In this document: positions 1 through 64,000 of the stretch, one piece after another
Layout of the letters: the number at the start of each line of letters is the position of its first letter
Numbering within the stretch: position 1 is the first letter of the stretch
Assembly (NCBI GenBank): GCA_016868315.1
Contig: VGHE01000008.1
Location: forward strand, 105,760-169,759
Direction: 5' to 3'
Source: Betaproteobacteria bacterium
GTDB lineage: Bacteria; Bdellovibrionota_B; Oligoflexia; Silvanigrellales; Silvanigrellaceae
DNA: 64,000 nucleotides
Notes under the pieces: generated by a model
Databases searched by the model: none
What the model was told of the DNA's origin: nothing
Seen by the model: only the letters and a program-made list of their open reading frames with translations
Translations under genes and position numbers: made by a program

Positions 1-496
1 CAGACCAAAGAAAAGTGAGTCCTGCACCCAAGGCAACGAGTGTGTCCATGTTCGTTGAGCGGTGGCGAAGATTACGGAGAGCATTTGCAAAAAAAATGCG
101 TCCTGGCCCAACCAACAAAGCAGCCGTGGCCAAGGCACTTGAAATGCGCACCCAGGAGAGCTCAGCCCATGAATGCATCATTCCGAGCGCAATAACGGGC
201 AATGCAAAAATCATGGCCCAAATCAAGCGCATGCGTGCCTGAACTTGCTCGCGCCTTTGCAGTTCCTCACGGCTGAGCGATCCACCCAATGCGTGCGCAG
301 AGAAACCCAAATCGTCGATGATTGCTTGAATATCCTGCGCAGTCAGGGATGACTGAATGACTGCCGAGTGACTCGCAAAATTCACAACCGCCCGCTCAAC
401 ACCCGGCGTCTGCAAGAGAACTCGCTCAATCCGATTCGAACAACCGGTGCAGCTCATCCCCTGGATGGCAAATTCCTGAATCTGTGTTTCAGCCAT
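1..496 (-). CDS. copA: Copper-type P1B ATPase, N-terminal part (runs off the window)
   Basis: Only the first 165 codons lie in the window. The protein opens with a heavy-metal-associated domain carrying GMSCTGC (metal-binding CxxC at Cys16/Cys19), followed from about residue 90 by hydrophobic segments and a NMDTLVALG stretch typical of the membrane region of Cu-transporting P1B ATPases. Family knowledge: these inner-membrane pumps export Cu(I) from the cytoplasm using ATP. The ATG start has an AGGAAGAAG ribosome site just upstream. The phosphorylation and ATP-binding domains lie outside the window, so metal specificity (Cu versus Ag or another metal) is inferred from the N-terminal motif only. 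Confidence 0.88.
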   Translation of the reverse strand, partial: MAETQIQEFAIQGMSCTGCSNRIERVLLQTPGVERAVVNFASHSAVIQSSLTAQDIQAIIDDLGFSAHALGGSLSREELQRREQVQARMRLIWAMIFALPVIALGMMHSWAELSWVRISSALATAALLVGPGRIFFANALRNLRHRSTNMDTLVALGAGLTFLWS

Positions 497-611
497 TATC
501 TCTTCTTCCTTGGGGAGTTTTGAGCAAGTGGAGAGCCGGATTTCGACAAGCGAAACACGACACCCCTTCGAAAAGTCTCTATACACGCTGATTTTAGGAG
601 AGTCATTAGCT

Positions 612-1580
612 TCAGTTGCAAGAAGGCGGACGATTTGGTGTTCCTGGTGGAGGGCATCTGAATACACTCATTTCCTGACCGTCGTTGAATTCAAGGGTGA
701 GGCCGCCATGAATCCAGATGTAATTGCTGAGGCGGTTGGGAGGATCGGCAGGATTCACGGGCGGCAAGACATCAAAGCGTGCGCGCGCCAGAAAGAGCGT
801 GAGGGTCATGTAGTCTGGCACAAATGCACCACTGTTCTCTCCATACAAACCCTGCAAAAACCGTTGCCGATCGGTAAAGTAGACACCACAAAGGACTGCA
901 CCCCAGTGATTCAACGCAGCACGGCTCATTGAACCATCTGCTTGAACAATTCGCCGCGGTACCTGACGTTGAACAATCTCGCCGCGTGCAGTGTTGAGAT
1001 ACTTCACAACTGGCCGACTGCCCGCAGCACATTCCACAGGACAAATGCTGTCGCGTCCGGCATCAGCATCCACTCCACCCCAGTTACCTATCGCGTTGCG
1101 CGGGTGGCGCGGCGCTTCCATCACGCCACCCCGTCCTGTAGGCAGAGCCAATCCAGCGGGAATCTCCTCACAGGCATTCACAAATGCTTGCGAGGGTGCA
1201 CCACCGGCGTCGAGCCCGAATCCAATCCCATCTGTTGGAACACCCGCAAGAACACCAGCCGCAGGATTGCAGGTGTAATTTGCAATATCTGCGCGGTCGC
1301 CAGCGTTGAACTGAAGAATACAGCCACGACGCTGATTACCAATATTTACAGAAACTGAGGTTTGGAAAACCCGCCTCACATCGCGCAACAAATTCATCAG
1401 ATCCGCGTTGGCGTCGGCTGCGACTTGTATCGTTTTAGCCGTGGCCATGTAGTCGCGCAGGAGTGAGCCTGATGCCGTCATGAGAATGAGGGTCAGGCTC
1501 ACGCCAATCATGAGCTCCACAAGTGTGAAACCGGCTTGCCGCTCTGCCTTCCTTTGCAATGAACGGGTCTCCATGCTCAT
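612..1580 (-). CDS. Prepilin-like protein (PilW-type), last gene of the prepilin/Hint operon
   Basis: A 322-residue protein with a type IV prepilin N-terminus: a short basic leader, then GFTLVELMIG with the conserved Glu at position +5 after the predicted prepilin-peptidase cut, and one hydrophobic helix. The rest is a large Cys-containing periplasmic domain that I cannot place in a named family. It begins 7 bases after the stop of the Hint-containing gene, so it is almost certainly co-transcribed with it. Size and position after another prepilin-like gene suggest a minor pilin or pseudopilin (PilW-like) that helps prime pilus or pseudopilus assembly. The start could also be the ATG 6 bases further in. 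Confidence 0.75.
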   Translation of the reverse strand: MSMETRSLQRKAERQAGFTLVELMIGVSLTLILMTASGSLLRDYMATAKTIQVAADANADLMNLLRDVRRVFQTSVSVNIGNQRRGCILQFNAGDRADIANYTCNPAAGVLAGVPTDGIGFGLDAGGAPSQAFVNACEEIPAGLALPTGRGGVMEAPRHPRNAIGNWGGVDADAGRDSICPVECAAGSRPVVKYLNTARGEIVQRQVPRRIVQADGSMSRAALNHWGAVLCGVYFTDRQRFLQGLYGENSGAFVPDYMTLTLFLARARFDVLPPVNPADPPNRLSNYIWIHGGLTLEFNDGQEMSVFRCPPPGTPNRPPSCN

Positions 1581-1587
1581 GCCCGCT

Positions 1588-4065
1588 TCACTTGCTCGAG
1601 GCTTTGAGTTGCAACATATTTTGTATAACCAAATCGCCTGTGACTACTCCATCGGCCAGCACATAATGCAGTTCAGGGTAGTCGGCGGGACCCTCAAGTG
1701 CCAGATTGACCACCGTGCGCCCGAACTCTCCCAATTCGACAGATTGAACAGGGAGGAACGCCTTTTGAGCCCTCAAAATCTCCACACCTTTTTTCAGATC
1801 CTTGGCCTGCACCCAACCGCGCCGAGTCATGAATGGGTGCGAGTCGGTCACCTTCACCACACGATCGCCCACACGCACATTCAGGAGATGCTTCAATTCT
1901 GGGCCGATGGTCAATTTGGTGATCTTTGCAGGGAGTTTGGTGACTGGATTGAAAACAAACTCGCCCATCTTGAGCTGTGTGATCAATCGATCCGAGCCAT
2001 CCGCCATGCGAATCCGGGTAGACTCATCGAAGCAGCCATCATTGTTTCGGCACACAAAACCAGCTTGATCGCGCGTAATGAAGGTGTAAGAACATTGTCT
2101 GGGATCTTCGGCTTTTTTATACACGAAGTACGCACATGTTTGAGAGGTGTAGCGCTCTGCCTCCACGGGAGCACTCAACGCTTGTAAGCGATAAACCTTG
2201 AAGGTTCTCGTGGTTCCTGCATCAATAACGGCACCAGTGTCAGGGTCTACAACCTTGTCAGTTGCCCCTCGAAGTTCCATGGCATACGGATTTCCAGCAA
2301 CAAAACTTGCACCCGGTGCTTGCATCTCGGCGCTCTTGAAGTTTTCAAAGGCATGGCGCAAAGGGTGGTTCATTGGATCTGATGGTTGCAATGGCACAGC
2401 CGTTGGATTGACACGGTTAATCAACCGTACCGGATTGTTTGCCCAGCGGTCACGCCCAGCAATAAACGCATCGTCGACTTCCAATGCAGCAATGGCCATT
2501 TGTAAGGTTGTTTCTGCGTGCCGACCCGCCACCTGCGGAGTGAATACCGCTGTTTTGTTGTTGAGACGCGCTTCTTCTGCTCGCACCAAGTCGCGCACGT
2601 TCTGCACCCACTGGTCACTACAACTCACCTGGAGAGCACGGTCTGCATACTTCACATTGGGAGCCTCGGCTGCTGTAACAGGCTCAATAGTCACATCCTC
2701 ACTCACACAGCGGGCGTTGAAGCGAGTGTTAAGATGCTCACGCGGCACATAAACTTTCGTGCAGAAATCCGCTCCGGCACCGGTTGACCCTGCTGAACCG
2801 CAACCGCTCTTGTAGTCGTTGTACCACTCTTGCGGCGACTTATTTGGGGTAGCCGGATTACGCTGCTTCAACCACTCAACTGGTTGTGATTTGCTCCCTG
2901 TTAAGTAGTACTTAAATTCTGGACCACCAACATTTTTCAACTTTGGCGTCACACCCACGAAGTATGAATTAGCCTGCTCAGCAGCTGTAAAGCGCTCGCG
3001 GCGCACAACTAATTGCTCGCTGATATACTGCCCGCGTCCACCCGCATTCGGGCGCCATGAGTCAGCTGCACCCGAGACAGCAACATTGAGCCCAGCTCGA
3101 CCGCCGCGAACATGGCGCTGGCTTGCCGGAATATTGGGGTCGTTTGACATATAATAAGGAATGAGACGCTCGCGCAGAGGAGCCAAAACCGCATAATCCT
3201 CTTCCTGCGCAAGCGCAGCGAGATTTGGAATTTCTCTTTCAAATTCATCCGCCAGATTCCCATCCGGCCGAGGTTCAAGTTCGGTTATAACGTAGCGCTG
3301 ACCAACGCGACCGCCGCCACGCGCTGCAAATCCAATTGTTCCGCTTGCACTTTGTGCCACCGTTTGAGGGCGCATATAGAAGCAGGTATCTGCCGCGCCG
3401 TAACGTCCCAGGAGGCCGCGGTTTCCGTCCGAGGCTGCACCCAAATTCACTTTTGCTTCAAGAGAGGAAAAGTATGTTCCATTGGCTGCTCGTGGGCGCT
3501 GTGCTTTGATGAAAGCAAAATTTCGCTCAGTCACGAGTGCATCGCCGCTCCCCGAACGCTCTGGCGCAGGATAGCGAACGAATTTAACTTCAACCAAGAC
3601 ACGGTCGTTGACCACAACTCCGTTTGCATCTTTGCGTGAGACTGGAACACAGACGTCAACAACTTCGCATCCCTGGCTCGGGCAAGTTCGCTTGAAGCGC
3701 CAAGATGCGTTCGCATTGGCGCAATCAAGAGCTGGCATAACAGTTGTGATGTTCAAACAACCGCCTCGCGTATACCTCGAGGAATTGACAGGATTGCCGT
3801 TGATTTGTGGCTCAATCACACGGCACCCAGCGGTGGAATTGAAGTACAGCGAACCGTTGGTAATCAGCTGTGTGACTGACTGCAGTGCCGTTTCATTCAC
3901 TCGGCGGTCGACGTCTGCTGCTGTTTCCTGAGTCCGCGCTTTTCTGTTGTCGCGCAGCGACTGGATGACTGCACCGGAAGACAGTGCCAAGACCGAGGTG
4001 AACACAAGAATACTTGTGGTCGATGTCCCCCGCTGATTTCCCCATCGCAAACTGAATCCAAACAT
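1588..4065 (-). CDS. Pilus-associated exported protein with C-terminal Hint (intein-like) domain
   Basis: 825 residues from an ATG preceded by GAGGAG; the longer TTG start is less likely because this ribosome site would lie inside it. The N-terminus has one hydrophobic segment (about residues 10-35) without a clear prepilin Glu+5, reminiscent of PilX-like proteins. A long periplasmic region with scattered Cys follows. From Cys678 (DGCFDESTRIRMADGS) the last about 140 residues read as a Hint fold: nucleophile Cys, a block-B-like VTDSHPF with the conserved His, and a final VVTGDLVIQN ending in Asn816, leaving a 9-residue tail. Hint domains cleave or splice peptide bonds. I infer autoprocessing of this pilus-operon protein; it is not shown. 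Confidence 0.72.
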   Translation of the reverse strand: MFGFSLRWGNQRGTSTTSILVFTSVLALSSGAVIQSLRDNRKARTQETAADVDRRVNETALQSVTQLITNGSLYFNSTAGCRVIEPQINGNPVNSSRYTRGGCLNITTVMPALDCANANASWRFKRTCPSQGCEVVDVCVPVSRKDANGVVVNDRVLVEVKFVRYPAPERSGSGDALVTERNFAFIKAQRPRAANGTYFSSLEAKVNLGAASDGNRGLLGRYGAADTCFYMRPQTVAQSASGTIGFAARGGGRVGQRYVITELEPRPDGNLADEFEREIPNLAALAQEEDYAVLAPLRERLIPYYMSNDPNIPASQRHVRGGRAGLNVAVSGAADSWRPNAGGRGQYISEQLVVRRERFTAAEQANSYFVGVTPKLKNVGGPEFKYYLTGSKSQPVEWLKQRNPATPNKSPQEWYNDYKSGCGSAGSTGAGADFCTKVYVPREHLNTRFNARCVSEDVTIEPVTAAEAPNVKYADRALQVSCSDQWVQNVRDLVRAEEARLNNKTAVFTPQVAGRHAETTLQMAIAALEVDDAFIAGRDRWANNPVRLINRVNPTAVPLQPSDPMNHPLRHAFENFKSAEMQAPGASFVAGNPYAMELRGATDKVVDPDTGAVIDAGTTRTFKVYRLQALSAPVEAERYTSQTCAYFVYKKAEDPRQCSYTFITRDQAGFVCRNNDGCFDESTRIRMADGSDRLITQLKMGEFVFNPVTKLPAKITKLTIGPELKHLLNVRVGDRVVKVTDSHPFMTRRGWVQAKDLKKGVEILRAQKAFLPVQSVELGEFGRTVVNLALEGPADYPELHYVLADGVVTGDLVIQNMLQLKASSK

Positions 4066-4092
4066 AACCAATCTCCTCAAAAAACAAAGAAA

Positions 4093-5232
4093 TTAGCGAG
4101 CGACAATAGGCACAGGATCCGCACATTCCTCTCGGCATTGGTAGAGCCACAAAGGCGCAGCAATGCACACTGGACGAAGTCCATTTACGGGAATGGGAGG
4201 ACGGTTGCTGCAATTCGGAACGGACACTCCAATTTTTTCACTTGAAAATTCCTTCATCGTTTTGAAAGCAAGTTGCTTCTTCGATGCCACAGAGCTCTCC
4301 GCATTGAGAACCGTATAAAGATTGAGCCGCACATTCAAAGTGCGATGCATTTCGTTGACTGCTTGATTGCAAGTTATGGCCTGTCCCGTGTTGGAGTTCC
4401 GGAACGTCGCTGTCGCTACCGCCAAACCCAACACCGATGGGTTGTCTATCACTTCGAGCTCACGTGCTGCAGCACCATTGACCACGTTGCCCGTACGTGA
4501 AAAAAGATTGCCTACAAATGCAAAGCACATGCGAAAACTCGATAAATTATTGAGGCTACTCACTCCCGCCCGGGGGGAGAGGTAATTGACACCGTCATTG
4601 GTGATGTCAGGGGTTAATGGTCGCTGAGGAGCTCGGTTGCCACCCTGCCCCGAACACGTATCAACCCAATTGCAAAACTCGCGCGCAGCACCCTGTGAGT
4701 CTTCGAGGACGCCCTCGTTGGCATTGCAAAAACTGGCGAGGTTGGCATTGGCATCCATAATTGCGCTCGGCCTAACTAAACGCGTGCTGAACGGCACAAG
4801 TGCCCCCCACGCAGCACCACCTTGGTTCAAGCGCCCCGTTAATGGATTCGCGGCCACCTCAGCATAATCCAAAGTGGAAAGCGCCATACGCATGTCTGCG
4901 CCTAGCGTGCGGTTGTTGAATGCCTGGTCGTTCGCCGGGGGGCCACCCGCAAGGACTGCATCATTACTTGCAAAGGCGAAGCGTAGCGCATCGCTGCAAT
5001 CTTGCGCACCCGCATGAGCAACCCACTGCATTAACTTCGAGTAGTAAAGACGAAGTCTGCTGCTCGCAAACGTTTCAAAAAACAAATGAGGGCCAGCGGT
5101 ATCGCGAGCCCGCGCGCTCACACGCGCCTTGTTGAGCACCATAAACGAACCGCCGAACACGATGATGAGGATGGTCATTCCGACCATCAACTCGATCAAA
5201 GAAAATCCAGATTGTTTTTTGAGGCCTCTCAT
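4093..5232 (-). CDS. Prepilin-like protein, first gene of the prepilin/Hint operon
   Basis: 379 residues with a type IV prepilin leader MRGLKKQ followed by SGFSLIELMVGM, with Glu+5 after the expected cleavage and a long hydrophobic helix. The remainder is a Cys-containing globular domain of no named family that I recognise. The ATG at the inner of two adjacent candidate starts is preferred over the TTG one codon upstream; a GGTGAG lies at suitable distance. The gene heads a three-gene leftward operon (27-base and 7-base gaps), so it probably acts with the Hint protein and the second prepilin as minor (pseudo)pilins of a type IV pilus or type II secretion-like machine. Major pilin and assembly ATPases are not in the window. 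Confidence 0.75.
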   Translation of the reverse strand: MRGLKKQSGFSLIELMVGMTILIIVFGGSFMVLNKARVSARARDTAGPHLFFETFASSRLRLYYSKLMQWVAHAGAQDCSDALRFAFASNDAVLAGGPPANDQAFNNRTLGADMRMALSTLDYAEVAANPLTGRLNQGGAAWGALVPFSTRLVRPSAIMDANANLASFCNANEGVLEDSQGAAREFCNWVDTCSGQGGNRAPQRPLTPDITNDGVNYLSPRAGVSSLNNLSSFRMCFAFVGNLFSRTGNVVNGAAARELEVIDNPSVLGLAVATATFRNSNTGQAITCNQAVNEMHRTLNVRLNLYTVLNAESSVASKKQLAFKTMKEFSSEKIGVSVPNCSNRPPIPVNGLRPVCIAAPLWLYQCREECADPVPIVAR

Positions 5233-5370
5233 CAAGACTCACCAAACGCCAAGGGGCGGTCGGCAACCTCCAAAGTGCTATATCGGCTGATTTTTATAAA
5301 ATTTGACTGTCGCCCATTAAAATGCGTAGCGACTTAGGACTTAACAATAAATTTGGATACTTAACCAGAG

Positions 5371-6057
5371 CTAGAGCACCTTCTGCAAGTCCAACCAACG
5401 ATCGAGGTAGGAAGCCTCTATCAGGTCGCCGTGCCCCACGTGAAAGCGCTCTACACCGCTCCTGCGCAACCTAGAAACCTCCCTTAAACACAAAGGCTTG
5501 TTGAGTGTTGCGGGGTGTTGAGCCGGCATCCAAGCCGGAGGCAGGCCGAGCACCCCTCCCATGAGGAGGTCGCCTACGCATGCCGAGCCATCGGCCAGCA
5601 CGACCGAGAGTGAGCTTTCGGTGTGGCCAGCTGTGCGCTCAACTTTCCCCTCAATTCCGAATTCGCTCAGCTCCAAAATCCCAGACACCGGTACGTCGAT
5701 CTCCACGGCCGGAAAGGCTTGCGGCAAGATATTGCCCAAAGTCGAGCGTAAAAACTTCGGAGCGAGTGCTTGCAATGTACCGCTCTCTTGCTTCCCAGAT
5801 TTCAGAAAACTCCGCGCCTGCTCGGAGGCAATGACGGGAACCCCCCTTCTGCGCAACTCTGCCGCGCAGCCGCAATGATCAAAATGCACATGTGTAAGCA
5901 CAACTGCGGCAAGCGATTCCGGCTTCACGCCGCGCTCGATAAGCTGCCTCGAGAGCTGTGCAAAGTCACTTTGGCAACCAGTATCGACAAGAATATTTTT
6001 ACGATCGCAGATGAGAAATGCGTTCGACAAGGGCAGCGAGATTCTATGGACGCGCAT
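5371..6057 (-). CDS. Metallo-beta-lactamase-fold hydrolase
   Basis: 228 residues with the metal-binding signature THVHFDHCG (HxHxDH) near residue 57 and further conserved His positions at AGHTESS and HVGHGDL, all expected of the glyoxalase II / MBL superfamily. Such enzymes usually hydrolyse thioesters, lactones or phosphodiesters with a di-zinc or di-iron centre; nothing here fixes the substrate. No signal peptide is visible, so it is probably cytoplasmic. Its ATG directly follows the TGA of the upstream gene (TGAATG), indicating translational coupling. Confidence 0.85.
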   Translation of the reverse strand: MRVHRISLPLSNAFLICDRKNILVDTGCQSDFAQLSRQLIERGVKPESLAAVVLTHVHFDHCGCAAELRRRGVPVIASEQARSFLKSGKQESGTLQALAPKFLRSTLGNILPQAFPAVEIDVPVSGILELSEFGIEGKVERTAGHTESSLSVVLADGSACVGDLLMGGVLGLPPAWMPAQHPATLNKPLCLREVSRLRRSGVERFHVGHGDLIEASYLDRWLDLQKVL

Positions 6058-7167
6058 TCAGTACCCCATCATGAAGCGCTCGAGTTCAAATCCACTCGGC
6101 TTGAGCTCGAAATTGCGAATGATTTGTTCGCGCACTGTTTCGCTTTTTTTATCTCTTAAAAAACTTTGATGTTGCAGAAGATAGGCCTGCATTTCGTTCG
6201 TCAAAATATAGGGATCACTCGTATCAAATATTTTCGCTACGAAAAATTTGAGTCGCTCGAGGCTGTTCTGACTGTCTCCCAAGGTCTGACCAACCACCTT
6301 CCGAAAATCTTCTGATTGAAAATACAAACCATGCAGAAACTCGTGCGATGGCACCCCGGTAAAAACACTTGGAGCGCTGAAACTCAGAAAGTACTTCCAG
6401 GGCTGAGCCGACATCCAGGACCAAAGCCTTTGCTCATCGGCCAAAGGCTCACCCGCTTGTAACAGCAGCTGAACAGCGATTTCGAAATCCTCTCTTCGTA
6501 AATTCGAGCCCTGCCAGAATCGGAGCAAAGGATTGGTGCGATGCTGCTCAATGGTGAGAATTTTATTCCCCTGTTCAACGTACGATACAACGCGCCCCAG
6601 CGCATAATTGAACTGCCTGTTCCCTTGAGAAACACAAAGCAAGGTTTCAGGAAGCTCTAGTACTGCACCGCAAACCAAATCAATTTCACTGCCCCGCGCT
6701 GCGACTGCTCCCTGCAAACCGATATCAAGCCACGAGTCAATTGGCTGCGCACCAGCGAGCTGCGCAATACTTGGCCATGAATGAGGCTTCTTTGCCTCTG
6801 AAGCCTGCAGCTTCTGCCACTTCTGTTCTTGCTGGGCTTCTTCGATACGCCGCAGGCGCTCACAAGAAAATTCAGAACCCAGGGAACAACTTTGATCCAA
6901 GAAGCGCTTGAATTCGGCCGGGGCTGAGGAGTTCCAGGCCCAACTCACCATGCTCCAATCCACACATTGCTCTGTGGAAGCGGAGGTGGTCTCCCGGCAC
7001 TCCAGCGCCAGTTGCTCGAGCAGGGACTCCTGGTCTCGGACAAAGCTATCGGCTTTAAATCCCTTGGGATTTTTGGGCTTAAAGGGTGAAGCTTGAAGAC
7101 CGACCACCACAGCAACAAGCGAGGCTGCACAAAAAACCAGCAGTGCCAGCAGCCCCTTTTTTTTCAT
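6058..7167 (-). CDS. Exported or membrane-anchored protein of unknown function
   Basis: 369 residues beginning MKKKGLLALLVF with one hydrophobic segment, either a signal peptide or an N-terminal anchor; the rest is soluble and rich in Glu, Gln and Trp. I recognise no domain. The inner ATG is preferred over the TTG seven codons upstream because AAGGGG lies at good spacing before it. The gene is translationally coupled to the MBL-fold hydrolase and diverges from the histidine kinase gene with only about 90 bases between the two starts. Four Cys near residues 50-110 may form periplasmic disulfides. Confidence 0.6.
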   Translation of the reverse strand: MKKKGLLALLVFCAASLVAVVVGLQASPFKPKNPKGFKADSFVRDQESLLEQLALECRETTSASTEQCVDWSMVSWAWNSSAPAEFKRFLDQSCSLGSEFSCERLRRIEEAQQEQKWQKLQASEAKKPHSWPSIAQLAGAQPIDSWLDIGLQGAVAARGSEIDLVCGAVLELPETLLCVSQGNRQFNYALGRVVSYVEQGNKILTIEQHRTNPLLRFWQGSNLRREDFEIAVQLLLQAGEPLADEQRLWSWMSAQPWKYFLSFSAPSVFTGVPSHEFLHGLYFQSEDFRKVVGQTLGDSQNSLERLKFFVAKIFDTSDPYILTNEMQAYLLQHQSFLRDKKSETVREQIIRNFELKPSGFELERFMMGY

Positions 7168-7257
7168 CCTGCAAATACCCCTTACCAACTCGTAAATTTC
7201 GCGGCTGTCCCCTCGACCCCCAGAACACTATTGTGCCCCATTGAGAGACGTAAAGAC

Positions 7258-9678
7258 ATGACGAAAATATTCCGCCAAATAGAACTGCTGACCAAGAGAC
7301 TCAACGCCATTGTCTTATGCCATCTGCCCTTGGTGTTTGCGGGAATCCTTGTTTTGTCAGGCTTCCATGGCCGAAATCTCGGAAACGATGAATTGCGTAT
7401 ATTCTATGCAATGTCTGCAATTTCGTTGCCGCCCCTGCTGCTTGTTTCGCTGCGTCATACATCCAAACCCGAGCAGAACGCCTCCACATTGGAGAGCCTG
7501 TTCTGCCGCATCACGCTGGCTCTCTTGGTGCTCGTTCATATTGTTACCCTCTCGTTTTCTCCGAACGAGATGAACCTTGGATTGGCAAGATTCTTATCCT
7601 CAATCGAGCAGACACTGCTCGTGATTTATATCTTCCAAAAGGTTGTGGAGGAGTTTCCATCGAGATGGTCGCGCCTGGCGCTGTGCGGTTCCTTACTGAA
7701 CGGTTTTCTTGTTTTTGTGATCTCAATTTTGACGTTTGCAACCCGTGATCACGAAAATTACCAGAATCATTTCATAAACACGGTTGAAACGAATGCTGCT
7801 TTAACTTCAATCATCACAATGGTTGTGCTTTATCGTTCAAATTTCCCAAACCGCAACAGCAGACTACACAGCATCATCTGTTATTCCGTGCTGCAGTCGA
7901 GCATTCTGTTTTTTTTCTTTCCGCTGCACTTCACAGAAGTCATTTCTTCGTTGCTGACATCGGGTACTATTTTTGCTCTCTCGCTCGATTTCATTCTGCT
8001 CAAGCCCAGCGTCCTACTGGAAAATGGATTTTCATTCTTAAACCGGCAGAAGGATTTGCATGCAAAGATTGCTAAGGTCAGCAAAGATCTGAAATTGCAA
8101 GAGGAGAAAACAACACGTGTTGAAAAAGAGTTGTCGGACACGGTTTTGCTTGCAGCAGCAACCCTCGACAGCATGTCGGTTCAGGTCTGTATCCTCGACA
8201 CTGATGGTATGATCAGGTCTTCAAATCAGGCCTGGCGAGAATTTCACAAGTCTTTGGGAGTTCAATCTGAGCATTTTTTAACACGCGGATCATACGTTGA
8301 AGGATGCGAAAGTGACCTCACCGCCAACAGCGATTCGCTCAAGAAATCAGCCTTGGAATTCAAATCTGTAATGCGAGGTGAGCATCAGGAGAGCTGCACA
8401 CAGCAGTCGTATTTTTTGGGTCATCAGAAACGCTGGCTGATGTGTCGCATCACTCGTTTCGAATCGAGTCTTGGGCTGCGCTACATGATTGTCCAAGAGG
8501 ACATCACCGAACTGAAACACACGGAAGAAGAACTACGCCTAAAGTCAATTGCGATTGAACGGGCAAATGATGGCATTGTGCTCACCGATCCAAATCTCCC
8601 AGACAACCCTATTGTTTATGTAAGCCAGGGATTTTTGAAGCTCACTGGCTATACGCAAGATGAAGTTATGGGGCGTAATTGTCGATTCATGCAAGGGCAG
8701 GGCAGCGATCCTGAGATGATTCAGAAAATGCGTGAGGCGATTGCTCATGAGCAGTCGTTTGTGGGTGAAATTGTCAATTACCGGAAGGATGGCAAACCTT
8801 GGGTCAACCGCCTCAAACTCGAGCCCGTGCGCAACGAGGAAGGAAGGCTGATTCGCTACGTGGGAGTGCAGCTCGACGTTACCGCTGCAAGGAAGCTCGA
8901 ACGCGAGCGAAAAGCTGCCCTCGAAAAAGAGACCAGCGCGCGCCAAGAAACAGAGCGGCTCTATCGCGAAGCTCAGCAGGCCAACACCATCAAAGATGAG
9001 TTTTTGGCAACACTTTCCCATGAACTCAGAACACCTTCCGGTGTGATTGTCGGTTTCACTGAGCTCTTGAAATATGAAGATATGAATCAGGAAGAGAGAG
9101 ATGAGGCACTCGATGCCCTCGAGCGCAATGCCCGCTTGCTTGTTACATTGATAGACGACATGCTCGACATGAGTCGGGTCATCACCGGAAAATTGAAACT
9201 GAATCCAAAACCGGTAGACCTGGCCTCCATTGTTGAATCGGTTATTGCCGCAGAAACACTCGCTGCACAAACAAAAAACATTCGCTTGGTCACAGAGTTT
9301 GAACCGGGAGCAGGCCCGGTTTACGGCGATACCACGCGTCTCCAACAGATTTTTTGGAACCTTCTCTCCAATGCCATTAAGTTCACGCCACGCAATGGGC
9401 GCGTGAAGGTTTCCGTGAAAAGTGAGGGTTCCCGGGTTGTGGCGCGTGTTATCGACACAGGCGTCGGCATTGAGCCAAAGTTTCTTCCGCACGTGTTTGA
9501 ACGTTTCCGGCAGCAAGAGAGCAGCACAAACCGAAGCTATGGAGGCTTAGGCTTGGGGTTGTCCATAGTAAAACATCTCGTTGAACTCCATGGCGGAACG
9601 GTGGCCGCCGAGTCTGCCGGAGCCGGACGCGGCGCAACGTTTATTGTTAAGTTACCCACCCTGACTTCGGCTGTTTGA
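7258..9678 (+). CDS. Membrane-bound hybrid PAS/LOV sensor histidine kinase
   Basis: 806 residues. The N-terminal about 245 residues hold seven or eight hydrophobic helices. A coiled coil (about 265-305) and a divergent PAS domain follow. A second PAS domain contains GRNCRFMQG, the LOV-type flavin-binding motif, with Cys475 at the photo-adduct position, and ends VNRLKLEPVRNEEG. The kinase core has the H-box SHELRTPSG (His588), N-box LLSNAIKFTP, G1 DTGVGIEP and G2 GGLGLGLSI. There is no receiver domain. Known for the family: LOV kinases sense blue light through FMN. The start at 7258 is chosen because the longer frame would overlap the divergent gene. No response regulator gene is adjacent. Confidence 0.88.
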   Translation: MTKIFRQIELLTKRLNAIVLCHLPLVFAGILVLSGFHGRNLGNDELRIFYAMSAISLPPLLLVSLRHTSKPEQNASTLESLFCRITLALLVLVHIVTLSFSPNEMNLGLARFLSSIEQTLLVIYIFQKVVEEFPSRWSRLALCGSLLNGFLVFVISILTFATRDHENYQNHFINTVETNAALTSIITMVVLYRSNFPNRNSRLHSIICYSVLQSSILFFFFPLHFTEVISSLLTSGTIFALSLDFILLKPSVLLENGFSFLNRQKDLHAKIAKVSKDLKLQEEKTTRVEKELSDTVLLAAATLDSMSVQVCILDTDGMIRSSNQAWREFHKSLGVQSEHFLTRGSYVEGCESDLTANSDSLKKSALEFKSVMRGEHQESCTQQSYFLGHQKRWLMCRITRFESSLGLRYMIVQEDITELKHTEEELRLKSIAIERANDGIVLTDPNLPDNPIVYVSQGFLKLTGYTQDEVMGRNCRFMQGQGSDPEMIQKMREAIAHEQSFVGEIVNYRKDGKPWVNRLKLEPVRNEEGRLIRYVGVQLDVTAARKLERERKAALEKETSARQETERLYREAQQANTIKDEFLATLSHELRTPSGVIVGFTELLKYEDMNQEERDEALDALERNARLLVTLIDDMLDMSRVITGKLKLNPKPVDLASIVESVIAAETLAAQTKNIRLVTEFEPGAGPVYGDTTRLQQIFWNLLSNAIKFTPRNGRVKVSVKSEGSRVVARVIDTGVGIEPKFLPHVFERFRQQESSTNRSYGGLGLGLSIVKHLVELHGGTVAAESAGAGRGATFIVKLPTLTSAV

Positions 9679-9765
9679 ACAGCAAGAAGAGCGACACAAC
9701 GTGCTGAGCGCCGCAGACTGTGACACAATCGGCTGCACGGAAAAACGAATTGCACAGGATTCAAC

Positions 9766-10164
9766 ATGTCGAACGGCAGAAAAAAGCCCATAAAACTTGA
9801 TTTTGAAACACAACTCATCCGCACGGACTCGGGTGCACTTGGCTCCACCCGGGTGCAAATTGCCGGCGAAGAGCGTCCCCGAGCTCAAACGCCTGACACC
9901 CCTCCACAGCCGCTCGGCGGAACGGTCAAGCTCCGTCGCGAAGTCAAAGGCCGTGCCGGCAAACCTGTCTCAGTCTTGCATGGTTTTTCGGATCCCAACG
10001 CCAAACACTCCCCCTCGCTGAAGGAACTTCAGGCCAAGTTGAAGAAAAAGCTGGCCTGTGGAGGAACATTCGATGAGGTGGAGGGGACGATTGTCCTCCA
10101 GGTCGACGATCTGAAAAGGGTTCGCTCTGCCCTTGAGGCCATGGGATTTGACGTTAAAGGTTAA
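9766..10164 (+). CDS. yciH: SUI1/eIF1-like translation factor (YciH family)
   Basis: 132 residues. The C-terminal half matches the SUI1/YciH family: GRAGKPVSVLHGF, then LKELQAKLKKKLACGGT, and the closing alternation of valines and DDLKRVRSALEAMGF. Family knowledge: eIF1-like bacterial YciH proteins bind the small ribosomal subunit and have been linked to start-codon discrimination and stress translation. The N-terminal 60 residues are low-complexity and basic. It lies 88 bases after the histidine kinase and just before the STAS protein, but no functional link can be read from that. Confidence 0.88.
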   Translation: MSNGRKKPIKLDFETQLIRTDSGALGSTRVQIAGEERPRAQTPDTPPQPLGGTVKLRREVKGRAGKPVSVLHGFSDPNAKHSPSLKELQAKLKKKLACGGTFDEVEGTIVLQVDDLKRVRSALEAMGFDVKG

Positions 10165-10253
10165 CCTGCCAGAAGATAGACTCCGTTGTTCGGGCAGAAT
10201 TGAGGTATACTCAGAGAGTTCCCGTTATTTTCGGGACAATCGGAGAAATTGAA

Positions 10254-10760
10254 ATGCAGGTGAATCGTGAGGGGCGCACACTCAATTTGGAAGGCGTGTT
10301 GAACGAACACGTTGACCTGAGCGTTATTGAATCGGCCATCCGCGACGCCAATAAGGCCGCAGCAAGTGACAACGGCGAGGTTCTTCTTGACCTCTCTAAG
10401 GTTCAGCGCGCCAACTCCTCCGGACTTTTGCAGTGGCTCCGCATGACAAAACGCCTTTCCGTTCCGCTGTGCTATCGCAACACGCCGGTCTGGTTGGTGG
10501 AACAGTTCAACATGATCGATGAGTTTTTCGATGGTCAGGTGCGGGTCGAGTCACTGTATGCTCATTTTTATTGCCCAGAAACAGACACGAGCGAGAGCCA
10601 TTTGCTCACGCTCGGTAAAGAAGTTCCTGTGCTGAGTCAGTACAAAGATTTTCAGGTCACAGTGACCTCAGGCGAGGGCAAAACACTCGAGCCCGACTTC
10701 GACGAACGCTCGTATTTCCATTTCATCGCCCGCCACATCTTCAAGAAGACTGAAGGCTGA
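10254..10760 (+). CDS. STAS-domain protein (anti-sigma-antagonist-like)
   Basis: 168 residues from an ATG preceded by CGGAGA. The first about 100 residues form a STAS fold with LLDLSKVQRANSSGLLQWL, in which the Ser pair sits where SpoIIAA-type proteins carry their phosphorylated Ser. The C-terminal about 60 residues are a separate acidic and aromatic extension I do not recognise. STAS proteins usually regulate partner proteins by reversible binding. No anti-sigma kinase is adjacent, so the partner is unknown. It could also be a divergent signalling scaffold working with the upstream sensor kinase; that is only a positional guess. Confidence 0.68.
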   Translation: MQVNREGRTLNLEGVLNEHVDLSVIESAIRDANKAAASDNGEVLLDLSKVQRANSSGLLQWLRMTKRLSVPLCYRNTPVWLVEQFNMIDEFFDGQVRVESLYAHFYCPETDTSESHLLTLGKEVPVLSQYKDFQVTVTSGEGKTLEPDFDERSYFHFIARHIFKKTEG

Positions 10761-10791
10761 GGCTGCGCAGGGCTGCGCTCAGTTCGCAGCC
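10761..10791. repeat. Inverted repeat between convergent genes
   Basis: GGCTGCG at 10761-10767 pairs with CGCAGCC at 10785-10791 in the gap between the convergent STAS and carboxypeptidase genes. It could fold as a terminator-like hairpin for either gene, but no T-run follows on either strand and the right arm lies inside the carboxypeptidase reading frame. Weak call. Confidence 0.3.
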
Positions 10792-11666
10792 ACAGCAGAC
10801 GAGGACGCCGGTAGATAGTTCAAGGTCGAAATAACTTCGGTCAGAGCCGAGTCGATCGATGCTCTTCCTGAATCGACTGAGGGAACACTGTCGCCCAGAA
10901 TTGCAAACACAATCTGCCAACCTGTTCTGCTATCGCCATAGCCCGCCAAAGCAGCGGTGGGGTCGTTGATGAGAGTTCCTGTTTTAGCTGCAATGGTTCC
11001 GTTCACGTTCCCCAAGCGACCCGCGAGCGTACCATCGACCCCAGCCACGGGGAGCAACGAGCGGAACGCCTTCATTTTTGCGCTGGCTCTGATACCAGAC
11101 AAAATCTGAACGAGATCGTCGGCTGCGAGGCGGTTATGGTAGCTGAGTCCCGAACCGTCTGCGATATTCAATTGCGCTGACTTCGAAATGCCGAAATTAG
11201 TCAGCATGGAATAACTTGCTGAAACACCACCGCACCAACCCAAAATATTTTCAGCCATCGTGTTGTCGGAGTATTTCATCATTTCGCGGATATAGCTGTA
11301 TTTGTCGGAGCCAATCGTGGATGCGGATGGAATTTTTTGAAACGCTATCCAACTCGTTAGAATTTTCATTGTGGATGCAGGCTTCACTGCACGCTCTGCA
11401 CTTTGACGATAAAGAGAGAGCTTTTGCCCGCGCGGGCCGTAGGCACGGATGGATACACTCCAGCGCGTGTTTCCATCGGAGCCGTTTGCGAAAATATTGC
11501 TCAGCGCTTTCGAAAAGCGCTCATTCTTATAGGGCTCAAAGCCGTCGTCGCCACCGGAGTCAACGGCGAGTGTTTGTGATCCCTCGGGCGAGGTCGCTTG
11601 GCCACAACCAATCAGGGCCAGCGCGGCCAGTGAGAGAGCAACAAGAGAAGTCCACCGAGAAGTCAT
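10779..11666 (-). CDS. D-Ala-D-Ala carboxypeptidase/endopeptidase lipoprotein (PBP4/S13-like)
   Basis: 295 residues with a lipoprotein signal peptide (lipobox LIGC) and the three active-site motifs of penicillin-recognising enzymes: PASTMK (SxxK), YSDNT (SxN) and AAKTGTL (KTG). The protein is shorter than DacB (about 450-480 residues) and seems to lack most of the insertion between SxxK and SxN, giving a minimal S13-type fold. Expected role: trimming peptidoglycan peptides in the periplasm, attached to a membrane by lipid. The ATG has a strong GGAGGG ribosome site. It converges on the STAS gene. Confidence 0.85.
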   Translation of the reverse strand: MTSRWTSLVALSLAALALIGCGQATSPEGSQTLAVDSGGDDGFEPYKNERFSKALSNIFANGSDGNTRWSVSIRAYGPRGQKLSLYRQSAERAVKPASTMKILTSWIAFQKIPSASTIGSDKYSYIREMMKYSDNTMAENILGWCGGVSASYSMLTNFGISKSAQLNIADGSGLSYHNRLAADDLVQILSGIRASAKMKAFRSLLPVAGVDGTLAGRLGNVNGTIAAKTGTLINDPTAALAGYGDSRTGWQIVFAILGDSVPSVDSGRASIDSALTEVISTLNYLPASSSAVAAN

Positions 11667-11777
11667 AGCACACCCTCCTTCTTGGGAGCTCTCAGTGCAA
11701 AAGTCGCGCCATCTCGCTCAGAGAAAAAGCTAAATAATTCCAGAAATCTACAAAAAATATGAGCCTTTGCGGAGTGT

Positions 11778-12236
11778 TTAAACTGCAGTCGTGTTGAAAA
11801 GGTAGACAGTATGCAAGGTCGAGTGAAGCTGACCTTCGCACAACCGAGTAATTTCTTTTTCAAGCCAACCCGGTGGAGGTCCTTCGAAGACCGGCACCGC
11901 AGCACTGCCCAGCTGTCTTTCAAAAATCCCCTCGAATAAAAGACCAAGAGCCTGGCGCGTGACGTCCGGACGCATCTTTTCCTGCCAATGATTTTTCAAC
12001 GGCAGCGCAACCACAAATCGAGTTCCAAAGAGCTCGCCAACCTCATGCCACAGCGGCTCGCCTGGTAGTAATTTCTTACGAATGCAGCTGCGTGTGTACT
12101 CACGGAAATAGTCTGGCCAAGACTTCTTAACCTGCCTGGAAAGAATATCTTTACTCACACCGACGCAATTGACCGGGTGAACGAACACTTCCGGATAAAC
12201 GGTAAAGATATCGTCAACATGTATGAGCTCGAGCAC
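11778..12236 (-). CDS. Stand-alone DarG-like macrodomain protein
   Basis: 152 residues starting at GTG with GGAGG four or five bases upstream, which decides the start. The sequence parallels DarG-type macrodomains: HPVNCVGV near the ADP-ribose-binding loop, then SWPDYFREYTRSC, then LPLKNHWQEK where DarG has the FPTKRHW stretch. The Gly-rich loop expected near the C-terminus (GCGxGGLxW) is altered to EGPPPGWLE. Macrodomains bind or remove ADP-ribose; DarG reverses DNA ADP-ribosylation by DarT. No DarT-like gene is next to it, so it may be an orphan antitoxin, an ADP-ribosyl hydrolase, or a binder that no longer cleaves. Confidence 0.62.
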   Translation of the reverse strand: MLELIHVDDIFTVYPEVFVHPVNCVGVSKDILSRQVKKSWPDYFREYTRSCIRKKLLPGEPLWHEVGELFGTRFVVALPLKNHWQEKMRPDVTRQALGLLFEGIFERQLGSAAVPVFEGPPPGWLEKEITRLCEGQLHSTLHTVYLFNTTAV

Positions 12237-12354
12237 ATTGCCTCCGCTGTCATTCTTGCAGCGTCAATTCCAGCACATTTCTGTCTACCGATGAACGCAA
12301 ACAACTTACCATGATTTGTATCGTCGAGACCAGCTTCGTTGAGGTAGAAGCCCC

Positions 12355-14541
12355 ATGCACAAACACCGCTCCAGACCCATTTTTACAACGTCCATTCTCG
12401 GTCTTCTGCTTATAACCGCGGGTGGATGTGTGCCGGGCAAAAAAGCTAGCCTAACAAGTGACGCAGGAATTTCTATTCCTCAGGCTGCTTCGGAATTGGG
12501 AATTGAGCCTGATTTTCTGCTCGCCGCTTATTCCAAGAAAAACCTGGAAAAGAGAGCTAAGCCCGGTCAGCTGGTTGCCATGGTCAAGAGTGAGTGGAGA
12601 GACAATCTTCCTCTCAAACTGCGCTCCGGTGATGTGAAGAATTTCCGCAATACAAGTGAATCAGCAAGCATCACTGCGGTCGGTTCGGTTGAGGTCAACA
12701 GCATTAGTGTTGCCAAAAGCCCGATGAAAATTAAAAATCAGAAAAGCGGCTCCGAAAACCAATTCGAAGTCATACGCCTCGACTTGCGCGACATAAGCAA
12801 CGCAGGTCTGAGCAAAGCCATCAACTCTCTGCATGCACTGGGCTCAGTGGTTCTCGCAGAGCCAAACTATGAAATGAATGCCATTGGTGTTCCCAATGAC
12901 CCCCGCTGGCCATCACTCTGGGGTCTGGAGAAAATCGGCGCTCCAGCAGCATGGGATAGCTGGCAAGGAGATTCCAACTTCACCGTAGCGGTCATCGACA
13001 CCGGGATCGATTACAATCATGAAGATCTTAAAGACAGCATTTGGAAGAACACAAAAGAAATTGCGGCAAACAATATCGATGACGATGGCAATGGCTACAT
13101 CGATGACGTGATTGGCTGGAACTTCCACTGGGCCAACAACAACCCAATGGACGGCAACGGACACGGTACCCACTGCGCTGGAACAGTTGCAGGCAAAGGT
13201 AACAACGGCGTCGGAGTTGCAGGTGTCAGTTGGAATGCAAAACTGATGCCCGTGAAGGTTCTGAGTGACAGTGGTTCGGGCTACAACTTCGATATCTACG
13301 AAGGCATCATGTATGCCTTGAACAACGGCGCAAAGGTCACAAGCAATAGCTATGGCGGCGGCGGAGCAAGCTCGCTGATGGCAACAGCACTGACAGCGGC
13401 TAAAAACAAGGGTGTTCTATTTGTTGCTGCTGCGGGCAACGAATCCGCTGCGACCTCGAGCTATCCAGCCTACTACAGCAAAACCTATGACAACGTTTTA
13501 TCGATTGCATCTACAGACAAGCTCGATGCGTTGTCCTCATTCTCTAACTACGGTGACGGTGTAAATATCGCTGCCCCTGGAAGCGACATTGTTAGTACTG
13601 TTCCCAACAACGGCTATCAATCCTACAGTGGAACCTCGATGGCCACACCCCATGTGGCGGGTCTGGCAACTTTGATTTGGAGCAAAAACCCCAATCTAAC
13701 TTACCTTCAAGTCAAAGATGCTATCCTCACAACAGGTGATGCATTGCCCGCACTGGTCGGTAAAGTGGATACCGGAACACGCATCAATGCCAAGAAGGCG
13801 CTCGATAAAGTGAGTGTATCGCCCTCGCCCACTCCAGCACCTACAACACCTGCTCCGACTCCAACTGCTGCACCAACCACGGCAGCACCAACGCCTGCGC
13901 CCACAACGCCTGCGCCCACAACGCCTGCGCCCACAACGCCAGCCCCTACTCCGGCACCAACAACACCTGCACCAACAGCAACGGCTACACCCACTCCCGT
14001 GCCGACAACTCCGGCACCAACGGCAACGCCGACACCCGTGCCTACGACTCCAGCACCCACAGCAACTCCAACGCCTGTGACGACAACTCCGGCGCCAACG
14101 CCCACCCCGGCATACAAGTCGGGAGTTCAATACTCCTACTTCACAACTGCCGTCACATGGTCAGACATTCCCAACTTCGACCGCATGGCACCCTTGAAGC
14201 AAGGAGTGATCGCCAACTTTGCAGTCGGCCAGAGAACACAGACAACCAACTATGGGTTCAGCTTAAAGGCCTTTATAAAAGTTCCACGCAATGGAACCTA
14301 CACGTTCTTCACATCATCCGACGATGGAAGTCGCCTGTGGATCAACGGTACGGTAGTTGTTGAAAATGGCGGAACGCACACACTGCGTGAACGCTCAGGA
14401 ACAATAAATCTGACTGCTGGTTACCACGCGATTCGCGTGGATTACTTCCAGGGAACTGGAAACCAGGGACTCACAGTGAGCTACCAGGGTCCACGCATTA
14501 CCAAACAGAAGATTCCAAACTCTGCGCTGTTCTACCAATAA
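12355..14541 (+). CDS. Subtilisin-like (S8) lipoprotein protease with Thr/Pro linker and PA14 domain
   Basis: 728 residues. A signal peptide ending in a lipobox-like GGC is followed by an inhibitor-like propeptide region (about 60-180). The S8 catalytic domain has Asp215 in VIDTGID, His270 in GHGTHCAG and Ser428 in SGTSMATPHVAG, so it should be active. Residues about 491-586 are a Thr/Pro/Ala repeat spacer, and the last about 140 residues are a PA14 domain (FFTSSDDGSRLWINGT, YHAIRVDYFQ), a carbohydrate-binding fold found in many secreted enzymes. Expected to act at the cell surface or outside the cell, possibly tethered to glycans or prey/host surfaces. A GAGGT ribosome site precedes the ATG. 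Confidence 0.92.
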   Translation: MHKHRSRPIFTTSILGLLLITAGGCVPGKKASLTSDAGISIPQAASELGIEPDFLLAAYSKKNLEKRAKPGQLVAMVKSEWRDNLPLKLRSGDVKNFRNTSESASITAVGSVEVNSISVAKSPMKIKNQKSGSENQFEVIRLDLRDISNAGLSKAINSLHALGSVVLAEPNYEMNAIGVPNDPRWPSLWGLEKIGAPAAWDSWQGDSNFTVAVIDTGIDYNHEDLKDSIWKNTKEIAANNIDDDGNGYIDDVIGWNFHWANNNPMDGNGHGTHCAGTVAGKGNNGVGVAGVSWNAKLMPVKVLSDSGSGYNFDIYEGIMYALNNGAKVTSNSYGGGGASSLMATALTAAKNKGVLFVAAAGNESAATSSYPAYYSKTYDNVLSIASTDKLDALSSFSNYGDGVNIAAPGSDIVSTVPNNGYQSYSGTSMATPHVAGLATLIWSKNPNLTYLQVKDAILTTGDALPALVGKVDTGTRINAKKALDKVSVSPSPTPAPTTPAPTPTAAPTTAAPTPAPTTPAPTTPAPTTPAPTPAPTTPAPTATATPTPVPTTPAPTATPTPVPTTPAPTATPTPVTTTPAPTPTPAYKSGVQYSYFTTAVTWSDIPNFDRMAPLKQGVIANFAVGQRTQTTNYGFSLKAFIKVPRNGTYTFFTSSDDGSRLWINGTVVVENGGTHTLRERSGTINLTAGYHAIRVDYFQGTGNQGLTVSYQGPRITKQKIPNSALFYQ
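13827..14112 (+). repeat. Low-complexity Thr/Pro/Ala-coding tract (TPAP repeats)
   Basis: About 290 bases of imperfect tandem units such as ACGCCTGCGCCCACA encode repeating TPAPTT and ATPTPVP units, the flexible linker between the protease and PA14 domains of the subtilase. Three near-identical copies lie at 13905-13945. The tract produces long spurious open frames on both strands because stop codons are absent. Such tracts change length by slippage. Confidence 0.9.
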
Positions 14542-14578
14542 TAAAAACAGACAGTAGAACAGGAAAGCTCACACGAAA

Positions 14579-14606
14579 AGCCCCGGCTCGGAAACGAGCC
14601 GGGGCT
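14579..14606. terminator. Strong hairpin terminator between convergent genes
   Basis: A perfect 12-bp stem AGCCCCGGCTCG / CGAGCCGGGGCT closes on a GAAA tetraloop. It lies between the end of the subtilase (plus strand) and the end of the L,D-transpeptidase (minus strand). Read on the minus strand the stem is followed by TTTTCG; on the plus strand no T-run follows, so it is best as the transpeptidase terminator and may also block read-through from the left. Confidence 0.8.
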
Positions 14607-14643
14607 ACGTGCATGAGGCCAGACAAATTCCGAAGGCTCGGAA

Positions 14644-15696
14644 TCAGTCTTGACTACGACAGGAACCTAAATATTTCTTATCAAGCAATCCGCGAGTTGT
14701 GTTCACAAAGCCCGTACCAGGAACATCTTCCTTCACATAAGCTTCGTCGCCCTTGCTGTAGAAGCCGAACATATTGTCATTATTTGCTGGAAGCTGCGAA
14801 TAGGTTGGGGCAATTCCCAAAACAGGATCCGCACCTATCACCATGCATTTGACTTTGGTGAATTTGGGGTCACCTGCCGGAACCGTTGGTTTGGGCGCAG
14901 GAGTGAGCTGTGGTGAAGATGCAGCGAGCTGGGGATCTTCGCTCCACTCTCCCACGACGACCTTCATGTCCACTTTTCTTAGGCTTTGCGTGAGTGTCTT
15001 CTTTTTATCTGTTGTTTCCAACTGAAGCGTTTCTGCTTTGAATGCATTCAACTGATAGGTGTCGAGCACCTGGTGAAACACATCCTTAATTTTGGAATTC
15101 GGATTGCGGATACATCCACCAGAGACCCTGCGCTTCTCAGCGTCACCCAGCTCAAGAATCCACTCTGCTGCGTTGCCGTGAACACCATATTCACCATAGA
15201 ACCAGATCGCGTATGAGCCCAGTGGATTCTTTGCTCCACATGCGCCAAAAAGATCCGGGTTTTTCTTGAAAATCTCACGCCGCTCCGCTTCGTTTGTGGC
15301 CACTTTGCCCGTGGCCGGATCTTTCGGAGAACGGGGTAGCCATTCAGGGCAGGCCTGCATGTCTTCAACCGCAAAAATCCCCTTGGGAGTGGACTGGGAG
15401 ATGTTGTCATGGAACTCACCCGAAACATCTGCAGAGGCAATGTTCCATTGGTCAACAGCTTTGCCGGCTTTAAAGAGTGTAATGCGATTTGTCTTGAGGT
15501 TGATTTTTAACGCTACCTTAGCGCTCAGTGCCTTATTAACGTTCGCATCAGCAAGATTCTCAGATTGCAGCCACTGCGGAGCTGTTTCGCTCGTCGCTTC
15601 AGAAACAGAGCAGGCACCGAGTATCTGCAACGAAAGCAGAGGAAACAGAGACCAACCCGCACGAGCTTTGAGGTATTTCTTCAGAACACGCTTCAT
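14644..15696 (-). CDS. L,D-transpeptidase (YkuD) lipoprotein
   Basis: 350 residues with a lipoprotein signal peptide (LGAC). The YkuD catalytic region shows YGVHGN and RRVSGGCIRNPN with the nucleophile Cys195; the usual SHGC appears as SGGC, one His fewer than the textbook motif but with the neighbouring VHG His retained. The C-terminal about 100 residues after a Pro-rich spacer are a Cys-containing SH3-like region (FGFYSKGDEAYVKED). Family role: forming 3-3 peptidoglycan crosslinks or anchoring proteins to peptidoglycan in the periplasm. The ATG has GGAG eight bases upstream. Confidence 0.85.
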   Translation of the reverse strand: MKRVLKKYLKARAGWSLFPLLSLQILGACSVSEATSETAPQWLQSENLADANVNKALSAKVALKINLKTNRITLFKAGKAVDQWNIASADVSGEFHDNISQSTPKGIFAVEDMQACPEWLPRSPKDPATGKVATNEAERREIFKKNPDLFGACGAKNPLGSYAIWFYGEYGVHGNAAEWILELGDAEKRRVSGGCIRNPNSKIKDVFHQVLDTYQLNAFKAETLQLETTDKKKTLTQSLRKVDMKVVVGEWSEDPQLAASSPQLTPAPKPTVPAGDPKFTKVKCMVIGADPVLGIAPTYSQLPANNDNMFGFYSKGDEAYVKEDVPGTGFVNTTRGLLDKKYLGSCRSQD

Positions 15697-15802
15697 AGAT
15701 TGTTCTCCTGCTGCTTGTGCCGCTTGGGCAGCACGTCACCGGAGTTTGACAAGCAAACCGAAGACCAACCTAAACCTCAATGAATTCAAACCCTTGAAAG
15801 CA

Positions 15803-16492
15803 TTATAAGTGTTCAATGTTTTTACAGTGTTCAAGCAGCTTTGTGCCCCGGAGCACAGAGCGTCTCACGGCGGTGCCTAAATCGGGCTCCACAAACTGTA
15901 CCCGAAAACGCTCGCGGTGCTCGAGACATTCCCAGATAGCACCGGCGCACATCGGACAAGGCTCAAGAGTTGTAACGAGTCGTGCATCAACCGGAAGAGG
16001 CCTGCGCTCTCGCTGCCACCACGCCTGCAAGAGATTCATTTCTGCATGCTGAAGTCTATTACGCCCAGAAGAGTTGGAGGCACAGCCCAAAAGCCGCCCT
16101 TTTGAATCAATCAGCCACGCCTCTATGGAACGGTCACGTTGATACAGAGCAGCACTCTCTGACGAAGGCGTGAGGCTCGGAGACAAACGATTCGAGTGCT
16201 CTTTGCCAACCTGAACAGCGCGGTCGGCGGCCTTCATGCGACTCACTGCATCTTCCGGCGCCTGGGCTAATCGAGTTATGCGCTTTGCACAGACAATCAC
16301 CGCACCCCGACACAGTGCTGTGGGTTCGTAATCAATAAAAATTCGGCTTCTCAAAATAAAGTGGGCAAGACCAGGATGACTTTTCCAAATACCTTCAACC
16401 AAGCACGTGACAGCCGTGCGTGGCTCGAAGGGTTGACGGGTGTAAGTGCACCAGTAAATTGTGCCATTCCACTCTAGCCAGGCCCGTGCCAT
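15803..16492 (-). CDS. Bd3614-like cytidine/tRNA-adenosine deaminase-fold protein
   Basis: 229 residues. The C-terminal half has the zinc-dependent deaminase signature: HAEMN (zinc His and catalytic Glu) and TLEPCPMCAG (two zinc Cys), so it should be a working deaminase. An unfamiliar N-terminal about 90-residue region precedes it. The architecture recalls the Bd3614 family described from Bdellovibrio. Substrate is unknown; the family is related to TadA and CDD enzymes. It is the last gene of the leftward operon, starting 5 bases after the permease stop, which ties it to the ABC exporter and biosynthetic genes, possibly for nucleobase-like substrates or product modification. Confidence 0.72.
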   Translation of the reverse strand: MARAWLEWNGTIYWCTYTRQPFEPRTAVTCLVEGIWKSHPGLAHFILRSRIFIDYEPTALCRGAVIVCAKRITRLAQAPEDAVSRMKAADRAVQVGKEHSNRLSPSLTPSSESAALYQRDRSIEAWLIDSKGRLLGCASNSSGRNRLQHAEMNLLQAWWQRERRPLPVDARLVTTLEPCPMCAGAIWECLEHRERFRVQFVEPDLGTAVRRSVLRGTKLLEHCKNIEHL

Positions 16493-16497
16493 TCAAC

Positions 16498-17706
16498 TCA
16501 ACCCACCTGTCGCAGCGCATGGCTGATAGGCATCCGCAAGACCTTCAAGGCCGCAAGAAGACTACCCACAACAGCTGCGACGAGAACTAGAAAAGCAGCC
16601 TCAATTGCCATGCCCGAGTGAAGCTGAATGTACGTTTTGAAGGAACGGGTGATTCCAGGTCCAGGGGGCATGTAGAATCCGTCACGCAGAATCGTCATGT
16701 TGAGGAGCACCACCACCAGCAGTCCAATCAATGCACCTGCTGCCGCTGCAAACGCGCCTTCCAACGCAATGAGGCTCAGGATGTCTTTCTTTGACTCACC
16801 ATTAGCGCGCAGCATGCCTATTTCCTGAGTGCGCTCGAGAATCGCAGAAGTAGCCGTGTTAAAAACTCCGAGAATCACAACAAAGAGAATGATGGCGCGC
16901 ACGATAGCGTATTGCGCGTTGAGAAAATCTACAGAGTTTTGATAGTAGATTTTGTCGAGAATTTCGAAGGGAGTGGCTTCGAGTCCGGAAAAAGTCGCAC
17001 GGATGACCTGCTCAACACGTGCCCAATCTTCGTGGCGCGCAAGTCCAAGGGAAACCTTCTCGACCTTTTCGGTATCCAAAAGTCTCTGCGCGTGCGGAAG
17101 CTGGATCTGAAAAAAGGAATCATCGAGCTCTCGTGAACCGGTATGAAAAATGCCCACCACTTCAAGGTCTGCGCCGTTCAACGTGCCATGAATCGTATTC
17201 GACAAAAGAGTTACACGCTGCCCAACTTGCAGGTCGAGGGAGTGAGCAAGACCACGCCCCAGCACAATTCCATCCTCTGCATCACGCAGTGGATTGCCTT
17301 CAACAACATTAATTGTGTAGAAAAATTCGCTTTCTGCCGCACCATCAATCCCTACACCTCTAGCGCCCAAGGAACGAGTTCCGTTCGAAACCAAGGCAGA
17401 AAATTCAAGGCGCGGAAAAACCTTTTCAACACCAGGAATCTTCAAAAGGTTTGACAGAACCTCTTGTGGATTTTGGATCCAAGCCTCCCAAGGCTTAGCA
17501 AGAACTTTGTCGCGGTAGCCGATGGTATTGACCTGACCATTACCGTAATGAGCATGCACAGCATTGTTACGGTATTCATTGAGTAGGCCAGTATTGAATC
17601 CGCGGAAAAGAAAAAGTGCTGCTGTACCGACTGCTACCGTTGCGAGTGTCACAGCAGTGCGTCTTTTGTTTCTGAGGAGACTCCGCAAAGCGACGGTCAG
17701 TAGCAT
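16498..17706 (-). CDS. ABC transporter permease, FtsX/MacB-LolCE type
   Basis: 402 residues starting at ATG with GGGGGAG upstream, one base after the ATPase stop. Layout: N-terminal helix (LLRNKRRTAVTLATVAVG), a large periplasmic MacB_PCD-like domain (about 45-265), then three C-terminal helices around IILFVVILGVFNTATSAILERTQEIGMLRANG, the FtsX signature region. Together with the adjacent ATPase it should form a MacB/LolCDE-like mechanotransmission transporter that moves lipoproteins, peptides or lipids out of the inner membrane rather than importing. Its place in a biosynthetic-type operon suggests product export. Confidence 0.87.
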   Translation of the reverse strand: MLLTVALRSLLRNKRRTAVTLATVAVGTAALFLFRGFNTGLLNEYRNNAVHAHYGNGQVNTIGYRDKVLAKPWEAWIQNPQEVLSNLLKIPGVEKVFPRLEFSALVSNGTRSLGARGVGIDGAAESEFFYTINVVEGNPLRDAEDGIVLGRGLAHSLDLQVGQRVTLLSNTIHGTLNGADLEVVGIFHTGSRELDDSFFQIQLPHAQRLLDTEKVEKVSLGLARHEDWARVEQVIRATFSGLEATPFEILDKIYYQNSVDFLNAQYAIVRAIILFVVILGVFNTATSAILERTQEIGMLRANGESKKDILSLIALEGAFAAAAGALIGLLVVVLLNMTILRDGFYMPPGPGITRSFKTYIQLHSGMAIEAAFLVLVAAVVGSLLAALKVLRMPISHALRQVG

Positions 17707-17707
17707 T

Positions 17708-18388
17708 TTACTTCTCCCCCAAAAGCTGGCCATCCCTGAGCCGCAAAACTCTGTCTGCCATGTTGATAGCCTGGTGATCGTGGCTTGCCATAATAACCGT
17801 ACAACCATGCTCACGGCATAATCGAACCAGAAGCTGCAAGATATCTGAGCCCGTTTTTGAATCTAGGTTTGCGGTCGGCTCATCAGCAAGAATCACCTTG
17901 GGCTGCTTGGCGAGGGCGCGCGCAATGGCAACCCGCTGCCGCTGACCACCACTCATCTGACCTGGTCGCTTGTGGGCATGATCCGCGAGTCCAACCCACT
18001 CGAGTGCAGAACGCACAAGTAGCTTCCTCTTTTCCTCCGGAACCTCCTGACGCGCCAGAAAATATTCAACATTCTCTTCAGCAGTCAAAACATCAATGAG
18101 AAAAAAACTCTGAAAAACAAAACCGATCTCAAATCGACGAATACGATTGAGTTCTATTTCCGAAAATTCAGAGATGAGCTGTCCGCGATATTTGATTTGC
18201 CCCTGCTGCAAGGGCTCAATGAAACCGAGCAGATTCAAGAGCGAGGACTTTCCTGACCCCGAGGCACCGGCAAGACAAGTGAACTTGCCTGTCTCAATTT
18301 CAAAATCTAACTGCTTGATCGCCTCGACGCGCACATCGTCCATGATGTAGGACAACGACACAGACTTACCCTGAAACAGCGATTCCAT
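17708..18388 (-). CDS. ABC transporter ATP-binding protein, LolD/MacB type
   Basis: 226 residues with Walker A GASGSGKSS, Q-loop, signature MSGGQRQRVAIARAL, Walker B VILADEPTANLD and the switch His in MASHDH. Size and motifs match the LolD/MacB class that energises FtsX-type permeases. The ATG follows GGGGGAGG. It sits between the PEP-utilising enzyme (22-base gap) and the permease (1-base gap). Confidence 0.92.
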   Translation of the reverse strand: MESLFQGKSVSLSYIMDDVRVEAIKQLDFEIETGKFTCLAGASGSGKSSLLNLLGFIEPLQQGQIKYRGQLISEFSEIELNRIRRFEIGFVFQSFFLIDVLTAEENVEYFLARQEVPEEKRKLLVRSALEWVGLADHAHKRPGQMSGGQRQRVAIARALAKQPKVILADEPTANLDSKTGSDILQLLVRLCREHGCTVIMASHDHQAINMADRVLRLRDGQLLGEK

Positions 18389-18410
18389 GACCTCCCCCTA
18401 ATGCTCTTCA

Positions 18411-21188
18411 TTATTGCTCGGAAACACGATCTGCCTCTGGGAGAATACGCACCTCGCCGCGCGCTGCATCCATGCGAACCCGCATTCCGGTCTTGAGACG
18501 ACTCACAAGTCCACCTCGGATACCCACAATTGTCGGAAGACCCAATTCACGAGCAACCACAGCAGAATGCGACAGAAGGCTGCCACGCTCAATCAAAAGC
18601 CCACTGCAAGCGGGATACAGAGGCACCCAGCCTGGGTCAGTTCGTTCTGTGACAAGTATTTCGCCATTTAAACCCTGAGCATCCTTCATCGAGTGGACAA
18701 CACGCACAATCCCCTCGACCACACCAGGACAGCAGGCCGTGCCCAGCAGAACATTGGGATCTGTTGAAGCAGGAAGATCCTGCGCAAGCAAATCGTTCCC
18801 TGCCAGAATCTCAGACCACTTGAATGACGCGCCTGCTGCTCCACGGGTCGTAAAACGGTCGGGAGGTGGCGGAGTGCGTCGATACTCTTCGAACTCAGCC
18901 TTACGCACTTGCGAGAGGCTTCTGAGCTGCAGACTCGAGGCTCGCCCCTCAACGTATGAAATGATTTCTTCGATATTGAGATAAAACACATCCTGTGTCG
19001 CATCCAGAACACCCAGCGCGTGCAAATTTCTGCCAAAACCTCGAAACAGATGCCGCACAATTCCAAAGCTTTTTGTTCGGTCAAAACGGAGATTCTCTCG
19101 ATCGCGCACCGCGCTGCGCGCATTCCGGAGTACGAACCAAAAAACCGGACGCTTCAAAAATCCAAACAGACCACCGAGCTTTTCAGCTGCAAGCGCCTCG
19201 GCCTTGTGGAGAATTTCCTTCTCGCGCGCTTCCATTTCCTCTACGGAGTAACTCTTCATTCGAACGTAGCTCCCCACGGCTTCGAGTGCGAAGCTAGGGT
19301 CATCGTGCAAATCCGGCTCCTCAAGTTTCAGCTCATTGACGCAACGAAAGCCATAGAGATCAAGAAACTCCTTAAACTTCAAATAAAGCTCGGGAAAAAC
19401 TCCGTGCTCGAACATCTCCTGCCATGCCTGCTGTGCCGTTTTGGACAGGAACCAGCTGCGGCGGTTCTCCGGGCCGTTATCTATCTCTTTGGCAATGCGC
19501 ATCAACATTCGCGTTGGCTCAGTGCTTTCCAAGTCTCCCTGCCCACATAACAGATCATTCTGCAGGGTTGCCGAGTCAGCCCCCGCAGACAGCCAACGTG
19601 TGGTGAGCGCCTTGAGCAATCCGAAAAAAACCATGCAACGGGTGTCGTTTACAATGGGTGCCTGCCAGTGTTTCAGAACACGCTCGGTCAGTGAATGATA
19701 GTAGTTGACCTGCTCCTGCAGAGACATACGCGCAAAGTTTGTATGGCGACCCTCAGCAACAATGGCATCAACGCGTTGTTCAAATGCAGTCACAAGACCA
19801 CGAATAAAGATGAGACGATAGACAACTGAGAACAACAGGCGCAGACGCGCAAAGACCGAATACTCAACAGGATTGCGGGTGAAATCGAAGAGTGCAGCAA
19901 TCTCTGGCTTGAGGTTTTGCTTCACACCCATCATGGTTTCCATGAAAGACTTGCTCTGCGCAGTCCCTGGAAACAGGTAAAGCAGCCGATACCAATTTGC
20001 GAGATTGTAGTAAACGCGCCCGCGCACCAGCCCGAGCATATTGCGGAAGGTCGCTTCATTTTCGGCAATTATTTTTTCTGGAACAAGCATCAGCCGACAG
20101 AACTGATAGTATACCTCCTGATAGCAGCGACTCACATGACTGAACGTCAGTGGCGTAGTGACACCACAAAAGCTCTCGATGATGTTTGAGTTATCCCAAA
20201 GAATATATCCCCCGCCCGCGCACTTTTCGTCGAACAGTCCATCAGGTGGAAGTGTTGTAATTGGGCGAGCTTGAAGTAAGTAGAGTTGCCCTGCCACCAA
20301 CGCCCACTCAATATCTTGTGGATGTTCGAAACGCTTCTCGACATCTAGAACGAGCTTCGAAATATTTTTGACTTCAACCGGCGATAAACTCGATTTGTTC
20401 ACAAGCTCCCCGGCCACAGCAACTTCCCGCAAACCTCCCTGCGGAGCCGCACGCAAGGCCTTTTGCTTAGCCACGATCTCCTCTTTGTAATCCAGGTTCC
20501 GTCTGTGCACTTTGAACTCATCAGCCGGCAACAAACCGCTCACAAGACCCTCACCCTGTCCCCAGACACTGCTCACAAGGAGATGGTCGCGATCGTTAGG
20601 GTCGACTGCATTACGAGAAAAAGCGACACCAGAAGCCTCGGCATCGACCATGCGCTGAATCACAACTCCAACTTTAATTCCGGTGAGCGGAAGATTACGC
20701 TCTTTACGGTATGAAAGTGCGCGTTCTGACCATCCGGAGGCCCAACAGCGCAGAACACTTTTGAGAATTTGTTCGGAACCTTTTTGGAAAAGAAAAGTTG
20801 AAAACTGCCCAGCAAACGAATTCTCCGCCGAGTCTTCATCGAGGCCACTGGAACGCACAGCCACGAAGCAGCTGATAAGACCATTGCGCTCGAGTTCTGC
20901 AACAAGCTCTTCGCGCACATCGATGGGAATGGGTTGCGAGAGGAAAAGCTCCTCAACTGCCTTTTCAAGGTCTGCGAAGTTTTGCTCATCAGACTGCAAT
21001 TGCTTATTCAACCCGTGCTGTGTGAGGAACTGGTCGAAAGCATCGACACCGAGACAAACCCATTCGGGTACAGGAAAGTTTGACTGCGAGAGTCGAGCTA
21101 GGTTGTATGCCTTCCCCCCGCCGAGCCGCTTCACTTCTTCCGGGCGGGTCAGAGAAGTCAACACATAGCGCGCATTCGACTCATTCAT
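18411..21188 (-). CDS. PEP synthase / rifampicin-phosphotransferase-like enzyme
   Basis: 925 residues in the three-part layout of PEP synthase, PPDK and rifampicin phosphotransferase: an ATP-grasp-like PPDK_N domain (VAVRSSGLDEDSAENSF near residue 115), a long middle region, and a C-terminal PEP-utilising swivel domain with GSLLSHSAVVARELGLP, where His874 is the predicted phosphocarrier. There is no C-terminal PEP/pyruvate TIM barrel, so it resembles rifampicin phosphotransferases, which move the beta-phosphate of ATP onto a small-molecule hydroxyl, more than central-carbon PEP synthase. Here it lies 16 bases behind the OleC/UbiA fusion gene, suggesting a pathway-specific phosphorylation; substrate unknown. 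Confidence 0.8.
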   Translation of the reverse strand: MNESNARYVLTSLTRPEEVKRLGGGKAYNLARLSQSNFPVPEWVCLGVDAFDQFLTQHGLNKQLQSDEQNFADLEKAVEELFLSQPIPIDVREELVAELERNGLISCFVAVRSSGLDEDSAENSFAGQFSTFLFQKGSEQILKSVLRCWASGWSERALSYRKERNLPLTGIKVGVVIQRMVDAEASGVAFSRNAVDPNDRDHLLVSSVWGQGEGLVSGLLPADEFKVHRRNLDYKEEIVAKQKALRAAPQGGLREVAVAGELVNKSSLSPVEVKNISKLVLDVEKRFEHPQDIEWALVAGQLYLLQARPITTLPPDGLFDEKCAGGGYILWDNSNIIESFCGVTTPLTFSHVSRCYQEVYYQFCRLMLVPEKIIAENEATFRNMLGLVRGRVYYNLANWYRLLYLFPGTAQSKSFMETMMGVKQNLKPEIAALFDFTRNPVEYSVFARLRLLFSVVYRLIFIRGLVTAFEQRVDAIVAEGRHTNFARMSLQEQVNYYHSLTERVLKHWQAPIVNDTRCMVFFGLLKALTTRWLSAGADSATLQNDLLCGQGDLESTEPTRMLMRIAKEIDNGPENRRSWFLSKTAQQAWQEMFEHGVFPELYLKFKEFLDLYGFRCVNELKLEEPDLHDDPSFALEAVGSYVRMKSYSVEEMEAREKEILHKAEALAAEKLGGLFGFLKRPVFWFVLRNARSAVRDRENLRFDRTKSFGIVRHLFRGFGRNLHALGVLDATQDVFYLNIEEIISYVEGRASSLQLRSLSQVRKAEFEEYRRTPPPPDRFTTRGAAGASFKWSEILAGNDLLAQDLPASTDPNVLLGTACCPGVVEGIVRVVHSMKDAQGLNGEILVTERTDPGWVPLYPACSGLLIERGSLLSHSAVVARELGLPTIVGIRGGLVSRLKTGMRVRMDAARGEVRILPEADRVSEQ

Positions 21189-21204
21189 GTGCTGCTCTCC
21201 AATT

Positions 21205-23532
21205 TCAATAATTCAAAAGTGTAAGAACACCCATCCAAGCCGAGGCCAAGACAGAGAGTGCTGCGAAACCTTCTGCAGGCTTGTGCAAACCATCGCGCAG
21301 CGAGTGTAACAAAACCACGAGCACAGTTGGAATCTGCACAAGCGCCAAAACAGCAATAGACGCGAATTCATTGCGTGCAGAAAAGACAAGCATAAGCGCA
21401 CCAGCTTGAAAAACAACAGCGACACACGCAGCAGGCTTGAGTCCGTAGATTTGCCTGTAGGTCTGTGCAGCCGGATGCGCATCTGGTTTGAGTTTTCTTG
21501 CGAACTCGTAGGAAAGCGAGGCTATGACATTGAGGCTTACAAAAACCCAAGCCAGCCGCTCTCTGGCAAACTCAGGAGAGAACAAGGTCACTCCAAAAAG
21601 ATATAATGGAATACCGACAGCCTGGTGCGACAAAGCATAAACGAATGGAAAACTTGCAAGCTTCTGGCCGATATAGAACTCTTTGTACATAAGCCAGAGG
21701 TAGATTGAAGAGAGAAGAAAAAGCGAACCTGCAAGGTTTGATACAAAAACGAACAGCGAAACCCCAGCCAGCATCAAGAGTCCCATGACCACGCGGATGC
21801 CTACTTGCATTTCCGGTGCGGAAATAAGCCCACGCGGCAGAGGACGGGTTGGATTAGCCAGCTTGTCCTTCTCGAAATCCTTGATTTCATCCATCATGCG
21901 CGCGGCAATCATAAACAAAACGGAGGCAACAACAGCGACGCTCCCCCCCGCGAAGACACTCAAACCGCTGGGACACCCCTGTGGTGCAGAGCAGAATCCA
22001 CGCCCAACAGTAAACAAATAGGCGCTCACAACAGGACCCAATGCCAAAAACACAAGAACTGCGAGCGGACTTCGTTCTTTAAGATAGATCCACCAACGCA
22101 ACATCATTAACCCCTTTTCCCAGATGGCAACGCGATCGATTCGAGCCCTGTGGCGACGATCCCGAGTCAGCACTGAAGTCAACACCGTTGGCTTTTCACC
22201 CAACAACTCGCTGGCCGATTTTTCCACATGTCGAGCATCATCATCGGCAATCAACAATGGACGGCTGTTGTTGTCGCGTCTCAAGAAGCACCGTGTATGA
22301 CCCAAGCGCGCATAAAGTTTCTGCTCGAAGAGAAAATCCTCTAGCGGCTGCCCTTTTCGTCCCATGTACCAAAGCCCATCGGTATCGCTGATCACCCGAT
22401 CGCCCATGCAATGCCAAAGTGTTCCGTTCTGATCTCGTTCTTTGTTTAAAAATGTATCTTTTGAGTTGCCGAGGTATTCCGGACAAACATTTACACCTGC
22501 AACCCACAGCACGGAGTCATCTGCAAAGCGCACGCTTAACTCTGGAATAGGATGACCCACATTGAGTGCATGCATGAATCCCTTACGGCGAGAGTTCTCA
22601 AGGGAGAGCCGTGCATCAATGAACGCAACCGGCTCGACTTCTGTTCCACCATAAATCTGGCGCACCTCAGCACGTGGTAACACCCTCAGAGCTCGTTCAA
22701 GCAACTCACATTCAACCAGTGCACCGCCAACATTAATGTGTTGCAAAGATGCAAACGCTTTGTTGTGGTCGAGAATATGCCGCAGGACCGCAGGCCCACA
22801 CGAGAGCGAGCGCGGCCAGAGTGACTTATGGAGTGATTCAATCCGTGTAAGAGCACTCACCGACCAGTTGGCGGGAAGCAACAGCGAGCCACGCCCTGTT
22901 CCCAAGTGATACAGTGCGAGATTTGGAAAAACAGCGAGGTCTGGCTCCTCGATTTTGTCGTCTTGCCCGTACTTTTCGAGAATTTCGTGCAGCTCCCACA
23001 AATACGCATGGCTCCGCACCACACCTTTGGGAATGCCCGTTGTTCCCGTAGTGAAAGAAATTGTTGCCGGGAGTTGCGCAGAAATTTCCAAGACCTGAAA
23101 CTGGGAGGCATCGGTTGAAAGAATCGTATCCGGCGACAAATACACTGCCCTCAGCGACCTCAGACTCGAACTTCTTAAGCGCCAAAGCCAACCAAAACGG
23201 TCGAAAAAAGCGGCCTTAACATTTACGAGCTTGAGTACGTGTTCAATATGTTGGGCAGGCATCCAGGGCTCAACGAAGACAATACCTACCCCCAATCCCA
23301 ATAATCCTAGAAGCGCTGCATAGAGCTCTGCTCCAGGCAATGCCATGACCAGCGCAGTATCACCAGGCTGCAATCCCACCGACAAAGCAGCCTTTTGACG
23401 CGCTGCGGCGCGCTCTCCCATCTCGCGAAAGCTGACCACACCGTCACGCATTGACCACAATGCAAGTTTCTCAGGGTGAGCTGCGATGCGCTGCAAAACC
23501 CTGATCGAGCAATTTCCGTTCGGAGCAGGCAC
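21205..23532 (-). CDS. Fusion: OleC-like adenylating enzyme + UbiA-type prenyltransferase
   Basis: 775 residues from GTG with GGAGG four bases upstream. Residues 1 to about 470 are an ANL adenylating domain (ISFTTGTTGIPKG P-loop, QIYGGTEVE, MGDRV). Its C-terminal subdomain DRRHRARIDR resembles OleC-type RHxAKIxR, but the catalytic Lys position reads Arg. From about residue 480 comes a UbiA membrane domain with eight or nine helices and the Asp-rich motif MMDEIKDFEKDK (near 545-556) followed by NPTRPLPRGL; the second motif is partial (RKLKPDAHP). UbiA proteins join prenyl or related lipid groups to aromatic or sugar acceptors. The fusion implies that acid activation and prenyl transfer act on one substrate at the inner membrane. 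Confidence 0.82.
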   Translation of the reverse strand: MPAPNGNCSIRVLQRIAAHPEKLALWSMRDGVVSFREMGERAAARQKAALSVGLQPGDTALVMALPGAELYAALLGLLGLGVGIVFVEPWMPAQHIEHVLKLVNVKAAFFDRFGWLWRLRSSSLRSLRAVYLSPDTILSTDASQFQVLEISAQLPATISFTTGTTGIPKGVVRSHAYLWELHEILEKYGQDDKIEEPDLAVFPNLALYHLGTGRGSLLLPANWSVSALTRIESLHKSLWPRSLSCGPAVLRHILDHNKAFASLQHINVGGALVECELLERALRVLPRAEVRQIYGGTEVEPVAFIDARLSLENSRRKGFMHALNVGHPIPELSVRFADDSVLWVAGVNVCPEYLGNSKDTFLNKERDQNGTLWHCMGDRVISDTDGLWYMGRKGQPLEDFLFEQKLYARLGHTRCFLRRDNNSRPLLIADDDARHVEKSASELLGEKPTVLTSVLTRDRRHRARIDRVAIWEKGLMMLRWWIYLKERSPLAVLVFLALGPVVSAYLFTVGRGFCSAPQGCPSGLSVFAGGSVAVVASVLFMIAARMMDEIKDFEKDKLANPTRPLPRGLISAPEMQVGIRVVMGLLMLAGVSLFVFVSNLAGSLFLLSSIYLWLMYKEFYIGQKLASFPFVYALSHQAVGIPLYLFGVTLFSPEFARERLAWVFVSLNVIASLSYEFARKLKPDAHPAAQTYRQIYGLKPAACVAVVFQAGALMLVFSARNEFASIAVLALVQIPTVLVVLLHSLRDGLHKPAEGFAALSVLASAWMGVLTLLNY

Positions 23533-23682
23533 ACGGCCTCCAAGACCTCAGATGAACCTTCGAGGTGTCGGGCAATTTGCTGAAAACTTTAAAATAAAGA
23601 AGGAAATTTAAAAAACAGCTTTTGTCACAGAGCTTTTGTTCCGAATACCCGCAACGTCGGCACGATGAGCAAGGATAGCATC

Positions 23683-24663
23683 ATGACTTTACCTGACTTA
23701 CGAACAATCGCTGAAAACGCACAAAAAGATGCCTACAGCATTGATCGTATTCAATGGCACAAGGGCGTCGATAGCCAACGCCATTATTTTCCTGAAATCC
23801 TCACGCCGCTGTACCACTGTGCATCCTACAGAACTGTTCTCGATGACTCCGATAGGAAGCTCTACAACCAGCTCTATGCGCAGTACATCAGTGAACAGTT
23901 CATCTTTCTTGAGGATCGTTTTTTGTGTCGGGTGGTCGAAGGCCTATTGCCCTGGGCTGGGCAGGTTTCTTGGGACTTGAAACGCTGCCTTGAAATTTTT
24001 CTGGAAGAGGAAGTTAAACATACGGAGATGTTCCGCAGATTAAACCGCCTCTGCAACCCTGAGGTTTACGGGCAAAGTGATTTTCGATTCCTCCAGCTGC
24101 GCCCTCTTGAAAACAAATTAATAGAAACCATGTCCAAATATCCAAAGGCTCTCAACTTCTGGATATGGATTGCACTCCTGTTTGAAGAAAAGACGATTGA
24201 CTGTTTTACTCACTACAGAATGCAACAACGCGATGACCAGGCTCAGAAGGTTGATCCGCTGCATTATCAGGTGCACCAGTTTCACATGCTCGATGAAGCA
24301 AGGCATGTGCAAATCGATGAACACTTGTTGCATTATATTTTCAACAAAGCCAACCCGTTTGTGCGACAAATGAATATCGCACTGCTTAAAAAAACGATGT
24401 CAAATTACACAAATCTAAAGCGCGCGAATATTATGATTTTGGAACAACTATGTCAGGTGCAAACTCGGCTCCGGTCGCAGGTTGCGCGACTCTCAGATGA
24501 AGTCCGTGCCCAGAATGGCCAAGCTGATTACCAAGTCGCACAATACTCTCGCAAAAACTTTCCAAAAACCTTTTCTTACTTTGATGCAGCCCCCGATGTG
24601 CGCAATGCCATGCGAAAAGTCATACTCACATATCATCCGCAAGAGGAGAGTCTTTCTGCATGA
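23683..24663 (+). CDS. Di-iron oxygenase-like protein (AurF / ferritin-like)
   Basis: 326 residues; the ATG at 23683 is preferred over the in-frame ATG six codons upstream because AAGGA lies at correct spacing only for the inner one. A mostly helical protein with carboxylate/His metal motifs LEEEVKHTEMF and DEARHVQIDEH, plus Glu residues on intervening helices (FLEDRF, FEEKTID), the pattern of AurF-like (PF11583) di-iron N-oxygenases and related ferritin-like enzymes. It probably uses O2 to oxidise an amine or C-H bond. It is divergent from the OleC/UbiA fusion and leads a three-gene operon, suggesting an oxidative tailoring step in the same pathway. Confidence 0.72.
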   Translation: MTLPDLRTIAENAQKDAYSIDRIQWHKGVDSQRHYFPEILTPLYHCASYRTVLDDSDRKLYNQLYAQYISEQFIFLEDRFLCRVVEGLLPWAGQVSWDLKRCLEIFLEEEVKHTEMFRRLNRLCNPEVYGQSDFRFLQLRPLENKLIETMSKYPKALNFWIWIALLFEEKTIDCFTHYRMQQRDDQAQKVDPLHYQVHQFHMLDEARHVQIDEHLLHYIFNKANPFVRQMNIALLKKTMSNYTNLKRANIMILEQLCQVQTRLRSQVARLSDEVRAQNGQADYQVAQYSRKNFPKTFSYFDAAPDVRNAMRKVILTYHPQEESLSA

Positions 24664-24690
24664 GCCAGAATCGAATCGAGGCCGCAAACA

Positions 24691-25770
24691 ATGCCGCGTA
24701 ACATAGAAATACACAGACGCTCTGAAGCTCACGCGAGGCAGGAATTCGACTCAGCCTTCAGCACCTATATTTCAACGGCCATGAAGAGCTCTGACGACGC
24801 AGTTAACCTGGAGAGGCAGGGCTACAGCAAATTCGCTTTGAATTACGCCCAAACGAGAGAGTGTGAATTCTGGATGGCAACCGACGCCCACAGCGGAGAT
24901 GTTATTGCCCGTCTTGGAGCAGACTTCAGCAAATCCATGGAAAATTTGGGCAGCGTAGGTTTTTTTGACTGCGAACCTACACCTGTAGGCAAATCCGCTG
25001 CAGTTTCGCTCTTGGCCAATGCCTATTCATGGCTGAAGGAAAAAGGAGCCTGCGCTGCAGTTGGTCCGATGGACTTCAACAGTTGGTTCCAATATCGCTT
25101 TAAAGTTAAGAATCACGAGAGCGCCATCCCTGATTTTCCCTGGGAGCCTCCACCCTGCGATTTCCATCTTGAGCTTTTCAAAGAGAGCGGATTCTCTGAG
25201 CACATTCGGTACTCGAGCTTCTTCTTCGAACTGCCTTCCCTTGACCTTTGGGATGCCTACATTGCGCGGCTCGAAACTGACCACAAACGTGTTCTTGCAA
25301 GCGGGTATTCAATCACTGGAATCCGCTGGGACGAGAATTTAGAGCCCGACCTGCGAAAGATCTTCATGCTGCTCAATCGTGCGTTCGCGCAGAGCCCCAT
25401 GTTTGAGGAGATCCCATTTGAAGTTTTTTCGGCGATGACCCTCTCCACCCTCAGGTCGAAGAACTGCGCAGGTTCGAGCCTCTGCTTTTCACAGGAGGGT
25501 GAGCTTGTTGCTTTTCTCTTTTCCTTCGTCAGCCATGACACCGCAATATACAAGACGATTGCCGTGCACCCCGACTTTCAATCCTTGGGCATTGGCAACG
25601 CACTCACCCTGGAACTCTGCAAAGCCTGCAGGCAAATGGGACTCTTGAAGAGTGCAGGAGCCCTGATTCGCTCCGGAAACAATAGCGAGATGATAGGCCG
25701 AGGTTTTGCAAAATTCGCCGCTGCATCTGGTCTGAATGAATATATTCTCATGCGGAAGGATCTGCTGTGA
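24691..25770 (+). CDS. Long GNAT acyltransferase (YghO-like)
   Basis: 359 residues. The C-terminal third has a GNAT acetyl-CoA-binding signature IAVHPDFQSLGIGNAL. The N-terminal part carries GPMDFNSWFQYRF and PPPCDFHLELFKESGF, a layout seen in the YghO-like long GNAT family, which is often found near lipid or natural-product genes. It should acylate an amine or hydroxyl of a small molecule. It starts 27 bases after the di-iron gene and overlaps the next gene by 4 bases (GTGA). Confidence 0.72.
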   Translation: MPRNIEIHRRSEAHARQEFDSAFSTYISTAMKSSDDAVNLERQGYSKFALNYAQTRECEFWMATDAHSGDVIARLGADFSKSMENLGSVGFFDCEPTPVGKSAAVSLLANAYSWLKEKGACAAVGPMDFNSWFQYRFKVKNHESAIPDFPWEPPPCDFHLELFKESGFSEHIRYSSFFFELPSLDLWDAYIARLETDHKRVLASGYSITGIRWDENLEPDLRKIFMLLNRAFAQSPMFEEIPFEVFSAMTLSTLRSKNCAGSSLCFSQEGELVAFLFSFVSHDTAIYKTIAVHPDFQSLGIGNALTLELCKACRQMGLLKSAGALIRSGNNSEMIGRGFAKFAAASGLNEYILMRKDLL

Positions 25771-26204
25771 ATGCATTTCATAAGAACATCATTTTGCTCT
25801 CTACTGCGAGTTGTTTTGTTTCGGCAACAGCGAGCGCTTTGGACTTTGGCAAACCGGTGCGGGCAGGTTTCTCCTTCGGTGCCATCCGCACCGGGGGCGC
25901 TGCAATTTCGGTCGATACTGGAGCACTTTTTAATAGCAACATCAGCGCGGGATTTGAGTTTTTTAACCTCAATCTTGTGTCATTGCGGGCATTGATGTGG
26001 GAGCAGCCCGGAAACATGTCGGGTTTCAACGGCGGTGCAAAACTTTACCTCGGATTAGGATCAAAGTTTGCCCTCGAGCCTGGTGCCGAAGTGGGATGGA
26101 CTTACAGAATGAAGAACCGCATTGACGTCGGTGCCGGAATCGATCTTGTGTTTTCTGACTCCATTGGAGGGTCAATTAAAATTGGAGCCGGTCTGTTGTT
26201 CTGA
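25767..26204 (+). CDS. Small exported beta-barrel-like protein
   Basis: 145 residues. The GTG start overlaps the GNAT stop (GTGA) and has AAGGA six bases upstream. A signal peptide ends near ASALDF; the mature part is short alternating strands rich in Gly, Phe and Leu, ending in GAGLLF with terminal Phe, typical of outer-membrane barrels. About 120 mature residues would allow an eight-strand barrel. Translational coupling to the GNAT gene is notable and suggests an outer-membrane partner for the pathway product, by position only. Confidence 0.55.
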   Translation: MNAFHKNIILLSTASCFVSATASALDFGKPVRAGFSFGAIRTGGAAISVDTGALFNSNISAGFEFFNLNLVSLRALMWEQPGNMSGFNGGAKLYLGLGSKFALEPGAEVGWTYRMKNRIDVGAGIDLVFSDSIGGSIKIGAGLLF

Positions 26205-26280
26205 TGCTTTTTTGCATGCGTATTGCTCCGGTTGAGCAGTTGTTGTGTGGTTTGCGGTTCGTGGAATGTGGAGGTAGACG

Positions 26281-27099
26281 GTGGCTTTTTGCAAATTGAG
26301 GCTTGCATGTGGGTCGATTTTTCTGCCTCTCATCTGGTCATGTGCTAACCCTGGCCAAGTTGCGGAAGTCAGCAACACGCGCGGTTTCGAAGTTGTCTTG
26401 GTTGCACTCCAATCAAGCGTCATTAAGGACTCCACCGAACAATCTATGAGTCTGGATTCCCACCGGAAATGCAAAATTGTTGTTGGTGAATCTATCCAAC
26501 TTAAAGAAGAGCCAAAGCTTGTCCAGACCGACAATGGCCCCCACTACAAAATCACACTGCTTCCGGAGCAACAGCTCAGTGCCCCTTGCCGCATAGAAAG
26601 CGCTTACGTCTTTGCGTCTCACTTTCGGCAAGAATTGTTTCAGAGTGGAACAAGAAATCCGAGCAGCCCTGCCCCAGATGTGCCTCAACAGTCACCATCG
26701 CCGGGATCACAGAATGCAGAGCAGCGGTTCGCCTGGCCGACGCAATCGGGGGTAGTGACCTCAGGTTTTGGTCAGCGTTTTGGTGTTCTGCATGAAGGTA
26801 TCGATATTGCCTTACTCACAGGCTCACCCATCTTGGCATCGGCTGCTGGTCACATTGCGTTTGCCGGATGGAGTTCTGCCGGCTTTGGAAACCTGATTCG
26901 ACTCGCGCATCCCGACAATTTCGAAACACGTTATGCGCACAACTCTGACCTCCTCGACATGACTGTTGGAAAAGTGATTCTGGCCGGCGACCAGATAGCA
27001 AAAAGTGGAAACACCGGACTCTCAACAGGCTCACACCTGCATTTCGAAATCAGAACCCGAGGCAAAGCCGTGGATCCAATGTATCACTTGCCTAGGTGA
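26281..27099 (+). CDS. M23 (LytM-type) peptidoglycan endopeptidase lipoprotein
   Basis: 272 residues from GTG with GGAGGT five bases upstream. Lipoprotein signal (lipobox WSC), a N-terminal region of about 110 residues, a Pro/Ser spacer, then the M23 domain with zinc ligands His171 and Asp175 (HEGID) and His252/His254 (HLHFE), all present, so it should be active rather than a degenerate LytM activator. Expected to cut peptide crosslinks in the periplasm. It is followed closely by an exported unknown gene. Confidence 0.92.
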   Translation: MAFCKLRLACGSIFLPLIWSCANPGQVAEVSNTRGFEVVLVALQSSVIKDSTEQSMSLDSHRKCKIVVGESIQLKEEPKLVQTDNGPHYKITLLPEQQLSAPCRIESAYVFASHFRQELFQSGTRNPSSPAPDVPQQSPSPGSQNAEQRFAWPTQSGVVTSGFGQRFGVLHEGIDIALLTGSPILASAAGHIAFAGWSSAGFGNLIRLAHPDNFETRYAHNSDLLDMTVGKVILAGDQIAKSGNTGLSTGSHLHFEIRTRGKAVDPMYHLPR

Positions 27100-27109
27100 G
27101 GCAACTGAT

Positions 27110-27982
27110 ATGAAGAGAAAACTCCTTGCGAGCAGTTTCTTAATTTGTGGAGCGTTGCTTGTTTCAAGCCCCATTGTCAAAGTCGAATTGTCCGCACTCG
27201 ACCTCACGGAAAATATGGAAGTTCCAGAGCTGATTCCCTACAGGACCCCATTTGAGAACGGCTTTTTGCCTCTGAATTTCGAGCAAAAAGGTGATCCGGG
27301 AATTTCAGTCGGTGAAGAGTCCTCAACAGAGGTTAATCAGATACCACAAGAGCCCAACGATGCGATGCCGCGTGATTCATTCGTGCGTCTTCATTCTCCG
27401 GGGGATTTCTTTCGGAAATTGAATCCAAAGCTAAGTGAACGCTTTGTAATGCCGGAACCACGTTTCAAACCGCACAAAAATTGCAAACGAAACGGCGCTC
27501 AGCTGCGTCAATCCTTTAAAGACAGCCTGAGTCGGCTAGAGCTGTCGGGTGAACAGCTCCTTCCTGAGAAGGGAGCTATTCTTGACTTGAACTTCTATTT
27601 CCAACATGCGGAAAAATACTACCAACTCTCAATGGAGCCCACGAGCCGAAGCCTCGCTGATTATCGCATTACTCTTCTGCAAAGCACCAGTCCCGACTTT
27701 TCCACCGAGCTGATGCGCATCGATGATGGAAAAATGAGTCAGTTTCAGCAGCTTCAACGCCTCGACGCGCTCACGAGTCTCAGGCTTCTCGTGGATGATT
27801 ATTCTGCTCAGGGTGCACGCTGGGGTGCAAGGACGACTCTTCTTGCAGACTCACTCGATTCATCTGAGGATAAAACACGCACCAAATTTGAATTTCACAA
27901 TGGTGCGCTGCGGGGATTTATGAACAATCAGCAGGAATGCCATCTTGCCGATGACAATTCACTTGAGTGTCTGTGCTGGTGA
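27110..27982 (+). CDS. Exported protein of unknown function
   Basis: 290 residues beginning MKRKLLASSFLICG with a signal peptide or anchor; the longer frame would overlap the endopeptidase. Mature part is acidic, contains few Cys (one early, two at the C-terminal CLCW), and I recognise no domain. The start lies 10 bases after the endopeptidase stop, with AGGTGAG overlapping that stop, so it is probably co-expressed with the M23 enzyme. It converges on the Dps gene with a 1-base gap. Confidence 0.6.
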   Translation: MKRKLLASSFLICGALLVSSPIVKVELSALDLTENMEVPELIPYRTPFENGFLPLNFEQKGDPGISVGEESSTEVNQIPQEPNDAMPRDSFVRLHSPGDFFRKLNPKLSERFVMPEPRFKPHKNCKRNGAQLRQSFKDSLSRLELSGEQLLPEKGAILDLNFYFQHAEKYYQLSMEPTSRSLADYRITLLQSTSPDFSTELMRIDDGKMSQFQQLQRLDALTSLRLLVDDYSAQGARWGARTTLLADSLDSSEDKTRTKFEFHNGALRGFMNNQQECHLADDNSLECLCW

Positions 27983-27983
27983 G

Positions 27984-28502
27984 TCAGAGCTTCGATTGAA
28001 TGTGAGATTCAATCATCCAAAGTCGTTTTTCCAAAGATGCTAGGCCACGCAAACAAACGTCGTAGGTCACCGGATCGTTGTTGCGCTCAAGGGACACGAG
28101 ACAGTCACGCACCAGACCGCAAAAGTAGGACACTCTGTCGGTCATGACTTTGATAAACTCGTCTTGGTTGCGCATTCCCAGAGGGGCGTCTGCCAATTGG
28201 GGAACAGCAGCCAGCTTTTGAACCGTGGCTACAGGCTCGCCACCGAGAATTGCAGTGTGCTCCGCCAGCTCGTCGGCGAACTGCAACACGTTTGAAGAAG
28301 CGTCATCGAAAAGTGAATGCAGCGCCGAGAACCCCGAGCCCTTAACGTTCCAGTGCGCATTCTTGAGCTGCAAATACAGCTCAATAGAGCCTGATTGCAT
28401 GGGCTGGAGGATCCGAACAATCTCGACACGGTTTGTTTCCGTAAGCGGATGACGTGTGCGCTGCAGAACAATTGTCGGCTTCTTTTTAGCGATAGCTGGC
28501 AT
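27984..28502 (-). CDS. dps: Dps family DNA-protection/ferritin-like protein
   Basis: 172 residues from ATG with GGGAG upstream. Dps ferroxidase motifs are present: NAHWNVKG with its His, then the HSLFDD segment carrying His and Asp, then DELAEH. A basic N-terminal tail (KKKPTIVLQRTRH) could bind DNA. Dps dodecamers oxidise and store iron using peroxide and shield DNA in starvation or oxidative stress. Divergent from the amidotransferase gene across about 220 bases that should hold both promoters. Confidence 0.9.
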   Translation of the reverse strand: MPAIAKKKPTIVLQRTRHPLTETNRVEIVRILQPMQSGSIELYLQLKNAHWNVKGSGFSALHSLFDDASSNVLQFADELAEHTAILGGEPVATVQKLAAVPQLADAPLGMRNQDEFIKVMTDRVSYFCGLVRDCLVSLERNNDPVTYDVCLRGLASLEKRLWMIESHIQSKL

Positions 28503-28723
28503 GCTTATGACTCCCTGTCTCCGTGGAGACGTTAAGGTTGGCAAAGAGCCCCGGTCCTGGCCAAGGCAAGAACTCCTTGCTCTGGTATAAATCACAGCCG
28601 TCCGCTGAAAGAGAGTCTACTTTATTGAAATCACAAAAGTATTTACAGATGCAGAGAGTCTTTCTTCGCCGGAAATTTTGTGTCACAACACCTCTGCAGG
28701 CAGAACTGTTCGCGAAGAAAAAA

Positions 28724-29623
28724 ATGGGCATCCCTATGAACAAACGCAAAACCGACATCCTCATTGTTGATCCAGCTGCATTCGAACCCGAAACTGCAGC
28801 TTACAACCGCATTCTCATGCTTTTTGGCGAGCTTGCTGAGCACCCGGATTTCTCTTTGCGTTCTGTGGTTATCAAGTGCCCCGCACTCTCAAACGATGAT
28901 CCCCTGGAATCCGCATTCATCGAGAACCATCGCTATGCCGGTGTTTTTGGACTCGGTAGCACTGCCAATGTGACTGAAAATCCGCCTTGGTTGCCTCACA
29001 TGCGCAAGCTTCTGACTCAGAATATCTTCGAGAGAAACATTCCTTTTTTGGGGATTTGTTTTTCTCACCAAATGCTGGGAGACATGCACAACGCAAGAGT
29101 CGATTTTATCGACAATCGCCATGAATTGCCGACACGGCGCTATCAAGTGCCGCGTGGCAAGCAGGTGACCTCACCCAAAATGGCGCTGCTTGCTGCCACA
29201 CTCAGCGACTCCGACTACTTCTCCGGGAACCGAAAAGATCTCGCATTCCGTGAAGCAGCCGTGCAGACGCGCAATTGGGCTGAAAAAGACTGGCATCATG
29301 TTTTCCCTGAATCCAGCCAACTTCCACCGCTCCCACCAACCCACATGCGCATCCGCAAATCAATTCAGCAGCTCTGGCCGCGTGAATTCTGGAGCCACAC
29401 CTGGCATGAACAGGAAGTTAAGAAACCCATGCAGCCCTGGGATCTGCACGTGGCAATGACCAGCCCCGAGTGCGAGGTTGATGCACTCGTGCACCCGAAC
29501 AAACCCATTTACTCCGTGCAATCTCATCCTGAAACCCCACATCCCACCCGCGACGGCGATCGGCTCCTCAAAAATTTCATCTATATGTGCCATCTGTTCA
29601 ACCTCCAGGAGCGCATGCCCTGA
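28724..29623 (+). CDS. Class I glutamine amidotransferase-like protein
   Basis: About 299 residues. The catalytic Cys112 lies in FLGICFSHQ and the His-Glu pair in VQSHPE, so the GATase-I triad is complete. It resembles free-standing GMP-synthase-type GATases that work with separate synthetase partners or act as peptidases such as PuuD. An insert between the two halves (RIRKSIQQLW, PREFWSHTW) is unusual. The start is uncertain: ATG at 28724 or 28736; neither has a strong ribosome site. Confidence 0.75.
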   Translation: MGIPMNKRKTDILIVDPAAFEPETAAYNRILMLFGELAEHPDFSLRSVVIKCPALSNDDPLESAFIENHRYAGVFGLGSTANVTENPPWLPHMRKLLTQNIFERNIPFLGICFSHQMLGDMHNARVDFIDNRHELPTRRYQVPRGKQVTSPKMALLAATLSDSDYFSGNRKDLAFREAAVQTRNWAEKDWHHVFPESSQLPPLPPTHMRIRKSIQQLWPREFWSHTWHEQEVKKPMQPWDLHVAMTSPECEVDALVHPNKPIYSVQSHPETPHPTRDGDRLLKNFIYMCHLFNLQERMP

Positions 29624-29703
29624 GAACGTTTCCTTCCTTTCAAGGAATGAGCGTTGTCACGGACACTCGTGGAAATTAACTGGTGCCCTCTGAGGAGGGT
29701 TCC

Positions 29704-30877
29704 ATGGAACAGGAAGACGATATATTTGTAGACTTCATTATTGCAGATCGCCGCGATGCCCTGCATTTTGCACCTGTCGTGCATGAGCTGCGTCGCGACG
29801 GCAGCCTTGTTCCGAGGGTCACGGTAGTCACGAGTGGCACTGACAGTCTCACCAGCGTTCTTGCATCGCTCGACATTTCACCCGAAATTCAGTGGAAGAT
29901 CCGTGGCAGTGAGAACAACCAAAGCCTGTTTCATGCTGAGGTTCTTTTGTTGCTTGGGGAATTCTGGGGCGCACGTAAACCCAAATGGCTCATGAGCTTT
30001 GGTCACTCGGAATTCACATTTTCCTGCGTTTTTTCAGCTTTCCAGAATGACATCCAAATTGCCCATCTGGTAGATACAAACGGGATGGACGAGGTCTCCT
30101 CTGCAGGGAGACAAGGGCAACACAAGCAACGCCTCATCATTAGCATGTCGAACATTCATTTCACACCAAACATTCACTGCAAGAATCTTCTCCTCGCCGA
30201 CGGCGTTGAAGAGCGGAAAATATTCTCTGTGGGAAGCCCACTTCTGGAGTCTGGAAAAAATCATTTCCGAAAGCGACTTTTTCACATCGAAGACAAGGGA
30301 TTTTTCTTTGGTATCAGAAAAAATGGCGCGGCTCTCAGGTGGTAGTTTTGTTCTGATTGAGATCGACAAAAGCCAACCACAATATGAACAGTTGATAGAA
30401 GACATTCGCCGAATTATCTTAACCAATTCTCTTGTAAGATTTGTGCTGCTCGACCTTAAATACGGGAAGAAGGATAACTTCGCTGAGATTTTTTCACCCT
30501 ATAATCTTATGACGATCGACCAGATTGGCCATCTAGAGCGCTGCTTTCTTCAAGCAAATGCGCTCTTTACTTTGAGCGATTCGGTCGAAGTTCTCGAAGA
30601 GTGTGCCGGGTTTGGAACACGAGGAATACTTCTGCAGAGCAGCACAGTGCGCCTTGATTTGGTCAGCTCTGGATGGATCACGCTGACGAGTTCAGTGGCA
30701 GAAGATCTCGAGAAAAAATTCCAGACCCTTCTGAGCGAGGGCAAGACAATGCAAGCACAAGTGCCGTTGAGAACAGCCGAGGCGGCGAGCTCAGGAGCCG
30801 CACGACGCATTGTTGCTGCACTCACCAGCCGAATAAGCGAAAACGAGCAAAAATGGAGAACATCACTTCCACCGTAA
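29704..30877 (+). pseudogene. WecB-like UDP-GlcNAc 2-epimerase, frameshifted
   Basis: Two overlapping frames together resemble one WecB/MnaA-type epimerase. The first (29704-30345) has RRDALHFAPVVHEL and EERKIFSVGSPLLES, parallel to the TRPEAIKLAPVV and RIFVTGNPVID regions. The second, in the +1 frame and clear from about 30340 to 30877, has FTLSDSVEVLEECAGFGTRG, parallel to LTDSGGIQEEA, and a terminal helix. The shift lies between 30245 and 30340, where two A6 runs occur. Catalytic positions are degraded too: GHSEFTF replaces HGDTTST and AHLVDTNG replaces AHVEAGLRT. Most likely a decaying gene; a sequencing error in an A-run or a divergent non-epimerase protein are alternatives. Its 3' end overlaps the convergent DUF155 gene by 56 bases. 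Confidence 0.62.
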
Positions 30878-31724
30878 TGAGCACAATAATGATGACCTCA
30901 AGTCTTTGTGCGAGTGCCGTGTTGCGTGACTCAAGAACAATGCGGAGCGACTCTTTGATAGTCTCAATTTTGTATTCAATCGACTTGAATCGCTCCTCGA
31001 GGTCAAAGGCATTGCGCAAATCGAGATAAATGGATTCCATCTCGGCGTCGTTCCAAAGGGTGTCGGGCTTGTCGAGCAAATGCAGCACGCCCACCACTTC
31101 TGCTTGAGTCATGGAAGCATCAGCGATTTGACTGTTCAGGTGACGCGTTGGAAAAGCAATGCGCCCCTGTTTGCGAATACGATCGAGCATGGCAAGGACC
31201 TGAATCTTCGCCTGCGTAACAATCCCCTCGTAGTATTCCATCGCAACACTCTGCGCGAGTGTTTGCACAACTGCACCCAGGCGTTCCTGATTGACTGATG
31301 GCAAAACCAAGCGGTTGTATTCGACCTGCGCCGTTCGGCCAGAATCCACAAAAATTAGGAATTTTTCCGCCGTAACGCGCGGCTCACGCAGAGGCAAACC
31401 AAGCGACTCCCTCAACAAATCCACTTCGATGTGGCGCATCTCCTTGGGCACTTCCACAAAAACGATGGCACCAAACCTCCATGCAAATGCAATTCCTACG
31501 TCTGCAATCAGCTTTGCCCGAACGTCGTTGGCATCCAGCGAAGGATATGGTCCCCAACCCTGTGGCAAGCGGTCGAGGTCAAAATCTTCTTTGTAGGTTT
31601 CGGCGTGAAGACCGATATCAGCAATGCGGTCACGGCAAACGGCATTCAGCCAATCATTGACTTCCGCCGCCATGCGACTGCGCTGGTGAAAGCTCATGTC
31701 AGATGTATGCACGGCTTCACTCAT
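30822..31724 (-). CDS. DUF155 (RMD1/YagE-like) membrane-anchored protein
   Basis: 300 residues from an ATG that overlaps the TGA of the small Feo protein (ATGA); longer GTG/ATG starts inside that gene are possible but less economical. The protein matches RMD1/DUF155 with LVLPSVNQERLGAVVQTLAQ, DKPDTLWNDAEMESIY and a closing helix EVIIIVLITVEVMFSIF that should anchor it in the membrane. Function of bacterial members is poorly defined; eukaryotic homologues act in mitochondrial translation or organisation. Coupling to feoAB suggests a role connected with iron supply in this organism, an inference from position. Confidence 0.8.
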   Translation of the reverse strand: MSEAVHTSDMSFHQRSRMAAEVNDWLNAVCRDRIADIGLHAETYKEDFDLDRLPQGWGPYPSLDANDVRAKLIADVGIAFAWRFGAIVFVEVPKEMRHIEVDLLRESLGLPLREPRVTAEKFLIFVDSGRTAQVEYNRLVLPSVNQERLGAVVQTLAQSVAMEYYEGIVTQAKIQVLAMLDRIRKQGRIAFPTRHLNSQIADASMTQAEVVGVLHLLDKPDTLWNDAEMESIYLDLRNAFDLEERFKSIEYKIETIKESLRIVLESRNTALAQRLEVIIIVLITVEVMFSIFARFRLFGW

Positions 31725-31864
31725 CGAGTGATTTTGTTGTTTTTGCTCTGACAGGATGAACATCCACCGCACTCCTCTTTCGCCTGGCCTGCAAACAGCT
31801 TACGCAGAACCACAAGAGCTGCAATGGCGATAACAGGTACAACCAGCCAGTCGGTTCCGGTCAT
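31721..31864 (-). CDS. FeoB-associated Cys-rich membrane protein, 47 aa
   Basis: A short gene. ATG overlaps the feoB stop by 4 bases (ATGA) and its own TGA overlaps the DUF155 start. The product has an N-terminal helix (WLVVPVIAIAALVVLRKL) and a Cys cluster EECGGCSSC in a basic tail, exactly the layout of the FeoB-associated Cys-rich membrane proteins found in many feo operons, which may bind iron or a cluster and assist FeoB. Confidence 0.82.
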   Translation of the reverse strand: MTGTDWLVVPVIAIAALVVLRKLFAGQAKEECGGCSSCQSKNNKITR

Positions 31865-33726
31865 ACGAACACGCCCGCAATTCGGAAGGTGAAAAAAGCT
31901 GCGACCCAGGCAAGCAGCAAGAAGACACCGAAACTCAACACAGTCCAGCGCAGAGAACGAGTTTCACGCTGCATGACAGCAAAAGTTGCCAGACACTGTG
32001 GTGCAAAAATGTACCAAGCGAGCAGAGCCAGAGCGGTCGGCAGACTCCAATCCTCTTTGAGTCTTTCGGTGAGTTGGCTTGTGTCTTCGGAATTCTCCGA
32101 TTCGACCGCATAAACTGTACCCAAAGCACTCACCAGCACTTCGCGCGCCGCGAACCCAGGAATCATTGCAACTGATATTTTCCAGTTAAAGCCGATGGGC
32201 TCGAGCACAGGAGCCACCACACTGCCGAGCTTGCCTGCAAGGCTGTAGTGAATGGCTGACTGAGTTGCATCAGCCGGAGGGCGAGGAAAGGTGGAAATCG
32301 CCCACAACAGAACCATGATGGAAAGGATGAGCGTTCCGGCTCGTATGAGAAATGCACGCGCCCTCTCATAAAGTCCACGGTATACGGTGCGCAGCGATGG
32401 CAGGCGATAAGTAGGAAGCTCGAGCAAAAAATAGCCACTGCTGCCGGTGAGTTTGAATGATTTGAGAAGTGCCGCGAACGCAAACGCGCTAAGTGCACCG
32501 GCAACGTATAGGCTTGTTAGAACTATCCCCTGCAACCCAAAAATCCCTGCGACAAGCGAGTTCGGTATAAAAGCCGCAATCAGCAAGGTGTACACCGGAA
32601 GTCGAGCAGAGCAGGTCATCAGGGGAGTGACGAGAATAGTGGCCAGACGTTGCTCAGGCGATTGAATGCTCCGTGCACCAATTATGGCCGGAACAGCGCA
32701 TGCAAAACCGGAGACCAGGGGCAGCACCGAACGTCCCGAAAGCCCAACCCGCCCCATAATGCGATCCATTAGAAAAGCAGCGCGCGCCATATAACCGGAG
32801 TCTTCGAGCAACAACAGGCAACCAAACAGAATGAGAATTTGCGGCAAAAACACCACCACAGCACCCACTCCAGAAATGATTCCGTCAACCAAAAGATCGG
32901 TGAGCAGACCTGCTGCAAGCTTTTCACGCGTCCAGGCGGCAAATGCACTCACCAGACCATCTAACACATCCGTAGGTATTGCTCCCAGATTAAAAACCGC
33001 CTGAAAAATCGAAAAAATAACAGCCAGGAGAATGAGCGGTCCCCAAAAAGGGTGTAGCAGAGTGCGGTCAATCTGCGCGGTGAGTTGAGCGGGATGTCCT
33101 GGTGAAACCACCACACGGCGCAGGATGTCTTCGACCTGACGACGTCGTGCAATGATTTGTTCTCGCGTTGAAGGTGTCCAGCGTACTGCAGATTTATCAA
33201 ATTGAGGCTGAATCGCTGCGGCTGCAGCCTCTGCGAGCGCAGGAACTCCTTCGTTGCGCGTTGCCGCTGTGGGAACAACTCGACAACCAAGCAGCTGTTC
33301 CAATGCGCCAAGATCAAACTTCATACCCGTTGCAGAGGCCATATCCATCATGTTGAGTGCCACGCACATCGGATAGCCGAGCGCACGGATCTCCAAAGCA
33401 ATAGGCAAATGCAATCGCAAATTGGTGGCATCGAGAACAACTATCAGAACAGACGGCCGCAGCTCCGCACCCATCTCTCCAAGCAAGACATCATGCGTGA
33501 CTCGCTCATCTTCACTGTGCGGATTCAAACTATAAGCACCGGGCAAATCGAGAATGCGCAGGGGATGTCCGAGGTCGGAGCGCAAATCTGATTCCACACA
33601 CTCGACCGTGACACCAGGATAGTTGGCAACCTTTTGCCGAAGTCCGGTTAGGACGTTGAACAACGCAGTTTTACCGCAGTTGGGATGCCCCACAAGACCA
33701 ACGAGAATTTTGCTCGAGTCACTCAC
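31861..33726 (-). CDS. feoB: Ferrous iron transporter FeoB
   Basis: 621 residues. The N-terminal GTPase domain has G1 GHPNCGKT, G3 DLPGAYSL and G4 NMMD; several membrane helices follow with the two Gate regions (LPLVSGFACAVPAI, PGFAAREVLVSALG). FeoB moves Fe(II) across the inner membrane, gated by GTP binding. At 621 residues it is shorter than the about 770 of E. coli FeoB, lacking much of the C-terminal tail, as in other lineages. The GTG start overlaps the feoA stop by 4 bases (GTGA). Confidence 0.96.
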   Translation of the reverse strand: MSDSSKILVGLVGHPNCGKTALFNVLTGLRQKVANYPGVTVECVESDLRSDLGHPLRILDLPGAYSLNPHSEDERVTHDVLLGEMGAELRPSVLIVVLDATNLRLHLPIALEIRALGYPMCVALNMMDMASATGMKFDLGALEQLLGCRVVPTAATRNEGVPALAEAAAAAIQPQFDKSAVRWTPSTREQIIARRRQVEDILRRVVVSPGHPAQLTAQIDRTLLHPFWGPLILLAVIFSIFQAVFNLGAIPTDVLDGLVSAFAAWTREKLAAGLLTDLLVDGIISGVGAVVVFLPQILILFGCLLLLEDSGYMARAAFLMDRIMGRVGLSGRSVLPLVSGFACAVPAIIGARSIQSPEQRLATILVTPLMTCSARLPVYTLLIAAFIPNSLVAGIFGLQGIVLTSLYVAGALSAFAFAALLKSFKLTGSSGYFLLELPTYRLPSLRTVYRGLYERARAFLIRAGTLILSIMVLLWAISTFPRPPADATQSAIHYSLAGKLGSVVAPVLEPIGFNWKISVAMIPGFAAREVLVSALGTVYAVESENSEDTSQLTERLKEDWSLPTALALLAWYIFAPQCLATFAVMQRETRSLRWTVLSFGVFLLLAWVAAFFTFRIAGVFV

Positions 33727-33980
33727 CGCGCAGTTCCCTCTGCCTCTTTGTGTTCTTCAATTAAAATAAGATCGGCTTCATCGCGGCGCAGAGCAATGCG
33801 CGTTCCAGCGCACATCACCACAATAGGATCGCCTGACAGGGGTGCTTCGTGCACAATCTCGATGGCTTCACCAGCAACAAAGCCCAATTCCACCAATCTC
33901 TCCGACAGAGGGTGACCTGTGCGCACGTCGAGTACGCTCACTATTTTATTTTTTTCTATAAATTTCAGTGATTTGCTCAC
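33723..33980 (-). CDS. feoA: Ferrous iron transport protein FeoA
   Basis: 85 residues, SH3-like FeoA fold: HPLSERLVELGFVAGEAIEI, then APLSGDPIVV, then an aliphatic RIALRRDEADLILIE. It starts at GTG with GCGGAG six bases upstream and heads the feo operon. FeoA is a small cytoplasmic partner that interacts with FeoB. The promoter with Fur site lies directly upstream. Confidence 0.93.
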   Translation of the reverse strand: MSKSLKFIEKNKIVSVLDVRTGHPLSERLVELGFVAGEAIEIVHEAPLSGDPIVVMCAGTRIALRRDEADLILIEEHKEAEGTAR

Positions 33981-34013
33981 ATGAAGCTCCGCTCTTCAAC
34001 ACCGCGCACTCAC

Positions 34014-34042
34014 TAATTAGTCTTATTGAGAATCATTTTCAA
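34014..34042 (-). promoter_or_regulatory. feoA promoter overlapped by Fur box
   Basis: On the minus strand TTGAAA (34042-34037), a 17-base spacer and TAATTA (34019-34014) form a candidate sigma-70 promoter. The palindrome TGAGAATCATTTTCA at 34027-34041 is a full 7-1-7 Fur site (TGANAATNATTNTCA) covering the -35 element and spacer, so iron-loaded Fur should block transcription of feoABC-DUF155. It may also affect the divergent outer-membrane protein gene at 34126. Confidence 0.82.
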
Positions 34043-34125
34043 CAGAATTTCGGAGAATTTCGTGACAGCTCCGCAGGCAGCCAGATAGACTCGCAAATCC
34101 AATCATTTTTTAGGGAGTTAAAACC

Positions 34126-34971
34126 GTGGGAAGAATTCTCAGTTCCAAGTCCAGCTTGAAGACCATCTTCTCGTCGATTGTATTCTCTGCTGTTGTTCAA
34201 CCACAATTGTCGTTCGCGAAAGCTCCAGAAACCGTAGGCACGGTGGAACTTGGCTACTCAGCAGTTGCCGCTCATAAAATTCAGTTCGGCAAAGAGGGAA
34301 GCAAATTCGATTACGTTAAAGAGGGTGGTCAGGACATCCTGTTCCCATTCGCTCGCGCAGAAGTTGCGGTGCGCACAGATGACAACACCCGCTTTGTGTT
34401 TGTCTACCAGCCACTTGAGCTCAACACGCGTGTAGTGGTTCCCGAGAAATTGCAGGTCGACGACGTGACCTTCGACAAAGACACTCCAGTGGATCTCAAG
34501 TATTCGTTTCCATTCTATCGTTTCAGCTGGCTGCGTGACACCTGGTCAAATGAAACAACAAAAATAGCGCTCGGAGCGAGCTTGCAGTTGCGCAACGCAC
34601 GCATTGAATTCACGAGCGTGGATGGCAAGAAGCACCGCAGCAACCGCGACGTTGGACCTGTGCCAATCTTTAAATTCCAGAGTGTCACTCAATTGGGCAA
34701 CGGCGTCTGGTGGGGTACCGATATCGATACAATTTATGTTTCCGTTAAGTATCTCAATGGTGGACGCTCTGATGTGACAGGTTCCTTCCACGATGCGTCA
34801 TTGAAACTGGGCTTCCCAATTGTATCGTGGCTGGATGCAGCTTTCGTCACACGTTACATTGGTGGAGGTGCGGAGGGAACGAGCAAGAGTCCTGACCGCG
34901 GTGCAGACGGCTACAACAACAACCAGATTCACACAGTGAATTTCGGATTGGCACTGAACGCCAAGAACTAA
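34126..34971 (+). CDS. Outer-membrane beta-barrel-like protein, possibly iron-regulated
   Basis: 281 residues from GTG with AGGGAG at good spacing. A signal peptide ends near SFAKA. The mature part is dominated by alternating strand-like segments (ARAEVAVRTDDNTRFVFVYQP, interrupted by turns) and closes with TVNFGLALNAKN, giving a predicted 8-12 strand barrel. No named family recognised. It shares an intergenic region with feoA; the Fur box sits about 85 bases upstream of its start, so Fur control is possible but less certain than for feo. Confidence 0.6.
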   Translation: MGRILSSKSSLKTIFSSIVFSAVVQPQLSFAKAPETVGTVELGYSAVAAHKIQFGKEGSKFDYVKEGGQDILFPFARAEVAVRTDDNTRFVFVYQPLELNTRVVVPEKLQVDDVTFDKDTPVDLKYSFPFYRFSWLRDTWSNETTKIALGASLQLRNARIEFTSVDGKKHRSNRDVGPVPIFKFQSVTQLGNGVWWGTDIDTIYVSVKYLNGGRSDVTGSFHDASLKLGFPIVSWLDAAFVTRYIGGGAEGTSKSPDRGADGYNNNQIHTVNFGLALNAKN

Positions 34972-34995
34972 GCCAACTCAATTGCGGGAGCAGAG

Positions 34996-36288
34996 GTGAA
35001 CACGAGGACACACGCTCAACGGTTTCGGGGTGGAGTCCTGCTGTATGCTTTGTCGGTGGCCAGCGGGCTGGCGAACTTTGGTGCGCTCAAACTCCTGCAG
35101 CACATCACCCCCCAGCCGTCCACCTACTCCCAGATCTCAACCATCCTGCTCTCGTTCACTACATTTCAATTGCTGACCGACCTAGGTACGCAAACCCAGT
35201 TCGTTCATAGCTTTCGCAAAGCTGATGCGGCTCATCGAGGGGAACTCGTACACCTGCTGCTGCAGTCGCGCCTTGCTTTGGGGTGTGCAGCAGTTTTGCT
35301 GTCCCTCGTATACATTGCAGCTGCGCAGTTCACTGCAGAAATGGCATTTGCATTTCTCCTATACCAGGTAGCATTTATTCCATTTGCATACATGAGCACA
35401 GCCGACAGCGTCTTTCTTGCGCGGGAAGAGTTCAGCAAGGCGATACTTTCGCGCGTCACCCGCATTGTTGCACTGATCTGCTTTCTCACTGTTGCGGCGA
35501 TCACCCACTCGGGCAACCTGATTATGCCCGCACTGTTTTCAACCGTTTCGTTTTGTATTTGTGCCGTGCTGGTTTGGTTCTCCTCGCTTCGAGAAAGCAC
35601 CACATCAACTGCGGGGCATGCGCACTTTTTGAAACCAAGCTGGTGGCGCTTTTCCAACAGTGCGAAGCTCGCCTTTCTCAAAGGCAGTGGACTTGCTAGC
35701 CTCGTTATTATTTTTCATTTTCTGCAGTCGTTCATTGCACAGATCTTTCTTGTTCGGAGTGTCGGAGAGCAATCGCTCACATCCATAAATACAGCTCTTG
35801 TGATTGCCACACCCGCAATTTTAGCCTTTCAAACCTTGGGACAAATGCAATTGCCGGCAGTCTCGGACTGGGCATCTTCTCGAGAAGCCAACCTCAAGCC
35901 GGATTTACTGAAATTTTTCCTCAAAATGCTGCTTGTGTTTGTGCTGATGTGCGCAGGTTTAGCGCTTGCACAAGAGCTGGGGTGGGTCAGCTGGTTCTTT
36001 CCGCTTAGCACACAAACTACGGTCGAGCTCAGTTTCCTCTACATGATTGCAAATGCAATTCTGTGCTTCGCAGGTCCACTCCAAGTGCTGTGCCAGTACC
36101 AATCCCGGGCGCGGCCATTGCTTTTGGCTTTGGCTATCTCGGTTCTCTTGAGCTGGGCGTGTCAGTTCATCTTGAACCCACACTCAAACGAAATGGCGCT
36201 TCTCACCGCCCTTCTGCTCTTCGCAGTTCTCATTTCAACGGCAAGCCTCATCATCTCAACTCAACGCCAATCACGTCACTTGGATTGA
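34996..36288 (+). CDS. Polytopic membrane protein, oligosaccharide flippase-like (Wzx/MVF type)
   Basis: 430 residues with about 12 hydrophobic helices and an N-terminal basic/amphipathic stretch, matching polysaccharide-biosynthesis flippases of the MVF superfamily. The start is GTG with GGGAG five bases upstream. Such proteins flip undecaprenyl-linked sugar repeats across the inner membrane. No glycosyltransferases are adjacent, but the convergent FAD oxidoreductase could be a sugar-modifying partner. Its 3' end overlaps that gene by 13 bases. Confidence 0.68.
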   Translation: MNTRTHAQRFRGGVLLYALSVASGLANFGALKLLQHITPQPSTYSQISTILLSFTTFQLLTDLGTQTQFVHSFRKADAAHRGELVHLLLQSRLALGCAAVLLSLVYIAAAQFTAEMAFAFLLYQVAFIPFAYMSTADSVFLAREEFSKAILSRVTRIVALICFLTVAAITHSGNLIMPALFSTVSFCICAVLVWFSSLRESTTSTAGHAHFLKPSWWRFSNSAKLAFLKGSGLASLVIIFHFLQSFIAQIFLVRSVGEQSLTSINTALVIATPAILAFQTLGQMQLPAVSDWASSREANLKPDLLKFFLKMLLVFVLMCAGLALAQELGWVSWFFPLSTQTTVELSFLYMIANAILCFAGPLQVLCQYQSRARPLLLALAISVLLSWACQFILNPHSNEMALLTALLLFAVLISTASLIISTQRQSRHLD

Positions 36289-37580
36289 CCCAAGCTCTTG
36301 AGCACCTCACCGCCCACACGTTCGCCAAGCTCCAATGCAAAATTGGTTCCTCTGTCCCAGGGATAAACATGCGCGAGGCTTGCATGAAACAGGCGCGGCA
36401 CACCATGTACATGCACTGATGGAACAAAACGCGAAGCATTTTTGCCTACAATCGGCTGCGCATAGTCCGAGCGAAACACCCGCGCACGAATCAAACTCTC
36501 TCGATTGAATTTACTGTTAATAAAGCGGCAGCCCAAAAGAGCGAGTTCAACCAACTGCTCGTCACTTTGCTTCCACTCCTCACTGTGCACATCAACATAT
36601 TTGGCAAAATAAATCAGGTGCTCATTGCCATATTCAGAGCTATCCACAAAATTTGTATGCTCCACGGCTGCAAGGAACGGCTGGCTTGAATTGCGCTTTA
36701 AGCTATACCAGTAGTGCTCACCCACTTTTTCATTCAAAGCCAGAATCACGACCTGAACACCGAGAGCCGGCTGCCCGAGAGTTGCTTTGACGTGCTCGGG
36801 TGCATATTGCCCGGCGAGCGATGCAAACACACGTGGCGATGCAGCAACAACCACAGCGTCGTGTTCCTGAATGCCATGATTCAGCGCAGCAACACTCCAG
36901 CCCTGTCGAGTGCGTTCAACCTTCATTTCTGTTGCTTCTTTGAAAATACGCACACCACGGCTGAGCAAAAATTTCTCTGCGCAAAGGGTGAATTTCTCAA
37001 AGCCACCTAGGCACGTACCGAGCTCTGGTGTGCGGCAATGCAACCGCGCCCACAGCCATGCCATATTCACATCGGGCGCATGCCGCTCGCCAAATTTTCC
37101 TACCAGAAGTGGCTCCCAAATCTGTTGGTATCCCTCCTCGCCCATGTATCGTCTGCACCAGTCTTCAGCTGTAGCGGCTTCAAGCTTTTTCCAGCTGCGC
37201 GAAACCTTGAGGTAGGCCAATGCGAGTCCCATGCGCAGTTTTCCAGGCAATGACAATTCTGGGTAACGCAGCAAGGCACTTGCGCTGTCGAGCGGTACGA
37301 ATCCATGTGTGTCTGTTTGGAAGACTGTCGATGGTCTTTTAAATACGAGGAGGTCTTCTGCATTCCAAAGCTTTGCAAAGCGTGTGACACAAGCATCGCT
37401 CGTAAACCAGTGATGATAAAATTCTTCGAGGCTGGACGTCCAAGTGAGCTCGCGAAAACCAGCTGCGAGCCCGCCCAATTTATCATTTTTTTCATACAGA
37501 ACGACATCCACACCACGACGAGCAAGCACACTTGCGCATGCCAACCCAGTGTAGCCACCGCCAATGACCGCGACCTGCAT
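36276..37580 (-). CDS. FAD-dependent oxidoreductase (amine oxidase / protoporphyrinogen-oxidase-like)
   Basis: 434 residues with an N-terminal dinucleotide fold VIGGGYTGLACASVLARRG followed by YEKNDKLGG, and a C-terminal FAD-binding closure (HVYPWDRGTNFALELGERV). The inner part resembles amine-oxidase-like proteins often annotated with polysaccharide biosynthesis. Substrate not determinable. ATG with GAGGA eight bases upstream. It follows the M48 lipoprotein gene by 20 bases in the same direction. Confidence 0.82.
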   Translation of the reverse strand: MQVAVIGGGYTGLACASVLARRGVDVVLYEKNDKLGGLAAGFRELTWTSSLEEFYHHWFTSDACVTRFAKLWNAEDLLVFKRPSTVFQTDTHGFVPLDSASALLRYPELSLPGKLRMGLALAYLKVSRSWKKLEAATAEDWCRRYMGEEGYQQIWEPLLVGKFGERHAPDVNMAWLWARLHCRTPELGTCLGGFEKFTLCAEKFLLSRGVRIFKEATEMKVERTRQGWSVAALNHGIQEHDAVVVAASPRVFASLAGQYAPEHVKATLGQPALGVQVVILALNEKVGEHYWYSLKRNSSQPFLAAVEHTNFVDSSEYGNEHLIYFAKYVDVHSEEWKQSDEQLVELALLGCRFINSKFNRESLIRARVFRSDYAQPIVGKNASRFVPSVHVHGVPRLFHASLAHVYPWDRGTNFALELGERVGGEVLKSLGQSK

Positions 37581-37600
37581 TCGGTTGTCCTCGAGTTCAA

Positions 37601-38527
37601 TTATCTCGAACCGAGTTTACCAATTTCCTCCGCGTGTGCATGCGACCATTCGTCGACTTTCAGATGAAACGCACGCCAACATGTTGTCGGGTGAACCTTG
37701 TTCCCGCGCTCGGGGCGAACAGAAGAATTTTTGACAAGTGCCTCTTCAATGAGCCCTTGGCAACGCTGATAGTCGTCGACAGAAGCAGATGATGTGCGCC
37801 AGAGCATGGAAAGATAGGAATTGCTCTTGAAGCCCGCACGCACAAAAAACTCTGCACCGACTTCATCGGCCTCCTGCTCAAACCAATTGGCATGCGCGTT
37901 GGCCTCACCATAAACAGCATCAATGCGAGCGTTCATTTGTTTTTGGAGTTCACCAAATTGCTCCGAGAGATGGAAAATATCTTTTTCCCGGCCGCCTTGT
38001 TTTGCGAGCGCAGCAACCTCACTCTGCAGTGCCTGACCACGCGACTTCAATGCAACAAAAATCGGGTCAGCTGACAAACGTGGGGGAGCCTCGCCGAATC
38101 CCTGGTGCTGCAAAGTGATGTGCGCCAGCTCATGACTTAAAACAGCGGCCAACTCATCGTCGTTTTGTGCCACGAGAATCATGGGTGTGGAAAACAGAAT
38201 GGTTTTGACTTCGGGCTGAGTGCGGGCATCGAGCTTTGTCCAGGCGGCATTGATTCCAATGCACAACTGTGACAACGAGAGATTCCCTTGGAACGTCTGC
38301 GGATTTGCACTTGTGATTTTTTCAGCCAGGGAATTGAGGCGGTTGATGTCGGAATCACTCACGTCGAAAGCAGGACATTGTGCTGAACGACCTTCAGACG
38401 GTGTTCCGCGGCTCGTTTCACCCCAAGTATGCTTCACATTTGAATCTGGCGGCGGGACGACTCCACATGCGACAGCAAGCACGGCGACAACAGGGAAAAA
38501 GAACGGCAACTTTGAACACTTGAACAT
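37601..38527 (-). CDS. M48-type zinc metalloprotease lipoprotein
   Basis: 308 residues from ATG with GGGGGAG upstream; the longer frame adds 40 residues with no signal. Lipobox VACG. The zinc motif SHELAHITLQHQ (HExxH) and downstream EQEADEVGAEFF supply the three ligands and catalytic Glu. LoiP/BepA-like enzymes of this group act in periplasmic outer-membrane quality control. Cys pairs near the C-terminus may form disulfides. Confidence 0.86.
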   Translation of the reverse strand: MFKCSKLPFFFPVVAVLAVACGVVPPPDSNVKHTWGETSRGTPSEGRSAQCPAFDVSDSDINRLNSLAEKITSANPQTFQGNLSLSQLCIGINAAWTKLDARTQPEVKTILFSTPMILVAQNDDELAAVLSHELAHITLQHQGFGEAPPRLSADPIFVALKSRGQALQSEVAALAKQGGREKDIFHLSEQFGELQKQMNARIDAVYGEANAHANWFEQEADEVGAEFFVRAGFKSNSYLSMLWRTSSASVDDYQRCQGLIEEALVKNSSVRPERGNKVHPTTCWRAFHLKVDEWSHAHAEEIGKLGSR

Positions 38528-38746
38528 CTTGGGGCTCCCCCAACAACAGCCTTCGTCTTGGTAGCAACAAAAAATGCGCAAATCTAGTGCAAAAAACCAT
38601 TCTCTCGGCCTTCGATTCGCCATTTCGTAGACACCAAACTCTTCCAAAAATGAAACATCAGGCCATAATCAGGCACCGACGGGTCTGCTATAGGTGACTC
38701 AACACACCGAAAGTCATGCCATTTTTTGAACAGGGAGTTCAATTTC

Positions 38747-39283
38747 ATGCACGAGTTACGAGCCGCAGTGCGTGCGCTGCAGATACTGAACCGCGCTCGG
38801 CTCGACGATGCCTTGGGAACCCGCTGGGCACTTCTCGCGGTGGCTGGCCTCAATCACCTGCGGCAAATTCACCCGCGCATGTTGGGCAGCGACCTGATCG
38901 TTGATCGGGTCAACTGGTCTGCGGTTCTCGACACCTCCGCTCGTGGACTTGAAAAATATCCAGAACTCGCCCGGCATGCAGATGCCTGGGCTGAGGACGC
39001 TGCCAAAAATCAAGAAACCTTTAGCGCTTTTGCGAGCTGGTATGGATTTCTCGGCACTCCCGAGCAGATGTTCATCGACGAACAGATCCGCAATGGCACG
39101 CTCGCCATCCGCAACGAACGCAACGCGCTGCTGTGCGCGTACCAGATTTACAGCGCCCTCATGGAGCATGAATCGGCAGCAGCCTTCAACGCCGCGATGC
39201 GGGTTGCAGGCTGCTCGTTCAAGCCACTCAGTCAGAGCTTCTTTAGCGATTTCATGAGCGGAAGTCAGTTCTCTTCTGCGTAA
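38747..39283 (+). CDS. Conserved-looking protein of unknown function
   Basis: 178 residues from ATG with AGGGAG nine bases upstream, which excludes the longer TTG frame. Largely helical, no signal peptide, no recognisable motif. Coding signal is good (in-frame ribosome site). Its last 19 bases overlap the convergent pckG stop region. Confidence 0.6.
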
Positions 39284-41130
39284 CGCTCAGAGAGCATTTC
39301 CCATTTTTCAGGAGAGCGCCACAGCGCCGAAAGCATGAGTTCGCGCATATTGCCAAACTCGCGTGGGAGGTGGTCGTAGAGCTTGTGGAAGAACTCCTCG
39401 TGGCCGAGCATCTCTTGCTTCCACTCTTCGGTGTCGACGGCCATGATGTTGTTGAACTGCTTGGCTGAGAAATTGAGCCCCGACCAATCCAGATCAGAGT
39501 ACTGTGGCATCCAGCCAAGTGGACTTTCAACGGCCGATGCTTTGCCCTGCACGCGTTCCACAACCCAGCGCAGCACGCGCATGTTGTCGCCAAAACCTGG
39601 CCAAAGGAATTTGCCGTTGGCGTCTTTGCGGAACCAGTTGACGCAAAAAATACGGGGCGGGTTAGAAAGTCCGCGACCCATCTGCAACCAATGATTAAAA
39701 TACTCGCCCATGTGATAACCGCAGAAAGGAAGCATTGCGAACGGATCGCGACGCACCTCGCCAACCTTTCCAGCCGCTGCTGCAGTCGTTTCGGAACCAA
39801 TCGTTGCAGCTAAGTAAACACCGAAATTCCAGTTGAACGATTGAACAACCAACGGCAGGGTTGTTGCACGACGTCCACCAAAAATGATGGCATTGATGGG
39901 CACACCCGCAGGGTTTTCCCAGTCTTTGTCGATCACAGGACATTGATGCGCCGGAGCAGTGAAGCGCGCATTGGGATGCGCTGCTTTGCGTCCGCAATCG
40001 GGAGTCCAAGCTTCACCCTGCCAGTCGGTGAGTTGTGCAGGTGGCGTGTCGGTCATGCCCTCCCACCACACATCTCCCTCAGGCGTGAGTGCAACGTTTG
40101 TGAAGATGGTGTTGGCGCGGATGGAGTCCATCGCATTTGGGTTGGTTTTGTACGAGGTGCCAGGAGCAACTCCAAAAAAGCCCGCTTCCGGGTTTATGGC
40201 ATACAAACGGCCATCGTCGCCTGGGCGCAACCATGCGATGTCGTCGCCGAGTGTAGTGACCTTCCAGCCCTGCATTTCCTTTGGAGGAATCAGCATGGCG
40301 AGGTTGGTTTTGCCGCATGCACTTGGAAATGCTGCGCTGAGATAGGTTTTCTCGCCTGTCGGCGATTCGACCTTGAGAATGAGCATGTGCTCGGCAAGCC
40401 AGCCTTGATCACGCCCCATGGCCGAAGCAATGCGCAGCGCAAAACACTTTTTACCCAACAAGGCATTTCCACCGTACCCGCTTCCAAACGACCAAATAGC
40501 TCGCTCTTCAGGATAGTGGACAATGTATTTTTCATCTTTGTTACATGGCCAAGGAACATCTTTTTGCCCCGCTGCAAGCGGAGCACCAACGCTGTGCACG
40601 CATTGAACGAATTCGCCACTCTGACCCAAAGCCATCCAGACATTCTTTCCCATGCGGGTCATGATTTTCATGTTGACCGCAACATACGGCGAATCGGAAA
40701 GCTCAATTCCAATTTTACTGAGAGGCGAACCCACTGGTCCCATGCTGAAGGGCACAACATAAAGTGTTCTGCCACGCATACACCCCTTGAACAGACCGGA
40801 AAGCTTCTTCTTCATTTCAACCGGGTTTACCCAGTTGTTGGTCGGCCCTGCATCTTGCTTGCGGCGGCTGCAAATGAAGGTTCTGTCTTCAACACGCGCC
40901 ACGTCGCTCGGGTCAGACCAAGCCAAAAAGCTATTCGGACGGAGCTTTTCATTGAGAGGTTTAAAGGTGCCTTGCTTCACCAGCTCTGCGCAGAGATGCT
41001 TGTACTCCGCGTCAGAACCGTCGCAGAAATAAACATCACGCGGCTCACACAATTCAACAATAGAAGCAATCCAACTCATTGCTTCAGCGTGCAACAATTC
41101 AGGCGGGAAAGCGATCGTGCTCTTGGTCAT
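39265..41130 (-). CDS. pckG: Phosphoenolpyruvate carboxykinase (GTP)
   Basis: 621 residues, the usual length for GTP-type PEPCK. The nucleotide loop [13 protein letters not shown] contains the catalytic Cys typical of the GTP class, and [19 protein letters not shown] is characteristic. It converts oxaloacetate and GTP to PEP, GDP and CO2 at the start of gluconeogenesis. The ATG at 41130 has GGAG six bases upstream; another in-frame ATG lies 12 bases earlier. This enzyme fits a cell growing on amino acids or organic acids. Confidence 0.96.
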
Positions 41131-41245
41131 GTTCTTCTCCATGTTCTTCCACTTCTGCTACCAAAAACCAAAACAACATCTTCAAATCCAAGAAAATCTG
41201 AGAAAAATAACAGTCGAAATAGCCCCTATCTTTTCTCCAGGCGGA

Positions 41246-42313
41246 TTAGGTTTCAGTGACCTTTTTCAACAGCGGTGGGGCGTCTGGGCTTCTGCCCATT
41301 CGACCGCACAACGCAAGACAGGTCATCTGCACAAGCGCAATCAAGGCAAAAACATCAGACCAGTCGTGACCCGTGCTCGCAAGTTCAAGGTTCGCCATCT
41401 GATCTCCTGCAGTGCGCTCGGATACGAAGCACCTCACAGACTCCGCGGCTTCCTCACTGATAGATGGAGTCTGCCGCATAACAACACGCACGGGCACATC
41501 ACGTTCAGCGAGGCTCTTCAACAGACGCAACTCAAGTTCGGCTTCACCAGAGAGAAAAAGGACGACGCGATCGTCGGGCGAAACACAACCCAAGGGACCA
41601 TGGAAGAACTCGGCTGTGGAATAGGCAAATGCAGCGAGTCCGGTGGTTTCCTGTAATTTCAGCGCAGCATCGTGAACAGCTCCCAAAAGCAATCCGCGCC
41701 CCAGCATGATCACCGAACGCGCACCTGCAATAAAATCTGCCAGGGTATTACTTGCAGGACTGACTACAGTCTTCTCGATACTCGAAGCAATTGCGCTGGC
41801 ACGCTCTTGAACGGGCATGCCTGAAAGTGCAGCTGCAGCAGCCAATTGAGATACAAAACTTTTCGTTGCTGGAACAGCTTTTTCAAGCCCACAATTGAGC
41901 AGAAAAAGTTCGTCTGCTACAGCTCCGAGGCGACAAGAAGCATCCTGTGCCGCCGTGACTCCAACGATGAGGGCACCGCGCTCCTTCAACCACGCACAAG
42001 CACGCACAACATCGGTGCTTTGCCCAGATGCAGAAAAGGCGAGAACAGCACAATCGGAGTAATCGCCGACGTTGTTGTTCTCCTGTGCAATCCAAAGCCT
42101 AAAATCCAGAGGCTGACGACCGCTCGAGATGGCCCAAAGGTATGTGAAATACAACGCAGCATTTCCCGAACTGCCACGCCCAACCAGGATGACCTGGCGA
42201 CGCGATTGCAACTTCGTGCGCAGCTCATGCCCCCGACTCTTCCAACCCTGAGACTGACGCCGAACAAGGGTGGGCTGTTCGGCAACCTCGGCCTGCATGT
42301 GCGACTGAGTCAT
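41246..42313 (-). CDS. SIS-domain sugar isomerase/deaminase (GlmS-C/NagB-II-like)
   Basis: 355 residues with two SIS domains and no glutaminase domain. The second half reads KLQETTGLAAFAYSTAEFFHGPLG, parallel to the GlmS isomerase KLKEISYxHAEAYPxGELKHGPLAL, and the end SPDAPPLLKKVTET matches the GlmS C-terminal tail. Without the amidotransferase domain such proteins usually deaminate glucosamine-6-phosphate to fructose-6-phosphate (NagB-II) or act on galactosamine-6-P. It follows the deacetylase gene, forming an amino-sugar salvage pair. ATG with GGAG ten bases upstream. Confidence 0.78.
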   Translation of the reverse strand: MTQSHMQAEVAEQPTLVRRQSQGWKSRGHELRTKLQSRRQVILVGRGSSGNAALYFTYLWAISSGRQPLDFRLWIAQENNNVGDYSDCAVLAFSASGQSTDVVRACAWLKERGALIVGVTAAQDASCRLGAVADELFLLNCGLEKAVPATKSFVSQLAAAAALSGMPVQERASAIASSIEKTVVSPASNTLADFIAGARSVIMLGRGLLLGAVHDAALKLQETTGLAAFAYSTAEFFHGPLGCVSPDDRVVLFLSGEAELELRLLKSLAERDVPVRVVMRQTPSISEEAAESVRCFVSERTAGDQMANLELASTGHDWSDVFALIALVQMTCLALCGRMGRSPDAPPLLKKVTET

Positions 42314-42350
42314 TTTCTGCTGGCTCCTTCCTGAGCAATTGAAGCGAAAT

Positions 42351-43169
42351 TCAGTGTGCAGCCTGACGGCTCACACGCCAAAACCGCTCGAGCGTTTTTC
42401 CATCGCGTGAGTTTTTCATCAGAAGAGGGCGGACGTTGTCGTGGCTTCCAAAAATAGAGTCGATCTGAGATTCGTAGTGGGAAATCAGGGACATTTTGGC
42501 ATCGACCTGTGCGCCGTGCTCGAAACATGTTTCGCCACGCACCTTCAAACGTGCCAATGCTTTTTCAGCGCTGTCGGCCACACCCACATGCACTCCTTGG
42601 TCAACAACGTAGGGAAAATCTTCGTAGAGCAAAACGGAGTCATCGCTGCTGAGCTGCGCAAGAAGATTCTGTGTGCAGAGGATGTGATCTACATGATGAC
42701 CGATACCGGCAGGAGTGAGAAAAAGTGTTGGCCGTTGTTGCGCTTCCGCCAAAAACGGCTTGAGACCCTCCAAAAAAGCACGCGGATGTTGGGTGTCCTC
42801 TGCTCCGGGAAGAGTCCACAGGGAATCGAGGCTCGGATACAAAAGATTTTGATTGGATTCACTGCACCTATAAATAGCGTCAAGCAAATTTAGCTGAACA
42901 AGCCTGCAACCGAGTGCCCGCATCGCGGAAACTTCCTCATCACGGCGTTGCGAAGGCAGCGCAATACCATGCGGTGGATTTGAAGGATCTGTGTTCTCTG
43001 GGTCAGCCGTGCAGACTGTGACAGTCACACATTCCATTTTACCGACAAGGTCGATCAACAAACCACCACAGCTCAGGATGGCATCGTCCATGTGCGGCGA
43101 AACCACAACGATGCGCGCAAATCGTTCGCTGATCCAGTTCAGCAACTGTTTGGGGCCGAGTGCACTCAA
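42351..43169 (-). CDS. PIG-L/LmbE-type N-acetylglucosamine deacetylase-like protein
   Basis: 272 residues with the metal motifs VSPHMDD (PHxDD) and GHHVDH. LmbE enzymes remove N-acetyl groups from GlcNAc derivatives. Start is TTG, decided by AAGGAG seven bases upstream. It precedes the SIS-domain gene by 37 bases; together they could convert an acetylated amino sugar to fructose-6-phosphate, for instance from cell-wall recycling, although LmbE proteins also act in natural-product pathways. Confidence 0.85.
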   Translation of the reverse strand: MSALGPKQLLNWISERFARIVVVSPHMDDAILSCGGLLIDLVGKMECVTVTVCTADPENTDPSNPPHGIALPSQRRDEEVSAMRALGCRLVQLNLLDAIYRCSESNQNLLYPSLDSLWTLPGAEDTQHPRAFLEGLKPFLAEAQQRPTLFLTPAGIGHHVDHILCTQNLLAQLSSDDSVLLYEDFPYVVDQGVHVGVADSAEKALARLKVRGETCFEHGAQVDAKMSLISHYESQIDSIFGSHDNVRPLLMKNSRDGKTLERFWRVSRQAAH

Positions 43170-43422
43170 AACTCAACTCCTTTTCATCCATCCAGGCTCT
43201 CGAGTTTAGCCGTCTGGAACGATGTTCGGCAACAGACCGATATTACAGTTTCGCTTGAAATTTGTCGTTATTGGGTCGTGCGACCAAGGATTGAACAGTG
43301 TCCAAACACTGAATATTGCTCATCCCCATAAATTCACTTACGCCCACCTCCGCCGTGCGCGCCTCTTTGTAGGGCAACGCGCACAATCGTTTCCGGCAGA
43401 TGTTTTAGAGGAGATGCCGACT

Positions 43423-43839
43423 ATGAAAATTTTCCTGTCCAGCCGTCGAAAGTCTGCTGTTCCTTTGCTGACTGCACTGTTGGTTTCCGTAGCCTCCGGA
43501 ATTGCCGCATTCGCGCAGTCTGACTTCTCGCACTTGAGCCTCTCTCGAGTTGAAAGCGAATTGCGGGGGCAGGTTCAACAACTCAAAAAGCACTCCGACC
43601 CATGGGCAAGAAGTGCTCGTAGCCGAGCGGAATTTGCGCTGTTTGAGCTTGAAAAGGCACGACTAGCGAGCAATCCTGCCGTGGAAAACATGCACCTGAG
43701 GCATGCTTGTGAAGCTCTGAGTGCTGAACGAGCGATACTGATTGAAGCGCAAAGTGCCGATTCTGGTCGCTCACATGTGATTGAGACGCTTATCGAACAG
43801 ACGTTTGCGCACAGGGAGATCGTGGGTTGCCTCGATTGA
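43423..43839 (+). CDS. Small exported protein of unknown function
   Basis: 138 residues from the second ATG after GAGGAG (nine bases). A signal peptide ends near AAFAQS. The mature part is helical (LSLSRVESELRGQVQQL, ERAILIEAQ), likely periplasmic coiled coil. No domain recognised. The 253 bases upstream hold its promoter and that of the divergent deacetylase gene. Confidence 0.6.
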   Translation: MKIFLSSRRKSAVPLLTALLVSVASGIAAFAQSDFSHLSLSRVESELRGQVQQLKKHSDPWARSARSRAEFALFELEKARLASNPAVENMHLRHACEALSAERAILIEAQSADSGRSHVIETLIEQTFAHREIVGCLD

Positions 43840-43855
43840 GCCGAGAGCCGAGGGC

Positions 43856-44203
43856 TCAACGAAACGGCCCCCAGAATGCAAAATAAACAGCACCCAGAAT
43901 AAACGCGAAACTGATGACGTAGTTAAGCGTCATTGGTTCGCGCAAATAAAACACCGAAAACAGTATGAAAGACGCCAGAGTGAAAAACTCGGCGATGACA
44001 CGGAGCTGTGCGGCAGGCATCACCGAATGGCCAATACGGTTGGCTGGTACCTGAAGAGCATGCTCGACCAGTGCAATCAGCCAGCTTCCCAAAATTGCTA
44101 CCCACAAAGGCGCATGCTTGAAGCGCAAATGTGCATACCGGGCAATGGTCATCACCATGCTGCTCGCAGCGAGCATCACGGTAGAAGTCAATGCGGGATT
44201 CAT
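43856..44203 (-). CDS. DMT-type small membrane protein (DUF486)
   Basis: 115 residues with four hydrophobic helices. Motifs LWVAILGSWLIALVEHALQVPANRIG and AEFFTLASFILFSVFYL are the DUF486 family signature (each shown in part). Transport role inferred from the DMT fold only. ATG with GAGG upstream. Confidence 0.88.
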   Translation of the reverse strand: MNPALTSTVMLAASSMVMTIARYAHLRFKHAPLWVAILGSWLIALVEHALQVPANRIGHSVMPAAQLRVIAEFFTLASFILFSVFYLREPMTLNYVISFAFILGAVYFAFWGPFR

Positions 44204-44330
44204 GCCGACCTCACGAACAATTCTGACGCGTCACGAAAGTAACAATCATGGGTGCGCATCAGTAAATGAAAGTTGAAAACGCCCCGAACTATGAAACTAT
44301 CGGAAGACCCTTTCAGGAGGAAGCTACGGA

Positions 44331-45140
44331 ATGGAATTCCGATACAAGCGCGTCGTTTTTCTCACAGGAGCCGGAATCTCGGCGGAAAGTGGCGTGCGCA
44401 CATTCAGAGATGGTCAAGGACTTTGGGAAAACCACAAGGTTGAAGAAGTCGCAAGCCCACTTGGCTTCAAGCGCAATCCTGCGCTCGTTTGGAAATTCTA
44501 TTCAATGCGGCGCATGCAGGCCAACGATGTGCAACCCAACCCGGCACACATCGCGCTCGCCGATACACTCCATGCGCTCGGCAAGGCTGGAGCACGCGCA
44601 CTACTCATCACACAGAACGTAGACACTTTGCATGAACGGGCGTTTGGCGCACTTCCAAACAAAGATTTCATCGACGTTCATGGCACTCTCTCGCGCTCGC
44701 GCTGTACAAAATGCAACAAGGTCTTTTCGGATAGGTGGGCCTACTTTGATGGCCAGCAGCATGTGATTGCGCACCACTGCGATAACCTTTGGTCTCATCC
44801 GGCACTGCCCAATCTGTTGACCACACCGCGACGCGACCCATCGGGATTGCCTCTTTCTCCCTGCTGTTCTGATCTCCTCAGACCCGACATTGTTTGGTTT
44901 GGGGAAAAGCCCCAAGGGGTCGAGCGAGCCATCGACCAACTCACGAGCTGCGACCTGTTCGTTTCGATTGGCACCAGTGGCAACGTCTATCCAGCTGCGG
45001 GATTTGTAACGGTTGCCCGCAAGGCTGGGGCGCACACGGTCAGCATCAACCTCGAACCACCTGAGAATTCAGCTGCTTTTCACGAACACCTCAATGGCCT
45101 CGCGAGCGAGAAAGTCGCGGATTTTCTCAAAAAAATCTGA
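44331..45140 (+). CDS. cobB: NAD-dependent protein deacylase (sirtuin, CobB-like)
   Basis: 269 residues with TGAGISAESGVRTFR, TQNVD, catalytic His in VHGTL and zinc Cys pairs CTKC and PCC. FYSMRR matches the YxxR acyl-pocket motif of class III sirtuins (CobB, SIRT5), predicting succinyl/malonyl-lysine removal as well as deacetylation. ATG with AGGAGG ten bases upstream. Stands just before the ABC-F gene; co-transcription is possible (81-base gap). Confidence 0.94.
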   Translation: MEFRYKRVVFLTGAGISAESGVRTFRDGQGLWENHKVEEVASPLGFKRNPALVWKFYSMRRMQANDVQPNPAHIALADTLHALGKAGARALLITQNVDTLHERAFGALPNKDFIDVHGTLSRSRCTKCNKVFSDRWAYFDGQQHVIAHHCDNLWSHPALPNLLTTPRRDPSGLPLSPCCSDLLRPDIVWFGEKPQGVERAIDQLTSCDLFVSIGTSGNVYPAAGFVTVARKAGAHTVSINLEPPENSAAFHEHLNGLASEKVADFLKKI

Positions 45141-45221
45141 ACTCCCAGCGCCTTTGAGTGTTGACCTGCGGTTCAAAAAACTCAATAAAGCCGGCAGACT
45201 TTTCTGTTGGAGATTTGCACC

Positions 45222-46853
45222 GTGATTGGATTGTCGAGCGTCACCAAGAATCAAGGCGGCCGTACCCTTTACTCGAATGCGAGTTTCCAGGCTCAACCTG
45301 GGGATCGCATCGGTCTTGTTGGCCCCAACGGTGCGGGAAAAACAACAATTTTTCGCCTTCTTTCGGGTGAAGAAGCAGCCGACAACGGACAGGTGATTCG
45401 TCCGAACTCTATTACGCTGGGCTACTTCTCTCAGGATGTTGGCGAAATGCACGGCCGCTCGGTTCTCGAGGAAACCATGGCTGGTGTTGAAGATCTCGCA
45501 CTGCTGAAATCACGCATTGCAGACATGGAGCAACGCCTGGCAGAACCCATGGACGATGATGCCATGGCTGCACTCCTCGAGGCCTATGGTGACGCGCAAG
45601 CTCTGTTCGAGTCACGTGGCGGATATGACCTCGACGTGCGTGCGCAAGAGATTCTCAGTGGTCTTGGATTTTCGCTCGATGATTTCCACCGCTCGGTAGA
45701 AAACTTCAGTGGTGGTTGGAAAATGCGCATCGCACTTGCGCGCATCCTTCTTCTCAAACCCGATGCTCTGCTGATGGACGAGCCCACAAACCACCTCGAC
45801 CTCGAGTCGATCATGTGGCTCGAACAATGGCTTATGGAATTTAAGGGAATTCTTGTGATGACTTCCCATGACCGCACCTTCATGAACCGTGTGGTCAATA
45901 AAATTGTTGAAATTGCGCACGGCAATATCACGACATATTCGGGCAACTACGATTTCTATGAGCGTGAACGCGATATCCGCAAAGAACAGCTGCTCGCTTC
46001 GTTCCGCAGGCAGCAAGAAATGCTTGCTAAAGAGGAAGAGTTTATTGCCAAGTTTGCAGCGCGCGCAAGCCATGCTGCGCAGGTTCAAAGCCGCGTGAAG
46101 AAGCTCGATAAGATTGACCGCATCGAAGTTCCTCCGGAGGAAAAGGCCGTAAAATTTCAGTTCAACAAGCCTCCCCGGAGTGGCGATGACGTCGTGAAAA
46201 TGAACACTGTTGGGAAGGAGTGGGCTTCGGCCGACGGCCGAAAGAAACGCGTTTTTTCGGGTGTAACGGGACTTGTGCGCCGCCTCGACAAAGTCGCACT
46301 CGTGGGAGTCAACGGTGCCGGAAAAAGTACCCTCCTTAAAATTATCGCCGGTCAGACGGAAGCCACTGAGGGGGCGTGCAACCTCGGTGCCAGCCTCGAA
46401 GTGGGATACTTCAGCCAGCATGCACTTGAGGTGTTGAGTCCGAACCGAACTATTCTCGAACAACTTCAATCCGTGGCTCCACAGGCCTCTATCGGCACAC
46501 TCAAAACACTGCTGGGCGCATTTCTCTTCTCAGACGACGAGGTCAACAAGAAAATCTCCGTGCTTTCGGGTGGCGAGAAAAGCCGCGTGGTGCTTGCTTG
46601 CATCTTAATTCGACCAGTGAACTTCATTATTCTCGACGAGCCCACCAACCATCTGGACATCCGCTCACGTGAAATTCTCATGGATGCACTGCGGGAATTT
46701 GAAGGTACTGTGATCATCGTTAGCCATGACCGTCACTTCCTTTCGCAAATCACCAACCGCGTGTTCCGCATCGACCACGGCGAAATGCAAATCTACGAAG
46801 GTGGTTTCAAAGAATACCTCAACTCGTCGATGCACGACGGCAAGGCGCACTAA
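45222..46853 (+). CDS. ABC-F family ATPase (ribosome-associated, YbiT/EttA-like)
   Basis: 543 residues, two ABC domains in one chain without membrane segments: Walker A GPNGAGKTT and GVNGAGKST, signatures FSGGWKMR and LSGGEKSR, Walker B LLMDEPTNHLD and IILDEPTNHLD. Linker with KKLDKIDRIEVPPEEK is characteristic. ABC-F proteins bind the ribosomal E site. GTG start chosen because GGAG lies ten bases upstream; the TTG further up would swallow that site. Followed by a strong terminator. Confidence 0.94.
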   Translation: MIGLSSVTKNQGGRTLYSNASFQAQPGDRIGLVGPNGAGKTTIFRLLSGEEAADNGQVIRPNSITLGYFSQDVGEMHGRSVLEETMAGVEDLALLKSRIADMEQRLAEPMDDDAMAALLEAYGDAQALFESRGGYDLDVRAQEILSGLGFSLDDFHRSVENFSGGWKMRIALARILLLKPDALLMDEPTNHLDLESIMWLEQWLMEFKGILVMTSHDRTFMNRVVNKIVEIAHGNITTYSGNYDFYERERDIRKEQLLASFRRQQEMLAKEEEFIAKFAARASHAAQVQSRVKKLDKIDRIEVPPEEKAVKFQFNKPPRSGDDVVKMNTVGKEWASADGRKKRVFSGVTGLVRRLDKVALVGVNGAGKSTLLKIIAGQTEATEGACNLGASLEVGYFSQHALEVLSPNRTILEQLQSVAPQASIGTLKTLLGAFLFSDDEVNKKISVLSGGEKSRVVLACILIRPVNFIILDEPTNHLDIRSREILMDALREFEGTVIIVSHDRHFLSQITNRVFRIDHGEMQIYEGGFKEYLNSSMHDGKAH

Positions 46854-46886
46854 AAAAAGCCAGGCTCCAGCCTGGCTTTTTTTTTC
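46851..46886. terminator. Bidirectional rho-independent terminator
   Basis: Stem AGCCAGGC / GCCTGGCT with TCCA loop, flanked by A7 on the left and T9 on the right, so it works on both strands. It ends the ABC-F transcript and the convergent lysozyme-like lipoprotein transcript. Confidence 0.95.
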
Positions 46887-46911
46887 ACAAACGTCTTCTG
46901 AGCGATTTAAC

Positions 46912-47703
46912 TCAATACCTATCTTTAAACTGTTTGAACTTGCTCCACAGTGAAGAAGCACTGTGTGTGGGCTGTCCGTAGGGGCTGTGTGGCATCGATG
47001 CCCACTCAAAACGCACAGTGTAAGCAGCATTATTGAAGCTCGAAAAATCGGAGATGCGCTCCACGTCATCGTATCCACCACGCCACTTAATAAGCTGCAC
47101 TGCTGCTCGGTCTTGGCTTTCGGGAGAGAAGTCAGTGAGACCAACAACGCGGCGCACTTCATCCCAGGTCGTTGATTTAAACTGGTAACGGCCTGCGGCA
47201 TCGGAACAGTAGCCACCTGAACAAATCAGGCGGCGTGGATGTCCTGCGAAGCTATAGAACTTCACGTAGCTGAAAATGTAGTCGTATGAGTCGTCGGTAC
47301 CCTCGGCATAAGCAATTGTGTCGAGAAAGGCCTTCATGTTTGCAGAGAACAAACTCTTCAAGCTTGTCTTTTGGATATGGTCGCGGAACACGAATCCACG
47401 CGTGAATTCGCAGCCCGGGAGAGCCTCTTCGAGCACAATAATGAAATGCGCACCTGCGTAATCTGGAGCTGCCTTCAGAAGAATCTTCTGACCCGACTCC
47501 AGTGTGCATTTCTCGGAGCCAATCTGCAGTGAGCTTGAATCGACGGTCGACTTCTTAAAGAATGTGTCAGTGGAGCCAACGACAATGAAGTTCTCCGTGG
47601 TTTCATCGGTGGTCAAAAAATCCCAGGTCGCGTCGCCGGCCTGTCCACATGCAGTCGCCATCAACGCCATTACAACAAGTGCGAGTCTGTTATTAAAACA
47701 CAT
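46912..47703 (-). CDS. Lambda-endolysin-like lytic transglycosylase lipoprotein (GH104-type)
   Basis: About 263 residues. Lipoprotein signal (MATACG), a about 90-residue SH3-like/unknown region, then a domain that follows phage lambda R endolysin: MKAFLDTIAYAEGTDD with the catalytic Glu (about residue 134), GRYQFKSTTWDEVRR, LTDFSPESQDRAAVQLIK and the closing SSLWSKFKQFKD. Lambda R cleaves peptidoglycan to 1,6-anhydro ends. A lipid-anchored, chromosomal version suggests wall remodelling or attack on other cells' walls. The start is chosen from three in-frame ATGs by an AGGT at spacing five. Confidence 0.82.
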   Translation of the reverse strand: MCFNNRLALVVMALMATACGQAGDATWDFLTTDETTENFIVVGSTDTFFKKSTVDSSSLQIGSEKCTLESGQKILLKAAPDYAGAHFIIVLEEALPGCEFTRGFVFRDHIQKTSLKSLFSANMKAFLDTIAYAEGTDDSYDYIFSYVKFYSFAGHPRRLICSGGYCSDAAGRYQFKSTTWDEVRRVVGLTDFSPESQDRAAVQLIKWRGGYDDVERISDFSSFNNAAYTVRFEWASMPHSPYGQPTHSASSLWSKFKQFKDRY

Positions 47704-47827
47704 CTGCCACCTCATCCGCAAAGACCCCACCACGAAGCAGCAAAACCAGTGCCGCGGGTGAGATTCGAATTTGACAGGACATTTCTCCTGCCAGAGGTGA
47801 CCAAAGATTGTACAGTTACGAAATCTT

Positions 47828-48859
47828 TTACTTCCGACGGGAGGATTTTTCGAGGATTTGAAGTTCTCGAGCAGAGAATTCGGCCTCGCGTAAAACCCGG
47901 GCAGAAATCACTGCCTCACCCGCAAGACCCCACCCAAAATGCCTAAACATACGCGCTGCACGACCTGGAGGCGCAAGATGGCATCCAACACAACTGCCTT
48001 GCAGAGGGGTAACCTTTATAGGGTCAAGAAATTCATCTGCCGAAAATTCTTTCCCTCCGGCAGTGGGAGGTGTTCTCATTCCTACTGCACCGGGATCTGC
48101 GTCGGTCAGAGACTCGTGCATGACGCCCCTATCTAGTCGGTCTTTGATCCAGTTCTCATGGCCTGCAACAACCCGCGCAAAAGTCCAACGCTCTTGTCCT
48201 AGCCCAGAAATGAACAACGAAACATCATTCGGCGTGCCGTTCTTCCGCACTGAATCAAAGAAGCCTTGCGGATTTCGCCAGCGCACTGCCGTTGCTCCAT
48301 CCGACCATGACCTCCACAGAGCAATTGCTTTGGTAAAATCCTTGAATGAATAAGCAACATGAAGGGCAGCATCTGGAAAAAAGTTACCTCGGTCGTGTTG
48401 CAGCACAGGTTGAAGAACAAACCTTATTTCGCTGAATTTCCCGTCTTGCGCACAGCGATGAATTTCCTGCTTCGTGTTGTTCTCTTTGGCCTGACGCACG
48501 CGGCATGAATCAAGACGCATGGCAGCCACATGCCAGGCCTCTGGCTTGCACAGCTCGGGCGAAAACCCTCTCACTGCAACGAGAAACGCATCTGCATCAA
48601 TCAAAGCACGATCGGAGCCCGTGAGCCGTTTTGGCTGACCGCATCCGGGCGCATTCGGACTTTCTCCAAACAAGGCAGTCCAAATCCGTTCAAATTCTTT
48701 AACATCAAAAACCGCACGCGCACCGAAGGCGCGCACAACATTCGGAAGGAGGAGAACCGGTGCTGCGATTTGCTCCCGCTCAGCAGGCCTCGCAGCGTTC
48801 ACGCCAACAACAGGCGCCTGAAAAAGAACAAGAGTTGTGATTAGGCCTGTTGATGACAT
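47828..48859 (-). CDS. Exported protein with single CxxCH heme-type motif
   Basis: 343 residues. A weak N-terminal signal peptide is followed by an unrecognised domain rich in Arg and Trp. Near the C-terminus GSCVGCHLAPP carries Cys290, Cys293 and His294, the covalent heme c motif, with candidate axial ligands (Met/His in MFRHFGWG) downstream. It could be a monohaem cytochrome fused to an unknown domain. It starts 12 bases after the stop of the large lipoprotein gene, so the two products probably work together. Confidence 0.6.
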   Translation of the reverse strand: MSSTGLITTLVLFQAPVVGVNAARPAEREQIAAPVLLLPNVVRAFGARAVFDVKEFERIWTALFGESPNAPGCGQPKRLTGSDRALIDADAFLVAVRGFSPELCKPEAWHVAAMRLDSCRVRQAKENNTKQEIHRCAQDGKFSEIRFVLQPVLQHDRGNFFPDAALHVAYSFKDFTKAIALWRSWSDGATAVRWRNPQGFFDSVRKNGTPNDVSLFISGLGQERWTFARVVAGHENWIKDRLDRGVMHESLTDADPGAVGMRTPPTAGGKEFSADEFLDPIKVTPLQGSCVGCHLAPPGRAARMFRHFGWGLAGEAVISARVLREAEFSARELQILEKSSRRK

Positions 48860-48871
48860 GGCGCATCAAGC

Positions 48872-50605
48872 TCAACGCTTGGGTTGGGTGTCGAAAACGA
48901 TTCGCACCTGGAGCTGAGAAGCAACTTCATCGCAGTTGTTGTAGCGAGTGTTTTTTGCAAACGAGCATTGCACCAAGGTCTTGTCATTTGCCAGAAATTT
49001 CGCTGGGTCGGTGACGCGACCGGTGTTGAGCAGCGTTGGGTCAACCACCCACTTACACTCGGGCAGGGTTTCCGGAATCACTAGGTCAAGCTTGATGCCT
49101 GTGTCGCCCAAGCGAGTTGGTGGCGCGTAATCGCTGCGGAACAGCACATCCTCACGGAAGGTCGGTGCTGGGCTCAGAGCATTCAGCGGACCAGGTGGCA
49201 ACATGAGAGTCGGATTGATAACCGGATCGAGGGCAGCAGAGTTCGTAACGTGATTCGCGTCTGCGTGAAGAGCCGGCCGCTTGGTGAGGTTGAGTTCAGT
49301 TGTCTGCTTGCAGCCATTCTGGCCAGCACCACTGATGCAGTAGATGCTGTTTATTACGCTGCAAATGAGCGGGTCACTCTGGCGTCCGGCAACACAGTTA
49401 CCCGTGTAACCAATTTCATCGGCCTGCATGCAGGTGTATTGCATACAGTGGCCAATGATACCTTTGCGTGTATCGGAGATATACGCACCCCGAGGGTCGC
49501 CCTTCTCTCCCATCTTCTTCCACACGCGAGAATCCCAAACGTGATAACCTTCACGACCACCAACGAGGAACGCATAGCCGTTGAATTTGGTGTCGTAGTA
49601 GCTGCTCTTGAAATCACCCAAATTGGCGAAGCCTTCGGAGCGCTGCTGCTCAACTGTTGCTTTGTAAAGACGCTGTTGCAAGAAGTAGGTACGGTTCTGG
49701 TCAAATGACGTGCGCACCATGCACTTCAATTGCGCTGGCTTGGTTGAGGTCTGAGTCACAAAGGCAGGCGGCGTGCCGTTTCTGTCCCATTCGCAGTACT
49801 CTTCCTGATTCAACCATCCGCCAGGCAAAGGTTGACGATTATGGTTGATTGCCTTTCGACGATTTCCCGCACAACTCCACTGAGTCACAAAGCGTCCATC
49901 TGCAGAGGGAGCCTCAGCGGTTGTCGATGGCTTAACAACAACACCCCTATCGCCCTTAAAACCATGGCTGCCATCACGAACAGCGAAAGTCCGCAATCGC
50001 GCCTGTGCCTGGGCATCCAGTGGATCGCATTTGAACGCATACGACAGCCGATTTGCCGTCACAAAATAGCTATAAGGAGCTGACGCTGCATCTGGGGAGC
50101 GAGAAGGAAGCAACAACACTCCAGCATCGATGTCAGCGAAGCTCAGTTTTTTGCCATCGACTTCCACATAACCCCAATTGGCTTGCGCTTCATCTGCTGG
50201 GATCTGTAGTTCGTAGCCAGCATAACCTCCCATGCTGAACGGAACGGGGGTGTCTGTAGGTGTGAGCGGCCGAGGTGCATCAATGGCCGTCATAATCTGA
50301 AAACGAACTTTTGCACCCTTGGTTGTGATTGCATCGCCCGCAAACCCGAGAACATAGGGTGTCACTGCGGAGCCTGCACTGTTGCGCACACGCCAAACAA
50401 TCCGCAAGTCTCCGCCAGGCTCGCCGTTTGGCTGCTTGCAGCTCGTCAGGTGAGTCACCTCGAACTGCTGATCAAACTGCAGCTGTGTGAGCCCCTGGAC
50501 ACCTGCATTCGAATTGAAGTCGCGTGGCTTACAAGCACTCAATGAAACTCCCAGTGCAAGTAGCATTCCAGCACCGATCGCAACAGACAATCTCACAACA
50601 GACAT
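48872..50605 (-). CDS. Large lipoprotein of unknown function paired with CxxCH protein
   Basis: 577 residues from ATG with GGGAGG six bases upstream. Lipobox SLSACK. The mature protein has more than a dozen Cys, many spaced as in small ADYC-like repeats (HCMQYTCMQADEIGYTGNC), suggesting several disulfides outside the cytoplasm. No family recognised with confidence; the pattern is like predicted extracellular enzymes or adhesion proteins of predatory or saprophytic delta-type bacteria. Operon partner: the CxxCH protein gene. Confidence 0.65.
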   Translation of the reverse strand: MSVVRLSVAIGAGMLLALGVSLSACKPRDFNSNAGVQGLTQLQFDQQFEVTHLTSCKQPNGEPGGDLRIVWRVRNSAGSAVTPYVLGFAGDAITTKGAKVRFQIMTAIDAPRPLTPTDTPVPFSMGGYAGYELQIPADEAQANWGYVEVDGKKLSFADIDAGVLLLPSRSPDAASAPYSYFVTANRLSYAFKCDPLDAQAQARLRTFAVRDGSHGFKGDRGVVVKPSTTAEAPSADGRFVTQWSCAGNRRKAINHNRQPLPGGWLNQEEYCEWDRNGTPPAFVTQTSTKPAQLKCMVRTSFDQNRTYFLQQRLYKATVEQQRSEGFANLGDFKSSYYDTKFNGYAFLVGGREGYHVWDSRVWKKMGEKGDPRGAYISDTRKGIIGHCMQYTCMQADEIGYTGNCVAGRQSDPLICSVINSIYCISGAGQNGCKQTTELNLTKRPALHADANHVTNSAALDPVINPTLMLPPGPLNALSPAPTFREDVLFRSDYAPPTRLGDTGIKLDLVIPETLPECKWVVDPTLLNTGRVTDPAKFLANDKTLVQCSFAKNTRYNNCDEVASQLQVRIVFDTQPKR

Positions 50606-50843
50606 GAAGGCCTCCCTGCATAGTTCCAGTCCCCAAAAGACTAGCAAACCCTCGCGGAGACGCGATGTCATTGAAATGAACACCGGAAAGACTCAAATCA
50701 TTTTCATTTTTCAAGACTCCTAAGGTGGCAACACGCATGCCCCCGCATGTAGTTTGCCCAAGCACATGCGGCAATTGTCTGGAGCCGCACTCGGGTCGCT
50801 CCAAAACTTTTTATTCTGCCCAAGTATTCGTGTGAGGTTGCCC

Positions 50844-51443
50844 ATGAAAAATGTAGCCGTTCTGTCCGTCGATCACACAAAGGCTCGTTTCTACCTTCTC
50901 ACACCGGCAGAGCGTCCCAAGGAGCAGTGGAGTCCGATCCTGCATCCGCTCGATGAAATAATTAATGTGCACTGGCTCGAGCAGGAAAAAGAAAGTTTGA
51001 CGGGTGGGAATCGCCACTCGTATCATGCTGGTATGTGCGGCAATGCGAATACCAACCATGGTTTCGATGATCATCTGAGTTCACATAGAGTTGAAATCGA
51101 TAAACGATTTTCGCGCGAGATAACCAACCGGCTCAGAAACTTTTTAACAGAAAACCATGCTGAAAAGCTAATCATCGCTGCTGAGAGTAAAGTTCTTGGA
51201 CGCCTGCGCGAGCAGATGGGAGAAGAATTTAAAGCCAAGATGAGCGTGGAAGAAGTGAACACAAATCTGTGCAACCTGAAGCCCGTTCCACTTCATGAAC
51301 ATCTCGCAAAGCTTGAACTCCTTCCACCACGTCTGGCTCCTCTGAACCCTCAGCAGGAATCCTTCGCACGTGCTGGCCAGTGGCGAAGAAGAAGAGATCC
51401 CGGGGAGGGCAAGGAGCAGAGTGAGCTTGGAAGTCAGCATTAA
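50844..51443 (+). CDS. Host attachment protein family member (eRF1-like fold)
   Basis: 199 residues from ATG with GAGG upstream. The middle reads FSREITNRLRNFL, then EKLIIAAESKVLGRLREQM, then EVNTNLCNLKPVPLHEHLAKL, matching the host attachment protein / baeRF family (AtsE-like). Despite the name, these are probably ribosome- or RNA-related eRF1-like proteins. The C-terminal tail is charged and low-complexity. No signal peptide. Confidence 0.75.
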   Translation: MKNVAVLSVDHTKARFYLLTPAERPKEQWSPILHPLDEIINVHWLEQEKESLTGGNRHSYHAGMCGNANTNHGFDDHLSSHRVEIDKRFSREITNRLRNFLTENHAEKLIIAAESKVLGRLREQMGEEFKAKMSVEEVNTNLCNLKPVPLHEHLAKLELLPPRLAPLNPQQESFARAGQWRRRRDPGEGKEQSELGSQH

Positions 51444-51591
51444 AAACACTGTAATCACAGAGTATTAATAAAAAAGACAATCCACCGCGCCGCAGCAGAG
51501 TCGCCAAAAGCCAAATATTTCTCAACTCCTGCCGAAAATCAGCCGACACGCGCGTGTGTGTCCGCAGACCCGACGCGAGGAGTGAAAAGCA

Positions 51592-52206
51592 TTGGCGCGC
51601 AGCTTGAAAGATATTCTGCACACGATGGGTCATTTCATCAGATCCCCACAGCAGATTGGTGCTGTGGTGCCATCTTCTCGCTTTCTTGCGCGGCGTATGA
51701 TGGACACACTCGACCTACGGCGTACGCAAACAATTGTTGAGCTTGGTGCCGGCACGGGTGCAATCACCACTGAACTTCTCAATCGCACACCACCCGGCTC
51801 AAAAGTTATGATTATTGACGCCAACCCTGCGGCTGTCTCGATCTTGAAGCAACGCCTCGCTGGACGAGAAAATCTCCTCATCGTTGAAGGTGATGCGCGT
51901 GAACTGCAAACTATTCTCAAGCAGCACAATTTAGGCCGTGTTGATGCTGTGGTCTCGAGCCTGCCTTATGCCAGCCTGGGAGAGAGTATCACACGCAGCA
52001 TTCTTGCAGCTGCTGCAGAGAGCCTTGCTCCGGATGGTCATTTTGTAGCCTTCCAATACACGCCGCTCTTGCGCAGTACCCTTGAAACCTATTTTGAAAT
52101 CCAAAGCAGCAGTGTTGAACTGCGTAATTTTCCACCCGCGGTTGTTTACGGCTGTGTCAGTAGAAAAACAGCTCATTCGCCTACATCGCTCAAAGAGAGT
52201 GCCTGA
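51592..52206 (+). CDS. pmtA: PmtA-like phospholipid N-methyltransferase
   Basis: 204 residues from TTG with GAGGAG upstream; no better start in frame. N-terminal FIRSPQQIGAVVPSS and SAM-binding VELGAGTGAITTELL, then VVSSLPYASLG, are hallmarks of Rhodobacter-type PmtA, which methylates phosphatidylethanolamine to phosphatidylcholine at the membrane. The rRNA dimethyladenosine-transferase family shares the fold, but the N-terminal motif favours PmtA. Confidence 0.8.
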   Translation: MARSLKDILHTMGHFIRSPQQIGAVVPSSRFLARRMMDTLDLRRTQTIVELGAGTGAITTELLNRTPPGSKVMIIDANPAAVSILKQRLAGRENLLIVEGDARELQTILKQHNLGRVDAVVSSLPYASLGESITRSILAAAAESLAPDGHFVAFQYTPLLRSTLETYFEIQSSSVELRNFPPAVVYGCVSRKTAHSPTSLKESA

Positions 52207-52222
52207 AATGGAGAGACAGTTC

Positions 52223-53395
52223 ATGAATTCAAAGAAAAAAATCGCACTTGCCTCAGCACTTCTGGCATGGGTCGCAGCATCTGCTGGCTGCAAGCAGTCA
52301 AACTTTGCAAGCATTGACAACAATAACAGCCCAAAGAACTCCGCGGCCGCGAAAGTCGCTCAATCGCTCTCATGTGGCGATGAAAAACAAAAACTGGTGA
52401 GTCTCAAAAATCCTCAGACGAACGAACTGAGCTTTGCAAAATCTTGCACCTCGGAAGCATCGTCAACACGCACACCCGCCGACATTGTGTTTGTCATCGA
52501 TATCACGGGGAGCATGGAAGACAGTCTCAATGCAGTAAAGAACGGTGTTGAAAAATTTGCCCTGGGACTCCGCCAAGACAAAGGGTGGGATGCCCGCTTT
52601 GCCGCCGTGGGATACCGCGACAACATTGCTTCACAGGTGAACTTTACCGACGAGAAAAATTTAGCAACACAAATCAGCTCATGGAAAGCCATTGGCGGCA
52701 ACGATGCTCAAGAGGCTGGACAACTCGGTCTAGCAACAGCCGTCGAGATGTTCACCCGCGATCTCGCATCGAACCCCGCACGAGCCAGTGCCAGCAAGAA
52801 CATTCTTTTCATCGGCGATGCTATTTCATATGCTTTAAACAATGACCACTTCGATTTTTCCACGGCACAGCTCGAGCGTGTGTTCGCGAGTGTTCCGGCT
52901 GAATTAAAATCGAAGATGAAATTTTATCATTCAGCTGCAAAGGAAGTAGAGCAATGTTTGAAGCCTGCCTTGTTCGGCTGCGCTGAGCTCGGCAAATCTG
53001 CAAAATACGCAGCTTATGAGCAGATTACAGAGCTTGCGAAGAGACTTGCGCTCCCCGGGAGAGGATTCGACTTCCCGTTTACCGAGGATATTCTCCTGAA
53101 GGAATTCTTGGATGAGTTCACACCCGGACAAGCATGCACATTTAAAACTGCAAGCATCAAAGACTCCGCAGGTAAAGTGGTGGCAAGCGTGAAGGAAAGC
53201 GGAACCTTTGAATTACCTCGCAACCTGCAAGCTGACTCTCTCGGCATTGAAGTAGAGCGTTGTTGCGGCGGCGCACAGGCCAACAATGCATCTCCTGTGC
53301 CTGCACCTTCCCGAGACGTTAGAATCATGCCTGTGGGAACAGCGGCAGTGGACTGCAAATCGAACAAACGCAGCTTCACCCTTAAGCTCAAATAA
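52223..53395 (+). CDS. von Willebrand factor A domain lipoprotein
   Basis: 390 residues from ATG with GGAGA eight bases upstream. Lipobox SAGCK. The vWA domain starts IVFVIDITGSMEDS, a MIDAS-like DxTxS, followed by GGNDAQEAG; it probably binds a metal and a protein or glycan ligand at the surface. Several Cys in the C-terminal part. Starts 16 bases after the PmtA stop, likely co-transcribed. Confidence 0.85.
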   Translation: MNSKKKIALASALLAWVAASAGCKQSNFASIDNNNSPKNSAAAKVAQSLSCGDEKQKLVSLKNPQTNELSFAKSCTSEASSTRTPADIVFVIDITGSMEDSLNAVKNGVEKFALGLRQDKGWDARFAAVGYRDNIASQVNFTDEKNLATQISSWKAIGGNDAQEAGQLGLATAVEMFTRDLASNPARASASKNILFIGDAISYALNNDHFDFSTAQLERVFASVPAELKSKMKFYHSAAKEVEQCLKPALFGCAELGKSAKYAAYEQITELAKRLALPGRGFDFPFTEDILLKEFLDEFTPGQACTFKTASIKDSAGKVVASVKESGTFELPRNLQADSLGIEVERCCGGAQANNASPVPAPSRDVRIMPVGTAAVDCKSNKRSFTLKLK

Positions 53396-53551
53396 TTTGA
53401 ATAATATTGGCATTTTGAGAAAACTGCGCACAATCGCAAGCGCAGTAAAAACCATTGAACCCAAACCGTTCCGCAGCTACAAGCGAGCTTTATTCCAGAA
53501 CAGCTCGCGCCCCCTTAGGCCGAGCCTGTTTTTCGCAAAAAGGCTCTCGCA

Positions 53552-54478
53552 ATGCACGCATCCAAGACTTTCATGTTTATACACGTTCTTCTTGCGACTC
53601 TTATAATGAGCACGCAGACTCGAAAAGCTGTGGCTGCATCGCACGCCCTCACTGCCGAAGAATTCATGAAAGTCCGTTGCCACCCAGATGGGTCGCCTGC
53701 CTATACCGAATGGACAGGCTCGGTCACAACTTCAGGCGTAGGAGCCGAGAGAGCGAGAACACTTTTCAAGATCGTTGGCTTCAATGTGGCGCGCTGTTAC
53801 CGCGACGCAGCGGGGCGCTGGATGGTGTCATCGCGCGAGCTGACCTACTATCTCGATCCTGTTTCGGGCGAAGTTTTGTACACCTGGAAAAATCCCTGGA
53901 CGAATGAGAGTGTGCCTGTCGTGCATATTGCAAACGATCTTGTGCAGCAACCGATTCCGGCTGAGATGATGATTCCTGTAGAGAGCTTGGGAGCAACTTC
54001 AATCATCAGAATTGATGTTCCATTGAGCTATCCAAACCCACTCGCTGGTGATGCACGTTTTTATGAATATTCTCCGGAGAGCTACTACAAAGCACATGAG
54101 TCGTTCAGTTATGTTGTTGCCACTGAAGACCTGCAGAGGATCAACTCAATTGGTACAGTTGACAACGTCCAGGTGAGTTGGACGCGTCTTTCACCCTGGA
54201 TGCCCTGGATGAAAATGAAAGGCGCAACAGGTGCAGTTGTATTTAATGCACTGGTGCGCAAAGTGAGGAACTTCTCCGATTTGCCAGAACTCATTCGCAA
54301 TGAAGTGAGCGAACATCTTCCGCTTTACCAGGATGCTCCGCGCTGTATTGTTGCGGGGCGCACGAATGTTTCGAGCTGGACTTATTTCAAAGACAACTTT
54401 GCTTCTTACCAGGCAGGCCTGCGTTTCCCGCGGCCGGCTCCACTGAGTCTCGCGGAACAGGAATGCCACTCACACTGA
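53552..54478 (+). CDS. DUF1838 exported protein
   Basis: 308 residues with a signal peptide (HVLLATLIMSTQTRKAVAAS). The mature part has TLFKIVGFNVARCY, SSRELTYYLDPVSGEVL and HIANDLV, the DUF1838 pattern. Function unknown; often found as periplasmic or secreted single-domain proteins. No strong ribosome site was found, so the start is approximate. Confidence 0.8.
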   Translation: MHASKTFMFIHVLLATLIMSTQTRKAVAASHALTAEEFMKVRCHPDGSPAYTEWTGSVTTSGVGAERARTLFKIVGFNVARCYRDAAGRWMVSSRELTYYLDPVSGEVLYTWKNPWTNESVPVVHIANDLVQQPIPAEMMIPVESLGATSIIRIDVPLSYPNPLAGDARFYEYSPESYYKAHESFSYVVATEDLQRINSIGTVDNVQVSWTRLSPWMPWMKMKGATGAVVFNALVRKVRNFSDLPELIRNEVSEHLPLYQDAPRCIVAGRTNVSSWTYFKDNFASYQAGLRFPRPAPLSLAEQECHSH

Positions 54479-54535
54479 AATGCTCCGATAGCCACGTGTT
54501 AGAAGCAGAGCCGAGTGGAGTGCAGCGATTCTTCG

Positions 54536-55489
54536 TTAACTCTTTCTGCTCTTCCACCAGTCGCGGCTGCGTCCGCCTAGACTGCGTCCGAAATGTTCTT
54601 CAAGAGTTGTGATGGCCTGCCAGAGAGCTTCAAGTTGAATTTGTGCCACACCGCTGTCTGAAAACTTCTGTGCCATTAGAACGAAATCTTCAGTTGCTAA
54701 GTTGACCGCAGCACCAGGTGCAAAAGGGCATCCTCCCAAGCCGCCGATTTAGGTGTCATAGATTCGCACACCTGCCGAATATGCCGAAACAACGTTAGCT
54801 AGAGCCATGCCTTGGGTGTCATGGAAATGAGCTGCGAGGCGCTGCGAACCGTATTTATCGGCAAGTGCTGAGAACAATGCATGCACCTGAAGCGGATGCG
54901 CATGGCCAACGGTGTCAGCGAGAGCCACTTCGTCGACGTTGCTCTTGTTCAGAAAGCAAGATGCAAATTCAAAAACCCGTTCCTGCTTCATTTGTCCTTC
55001 GAACGGACAGACCCAAGCTGTGGCAATATCAACGCGGACAAACATTTTGTGAGCCTTGGCTTCCTCCACCAAACTCAACGCCTGTTGCAGGCCATCCTGT
55101 GCACCGAAGCCAGAATTCTTGAGTGAAAGTGTGTCGGAAGGAAACGCGACAACCCAAACGCCATCAACTCCTGCAGCGCGGGCACGCTGAAGACCTTTAG
55201 AATTAAAGACCACACCTGTGAGTCGGGTTTGCGCGCGCACCGGATGCTGCGCAAGGCTCTGAGCGAGAGCATCCGTGTCCGCAAGTTGCGGAATAGCCTT
55301 CACGAAACTACCGATTTCGATGTTCCTCACGCCCGCAGACATCAGGCCAATAACGAGATCGCGTTTAACGGCCGGGCTAAGAGTTTGTGTTTCGCTTTGA
55401 AGGCCGTCACGAAGGCCAACCTCACACAGCTGGAGCGGAGCGTTGGTATTAAAATTTTCACGGCGCACGATTTGGGTGAGTGGTGACAT
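54536..55489 (-). pseudogene. HMG-CoA lyase-family gene interrupted by an in-frame TAA
   Basis: The frame from ATG at 55489 (TAGGAG upstream) reads as an HMG-CoA lyase-like TIM barrel: LCEVGLRDGLQSE (usual EVGPRDGLQNE), DTVGHA, AHFHDTQGMALANV, YDT. A TAA stop then lies at 54751-54749 and the same frame goes on with IGGLGGCPFAPGAA, the segment carrying the catalytic Cys, to 54536. With the stop removed the chain is 317 residues, normal for the family. The stop stands where most members have Ser, so a single TCA to TAA change explains it. TAA excludes selenocysteine or pyrrolysine. The truncated product would lack the catalytic Cys. Confidence 0.85.
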
Positions 55490-55754
55490 AAGACGACTCC
55501 TACCGCGCACAATGCCTGCATCCACCGGGAGTCGTAACCCGCCAGACCCTGAAGAACCGCTTCAGAAAGTTCTCCCACACGCGGTGGACGAGAGAACACT
55601 CAACAAACAACAACCAACAACCCACAAGCATTAAATCGGATTGTTGGGGAAATTACTGAGATTAAATGTGAAAACAAAAACACTTCAATATTTACGAGTT
55701 TTTAAGCAAAAATAATCGATACTCCGGAATGCCGCTACCGCCTGCAGAAACAGC

Positions 55755-56396
55755 TTAAGTCACACTCCTTGCTTTCATCCCTGCATGCACCTGAGCGGCC
55801 TGCTGCATGCTCACAACCTCACCCCAATGGCTCTGGATATCCAGCAAATGAATTCGGTTCAGTTCGGCGACCCGATCAGCGACACACTCTTGAACAACAA
55901 ACGGCCTAATTCCATGCTGTAAAGCATCGATTACGGTGGCACGGATAGCTCCACTTGTGGTGAAACCCACAACAAAGACAGTGTCACACCCAGAAAGCAT
56001 CAGCTTGTGTGCAAGAGCAGTGCCATGAAAGGCACTCGAGCTGTGTTTCACGATTTCGACCGACTCATGCAAAACTGAATTTTCTTCACTTAAATCCGGC
56101 GAAATTACGGCATCCGCAAACTGCGACCAGCTCGAGCTCGGTTTCAACTCACGCAACGCCGGCATCTTCTCCAGAAGGAGTCCACCCTCCGCACCATGAA
56201 TACCACCAAACTCCATTCTGATGAAAAAAATCGGATGACCCTCTCTGCGCACGAAATTCACAACAGAGTTGATGGAATCGAGACTCGCTACAGCGCCCGG
56301 AAAGAACAGCGGCGAGCGCGGATCTGTATAGGCTTTAACAACATCGATCACGAGTAGCGCAGGTTTGTTCCCGGGCTGCAGCCGCACTTCACTCAT
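55755..56396 (-). CDS. Isochorismatase-fold hydrolase-like protein lacking the usual Cys
   Basis: 213 residues from ATG with GGGAG seven bases upstream. Fold markers: LLVIDVVKAYTDPRS with catalytic-type Asp, a Lys in VKHSSSAFHGTAL, and GFTTSGAIRATVIDAL. In N-carbamoylsarcosine-hydrolase-type members the last motif is TSGCVRATVVDA with the nucleophile Cys; here it is Ala (codon GCT). True isochorismatases also lack the Cys, but the rest of the motif is of the amidase type. It may be a non-hydrolysing homologue. Confidence 0.75.
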   Translation of the reverse strand: MSEVRLQPGNKPALLVIDVVKAYTDPRSPLFFPGAVASLDSINSVVNFVRREGHPIFFIRMEFGGIHGAEGGLLLEKMPALRELKPSSSWSQFADAVISPDLSEENSVLHESVEIVKHSSSAFHGTALAHKLMLSGCDTVFVVGFTTSGAIRATVIDALQHGIRPFVVQECVADRVAELNRIHLLDIQSHWGEVVSMQQAAQVHAGMKARSVT

Positions 56397-56479
56397 GGTG
56401 TTTCTCCCTTGGTTCATTTACCCTATCATACATGCTCTTCGGAAATCGGTTCATTTTTTACAGTCGCGAGGATCACTCC

Positions 56480-57541
56480 ATGGTTCGCACCAGAGCTACC
56501 AAGCTTTTTGCACTCTTCGGCACACTCGCAGTTCTTCAGAGTGCCGAGGCAAGCACCTCAGTGGAATCAAAAACAGACACCCCCAAGAGCATGACTTCAT
56601 CTGAAAAATGCCCAAAGCAGATAGCTAAAGAATTTTCCACAGGATTCACCGACGGATGTATTTCCACTGGTGGCCGCGACCGAATTTACCGTGTCTATCA
56701 GCCCAAAGGTTCCAGTGTAGGAAAGAAATATTCGGCTCTTGTTGTTGTGCTTCACGGTGGAGGAGGATCTAGCACCGTAGCGAGCGATATGGGCAAGAGC
56801 CCGCTCGCAGTTTTCCAGACACTCGCTGATAAAGACAATTTCCTGCTCGTCTACCCGGACGGCACAGACGACGAAACTGAAAAAACGGGGTGGAACGACT
56901 GTCGCTCCGACGACACTTCAAAGTCAGGTGCAAACGATGTTGAATTTCTCGCTCATCTCATCACGCAATTGAAAGACAACTTTCAGCTCAATTCCTCTCA
57001 GGTTTTCATTGCAGGTACATCGAACGGTGCCATGATGACGTTTCGCTTCGCGATGGAAAAAACAGATCTGGTGGGCGGCATCGCCGGGGCTTCCGGAAAC
57101 CTAGCCAAGAATCCGGTTTCAGGTCGCTGCCAACATGGACCTTTTGGTTCTCTTCCGGTGCTCTTAACTCATGGTGCTAAAGATGTAGTTGTTCCCACGG
57201 AGGGCGGATGCGTTGGCAATTTCTTTCGTCTGAAATGCCGCCGCGGTGAGGTGCAAAGCGCAGAAGCAACTGTTCAATTTTGGTTGAAGGTCAACGGACT
57301 GAGCGAAGTAAAACCTGTCACCAGTGAAATTGATTTTGCCAAAAAAGATGGTGGCGCTGCCGTGGAAAGAAAATACAGCGACGGAAAAAAAGTTGTGGTG
57401 AGCTGGTGGCTGAAAGGCGCTGGCCATGCTACTCCCAGCAAAATGGTCACCAAAGGAAATAAACTCGCCGGAAAGCAAAATCGCGACATCGAGTTTGCTG
57501 AAGTCGCCTGGGATTTCTTCAAAAACCAAATCAATCAGTAG
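56480..57541 (+). CDS. Secreted alpha/beta hydrolase, feruloyl-esterase/PHB-depolymerase-like
   Basis: 353 residues from ATG with GAGGAT upstream. Signal peptide ends near AEAS. Oxyanion region VVLHGGGGSS, nucleophile in AGTSNGAMM, catalytic Asp in HGAKDVVVP and His in GAGHATPS form a full triad. Family members (CE1, LpqC) hydrolyse polyester or aryl esters outside the cell. Probably secreted to the periplasm or medium. 7 bases of overlap with the convergent lipoprotein gene. Confidence 0.85.
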   Translation: MVRTRATKLFALFGTLAVLQSAEASTSVESKTDTPKSMTSSEKCPKQIAKEFSTGFTDGCISTGGRDRIYRVYQPKGSSVGKKYSALVVVLHGGGGSSTVASDMGKSPLAVFQTLADKDNFLLVYPDGTDDETEKTGWNDCRSDDTSKSGANDVEFLAHLITQLKDNFQLNSSQVFIAGTSNGAMMTFRFAMEKTDLVGGIAGASGNLAKNPVSGRCQHGPFGSLPVLLTHGAKDVVVPTEGGCVGNFFRLKCRRGEVQSAEATVQFWLKVNGLSEVKPVTSEIDFAKKDGGAAVERKYSDGKKVVVSWWLKGAGHATPSKMVTKGNKLAGKQNRDIEFAEVAWDFFKNQINQ

Positions 57542-58200
57542 GAGCGGATTTCTGCACTCAGCTGGTTCGCACGTGGGCACGTAACTTTATCTTCAAGACC
57601 AAGTTGCCGCGCTCTTCGGATTGCCTCACGGAACATGTCCGTTTCTGCCTTGCTCGCGCTAAAGATATCGCCAAGCTTGGTTTCACCGTTTTCAAGCGAA
57701 GCTATTCCTTCGGCAGAACCGCGCCACTCGCGCACATACTTTGCAATATTGAGTGAGTTCTTGATGCAATTGTTTGCCATCCATGCGGAGCTTACACCGA
57801 ATGCAATTGCAGATGCACCACCCGAAGCAATTGCAGCTCCCACGGAAACCGTCGCCAAACTACAGGGTACAAACTCGGCACCTGCATTGATCAATTTTTC
57901 TCTGAGAATATTTTCCAGCTGCCGCTGAATGTGGCCATCGTGAATCGCAAAGTCGTTGAGGCGAATGGATTGAATCAGTGCCTCCCTGTCAGAGAGACCA
58001 AGACTCGGTGGAGCTTCCTTATAGTACCAGCAGCCCCTGAGAATTTTGTCGGAAGTGGATTTTACCTGTTTGCTCCAGAGATAAATCTTCTTGCGCCCAT
58101 ACTGTGACCGCAGTGACTGTTCGTCCGCCTCTGAGGTCGCCACCTTTGGCTTACAGCCCGAGAGCAGCGCGAGCGCAGCTGCAAAAATCAAAATTTTCAT
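57535..58200 (-). CDS. Lipoprotein of unknown function
   Basis: 221 residues from the inner ATG (TGGGG upstream); the longer frame adds a non-signal segment. Lipobox LSGCK. The middle has a Gly/Ala-rich possible membrane-spanning or hydrophobic helix (VSVGAAIASGGASAIAFGVS). No domain recognised. Confidence 0.6.
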   Translation of the reverse strand: MKILIFAAALALLSGCKPKVATSEADEQSLRSQYGRKKIYLWSKQVKSTSDKILRGCWYYKEAPPSLGLSDREALIQSIRLNDFAIHDGHIQRQLENILREKLINAGAEFVPCSLATVSVGAAIASGGASAIAFGVSSAWMANNCIKNSLNIAKYVREWRGSAEGIASLENGETKLGDIFSASKAETDMFREAIRRARQLGLEDKVTCPRANQLSAEIRSY

Positions 58201-58339
58201 AATCGCCCCATCTATTGCAGAGAGCACCGAACACAGCCCCAAGCGAACCAGCTCATACGATTCGGAGAAATCGGGAAATTCCTTAGTCCAAGACCCTTTT
58301 TTCGCCGTGACAAAAATATGCATATTTTTTTTCAAAAAA

Positions 58340-58369
58340 TTGATATAAAAATTTATAAACGCCTAATAT
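58340..58369 (+). promoter_or_regulatory. Sigma-70-type promoter in an AT-rich island
   Basis: TTGATA (58340-58345), an 18-base spacer and TAATAT (58364-58369), 72 bases upstream of the hydrolase start. The surrounding 58300-58425 is far richer in A and T than its neighbours. Confidence 0.7.
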
Positions 58370-58440
58370 AGATATTATTTTATCAAATTAAAGATTTTCA
58401 AAATAATTCCGATAATAGCTAAAAGATGGGGGAAGGAGCA

Positions 58441-59535
58441 ATGAAAACAGGAGTGAGCAAAAGAGGATTCCTGGGGATCACGCTGCTGAGCACTCTATTG
58501 GCCAGCGCTTGCTCCTCAGACGGCAACCTTATTCAGAAGCCCACAGCACCCGCAGTGCCTCCCCTGAGCTCTCCCCGCCCTGATTCAAACACATCTCCGG
58601 CACCGATTGCACAGCCGCGCACAGGCGATGCAAGTGCGCAGCCGAGCGACAGAGAAAATCTTCCGAACTCCTGCAACAAGCCCGCGCTGAGTGCAAAGAA
58701 AACTGCAAACGTTCAATACCAAAACATCAGCGGAGTAGATCCTAAGTTTCATTCACTCGATATTTATATGCCTGCAGTGACCAACCCCTGCGAAGGAGTT
58801 CCGGTCGTGATCTGGGTGCACGGCGGAGCATGGATGATAGGCGATAAATCCAACCTGGATAGCCAGATTAAAGCAACGCACTTCAACACAATGGGCTATG
58901 CATTCGTGAGCGTAAACTACCGACTCTCTCCCGAAGTCCGAGACGAATCCCAGCTTGATCCCAACCGCGTCAAATTCCCAGACCACCCGAACGACGTTGG
59001 AGCAGCGGTTGCATGGGTTCACAAAAACATTAAAGATCAGGGCGGAAATCCTGATAAAATTGCGCTTCTTGGTCATTCAGCAGGTGCGCATCTCGCAGCT
59101 CTTGTTGCAATGGATCAGCGCTACATCGAAAGAACGCACACGACCTGGAACCCAAAAGCATTGCGCTGCCTGGGCAGCTACGACACCGAGGCCTACAACA
59201 TCAACGAAGTCATGCTTTCAGCCGTGGGACCTCAACGCCTTTTCTACCGCAACGCTTTTGGCGACCTCCCGGCCGTATGGTCTGCGGCATCACCTATCAA
59301 CTTCGTTAGGGACTATGGCATGGCCATTCAACTTGCGAAGAGAGGTGATTCTGGCCGGCATGCGCAACTCGAAAACTTCAAAAGAGCTCTGGAAGAGAAA
59401 AAGAATAGTGTTTCGGTCATCAACGCACAGAGTATAAGCCACGAGGAGGTGAATCGATTCATTGGCGCCCCAGGTGACCAAATCATGACCCCCTTTGTCA
59501 GCACGTTCCTCTCACAAAGCTGCTTTGGAAAGTGA
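58441..59535 (+). CDS. Alpha/beta hydrolase lipoprotein (HSL/carboxylesterase type)
   Basis: 364 residues from ATG right after GGAAGGAG. Lipobox ASACS. HGGAWMIGD (HGG oxyanion) and LGHSAGAHLAAL (GxSxG) identify an HSL-family esterase; candidate acid and base residues follow but are less clear. A Pro-rich spacer (residues 30-70) separates lipid anchor from enzyme. Likely surface- or periplasm-facing ester hydrolase. Strong candidate promoter upstream. Confidence 0.86.
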   Translation: MKTGVSKRGFLGITLLSTLLASACSSDGNLIQKPTAPAVPPLSSPRPDSNTSPAPIAQPRTGDASAQPSDRENLPNSCNKPALSAKKTANVQYQNISGVDPKFHSLDIYMPAVTNPCEGVPVVIWVHGGAWMIGDKSNLDSQIKATHFNTMGYAFVSVNYRLSPEVRDESQLDPNRVKFPDHPNDVGAAVAWVHKNIKDQGGNPDKIALLGHSAGAHLAALVAMDQRYIERTHTTWNPKALRCLGSYDTEAYNINEVMLSAVGPQRLFYRNAFGDLPAVWSAASPINFVRDYGMAIQLAKRGDSGRHAQLENFKRALEEKKNSVSVINAQSISHEEVNRFIGAPGDQIMTPFVSTFLSQSCFGK

Positions 59536-59867
59536 AAACGCCGCTGTGCAACCAAAAGAATATTGACTGAATAAGTATTCTAGTAAAAGAACAACGTGCA
59601 TTAGAAAGCAACCTTTTCGCGTTCAAACTCAGCCGGGGTCAATCCAAATTTCATTGGCTCAGTTCACATCTTTTTAAGTTCATCAAGCAACCGACGAAAC
59701 TCAGGTCAGTGAAACAGTCATTTCCTTTCAACCCCCTCGCAGTACACATTTGCAGGTACTCTTTACCTGGCAGTGTAACTGCCTAAAGTCACACCATCAA
59801 ATTCATCTTGACCGATTGGCCAAATTGCTGTAGCCCCAACGAAACTCAGCATCTCTGGGGTAACAAC
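59536..59867. other. 332-base region without a clear gene
   Basis: Between the hydrolase and the next exported protein. It holds TTGACT and TTGACC boxes with no good -10 partner, and a minus-strand stretch at about 59600-59690 reading KFGLTPAEFEREKVAF before a stop, which resembles transposase C-termini but is too short to call. Nothing else seen. Confidence 0.5.
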
Positions 59868-60593
59868 ATGCAAACATCGTTCGCTTCTACTCTCCTACGC
59901 TGGGCCACTGGAATCACTCTGTGGGTTGGGTTTCAGGCTCAAACATCTTTTGCGAATGATGTTGTATGGCGGCCCGAGCTCATTCAAGCGCAGGGCGTGG
60001 GCTGCCGTTTTGGTCATTCTTCGGATCCCAACCAGAATGCCTATGTCATCGCCAATGGCGATTCGGTTTCATTTATTTTTACGCGGCTGGGTGAAGAGTT
60101 CCGCACCGGTCGCACACCCAACATCAACCTTAGCCCCTGCCGCATTATCCTGCCGCTCGAGGTGAATGCTGGCTTTTATATTGAGGAGATTGCGCAGACT
60201 CTCACCTACGGAATCGTCAAATCCCGAGGCGTACAGGCTCAGCTCGATTTCATCAGCAACTTTGCACGTCGATTACCCAACGGCCGCAGCAACCCAAACG
60301 ATCTCAGCCAGAACATGGCCAATGCAAAGGCCTTCTTTCCTGCGCCGCAGATCATCAACGAACCAATGGCTATCTTGCCGCAGCCACTCGCCCGCATTGG
60401 CGAGGACAGCCGCAACAATTCACCGCACCGAAGGTTCTGCAACCGCGAGCGGAGCAGGCTGTTTAATTATCACTCCGATATTTTTGTGCGTATCAACAGA
60501 ATCAAACCGGATGCATCCATCGCTTTTTCGGTCGATGGTCTCGACCTGAAATATGAAATGAAAATGAAGGTCAAACGCTGTCGCGGCCTTTAA
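59868..60593 (+). CDS. Exported protein, possibly DUF4360-like
   Basis: 241 residues from ATG with GGGG eight bases upstream. Signal peptide ends near SFANDV. The mature part has VGCRFG, NGDSVSFIFTRLGEEF, SPCRIILPL and GFYIEEIAQTLTYG, a pattern like DUF4360 secreted proteins, and several Cys. Function unknown; many such proteins occur in predatory and related delta-type bacteria. Confidence 0.62.
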   Translation: MQTSFASTLLRWATGITLWVGFQAQTSFANDVVWRPELIQAQGVGCRFGHSSDPNQNAYVIANGDSVSFIFTRLGEEFRTGRTPNINLSPCRIILPLEVNAGFYIEEIAQTLTYGIVKSRGVQAQLDFISNFARRLPNGRSNPNDLSQNMANAKAFFPAPQIINEPMAILPQPLARIGEDSRNNSPHRRFCNRERSRLFNYHSDIFVRINRIKPDASIAFSVDGLDLKYEMKMKVKRCRGL

Positions 60594-60733
60594 TTGCTCG
60601 CATCCAAAGCAACCTTCGACACCACATTCGATTCCTTCGAAGTTGAACTTTGAATTAATGTCAGTGCCTGATTTTGAAAGTTAACCGCTTTTACTGGCAT
60701 AACATTTGGCATTCGACCCAAAGGAGTAAAACT

Positions 60734-61522
60734 ATGAGCACCAACCGTTCGGACGTTATTGATTATCGCGTTGAAGGCGACGACATGCAGGCTGTCGTCA
60801 TTACGCTCGACCCATCCGAAGTCGTGATCGCGGAAGCGGGCATGTTTCTTTACATGACCGATGGAGTCTCGATGCAGACCTCCATGAGCACGGACAAAAA
60901 CAAGGGCTTCTTCGGAAACCTAATGAAAGCCGCAGGGCGCATGCTCACAGGTGAAAGCTTTTTCATCACCAACTTTGAAAATACAGGCGGCCAGCGTGCC
61001 GACGTGGCATTCGCGGCACCCTACCCCGGAAAAATCATTCCACTGGAGTTGTCTTCATTCCAGGGCGGTTTCATTACCCAAAAGGACAGCTTTCTCTGTG
61101 CTGCGCGCGGCACCGATGTTTCGATTCACTTCAACCAGAAAATCGGCACGGGTCTCTTTGGCGGAGAAGGTTTCATCCTACAAAAAATCCAGGGCGATGG
61201 CCTAGCCTTCATTCATGCTGGAGGTGCGGTTATCGAGCGTCGCCTTGAGCCCGGGCAAACCCTGCGTGTCGACACCGGCTGTGTGGTTGGATTCGAATCC
61301 ACAGTGGATTTCGACATTCAATTCGTGGGTGGTTTCAAGAATGCACTCTTTGGAGGTGAAGGGCTGTGGTTTGCCACCTTGCGTGGTCCGGGTCGTGTTT
61401 ACTTGCAATCACTTCCTTTTGCTCGCCTCGCGAATCGTATCGCTGCAGTGATTACAACCGGGCGTGGTGCAGAGCAAACAACCGGCGGTCTTCTGGGTGG
61501 CCTGATGGGCGACAATGACTAA
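60734..61522 (+). CDS. AIM24 / TIGR00266 family protein
   Basis: 262 residues from ATG with AAGGAG eight bases upstream. Regularly spaced beta strands with VIAEAGMFLYMTDGV, TGLFGGEGFILQKIQGDG, GGAVIERRLEPG and TGCVVGFE are the AIM24 double beta-helix signature. Cytoplasmic or membrane-associated; function poorly known. Its stop overlaps the start of the M48 gene by 8 bases, so the two (and ogt) form an operon. Confidence 0.92.
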   Translation: MSTNRSDVIDYRVEGDDMQAVVITLDPSEVVIAEAGMFLYMTDGVSMQTSMSTDKNKGFFGNLMKAAGRMLTGESFFITNFENTGGQRADVAFAAPYPGKIIPLELSSFQGGFITQKDSFLCAARGTDVSIHFNQKIGTGLFGGEGFILQKIQGDGLAFIHAGGAVIERRLEPGQTLRVDTGCVVGFESTVDFDIQFVGGFKNALFGGEGLWFATLRGPGRVYLQSLPFARLANRIAAVITTGRGAEQTTGGLLGGLMGDND

Positions 61523-62354
61523 GCGCATTGTTCTCCCTCTCGTCATTTTTGCAGCAGCACTTACGGGCTGCGATACCTTGGCGCGGATGAAGGATACAGC
61601 CACCGCAACGGCGGTCGACTTCATTCCACGCACGGTGGATAAAAAAATAGGCGAGCTTGCGAGCCTGCAGGCTGAGGCCACCCTCGATAGCGTTCCTCCC
61701 GCTGCCCACGCGCATTTAAGTGAGCTTGTAGAGGCGCTTCTGCGCGTCGTGGAGTTGCCAGGTTTGAAGCCCACCTTCCGGGTGACAAACTCCAACATGC
61801 CCAACGCCTTTGCGTTTCCAAACGGATCCATTTTCTTCACCACCAAGCTTCTGGAAATTGCGCAGACTCCCGAAGAGATTCTCGCTGTCGCAGGTCACGA
61901 GCTCGCGCACGTCACCGAACGCCACTCGATGCAACAGCTCGTCACGCGAGCAGCCTTCACTGTGGTGTTGAACTTTGTGGTGGGCGATGTTGCTGGCCTG
62001 GCAGATCTTCTCAATACAGGCAGTTCATTGCTCAACCTAAAATTCTCGCGCGACCACGAGCGCGAAGCCGATGCGGTGGGTGTCGATTTTCTTGGGAAAG
62101 CACAGCTCCCACATCGCGGTGCGGCCGCTTTCTTCCAACGCATGAAGGAATTTGAAGAGAGCAATTTAGCCACTCAGGAAACCATGAAATACCTCTCGTT
62201 CCTCGCCACTCACCCTCAAACAGATGAGCGGGTTGCATGGGCAAAGAACCTCCCACCCGATACCCACATCAAGGTTCCCGAGCCTCAAAGAAAGGCCTTT
62301 GCAGAAATCAAAAAGCTCTATCCGCTACCGGGCAAAGTGCCCGCTCAAAAGTGA
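61515..62354 (+). CDS. M48 metalloprotease lipoprotein
   Basis: 279 residues; the ATG overlaps the AIM24 gene. Lipobox LTGCD. VAGHELAHVTERHS (HExxH) and HEREADAVGVDFL (third ligand) show an active M48 zinc protease, similar to LoiP/YcaL, acting in periplasmic quality control. Second lipid-anchored M48 in the window. Confidence 0.9.
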   Translation: MTKRIVLPLVIFAAALTGCDTLARMKDTATATAVDFIPRTVDKKIGELASLQAEATLDSVPPAAHAHLSELVEALLRVVELPGLKPTFRVTNSNMPNAFAFPNGSIFFTTKLLEIAQTPEEILAVAGHELAHVTERHSMQQLVTRAAFTVVLNFVVGDVAGLADLLNTGSSLLNLKFSRDHEREADAVGVDFLGKAQLPHRGAAAFFQRMKEFEESNLATQETMKYLSFLATHPQTDERVAWAKNLPPDTHIKVPEPQRKAFAEIKKLYPLPGKVPAQK

Positions 62355-62881
62355 GACGGGCGACTTCGCAAGAAGCGCTCTATCGCTTCACAGTACCTTC
62401 GCCGGTGGGTGAAATTGTGTGCCTGAGCCGGCACGACCGCATTCTTGGGTTGGCCTTTCCAGGGCGATTACAGCTTTTGGAGAAGCTGTCTCACAATGCT
62501 GAAGTCCTCATTCAACCCGTGGAAGAACTGCGCTGTGTGCTGCAAGAGCATTTGAATCAACCGAAGCAAGACCCAAATCTCTTTTCTACTCTTCCTGTCG
62601 AGCTCCTGGGCAGCGATTTCCAAAAGAAAGTTTGGTTGGAGCTTGTGAAAATCCCCTGGGGCGAAACGCGCTCATACTCGGAACTTGCAATCACAGTTGG
62701 CAAAGGGGTGCATCCGCGCGCCGTTGCGCGAGCAGTTGCGTTGAATCCCATTTTGATTCTGATTCCGTGTCACCGTGTGATCAGTAAAAGCGGGGAACTG
62801 AGCGGATATTCAGGCGGAGTTGAGAAGAAAAGGCAACTGCTGGAATGGGAGCAAAAGAACCTTCCGACAAAACGAAGCTGA
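62351..62881 (+). CDS. ogt: Methylated-DNA-protein-cysteine methyltransferase
   Basis: 176 residues. The GTG start overlaps the M48 stop (GTGA) and has no ribosome site of its own, so it is translationally coupled. LIPCHRVISKSGELSGYSGG carries the acceptor Cys in PCHR. Preceding GKGVHPRAVARAVALNP is the DNA-binding helix. It repairs O6-alkylguanine by transferring the alkyl group to its Cys. Confidence 0.94.
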   Translation: MRRATSQEALYRFTVPSPVGEIVCLSRHDRILGLAFPGRLQLLEKLSHNAEVLIQPVEELRCVLQEHLNQPKQDPNLFSTLPVELLGSDFQKKVWLELVKIPWGETRSYSELAITVGKGVHPRAVARAVALNPILILIPCHRVISKSGELSGYSGGVEKKRQLLEWEQKNLPTKRS

Positions 62882-62890
62882 AGCACGAGC

Positions 62891-63661
62891 TCAATGCTGG
62901 CGAACAGCAGCCTGCACATTTGCGAATGCAGCACGAACGTTCACTGGAACACCAAGACGCTCGAGGCTTTCGTACATGAGTCCAAGAATGACTCCCAATT
63001 GCACGAACTCGCCCTTCAAGTTCTTCTTTTCCTCTTTGCACTTCATGAAAACATCGTGGAAGGTCTGCACGAAGTGCGACATGGTAAAGTGCACCGAGGT
63101 TTGATCGCCTTCCCCGAAGTGAGCCATAAAGACATCAAAGGCCCATTCCATTCCAAGCTGCTTCAATCCCGCTCGCATACGCTCGGGCTGATTGCCATAG
63201 AAGCCTTCATAGAGCTGCGCCATCGCCTTCAAAAACTCGGGCGAAAACACACCGAGAAGCGGTGCAGGAGTCCACAACCAACCTGCGGAGTTGCGCGCAA
63301 ATCGACTCAAGCGAACATCCAAAAACACCGTGCCGCTCGAGAGAATCTGCAAGAAATAAATTTCAACAATACAACGAGCAAGCTCGCCGCGCTCACTCTC
63401 ACTCAGCTCCTCCAGGCGCACCCCAGCCACGCTAGGCTGGCCCATAGCCCCTGGTGCGATTTCAATATCTGGCAAATGACCCGACATCGCCTGCCGCACC
63501 TCTGCCAAAGTGGCCTGATACAGGGCTTTATCTTGGGTGCGCTTGGCCATGGCAGTGGCGTTATTGATGAGCTGAAGTGGCGGAATCACCTTGAAAAATG
63601 CAGGTGAAACGAAGTCCAGGAGAAAGGCCCAGTCGGATTTTTTAAGAAGATCAATAATCAT
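62891..63661 (-). CDS. Protein of unknown function
   Basis: 256 residues, helical, no signal peptide, no recognisable motif. Begins MIIDLLKKSDWAFLLDF at ATG; a single long frame with consistent coding composition. Converges on ogt with a 9-base gap. Confidence 0.6.
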   Translation of the reverse strand: MIIDLLKKSDWAFLLDFVSPAFFKVIPPLQLINNATAMAKRTQDKALYQATLAEVRQAMSGHLPDIEIAPGAMGQPSVAGVRLEELSESERGELARCIVEIYFLQILSSGTVFLDVRLSRFARNSAGWLWTPAPLLGVFSPEFLKAMAQLYEGFYGNQPERMRAGLKQLGMEWAFDVFMAHFGEGDQTSVHFTMSHFVQTFHDVFMKCKEEKKNLKGEFVQLGVILGLMYESLERLGVPVNVRAAFANVQAAVRQH

Positions 63662-63785
63662 GAGGGATAGCCTACCCTATTGTGAGTTGGTCGGACAACC
63701 AAGACAACAGACTTATTTGTCACAACTTTTAGCTTGAGGCTCGCCAAAAAGCCTCCTACGGCGCTCCCTCGGGAGGGTTTGTTCT

Positions 63786-64000
63786 ATGAAGAACAACAAG
63801 GTCGCACCACATCGTTTTGGCTCGTTCATCGCTCTGAGCGCCATTTTTCTTGCACAGGCCTGCTCTACAGCCTCACTCGAAAGCCGCCTACAACAATCCA
63901 ATGAATTCACGGCGAATACATCTTACACCGGCAGCATTACGGAACTTGCGTACAAAGCAAAATCTATTGTCGACGCAGGGATGATGGAATTCAACGAGGA
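63786..64000 (+). CDS. Lipoprotein, N-terminal part (runs off the window)
   Basis: At least 71 residues. ATG with GGGAGG nine bases upstream; lipobox AQACS. Only the first part is present, so function cannot be judged. The leader region can form a CCTCC...GGAGG inverted repeat that could mask the ribosome site. Confidence 0.75.
   Translation, partial: MKNNKVAPHRFGSFIALSAIFLAQACSTASLESRLQQSNEFTANTSYTGSITELAYKAKSIVDAGMMEFNE

Follow-up and report, generated by a model that had tools for sequence, protein, structure and literature searches.

BtaA, the betaine-lipid enzyme of the DUF3419 family, passes the 3-amino-3-carboxypropyl group of SAM on to a lipid acceptor. In the bacterial ceramide pathway (Spt, AcpR, AasR, Epi and YghO/bCerS, with the kinase CpgB), YghO is the ceramide N-acyltransferase (PMC9386255). 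Further points of comparison are the beta-lactone synthetase OleC, the UbiA-fold proteins digeranylgeranylglyceryl phosphate synthase, ChlG and EboC, rifampin phosphotransferase (RPH) and the PEP synthase-like dikinases with the prodigiosin ligases RedH and PigC, and the LolCDE-LolA route of lipoprotein transport. Relatives of these proteins are encoded partly in the window, as the whole 64,000-nucleotide stretch of DNA analysed here is called, and partly on another contig of its genome. No description of the gene set was found in the open-access literature searched, in line with the initial annotation, which knew of no named pathway with this composition. With a probability of roughly 0.55, the locus holds half of a divided gene set that makes and exports an undescribed lipid, probably of the outer membrane or cell surface.

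The eight ORFs assigned to two divergent operons are all present, and Pfam and NCBIfam agree with the domains named for them (adenylating, UbiA, RPH-like, ABC/FtsX, Bd3614-like, di-iron and GNAT), the 145-aa ORF excepted. The minus strand carries a Bd3614-like deaminase (15803..16492; PF14439 Bd3614-deam, E=6e-26), an FtsX/MacB_PCD permease (16498..17706; PF02687, PF12704), an ABC-exporter ATPase of the DevA/LolD/MacB type (17708..18388; ABC_tran, E=2e-32) and two core genes, encoding a 925-aa RPH/PEP-synthase-like dikinase (18411..21188; PPDK_N and PEP-utilizers) and a 775-aa fusion of an AMP-forming ligase with UbiA (21205..23532; PF00501, E=4e-30; PF01040, E=3e-10). Beyond a 132-base intergenic region (23533..23664), which from its position would hold the promoters of both strands, the plus strand carries an AurF-family di-iron protein (23665..24663; PF11583, E=1e-14), the core gene for a GNAT N-acyltransferase resembling YghO and bacterial ceramide synthase (24691..25770) and a 145-aa ORF whose product probably has a signal peptide (25767..26204). 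Judged by start codon context, the permease almost certainly begins at ATG 17706, preceded by GGGGGAGAA, and not at GTG 17814, so that it would not overlap the ATPase. With this start the minus-strand gaps measure 5, 1, 22 and 16 bases; the plus strand has a gap of 27 bases and the 4-base overlap. In the congeners L022 and L023 the minus-strand operon is syntenic with that of the window (52-83% identity) and AurF is divergent and next in order; GNAT directly follows AurF in the one congener whose contig continues. This synteny argues that the arrangement in the window is not due to chance.

About 60 loci carry AMP ligase, UbiA, RPH-like dikinase and GNAT in this order as a conserved operon; most belong to Bdellovibrionota and further ones to Gemmatimonadota, Chloroflexota (the set is found in Caldilineaceae) and some Pseudomonadota. 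The ligase precedes UbiA in 39 loci, UbiA precedes the dikinase in 43 loci whose genes are split and in 12 where they are fused, and the dikinase precedes GNAT in 35. Joint function had been proposed from the close spacing, a proposal that would suffer if the genes did not co-occur in relatives; their co-occurrence is clearly conserved, and gene order kept across several phyla supports the proposal. The ligase and UbiA are separate, adjacent genes in most relatives and are fused in the window genus. The fusion is not itself the novelty but a local joining of genes that adjoin elsewhere.

The window carries one half of the split gene set and the other half lies on a separate contig of the same genome, so the cluster boundary drawn initially was too narrow. 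This second locus, syntenic in congeners, encodes a lipid kinase, an AAR-fold acyl-thioester reductase, DUF3419, a LolA-like protein (PF17131 LolA_like) and a DUF1302-like candidate outer-membrane protein. The DUF3419 protein of the window genome (C6:52117-53073) scores 90.8 bits against a PF11899 cut-off of 28.2, the one match on which its likeness to BtaA is based. DUF3419, a BtaA-like SAM aminocarboxypropyl-transferase family missing from the initial annotation, counts with the ligase, UbiA, the dikinase and GNAT among the core enzymes and is an almost obligate partner of the dikinase: of the 56 genomes compared within the class, 19/19 with the dikinase encode it, against 4/37 without (p=2e-11; at genus level p=1e-5), p-values that overstate independence because the genomes are related. 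The AAR-like reductase is found in 10/19 dikinase genomes and 2/37 others (p=1e-4). Its fold was recovered in the model of a relative (L053:1138-3258, residues 328-687), which matched the acyl-ACP reductase (AAR) 6jzq_B with a Z of 31.8 and an rmsd of 3.1 over 329 aligned residues; the 704-aa reductase of the window genome belongs to the same family, and the fold comparison covers residues 323-689, outside the N-terminal 320. HMG-CoA reductase was considered as a pathway marker and set aside, as it is a housekeeping enzyme present in 55/56 genomes, and only extra fused copies in clusters are informative. These HMG-CoA-reductase/kinase fusions and the AAR reductase are mutually exclusive (both in 0/19 dikinase genomes, p=0.003), a pattern that would fit two alternative sources of a reduced, phosphorylated alcohol; at locus level the overlap is 0 among 7 and 16 loci, a sample too small to weigh. 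A further cluster, c19, in Gemmatimonadota and Roseinatronobacter, resembles phytol/dolichol kinase by eye and matched no library.

Within the fusion, the ligase spans residues ~1-470 and the UbiA-type prenyltransferase domain ~476-775. The ligase shares the ANL fold and the A3 and A5 motifs with OleC and the PRK09274 ligases, yet it scores 77 and 62 bits against OleC equivalog cut-offs (NCBIfam) of 900 and 850, and 168 of 478 bits against PRK09274. The catalytic A10 lysine of ANL enzymes is replaced by arginine (window residue 464; Arg in 56/62 relatives) and is retained in the Roseinatronobacter and verrucomicrobial copies. The OleC identity first given thus applies at superfamily level only, and the gene set has no OleA, OleB or OleD partner. 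Since arginine at A10 may weaken adenylation, the role of the ligase is uncertain. The UbiA domain (PF01040, 40.1 bits against a cut-off of 34.2) has the conserved motif RxMDExKDxxKD...RPLPRG, in which the first Asp-rich motif is invariant, and a second conserved motif, ExxRKL. Its nearest solved structure is digeranylgeranylglyceryl phosphate synthase (best PDB match 6m31), and it shares with this enzyme, ChlG and EboC the UbiA fold and the first Asp-rich motif, while the second motif here reads ExxRKLxP; among the matches listed, scores against curated families are far under the cut-offs.

The dikinase has the ATP-binding and swivelling histidine domains of RPH, the PEP synthase-like dikinases, PigC and RedH, with the histidine of the swivelling-domain SH motif (H874) invariant in 13 relatives, and its nearest solved structures are 5hv1 and 5fbs. 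It remains under every curated cut-off, at 860 bits for PRK06241.2-2 (cut-off 883), 315 for RPH (999) and 365 and 329 for RedH and PigC (RedH cut-off 1350), and its context contains no rifamycin or prodigiosin genes. The di-iron protein (PF11583, 54.9 bits against 29.6) retains the di-iron ligand set, with E116, H119, E175, H207, E211, H214 and E77/E83 invariant in 6 sequences; a profile search of the PDB gave no match, and its structure model (mean pLDDT 38) is too low in confidence for use. Close relatives are confined to dikinase genomes (6/6, p=8e-4), and in G046 the AurF gene lies directly upstream of a GNAT gene, as in the window. The GNAT is of the same family as the one adjoining the dikinase in about 45 loci and aligns with E. 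coli YghO over its full length, including the N-terminal half (319 columns, 98.4% probability, 17% identity). The di-iron oxygenase and YghO-like GNAT of the initial annotation belong to the gene set. A P450 was rejected for the window's own version, as the window genus has no close P450.

Export is suggested by the ABC-FtsX pair, which stands beside core genes at other loci too and agrees with the initial reading of biosynthesis plus export. With LolCDE-LolA transport the set shares an ABC ATPase, an FtsX/MacB_PCD permease and a LolA-like protein; it differs in having one permease only, encoded together with biosynthesis genes, and this permease scores 97 bits against the LolCE model TIGR02212 (cut-off 362). 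LolA-like proteins adjoin ABC and FtsX genes in L053, L058 and others, and the LolCDE/MacB-like pair of the window is the probable exporter matching the LolA-like carrier of the second locus. MMPL exporters and FtsX never share a locus among the 62, and exporters of either type are near only 22/62.

The best reading of the product is an N-acylated, aminocarboxypropyl-bearing lipid delivered to the outer membrane, its chemistry being that which we infer from the enzymes; the steps below are putative in both order and substrates. The reductase would convert an acyl thioester to aldehyde or alcohol, and the lipid kinase and/or the dikinase would phosphorylate an alcohol. DUF3419 would transfer 3-amino-3-carboxypropyl from SAM to a lipid acceptor, as BtaA does, yielding a free amine and a carboxylate, although homologues may act on non-lipid acceptors. 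The amine would be N-acylated by GNAT in the manner of ceramide synthase and a carboxylate activated by the ligase, and UbiA would add a prenyl or alkyl chain, the two activities being physically coupled in the fusion. AurF-type oxygenation (P450 in other lineages) may tailor the product, and the ABC pair and LolA-like carrier would take it to the outer membrane.

Alternatively, the product may be no membrane lipid but a specialised metabolite that diffuses, such as an antibiotic, a signal or a pigment, and is secreted by a MacB-like ABC pump. AurF and the P450, the latter nearest to terpene oxidases, are natural-product tailoring enzymes, the dikinase is related to RedH and PigC, as is the reductase to PigE (162 bits), and the distribution is patchy. 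This is nevertheless unlikely, as the LolA-like carriers, DAGK-type lipid kinase, YghO-like acyltransferase, DUF3419 and MMPL exporters indicate a lipid, and no PKS/NRPS or carrier protein is among the annotated recurrent neighbours. A variant ceramide or sphingolipid pathway, with serine palmitoyltransferase replaced by another route, draws on the resemblance of GNAT to YghO and on the Caulobacter and E. coli sphingolipid-operon counterparts of the AMP ligase, SDR and lipid kinase (PMC9386255). The ligase and SDR are only superfamily-similar to AasR and the epimerase, however, and UbiA, the dikinase and DUF3419, which like the AAR reductase are additions to the ceramide set, have no place in sphingolipid synthesis; the three congeners of the window genus yielded no Spt-like protein at E<=1e-30. 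The absence of Spt rejects the standard pathway, and the variant is improbable.

It is equally doubtful that all eight genes form one pathway, despite the tight spacing and a deaminase that adjoins the permease in all three congeners. PF14439 is above cut-off in 6/19 dikinase genomes and 10/37 others (p=0.76), a distribution independent of the dikinase, and in G046 the deaminase is not adjacent to pathway genes; it is probably a passenger, co-transcribed in the genus, and not the pathway enzyme first supposed. The 145-aa ORF, for which "barrel-like" is a guess, has no family match in Pfam or NCBIfam, is missing from L023 and is probably not part of the pathway, contrary to its initial inclusion. 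That the neighbours are unrelated standalone genes, together by chance, has no supporting point and is so strongly contradicted by multi-phylum gene order and phylogenetic co-occurrence as to be extremely improbable.

If the lipid reading is extended, the set could, tentatively, define a new class of outer-membrane lipid in several phyla, built on an aminocarboxypropyl (homoserine-type) unit from SAM that bears an N-acyl group and a prenyl or alkyl chain, and with its own LolA/LolCDE-like or MMPL delivery. The question is directly testable, because the cultured alphaproteobacterium Roseinatronobacter sp. S2 carries such an operon on a plasmid, with the dikinase gene at P8S53_RS20225 and the UbiA gene at P8S53_RS20230. 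The set pairs a SAM aminocarboxypropyl-transferase family with a ceramide-synthase-like acyltransferase, a UbiA transferase and a dikinase, and such a conserved enzyme set without a product, in relatives of predatory bacteria and in other phyla, suggests that a lipid or lipid-like compound has gone unrecognised.

The initial annotation's eight ORFs and their named domains are present in the window, which is located on contig C8 of a 3.2 Mb genome (27 contigs); among named relatives, an uncultured Silvanigrella MAG is the closest to it. Only the permease start needed correction, from GTG 17814 to ATG 17706, giving spacings of 5, 1, 22 and 16 bases within the minus-strand operon, from which AurF and GNAT diverge across 132 bases. 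The order deaminase, permease, ATPase, dikinase (18411..21188, minus strand), AMP-ligase/UbiA fusion (21205..23532, minus strand) is identical in the congeners G049 (locus L022) and G048 (L023), and AurF is divergent in both. The L022 contig stops within AurF; in L023, GNAT comes after AurF and is itself followed directly by a gene for an M23 peptidase. No 145-aa ORF lies between these last two in L023; that ORF is not conserved and probably does not belong to the set. In the window the M23 peptidase (26281-27099) is ActS/NlpD-like, and its counterpart in L023 overlaps GNAT by 4 bases; the operon on the plus strand may thus continue into genes of the cell wall. The window also encodes a subtilisin-like protease (12355-14541) whose long linker consists of Pro/Thr/Ala repeats; it is conserved beside the cluster in both congeners.

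The joint function first proposed is supported: the core genes co-occur in relatives, in an order that recurs across several phyla. Scanning GTDB genomes with a profile of the fusion yielded 59 loci, mostly from Bdellovibrionota, with Gemmatimonadota, Caldilineaceae (Chloroflexota), some Pseudomonadota and weaker verrucomicrobial and chlamydial members. Clustering of every neighbouring ORF defined recurrent families, led by the dikinase (62 loci), AMP ligase (61), separate UbiA (49), GNAT (45) and DUF3419 (40), followed by DAGK (22), SDR and P450 (18 each), AAR-like reductase (17), ABC ATPase (12) and FtsX (9). Same-strand adjacencies are UbiA>dikinase (43), AMP>UbiA (39), dikinase>GNAT (35) and fused AMP-UbiA>dikinase (12); the fusion therefore couples two genes that are neighbours elsewhere and is no new enzyme per se. 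In a tree of 54 dikinases, made by a quick method and showing several long branches, the window and its congeners are nested in a mainly Bdellovibrionota group. A divergent cluster variant (L034:9099-11621, L035:9235-11757) encodes an 840-aa ligase with an additional 280-residue N-terminal part and the A10 lysine kept, adjoining a formyltransferase-like gene, UbiA and dikinase. The neighbourhood of L077, titled Nitrosovibrio sp. Nv4, is almost identical to that of a Bdellovibrionales MAG (L071), and this contig may be misbinned.

The original gene list was incomplete without DUF3419 (PF11899, BtaA-like), found in 19/19 dikinase genomes vs 4/37 others when 56 genomes from the class are compared (Fisher test, p=2e-11); counted by genus, the figures are 10/10 and 3/19 (p=1.4e-5). 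Contig C6 carries it in the window genome, flanked by an AAR-like reductase and a LolA-like protein. Upstream of this group comes a lipid kinase of the DAGK type and downstream of it a candidate outer-membrane protein resembling DUF1302, an arrangement that recurs in congeners as far as their contigs extend. The reductase family model, built on relatives' sequences, has structural matches at Z 31-33 to both acyl-ACP reductase and the reductase domain of carmabin. This reductase occurs in 10/19 dikinase genomes vs 2/37 others of the class; six of the 19 carry an extra HMG-CoA-reductase fusion and none has both (p=0.003). Only extra copies are informative, because a housekeeping HMG-CoA reductase is present in every genome of the class except one. 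The extra copy is fused to an APH-type kinase in L028, where examined; such fusions stand beside the core operon, besides the housekeeping copy, in L028 (12715-15552), L031 and L036. Both arrangements supply a thioester reductase and a kinase, which, in these few, related genomes, suggests a pathway need for a reduced, phosphorylated alcohol.

The dikinase has an intact His domain and scores under every family cut-off; its nearest solved structures, labelled PEP synthase by their depositors, are what we take to be rifampin phosphotransferases. Distant relatives on plasmids of Streptomyces clavuligerus (L139) and S. durmitorensis (L140) lie within AfsA-type gene sets that also hold an isoprenylcysteine methyltransferase-like gene, a context suggesting that this dikinase class serves several small-molecule pathways. 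The ligase retains motifs A3 and A5, while the A10 lysine is Arg in 56/62 relatives and Lys in divergent copies and Roseinatronobacter. UbiA has an intact first Asp motif and ExxRKL in place of the second, its nearest solved structure being an archaeal ether-lipid prenyltransferase. AurF conserves its metal ligands; its close relatives are confined to dikinase genomes (6/6, p=8e-4), and in the relative genome G046 it again adjoins GNAT. Other lineages have P450s next to the core, and no examined locus contained both AurF and P450. The Bd3614-like deaminase, initially counted in the pathway, is probably not a member: it exceeds the cut-off in 6/19 dikinase genomes vs 10/37 others (p=0.76), among them relatives that have none of the pathway genes, and in G046 its gene is located elsewhere. 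It may be co-transcribed in the genus without being a pathway enzyme.

GNAT is related over its full length to E. coli YghO (probability 98.4%), which serves as ceramide N-acyltransferase in that species' sphingolipid set (PMC9386255). No serine palmitoyltransferase was found in the window genus (three congeners, E<=1e-30), and the ordinary ceramide pathway is therefore ruled out. The best-supported reading is lipid biosynthesis with outer-membrane delivery, in which the chemistry would be that deduced from the enzyme classes alone. In several loci the ABC-FtsX pairs come with LolA-like proteins; MMPL exporters take their place elsewhere, and the two exporter types never share a locus.

On a plasmid of Roseinatronobacter sp. 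S2 (L138, NZ_CP121116.1, 523-8507) the core forms six tandem genes in the order UbiA, dikinase, DUF3419, a 439-aa membrane protein, GNAT of the same family and AMP ligase. The membrane protein (L138:4932-6251) forms one family with L075:9093-10664 and L062:10197-11576, sharing the motifs KxxH, DAAAxxGxxYG and KSxEG; library searches gave no match, and its likeness to phytol/dolichol kinases was seen by eye only.

Every enzyme class is already known; no description of the gene set, of how it is conserved or of its division between two loci was found in the open literature searched. The set is best seen as a biosynthesis-export gene cluster, with a real chance that its product is a new lipid class, and Roseinatronobacter sp. 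S2, a cultured alphaproteobacterium carrying the core, provides a tractable host.
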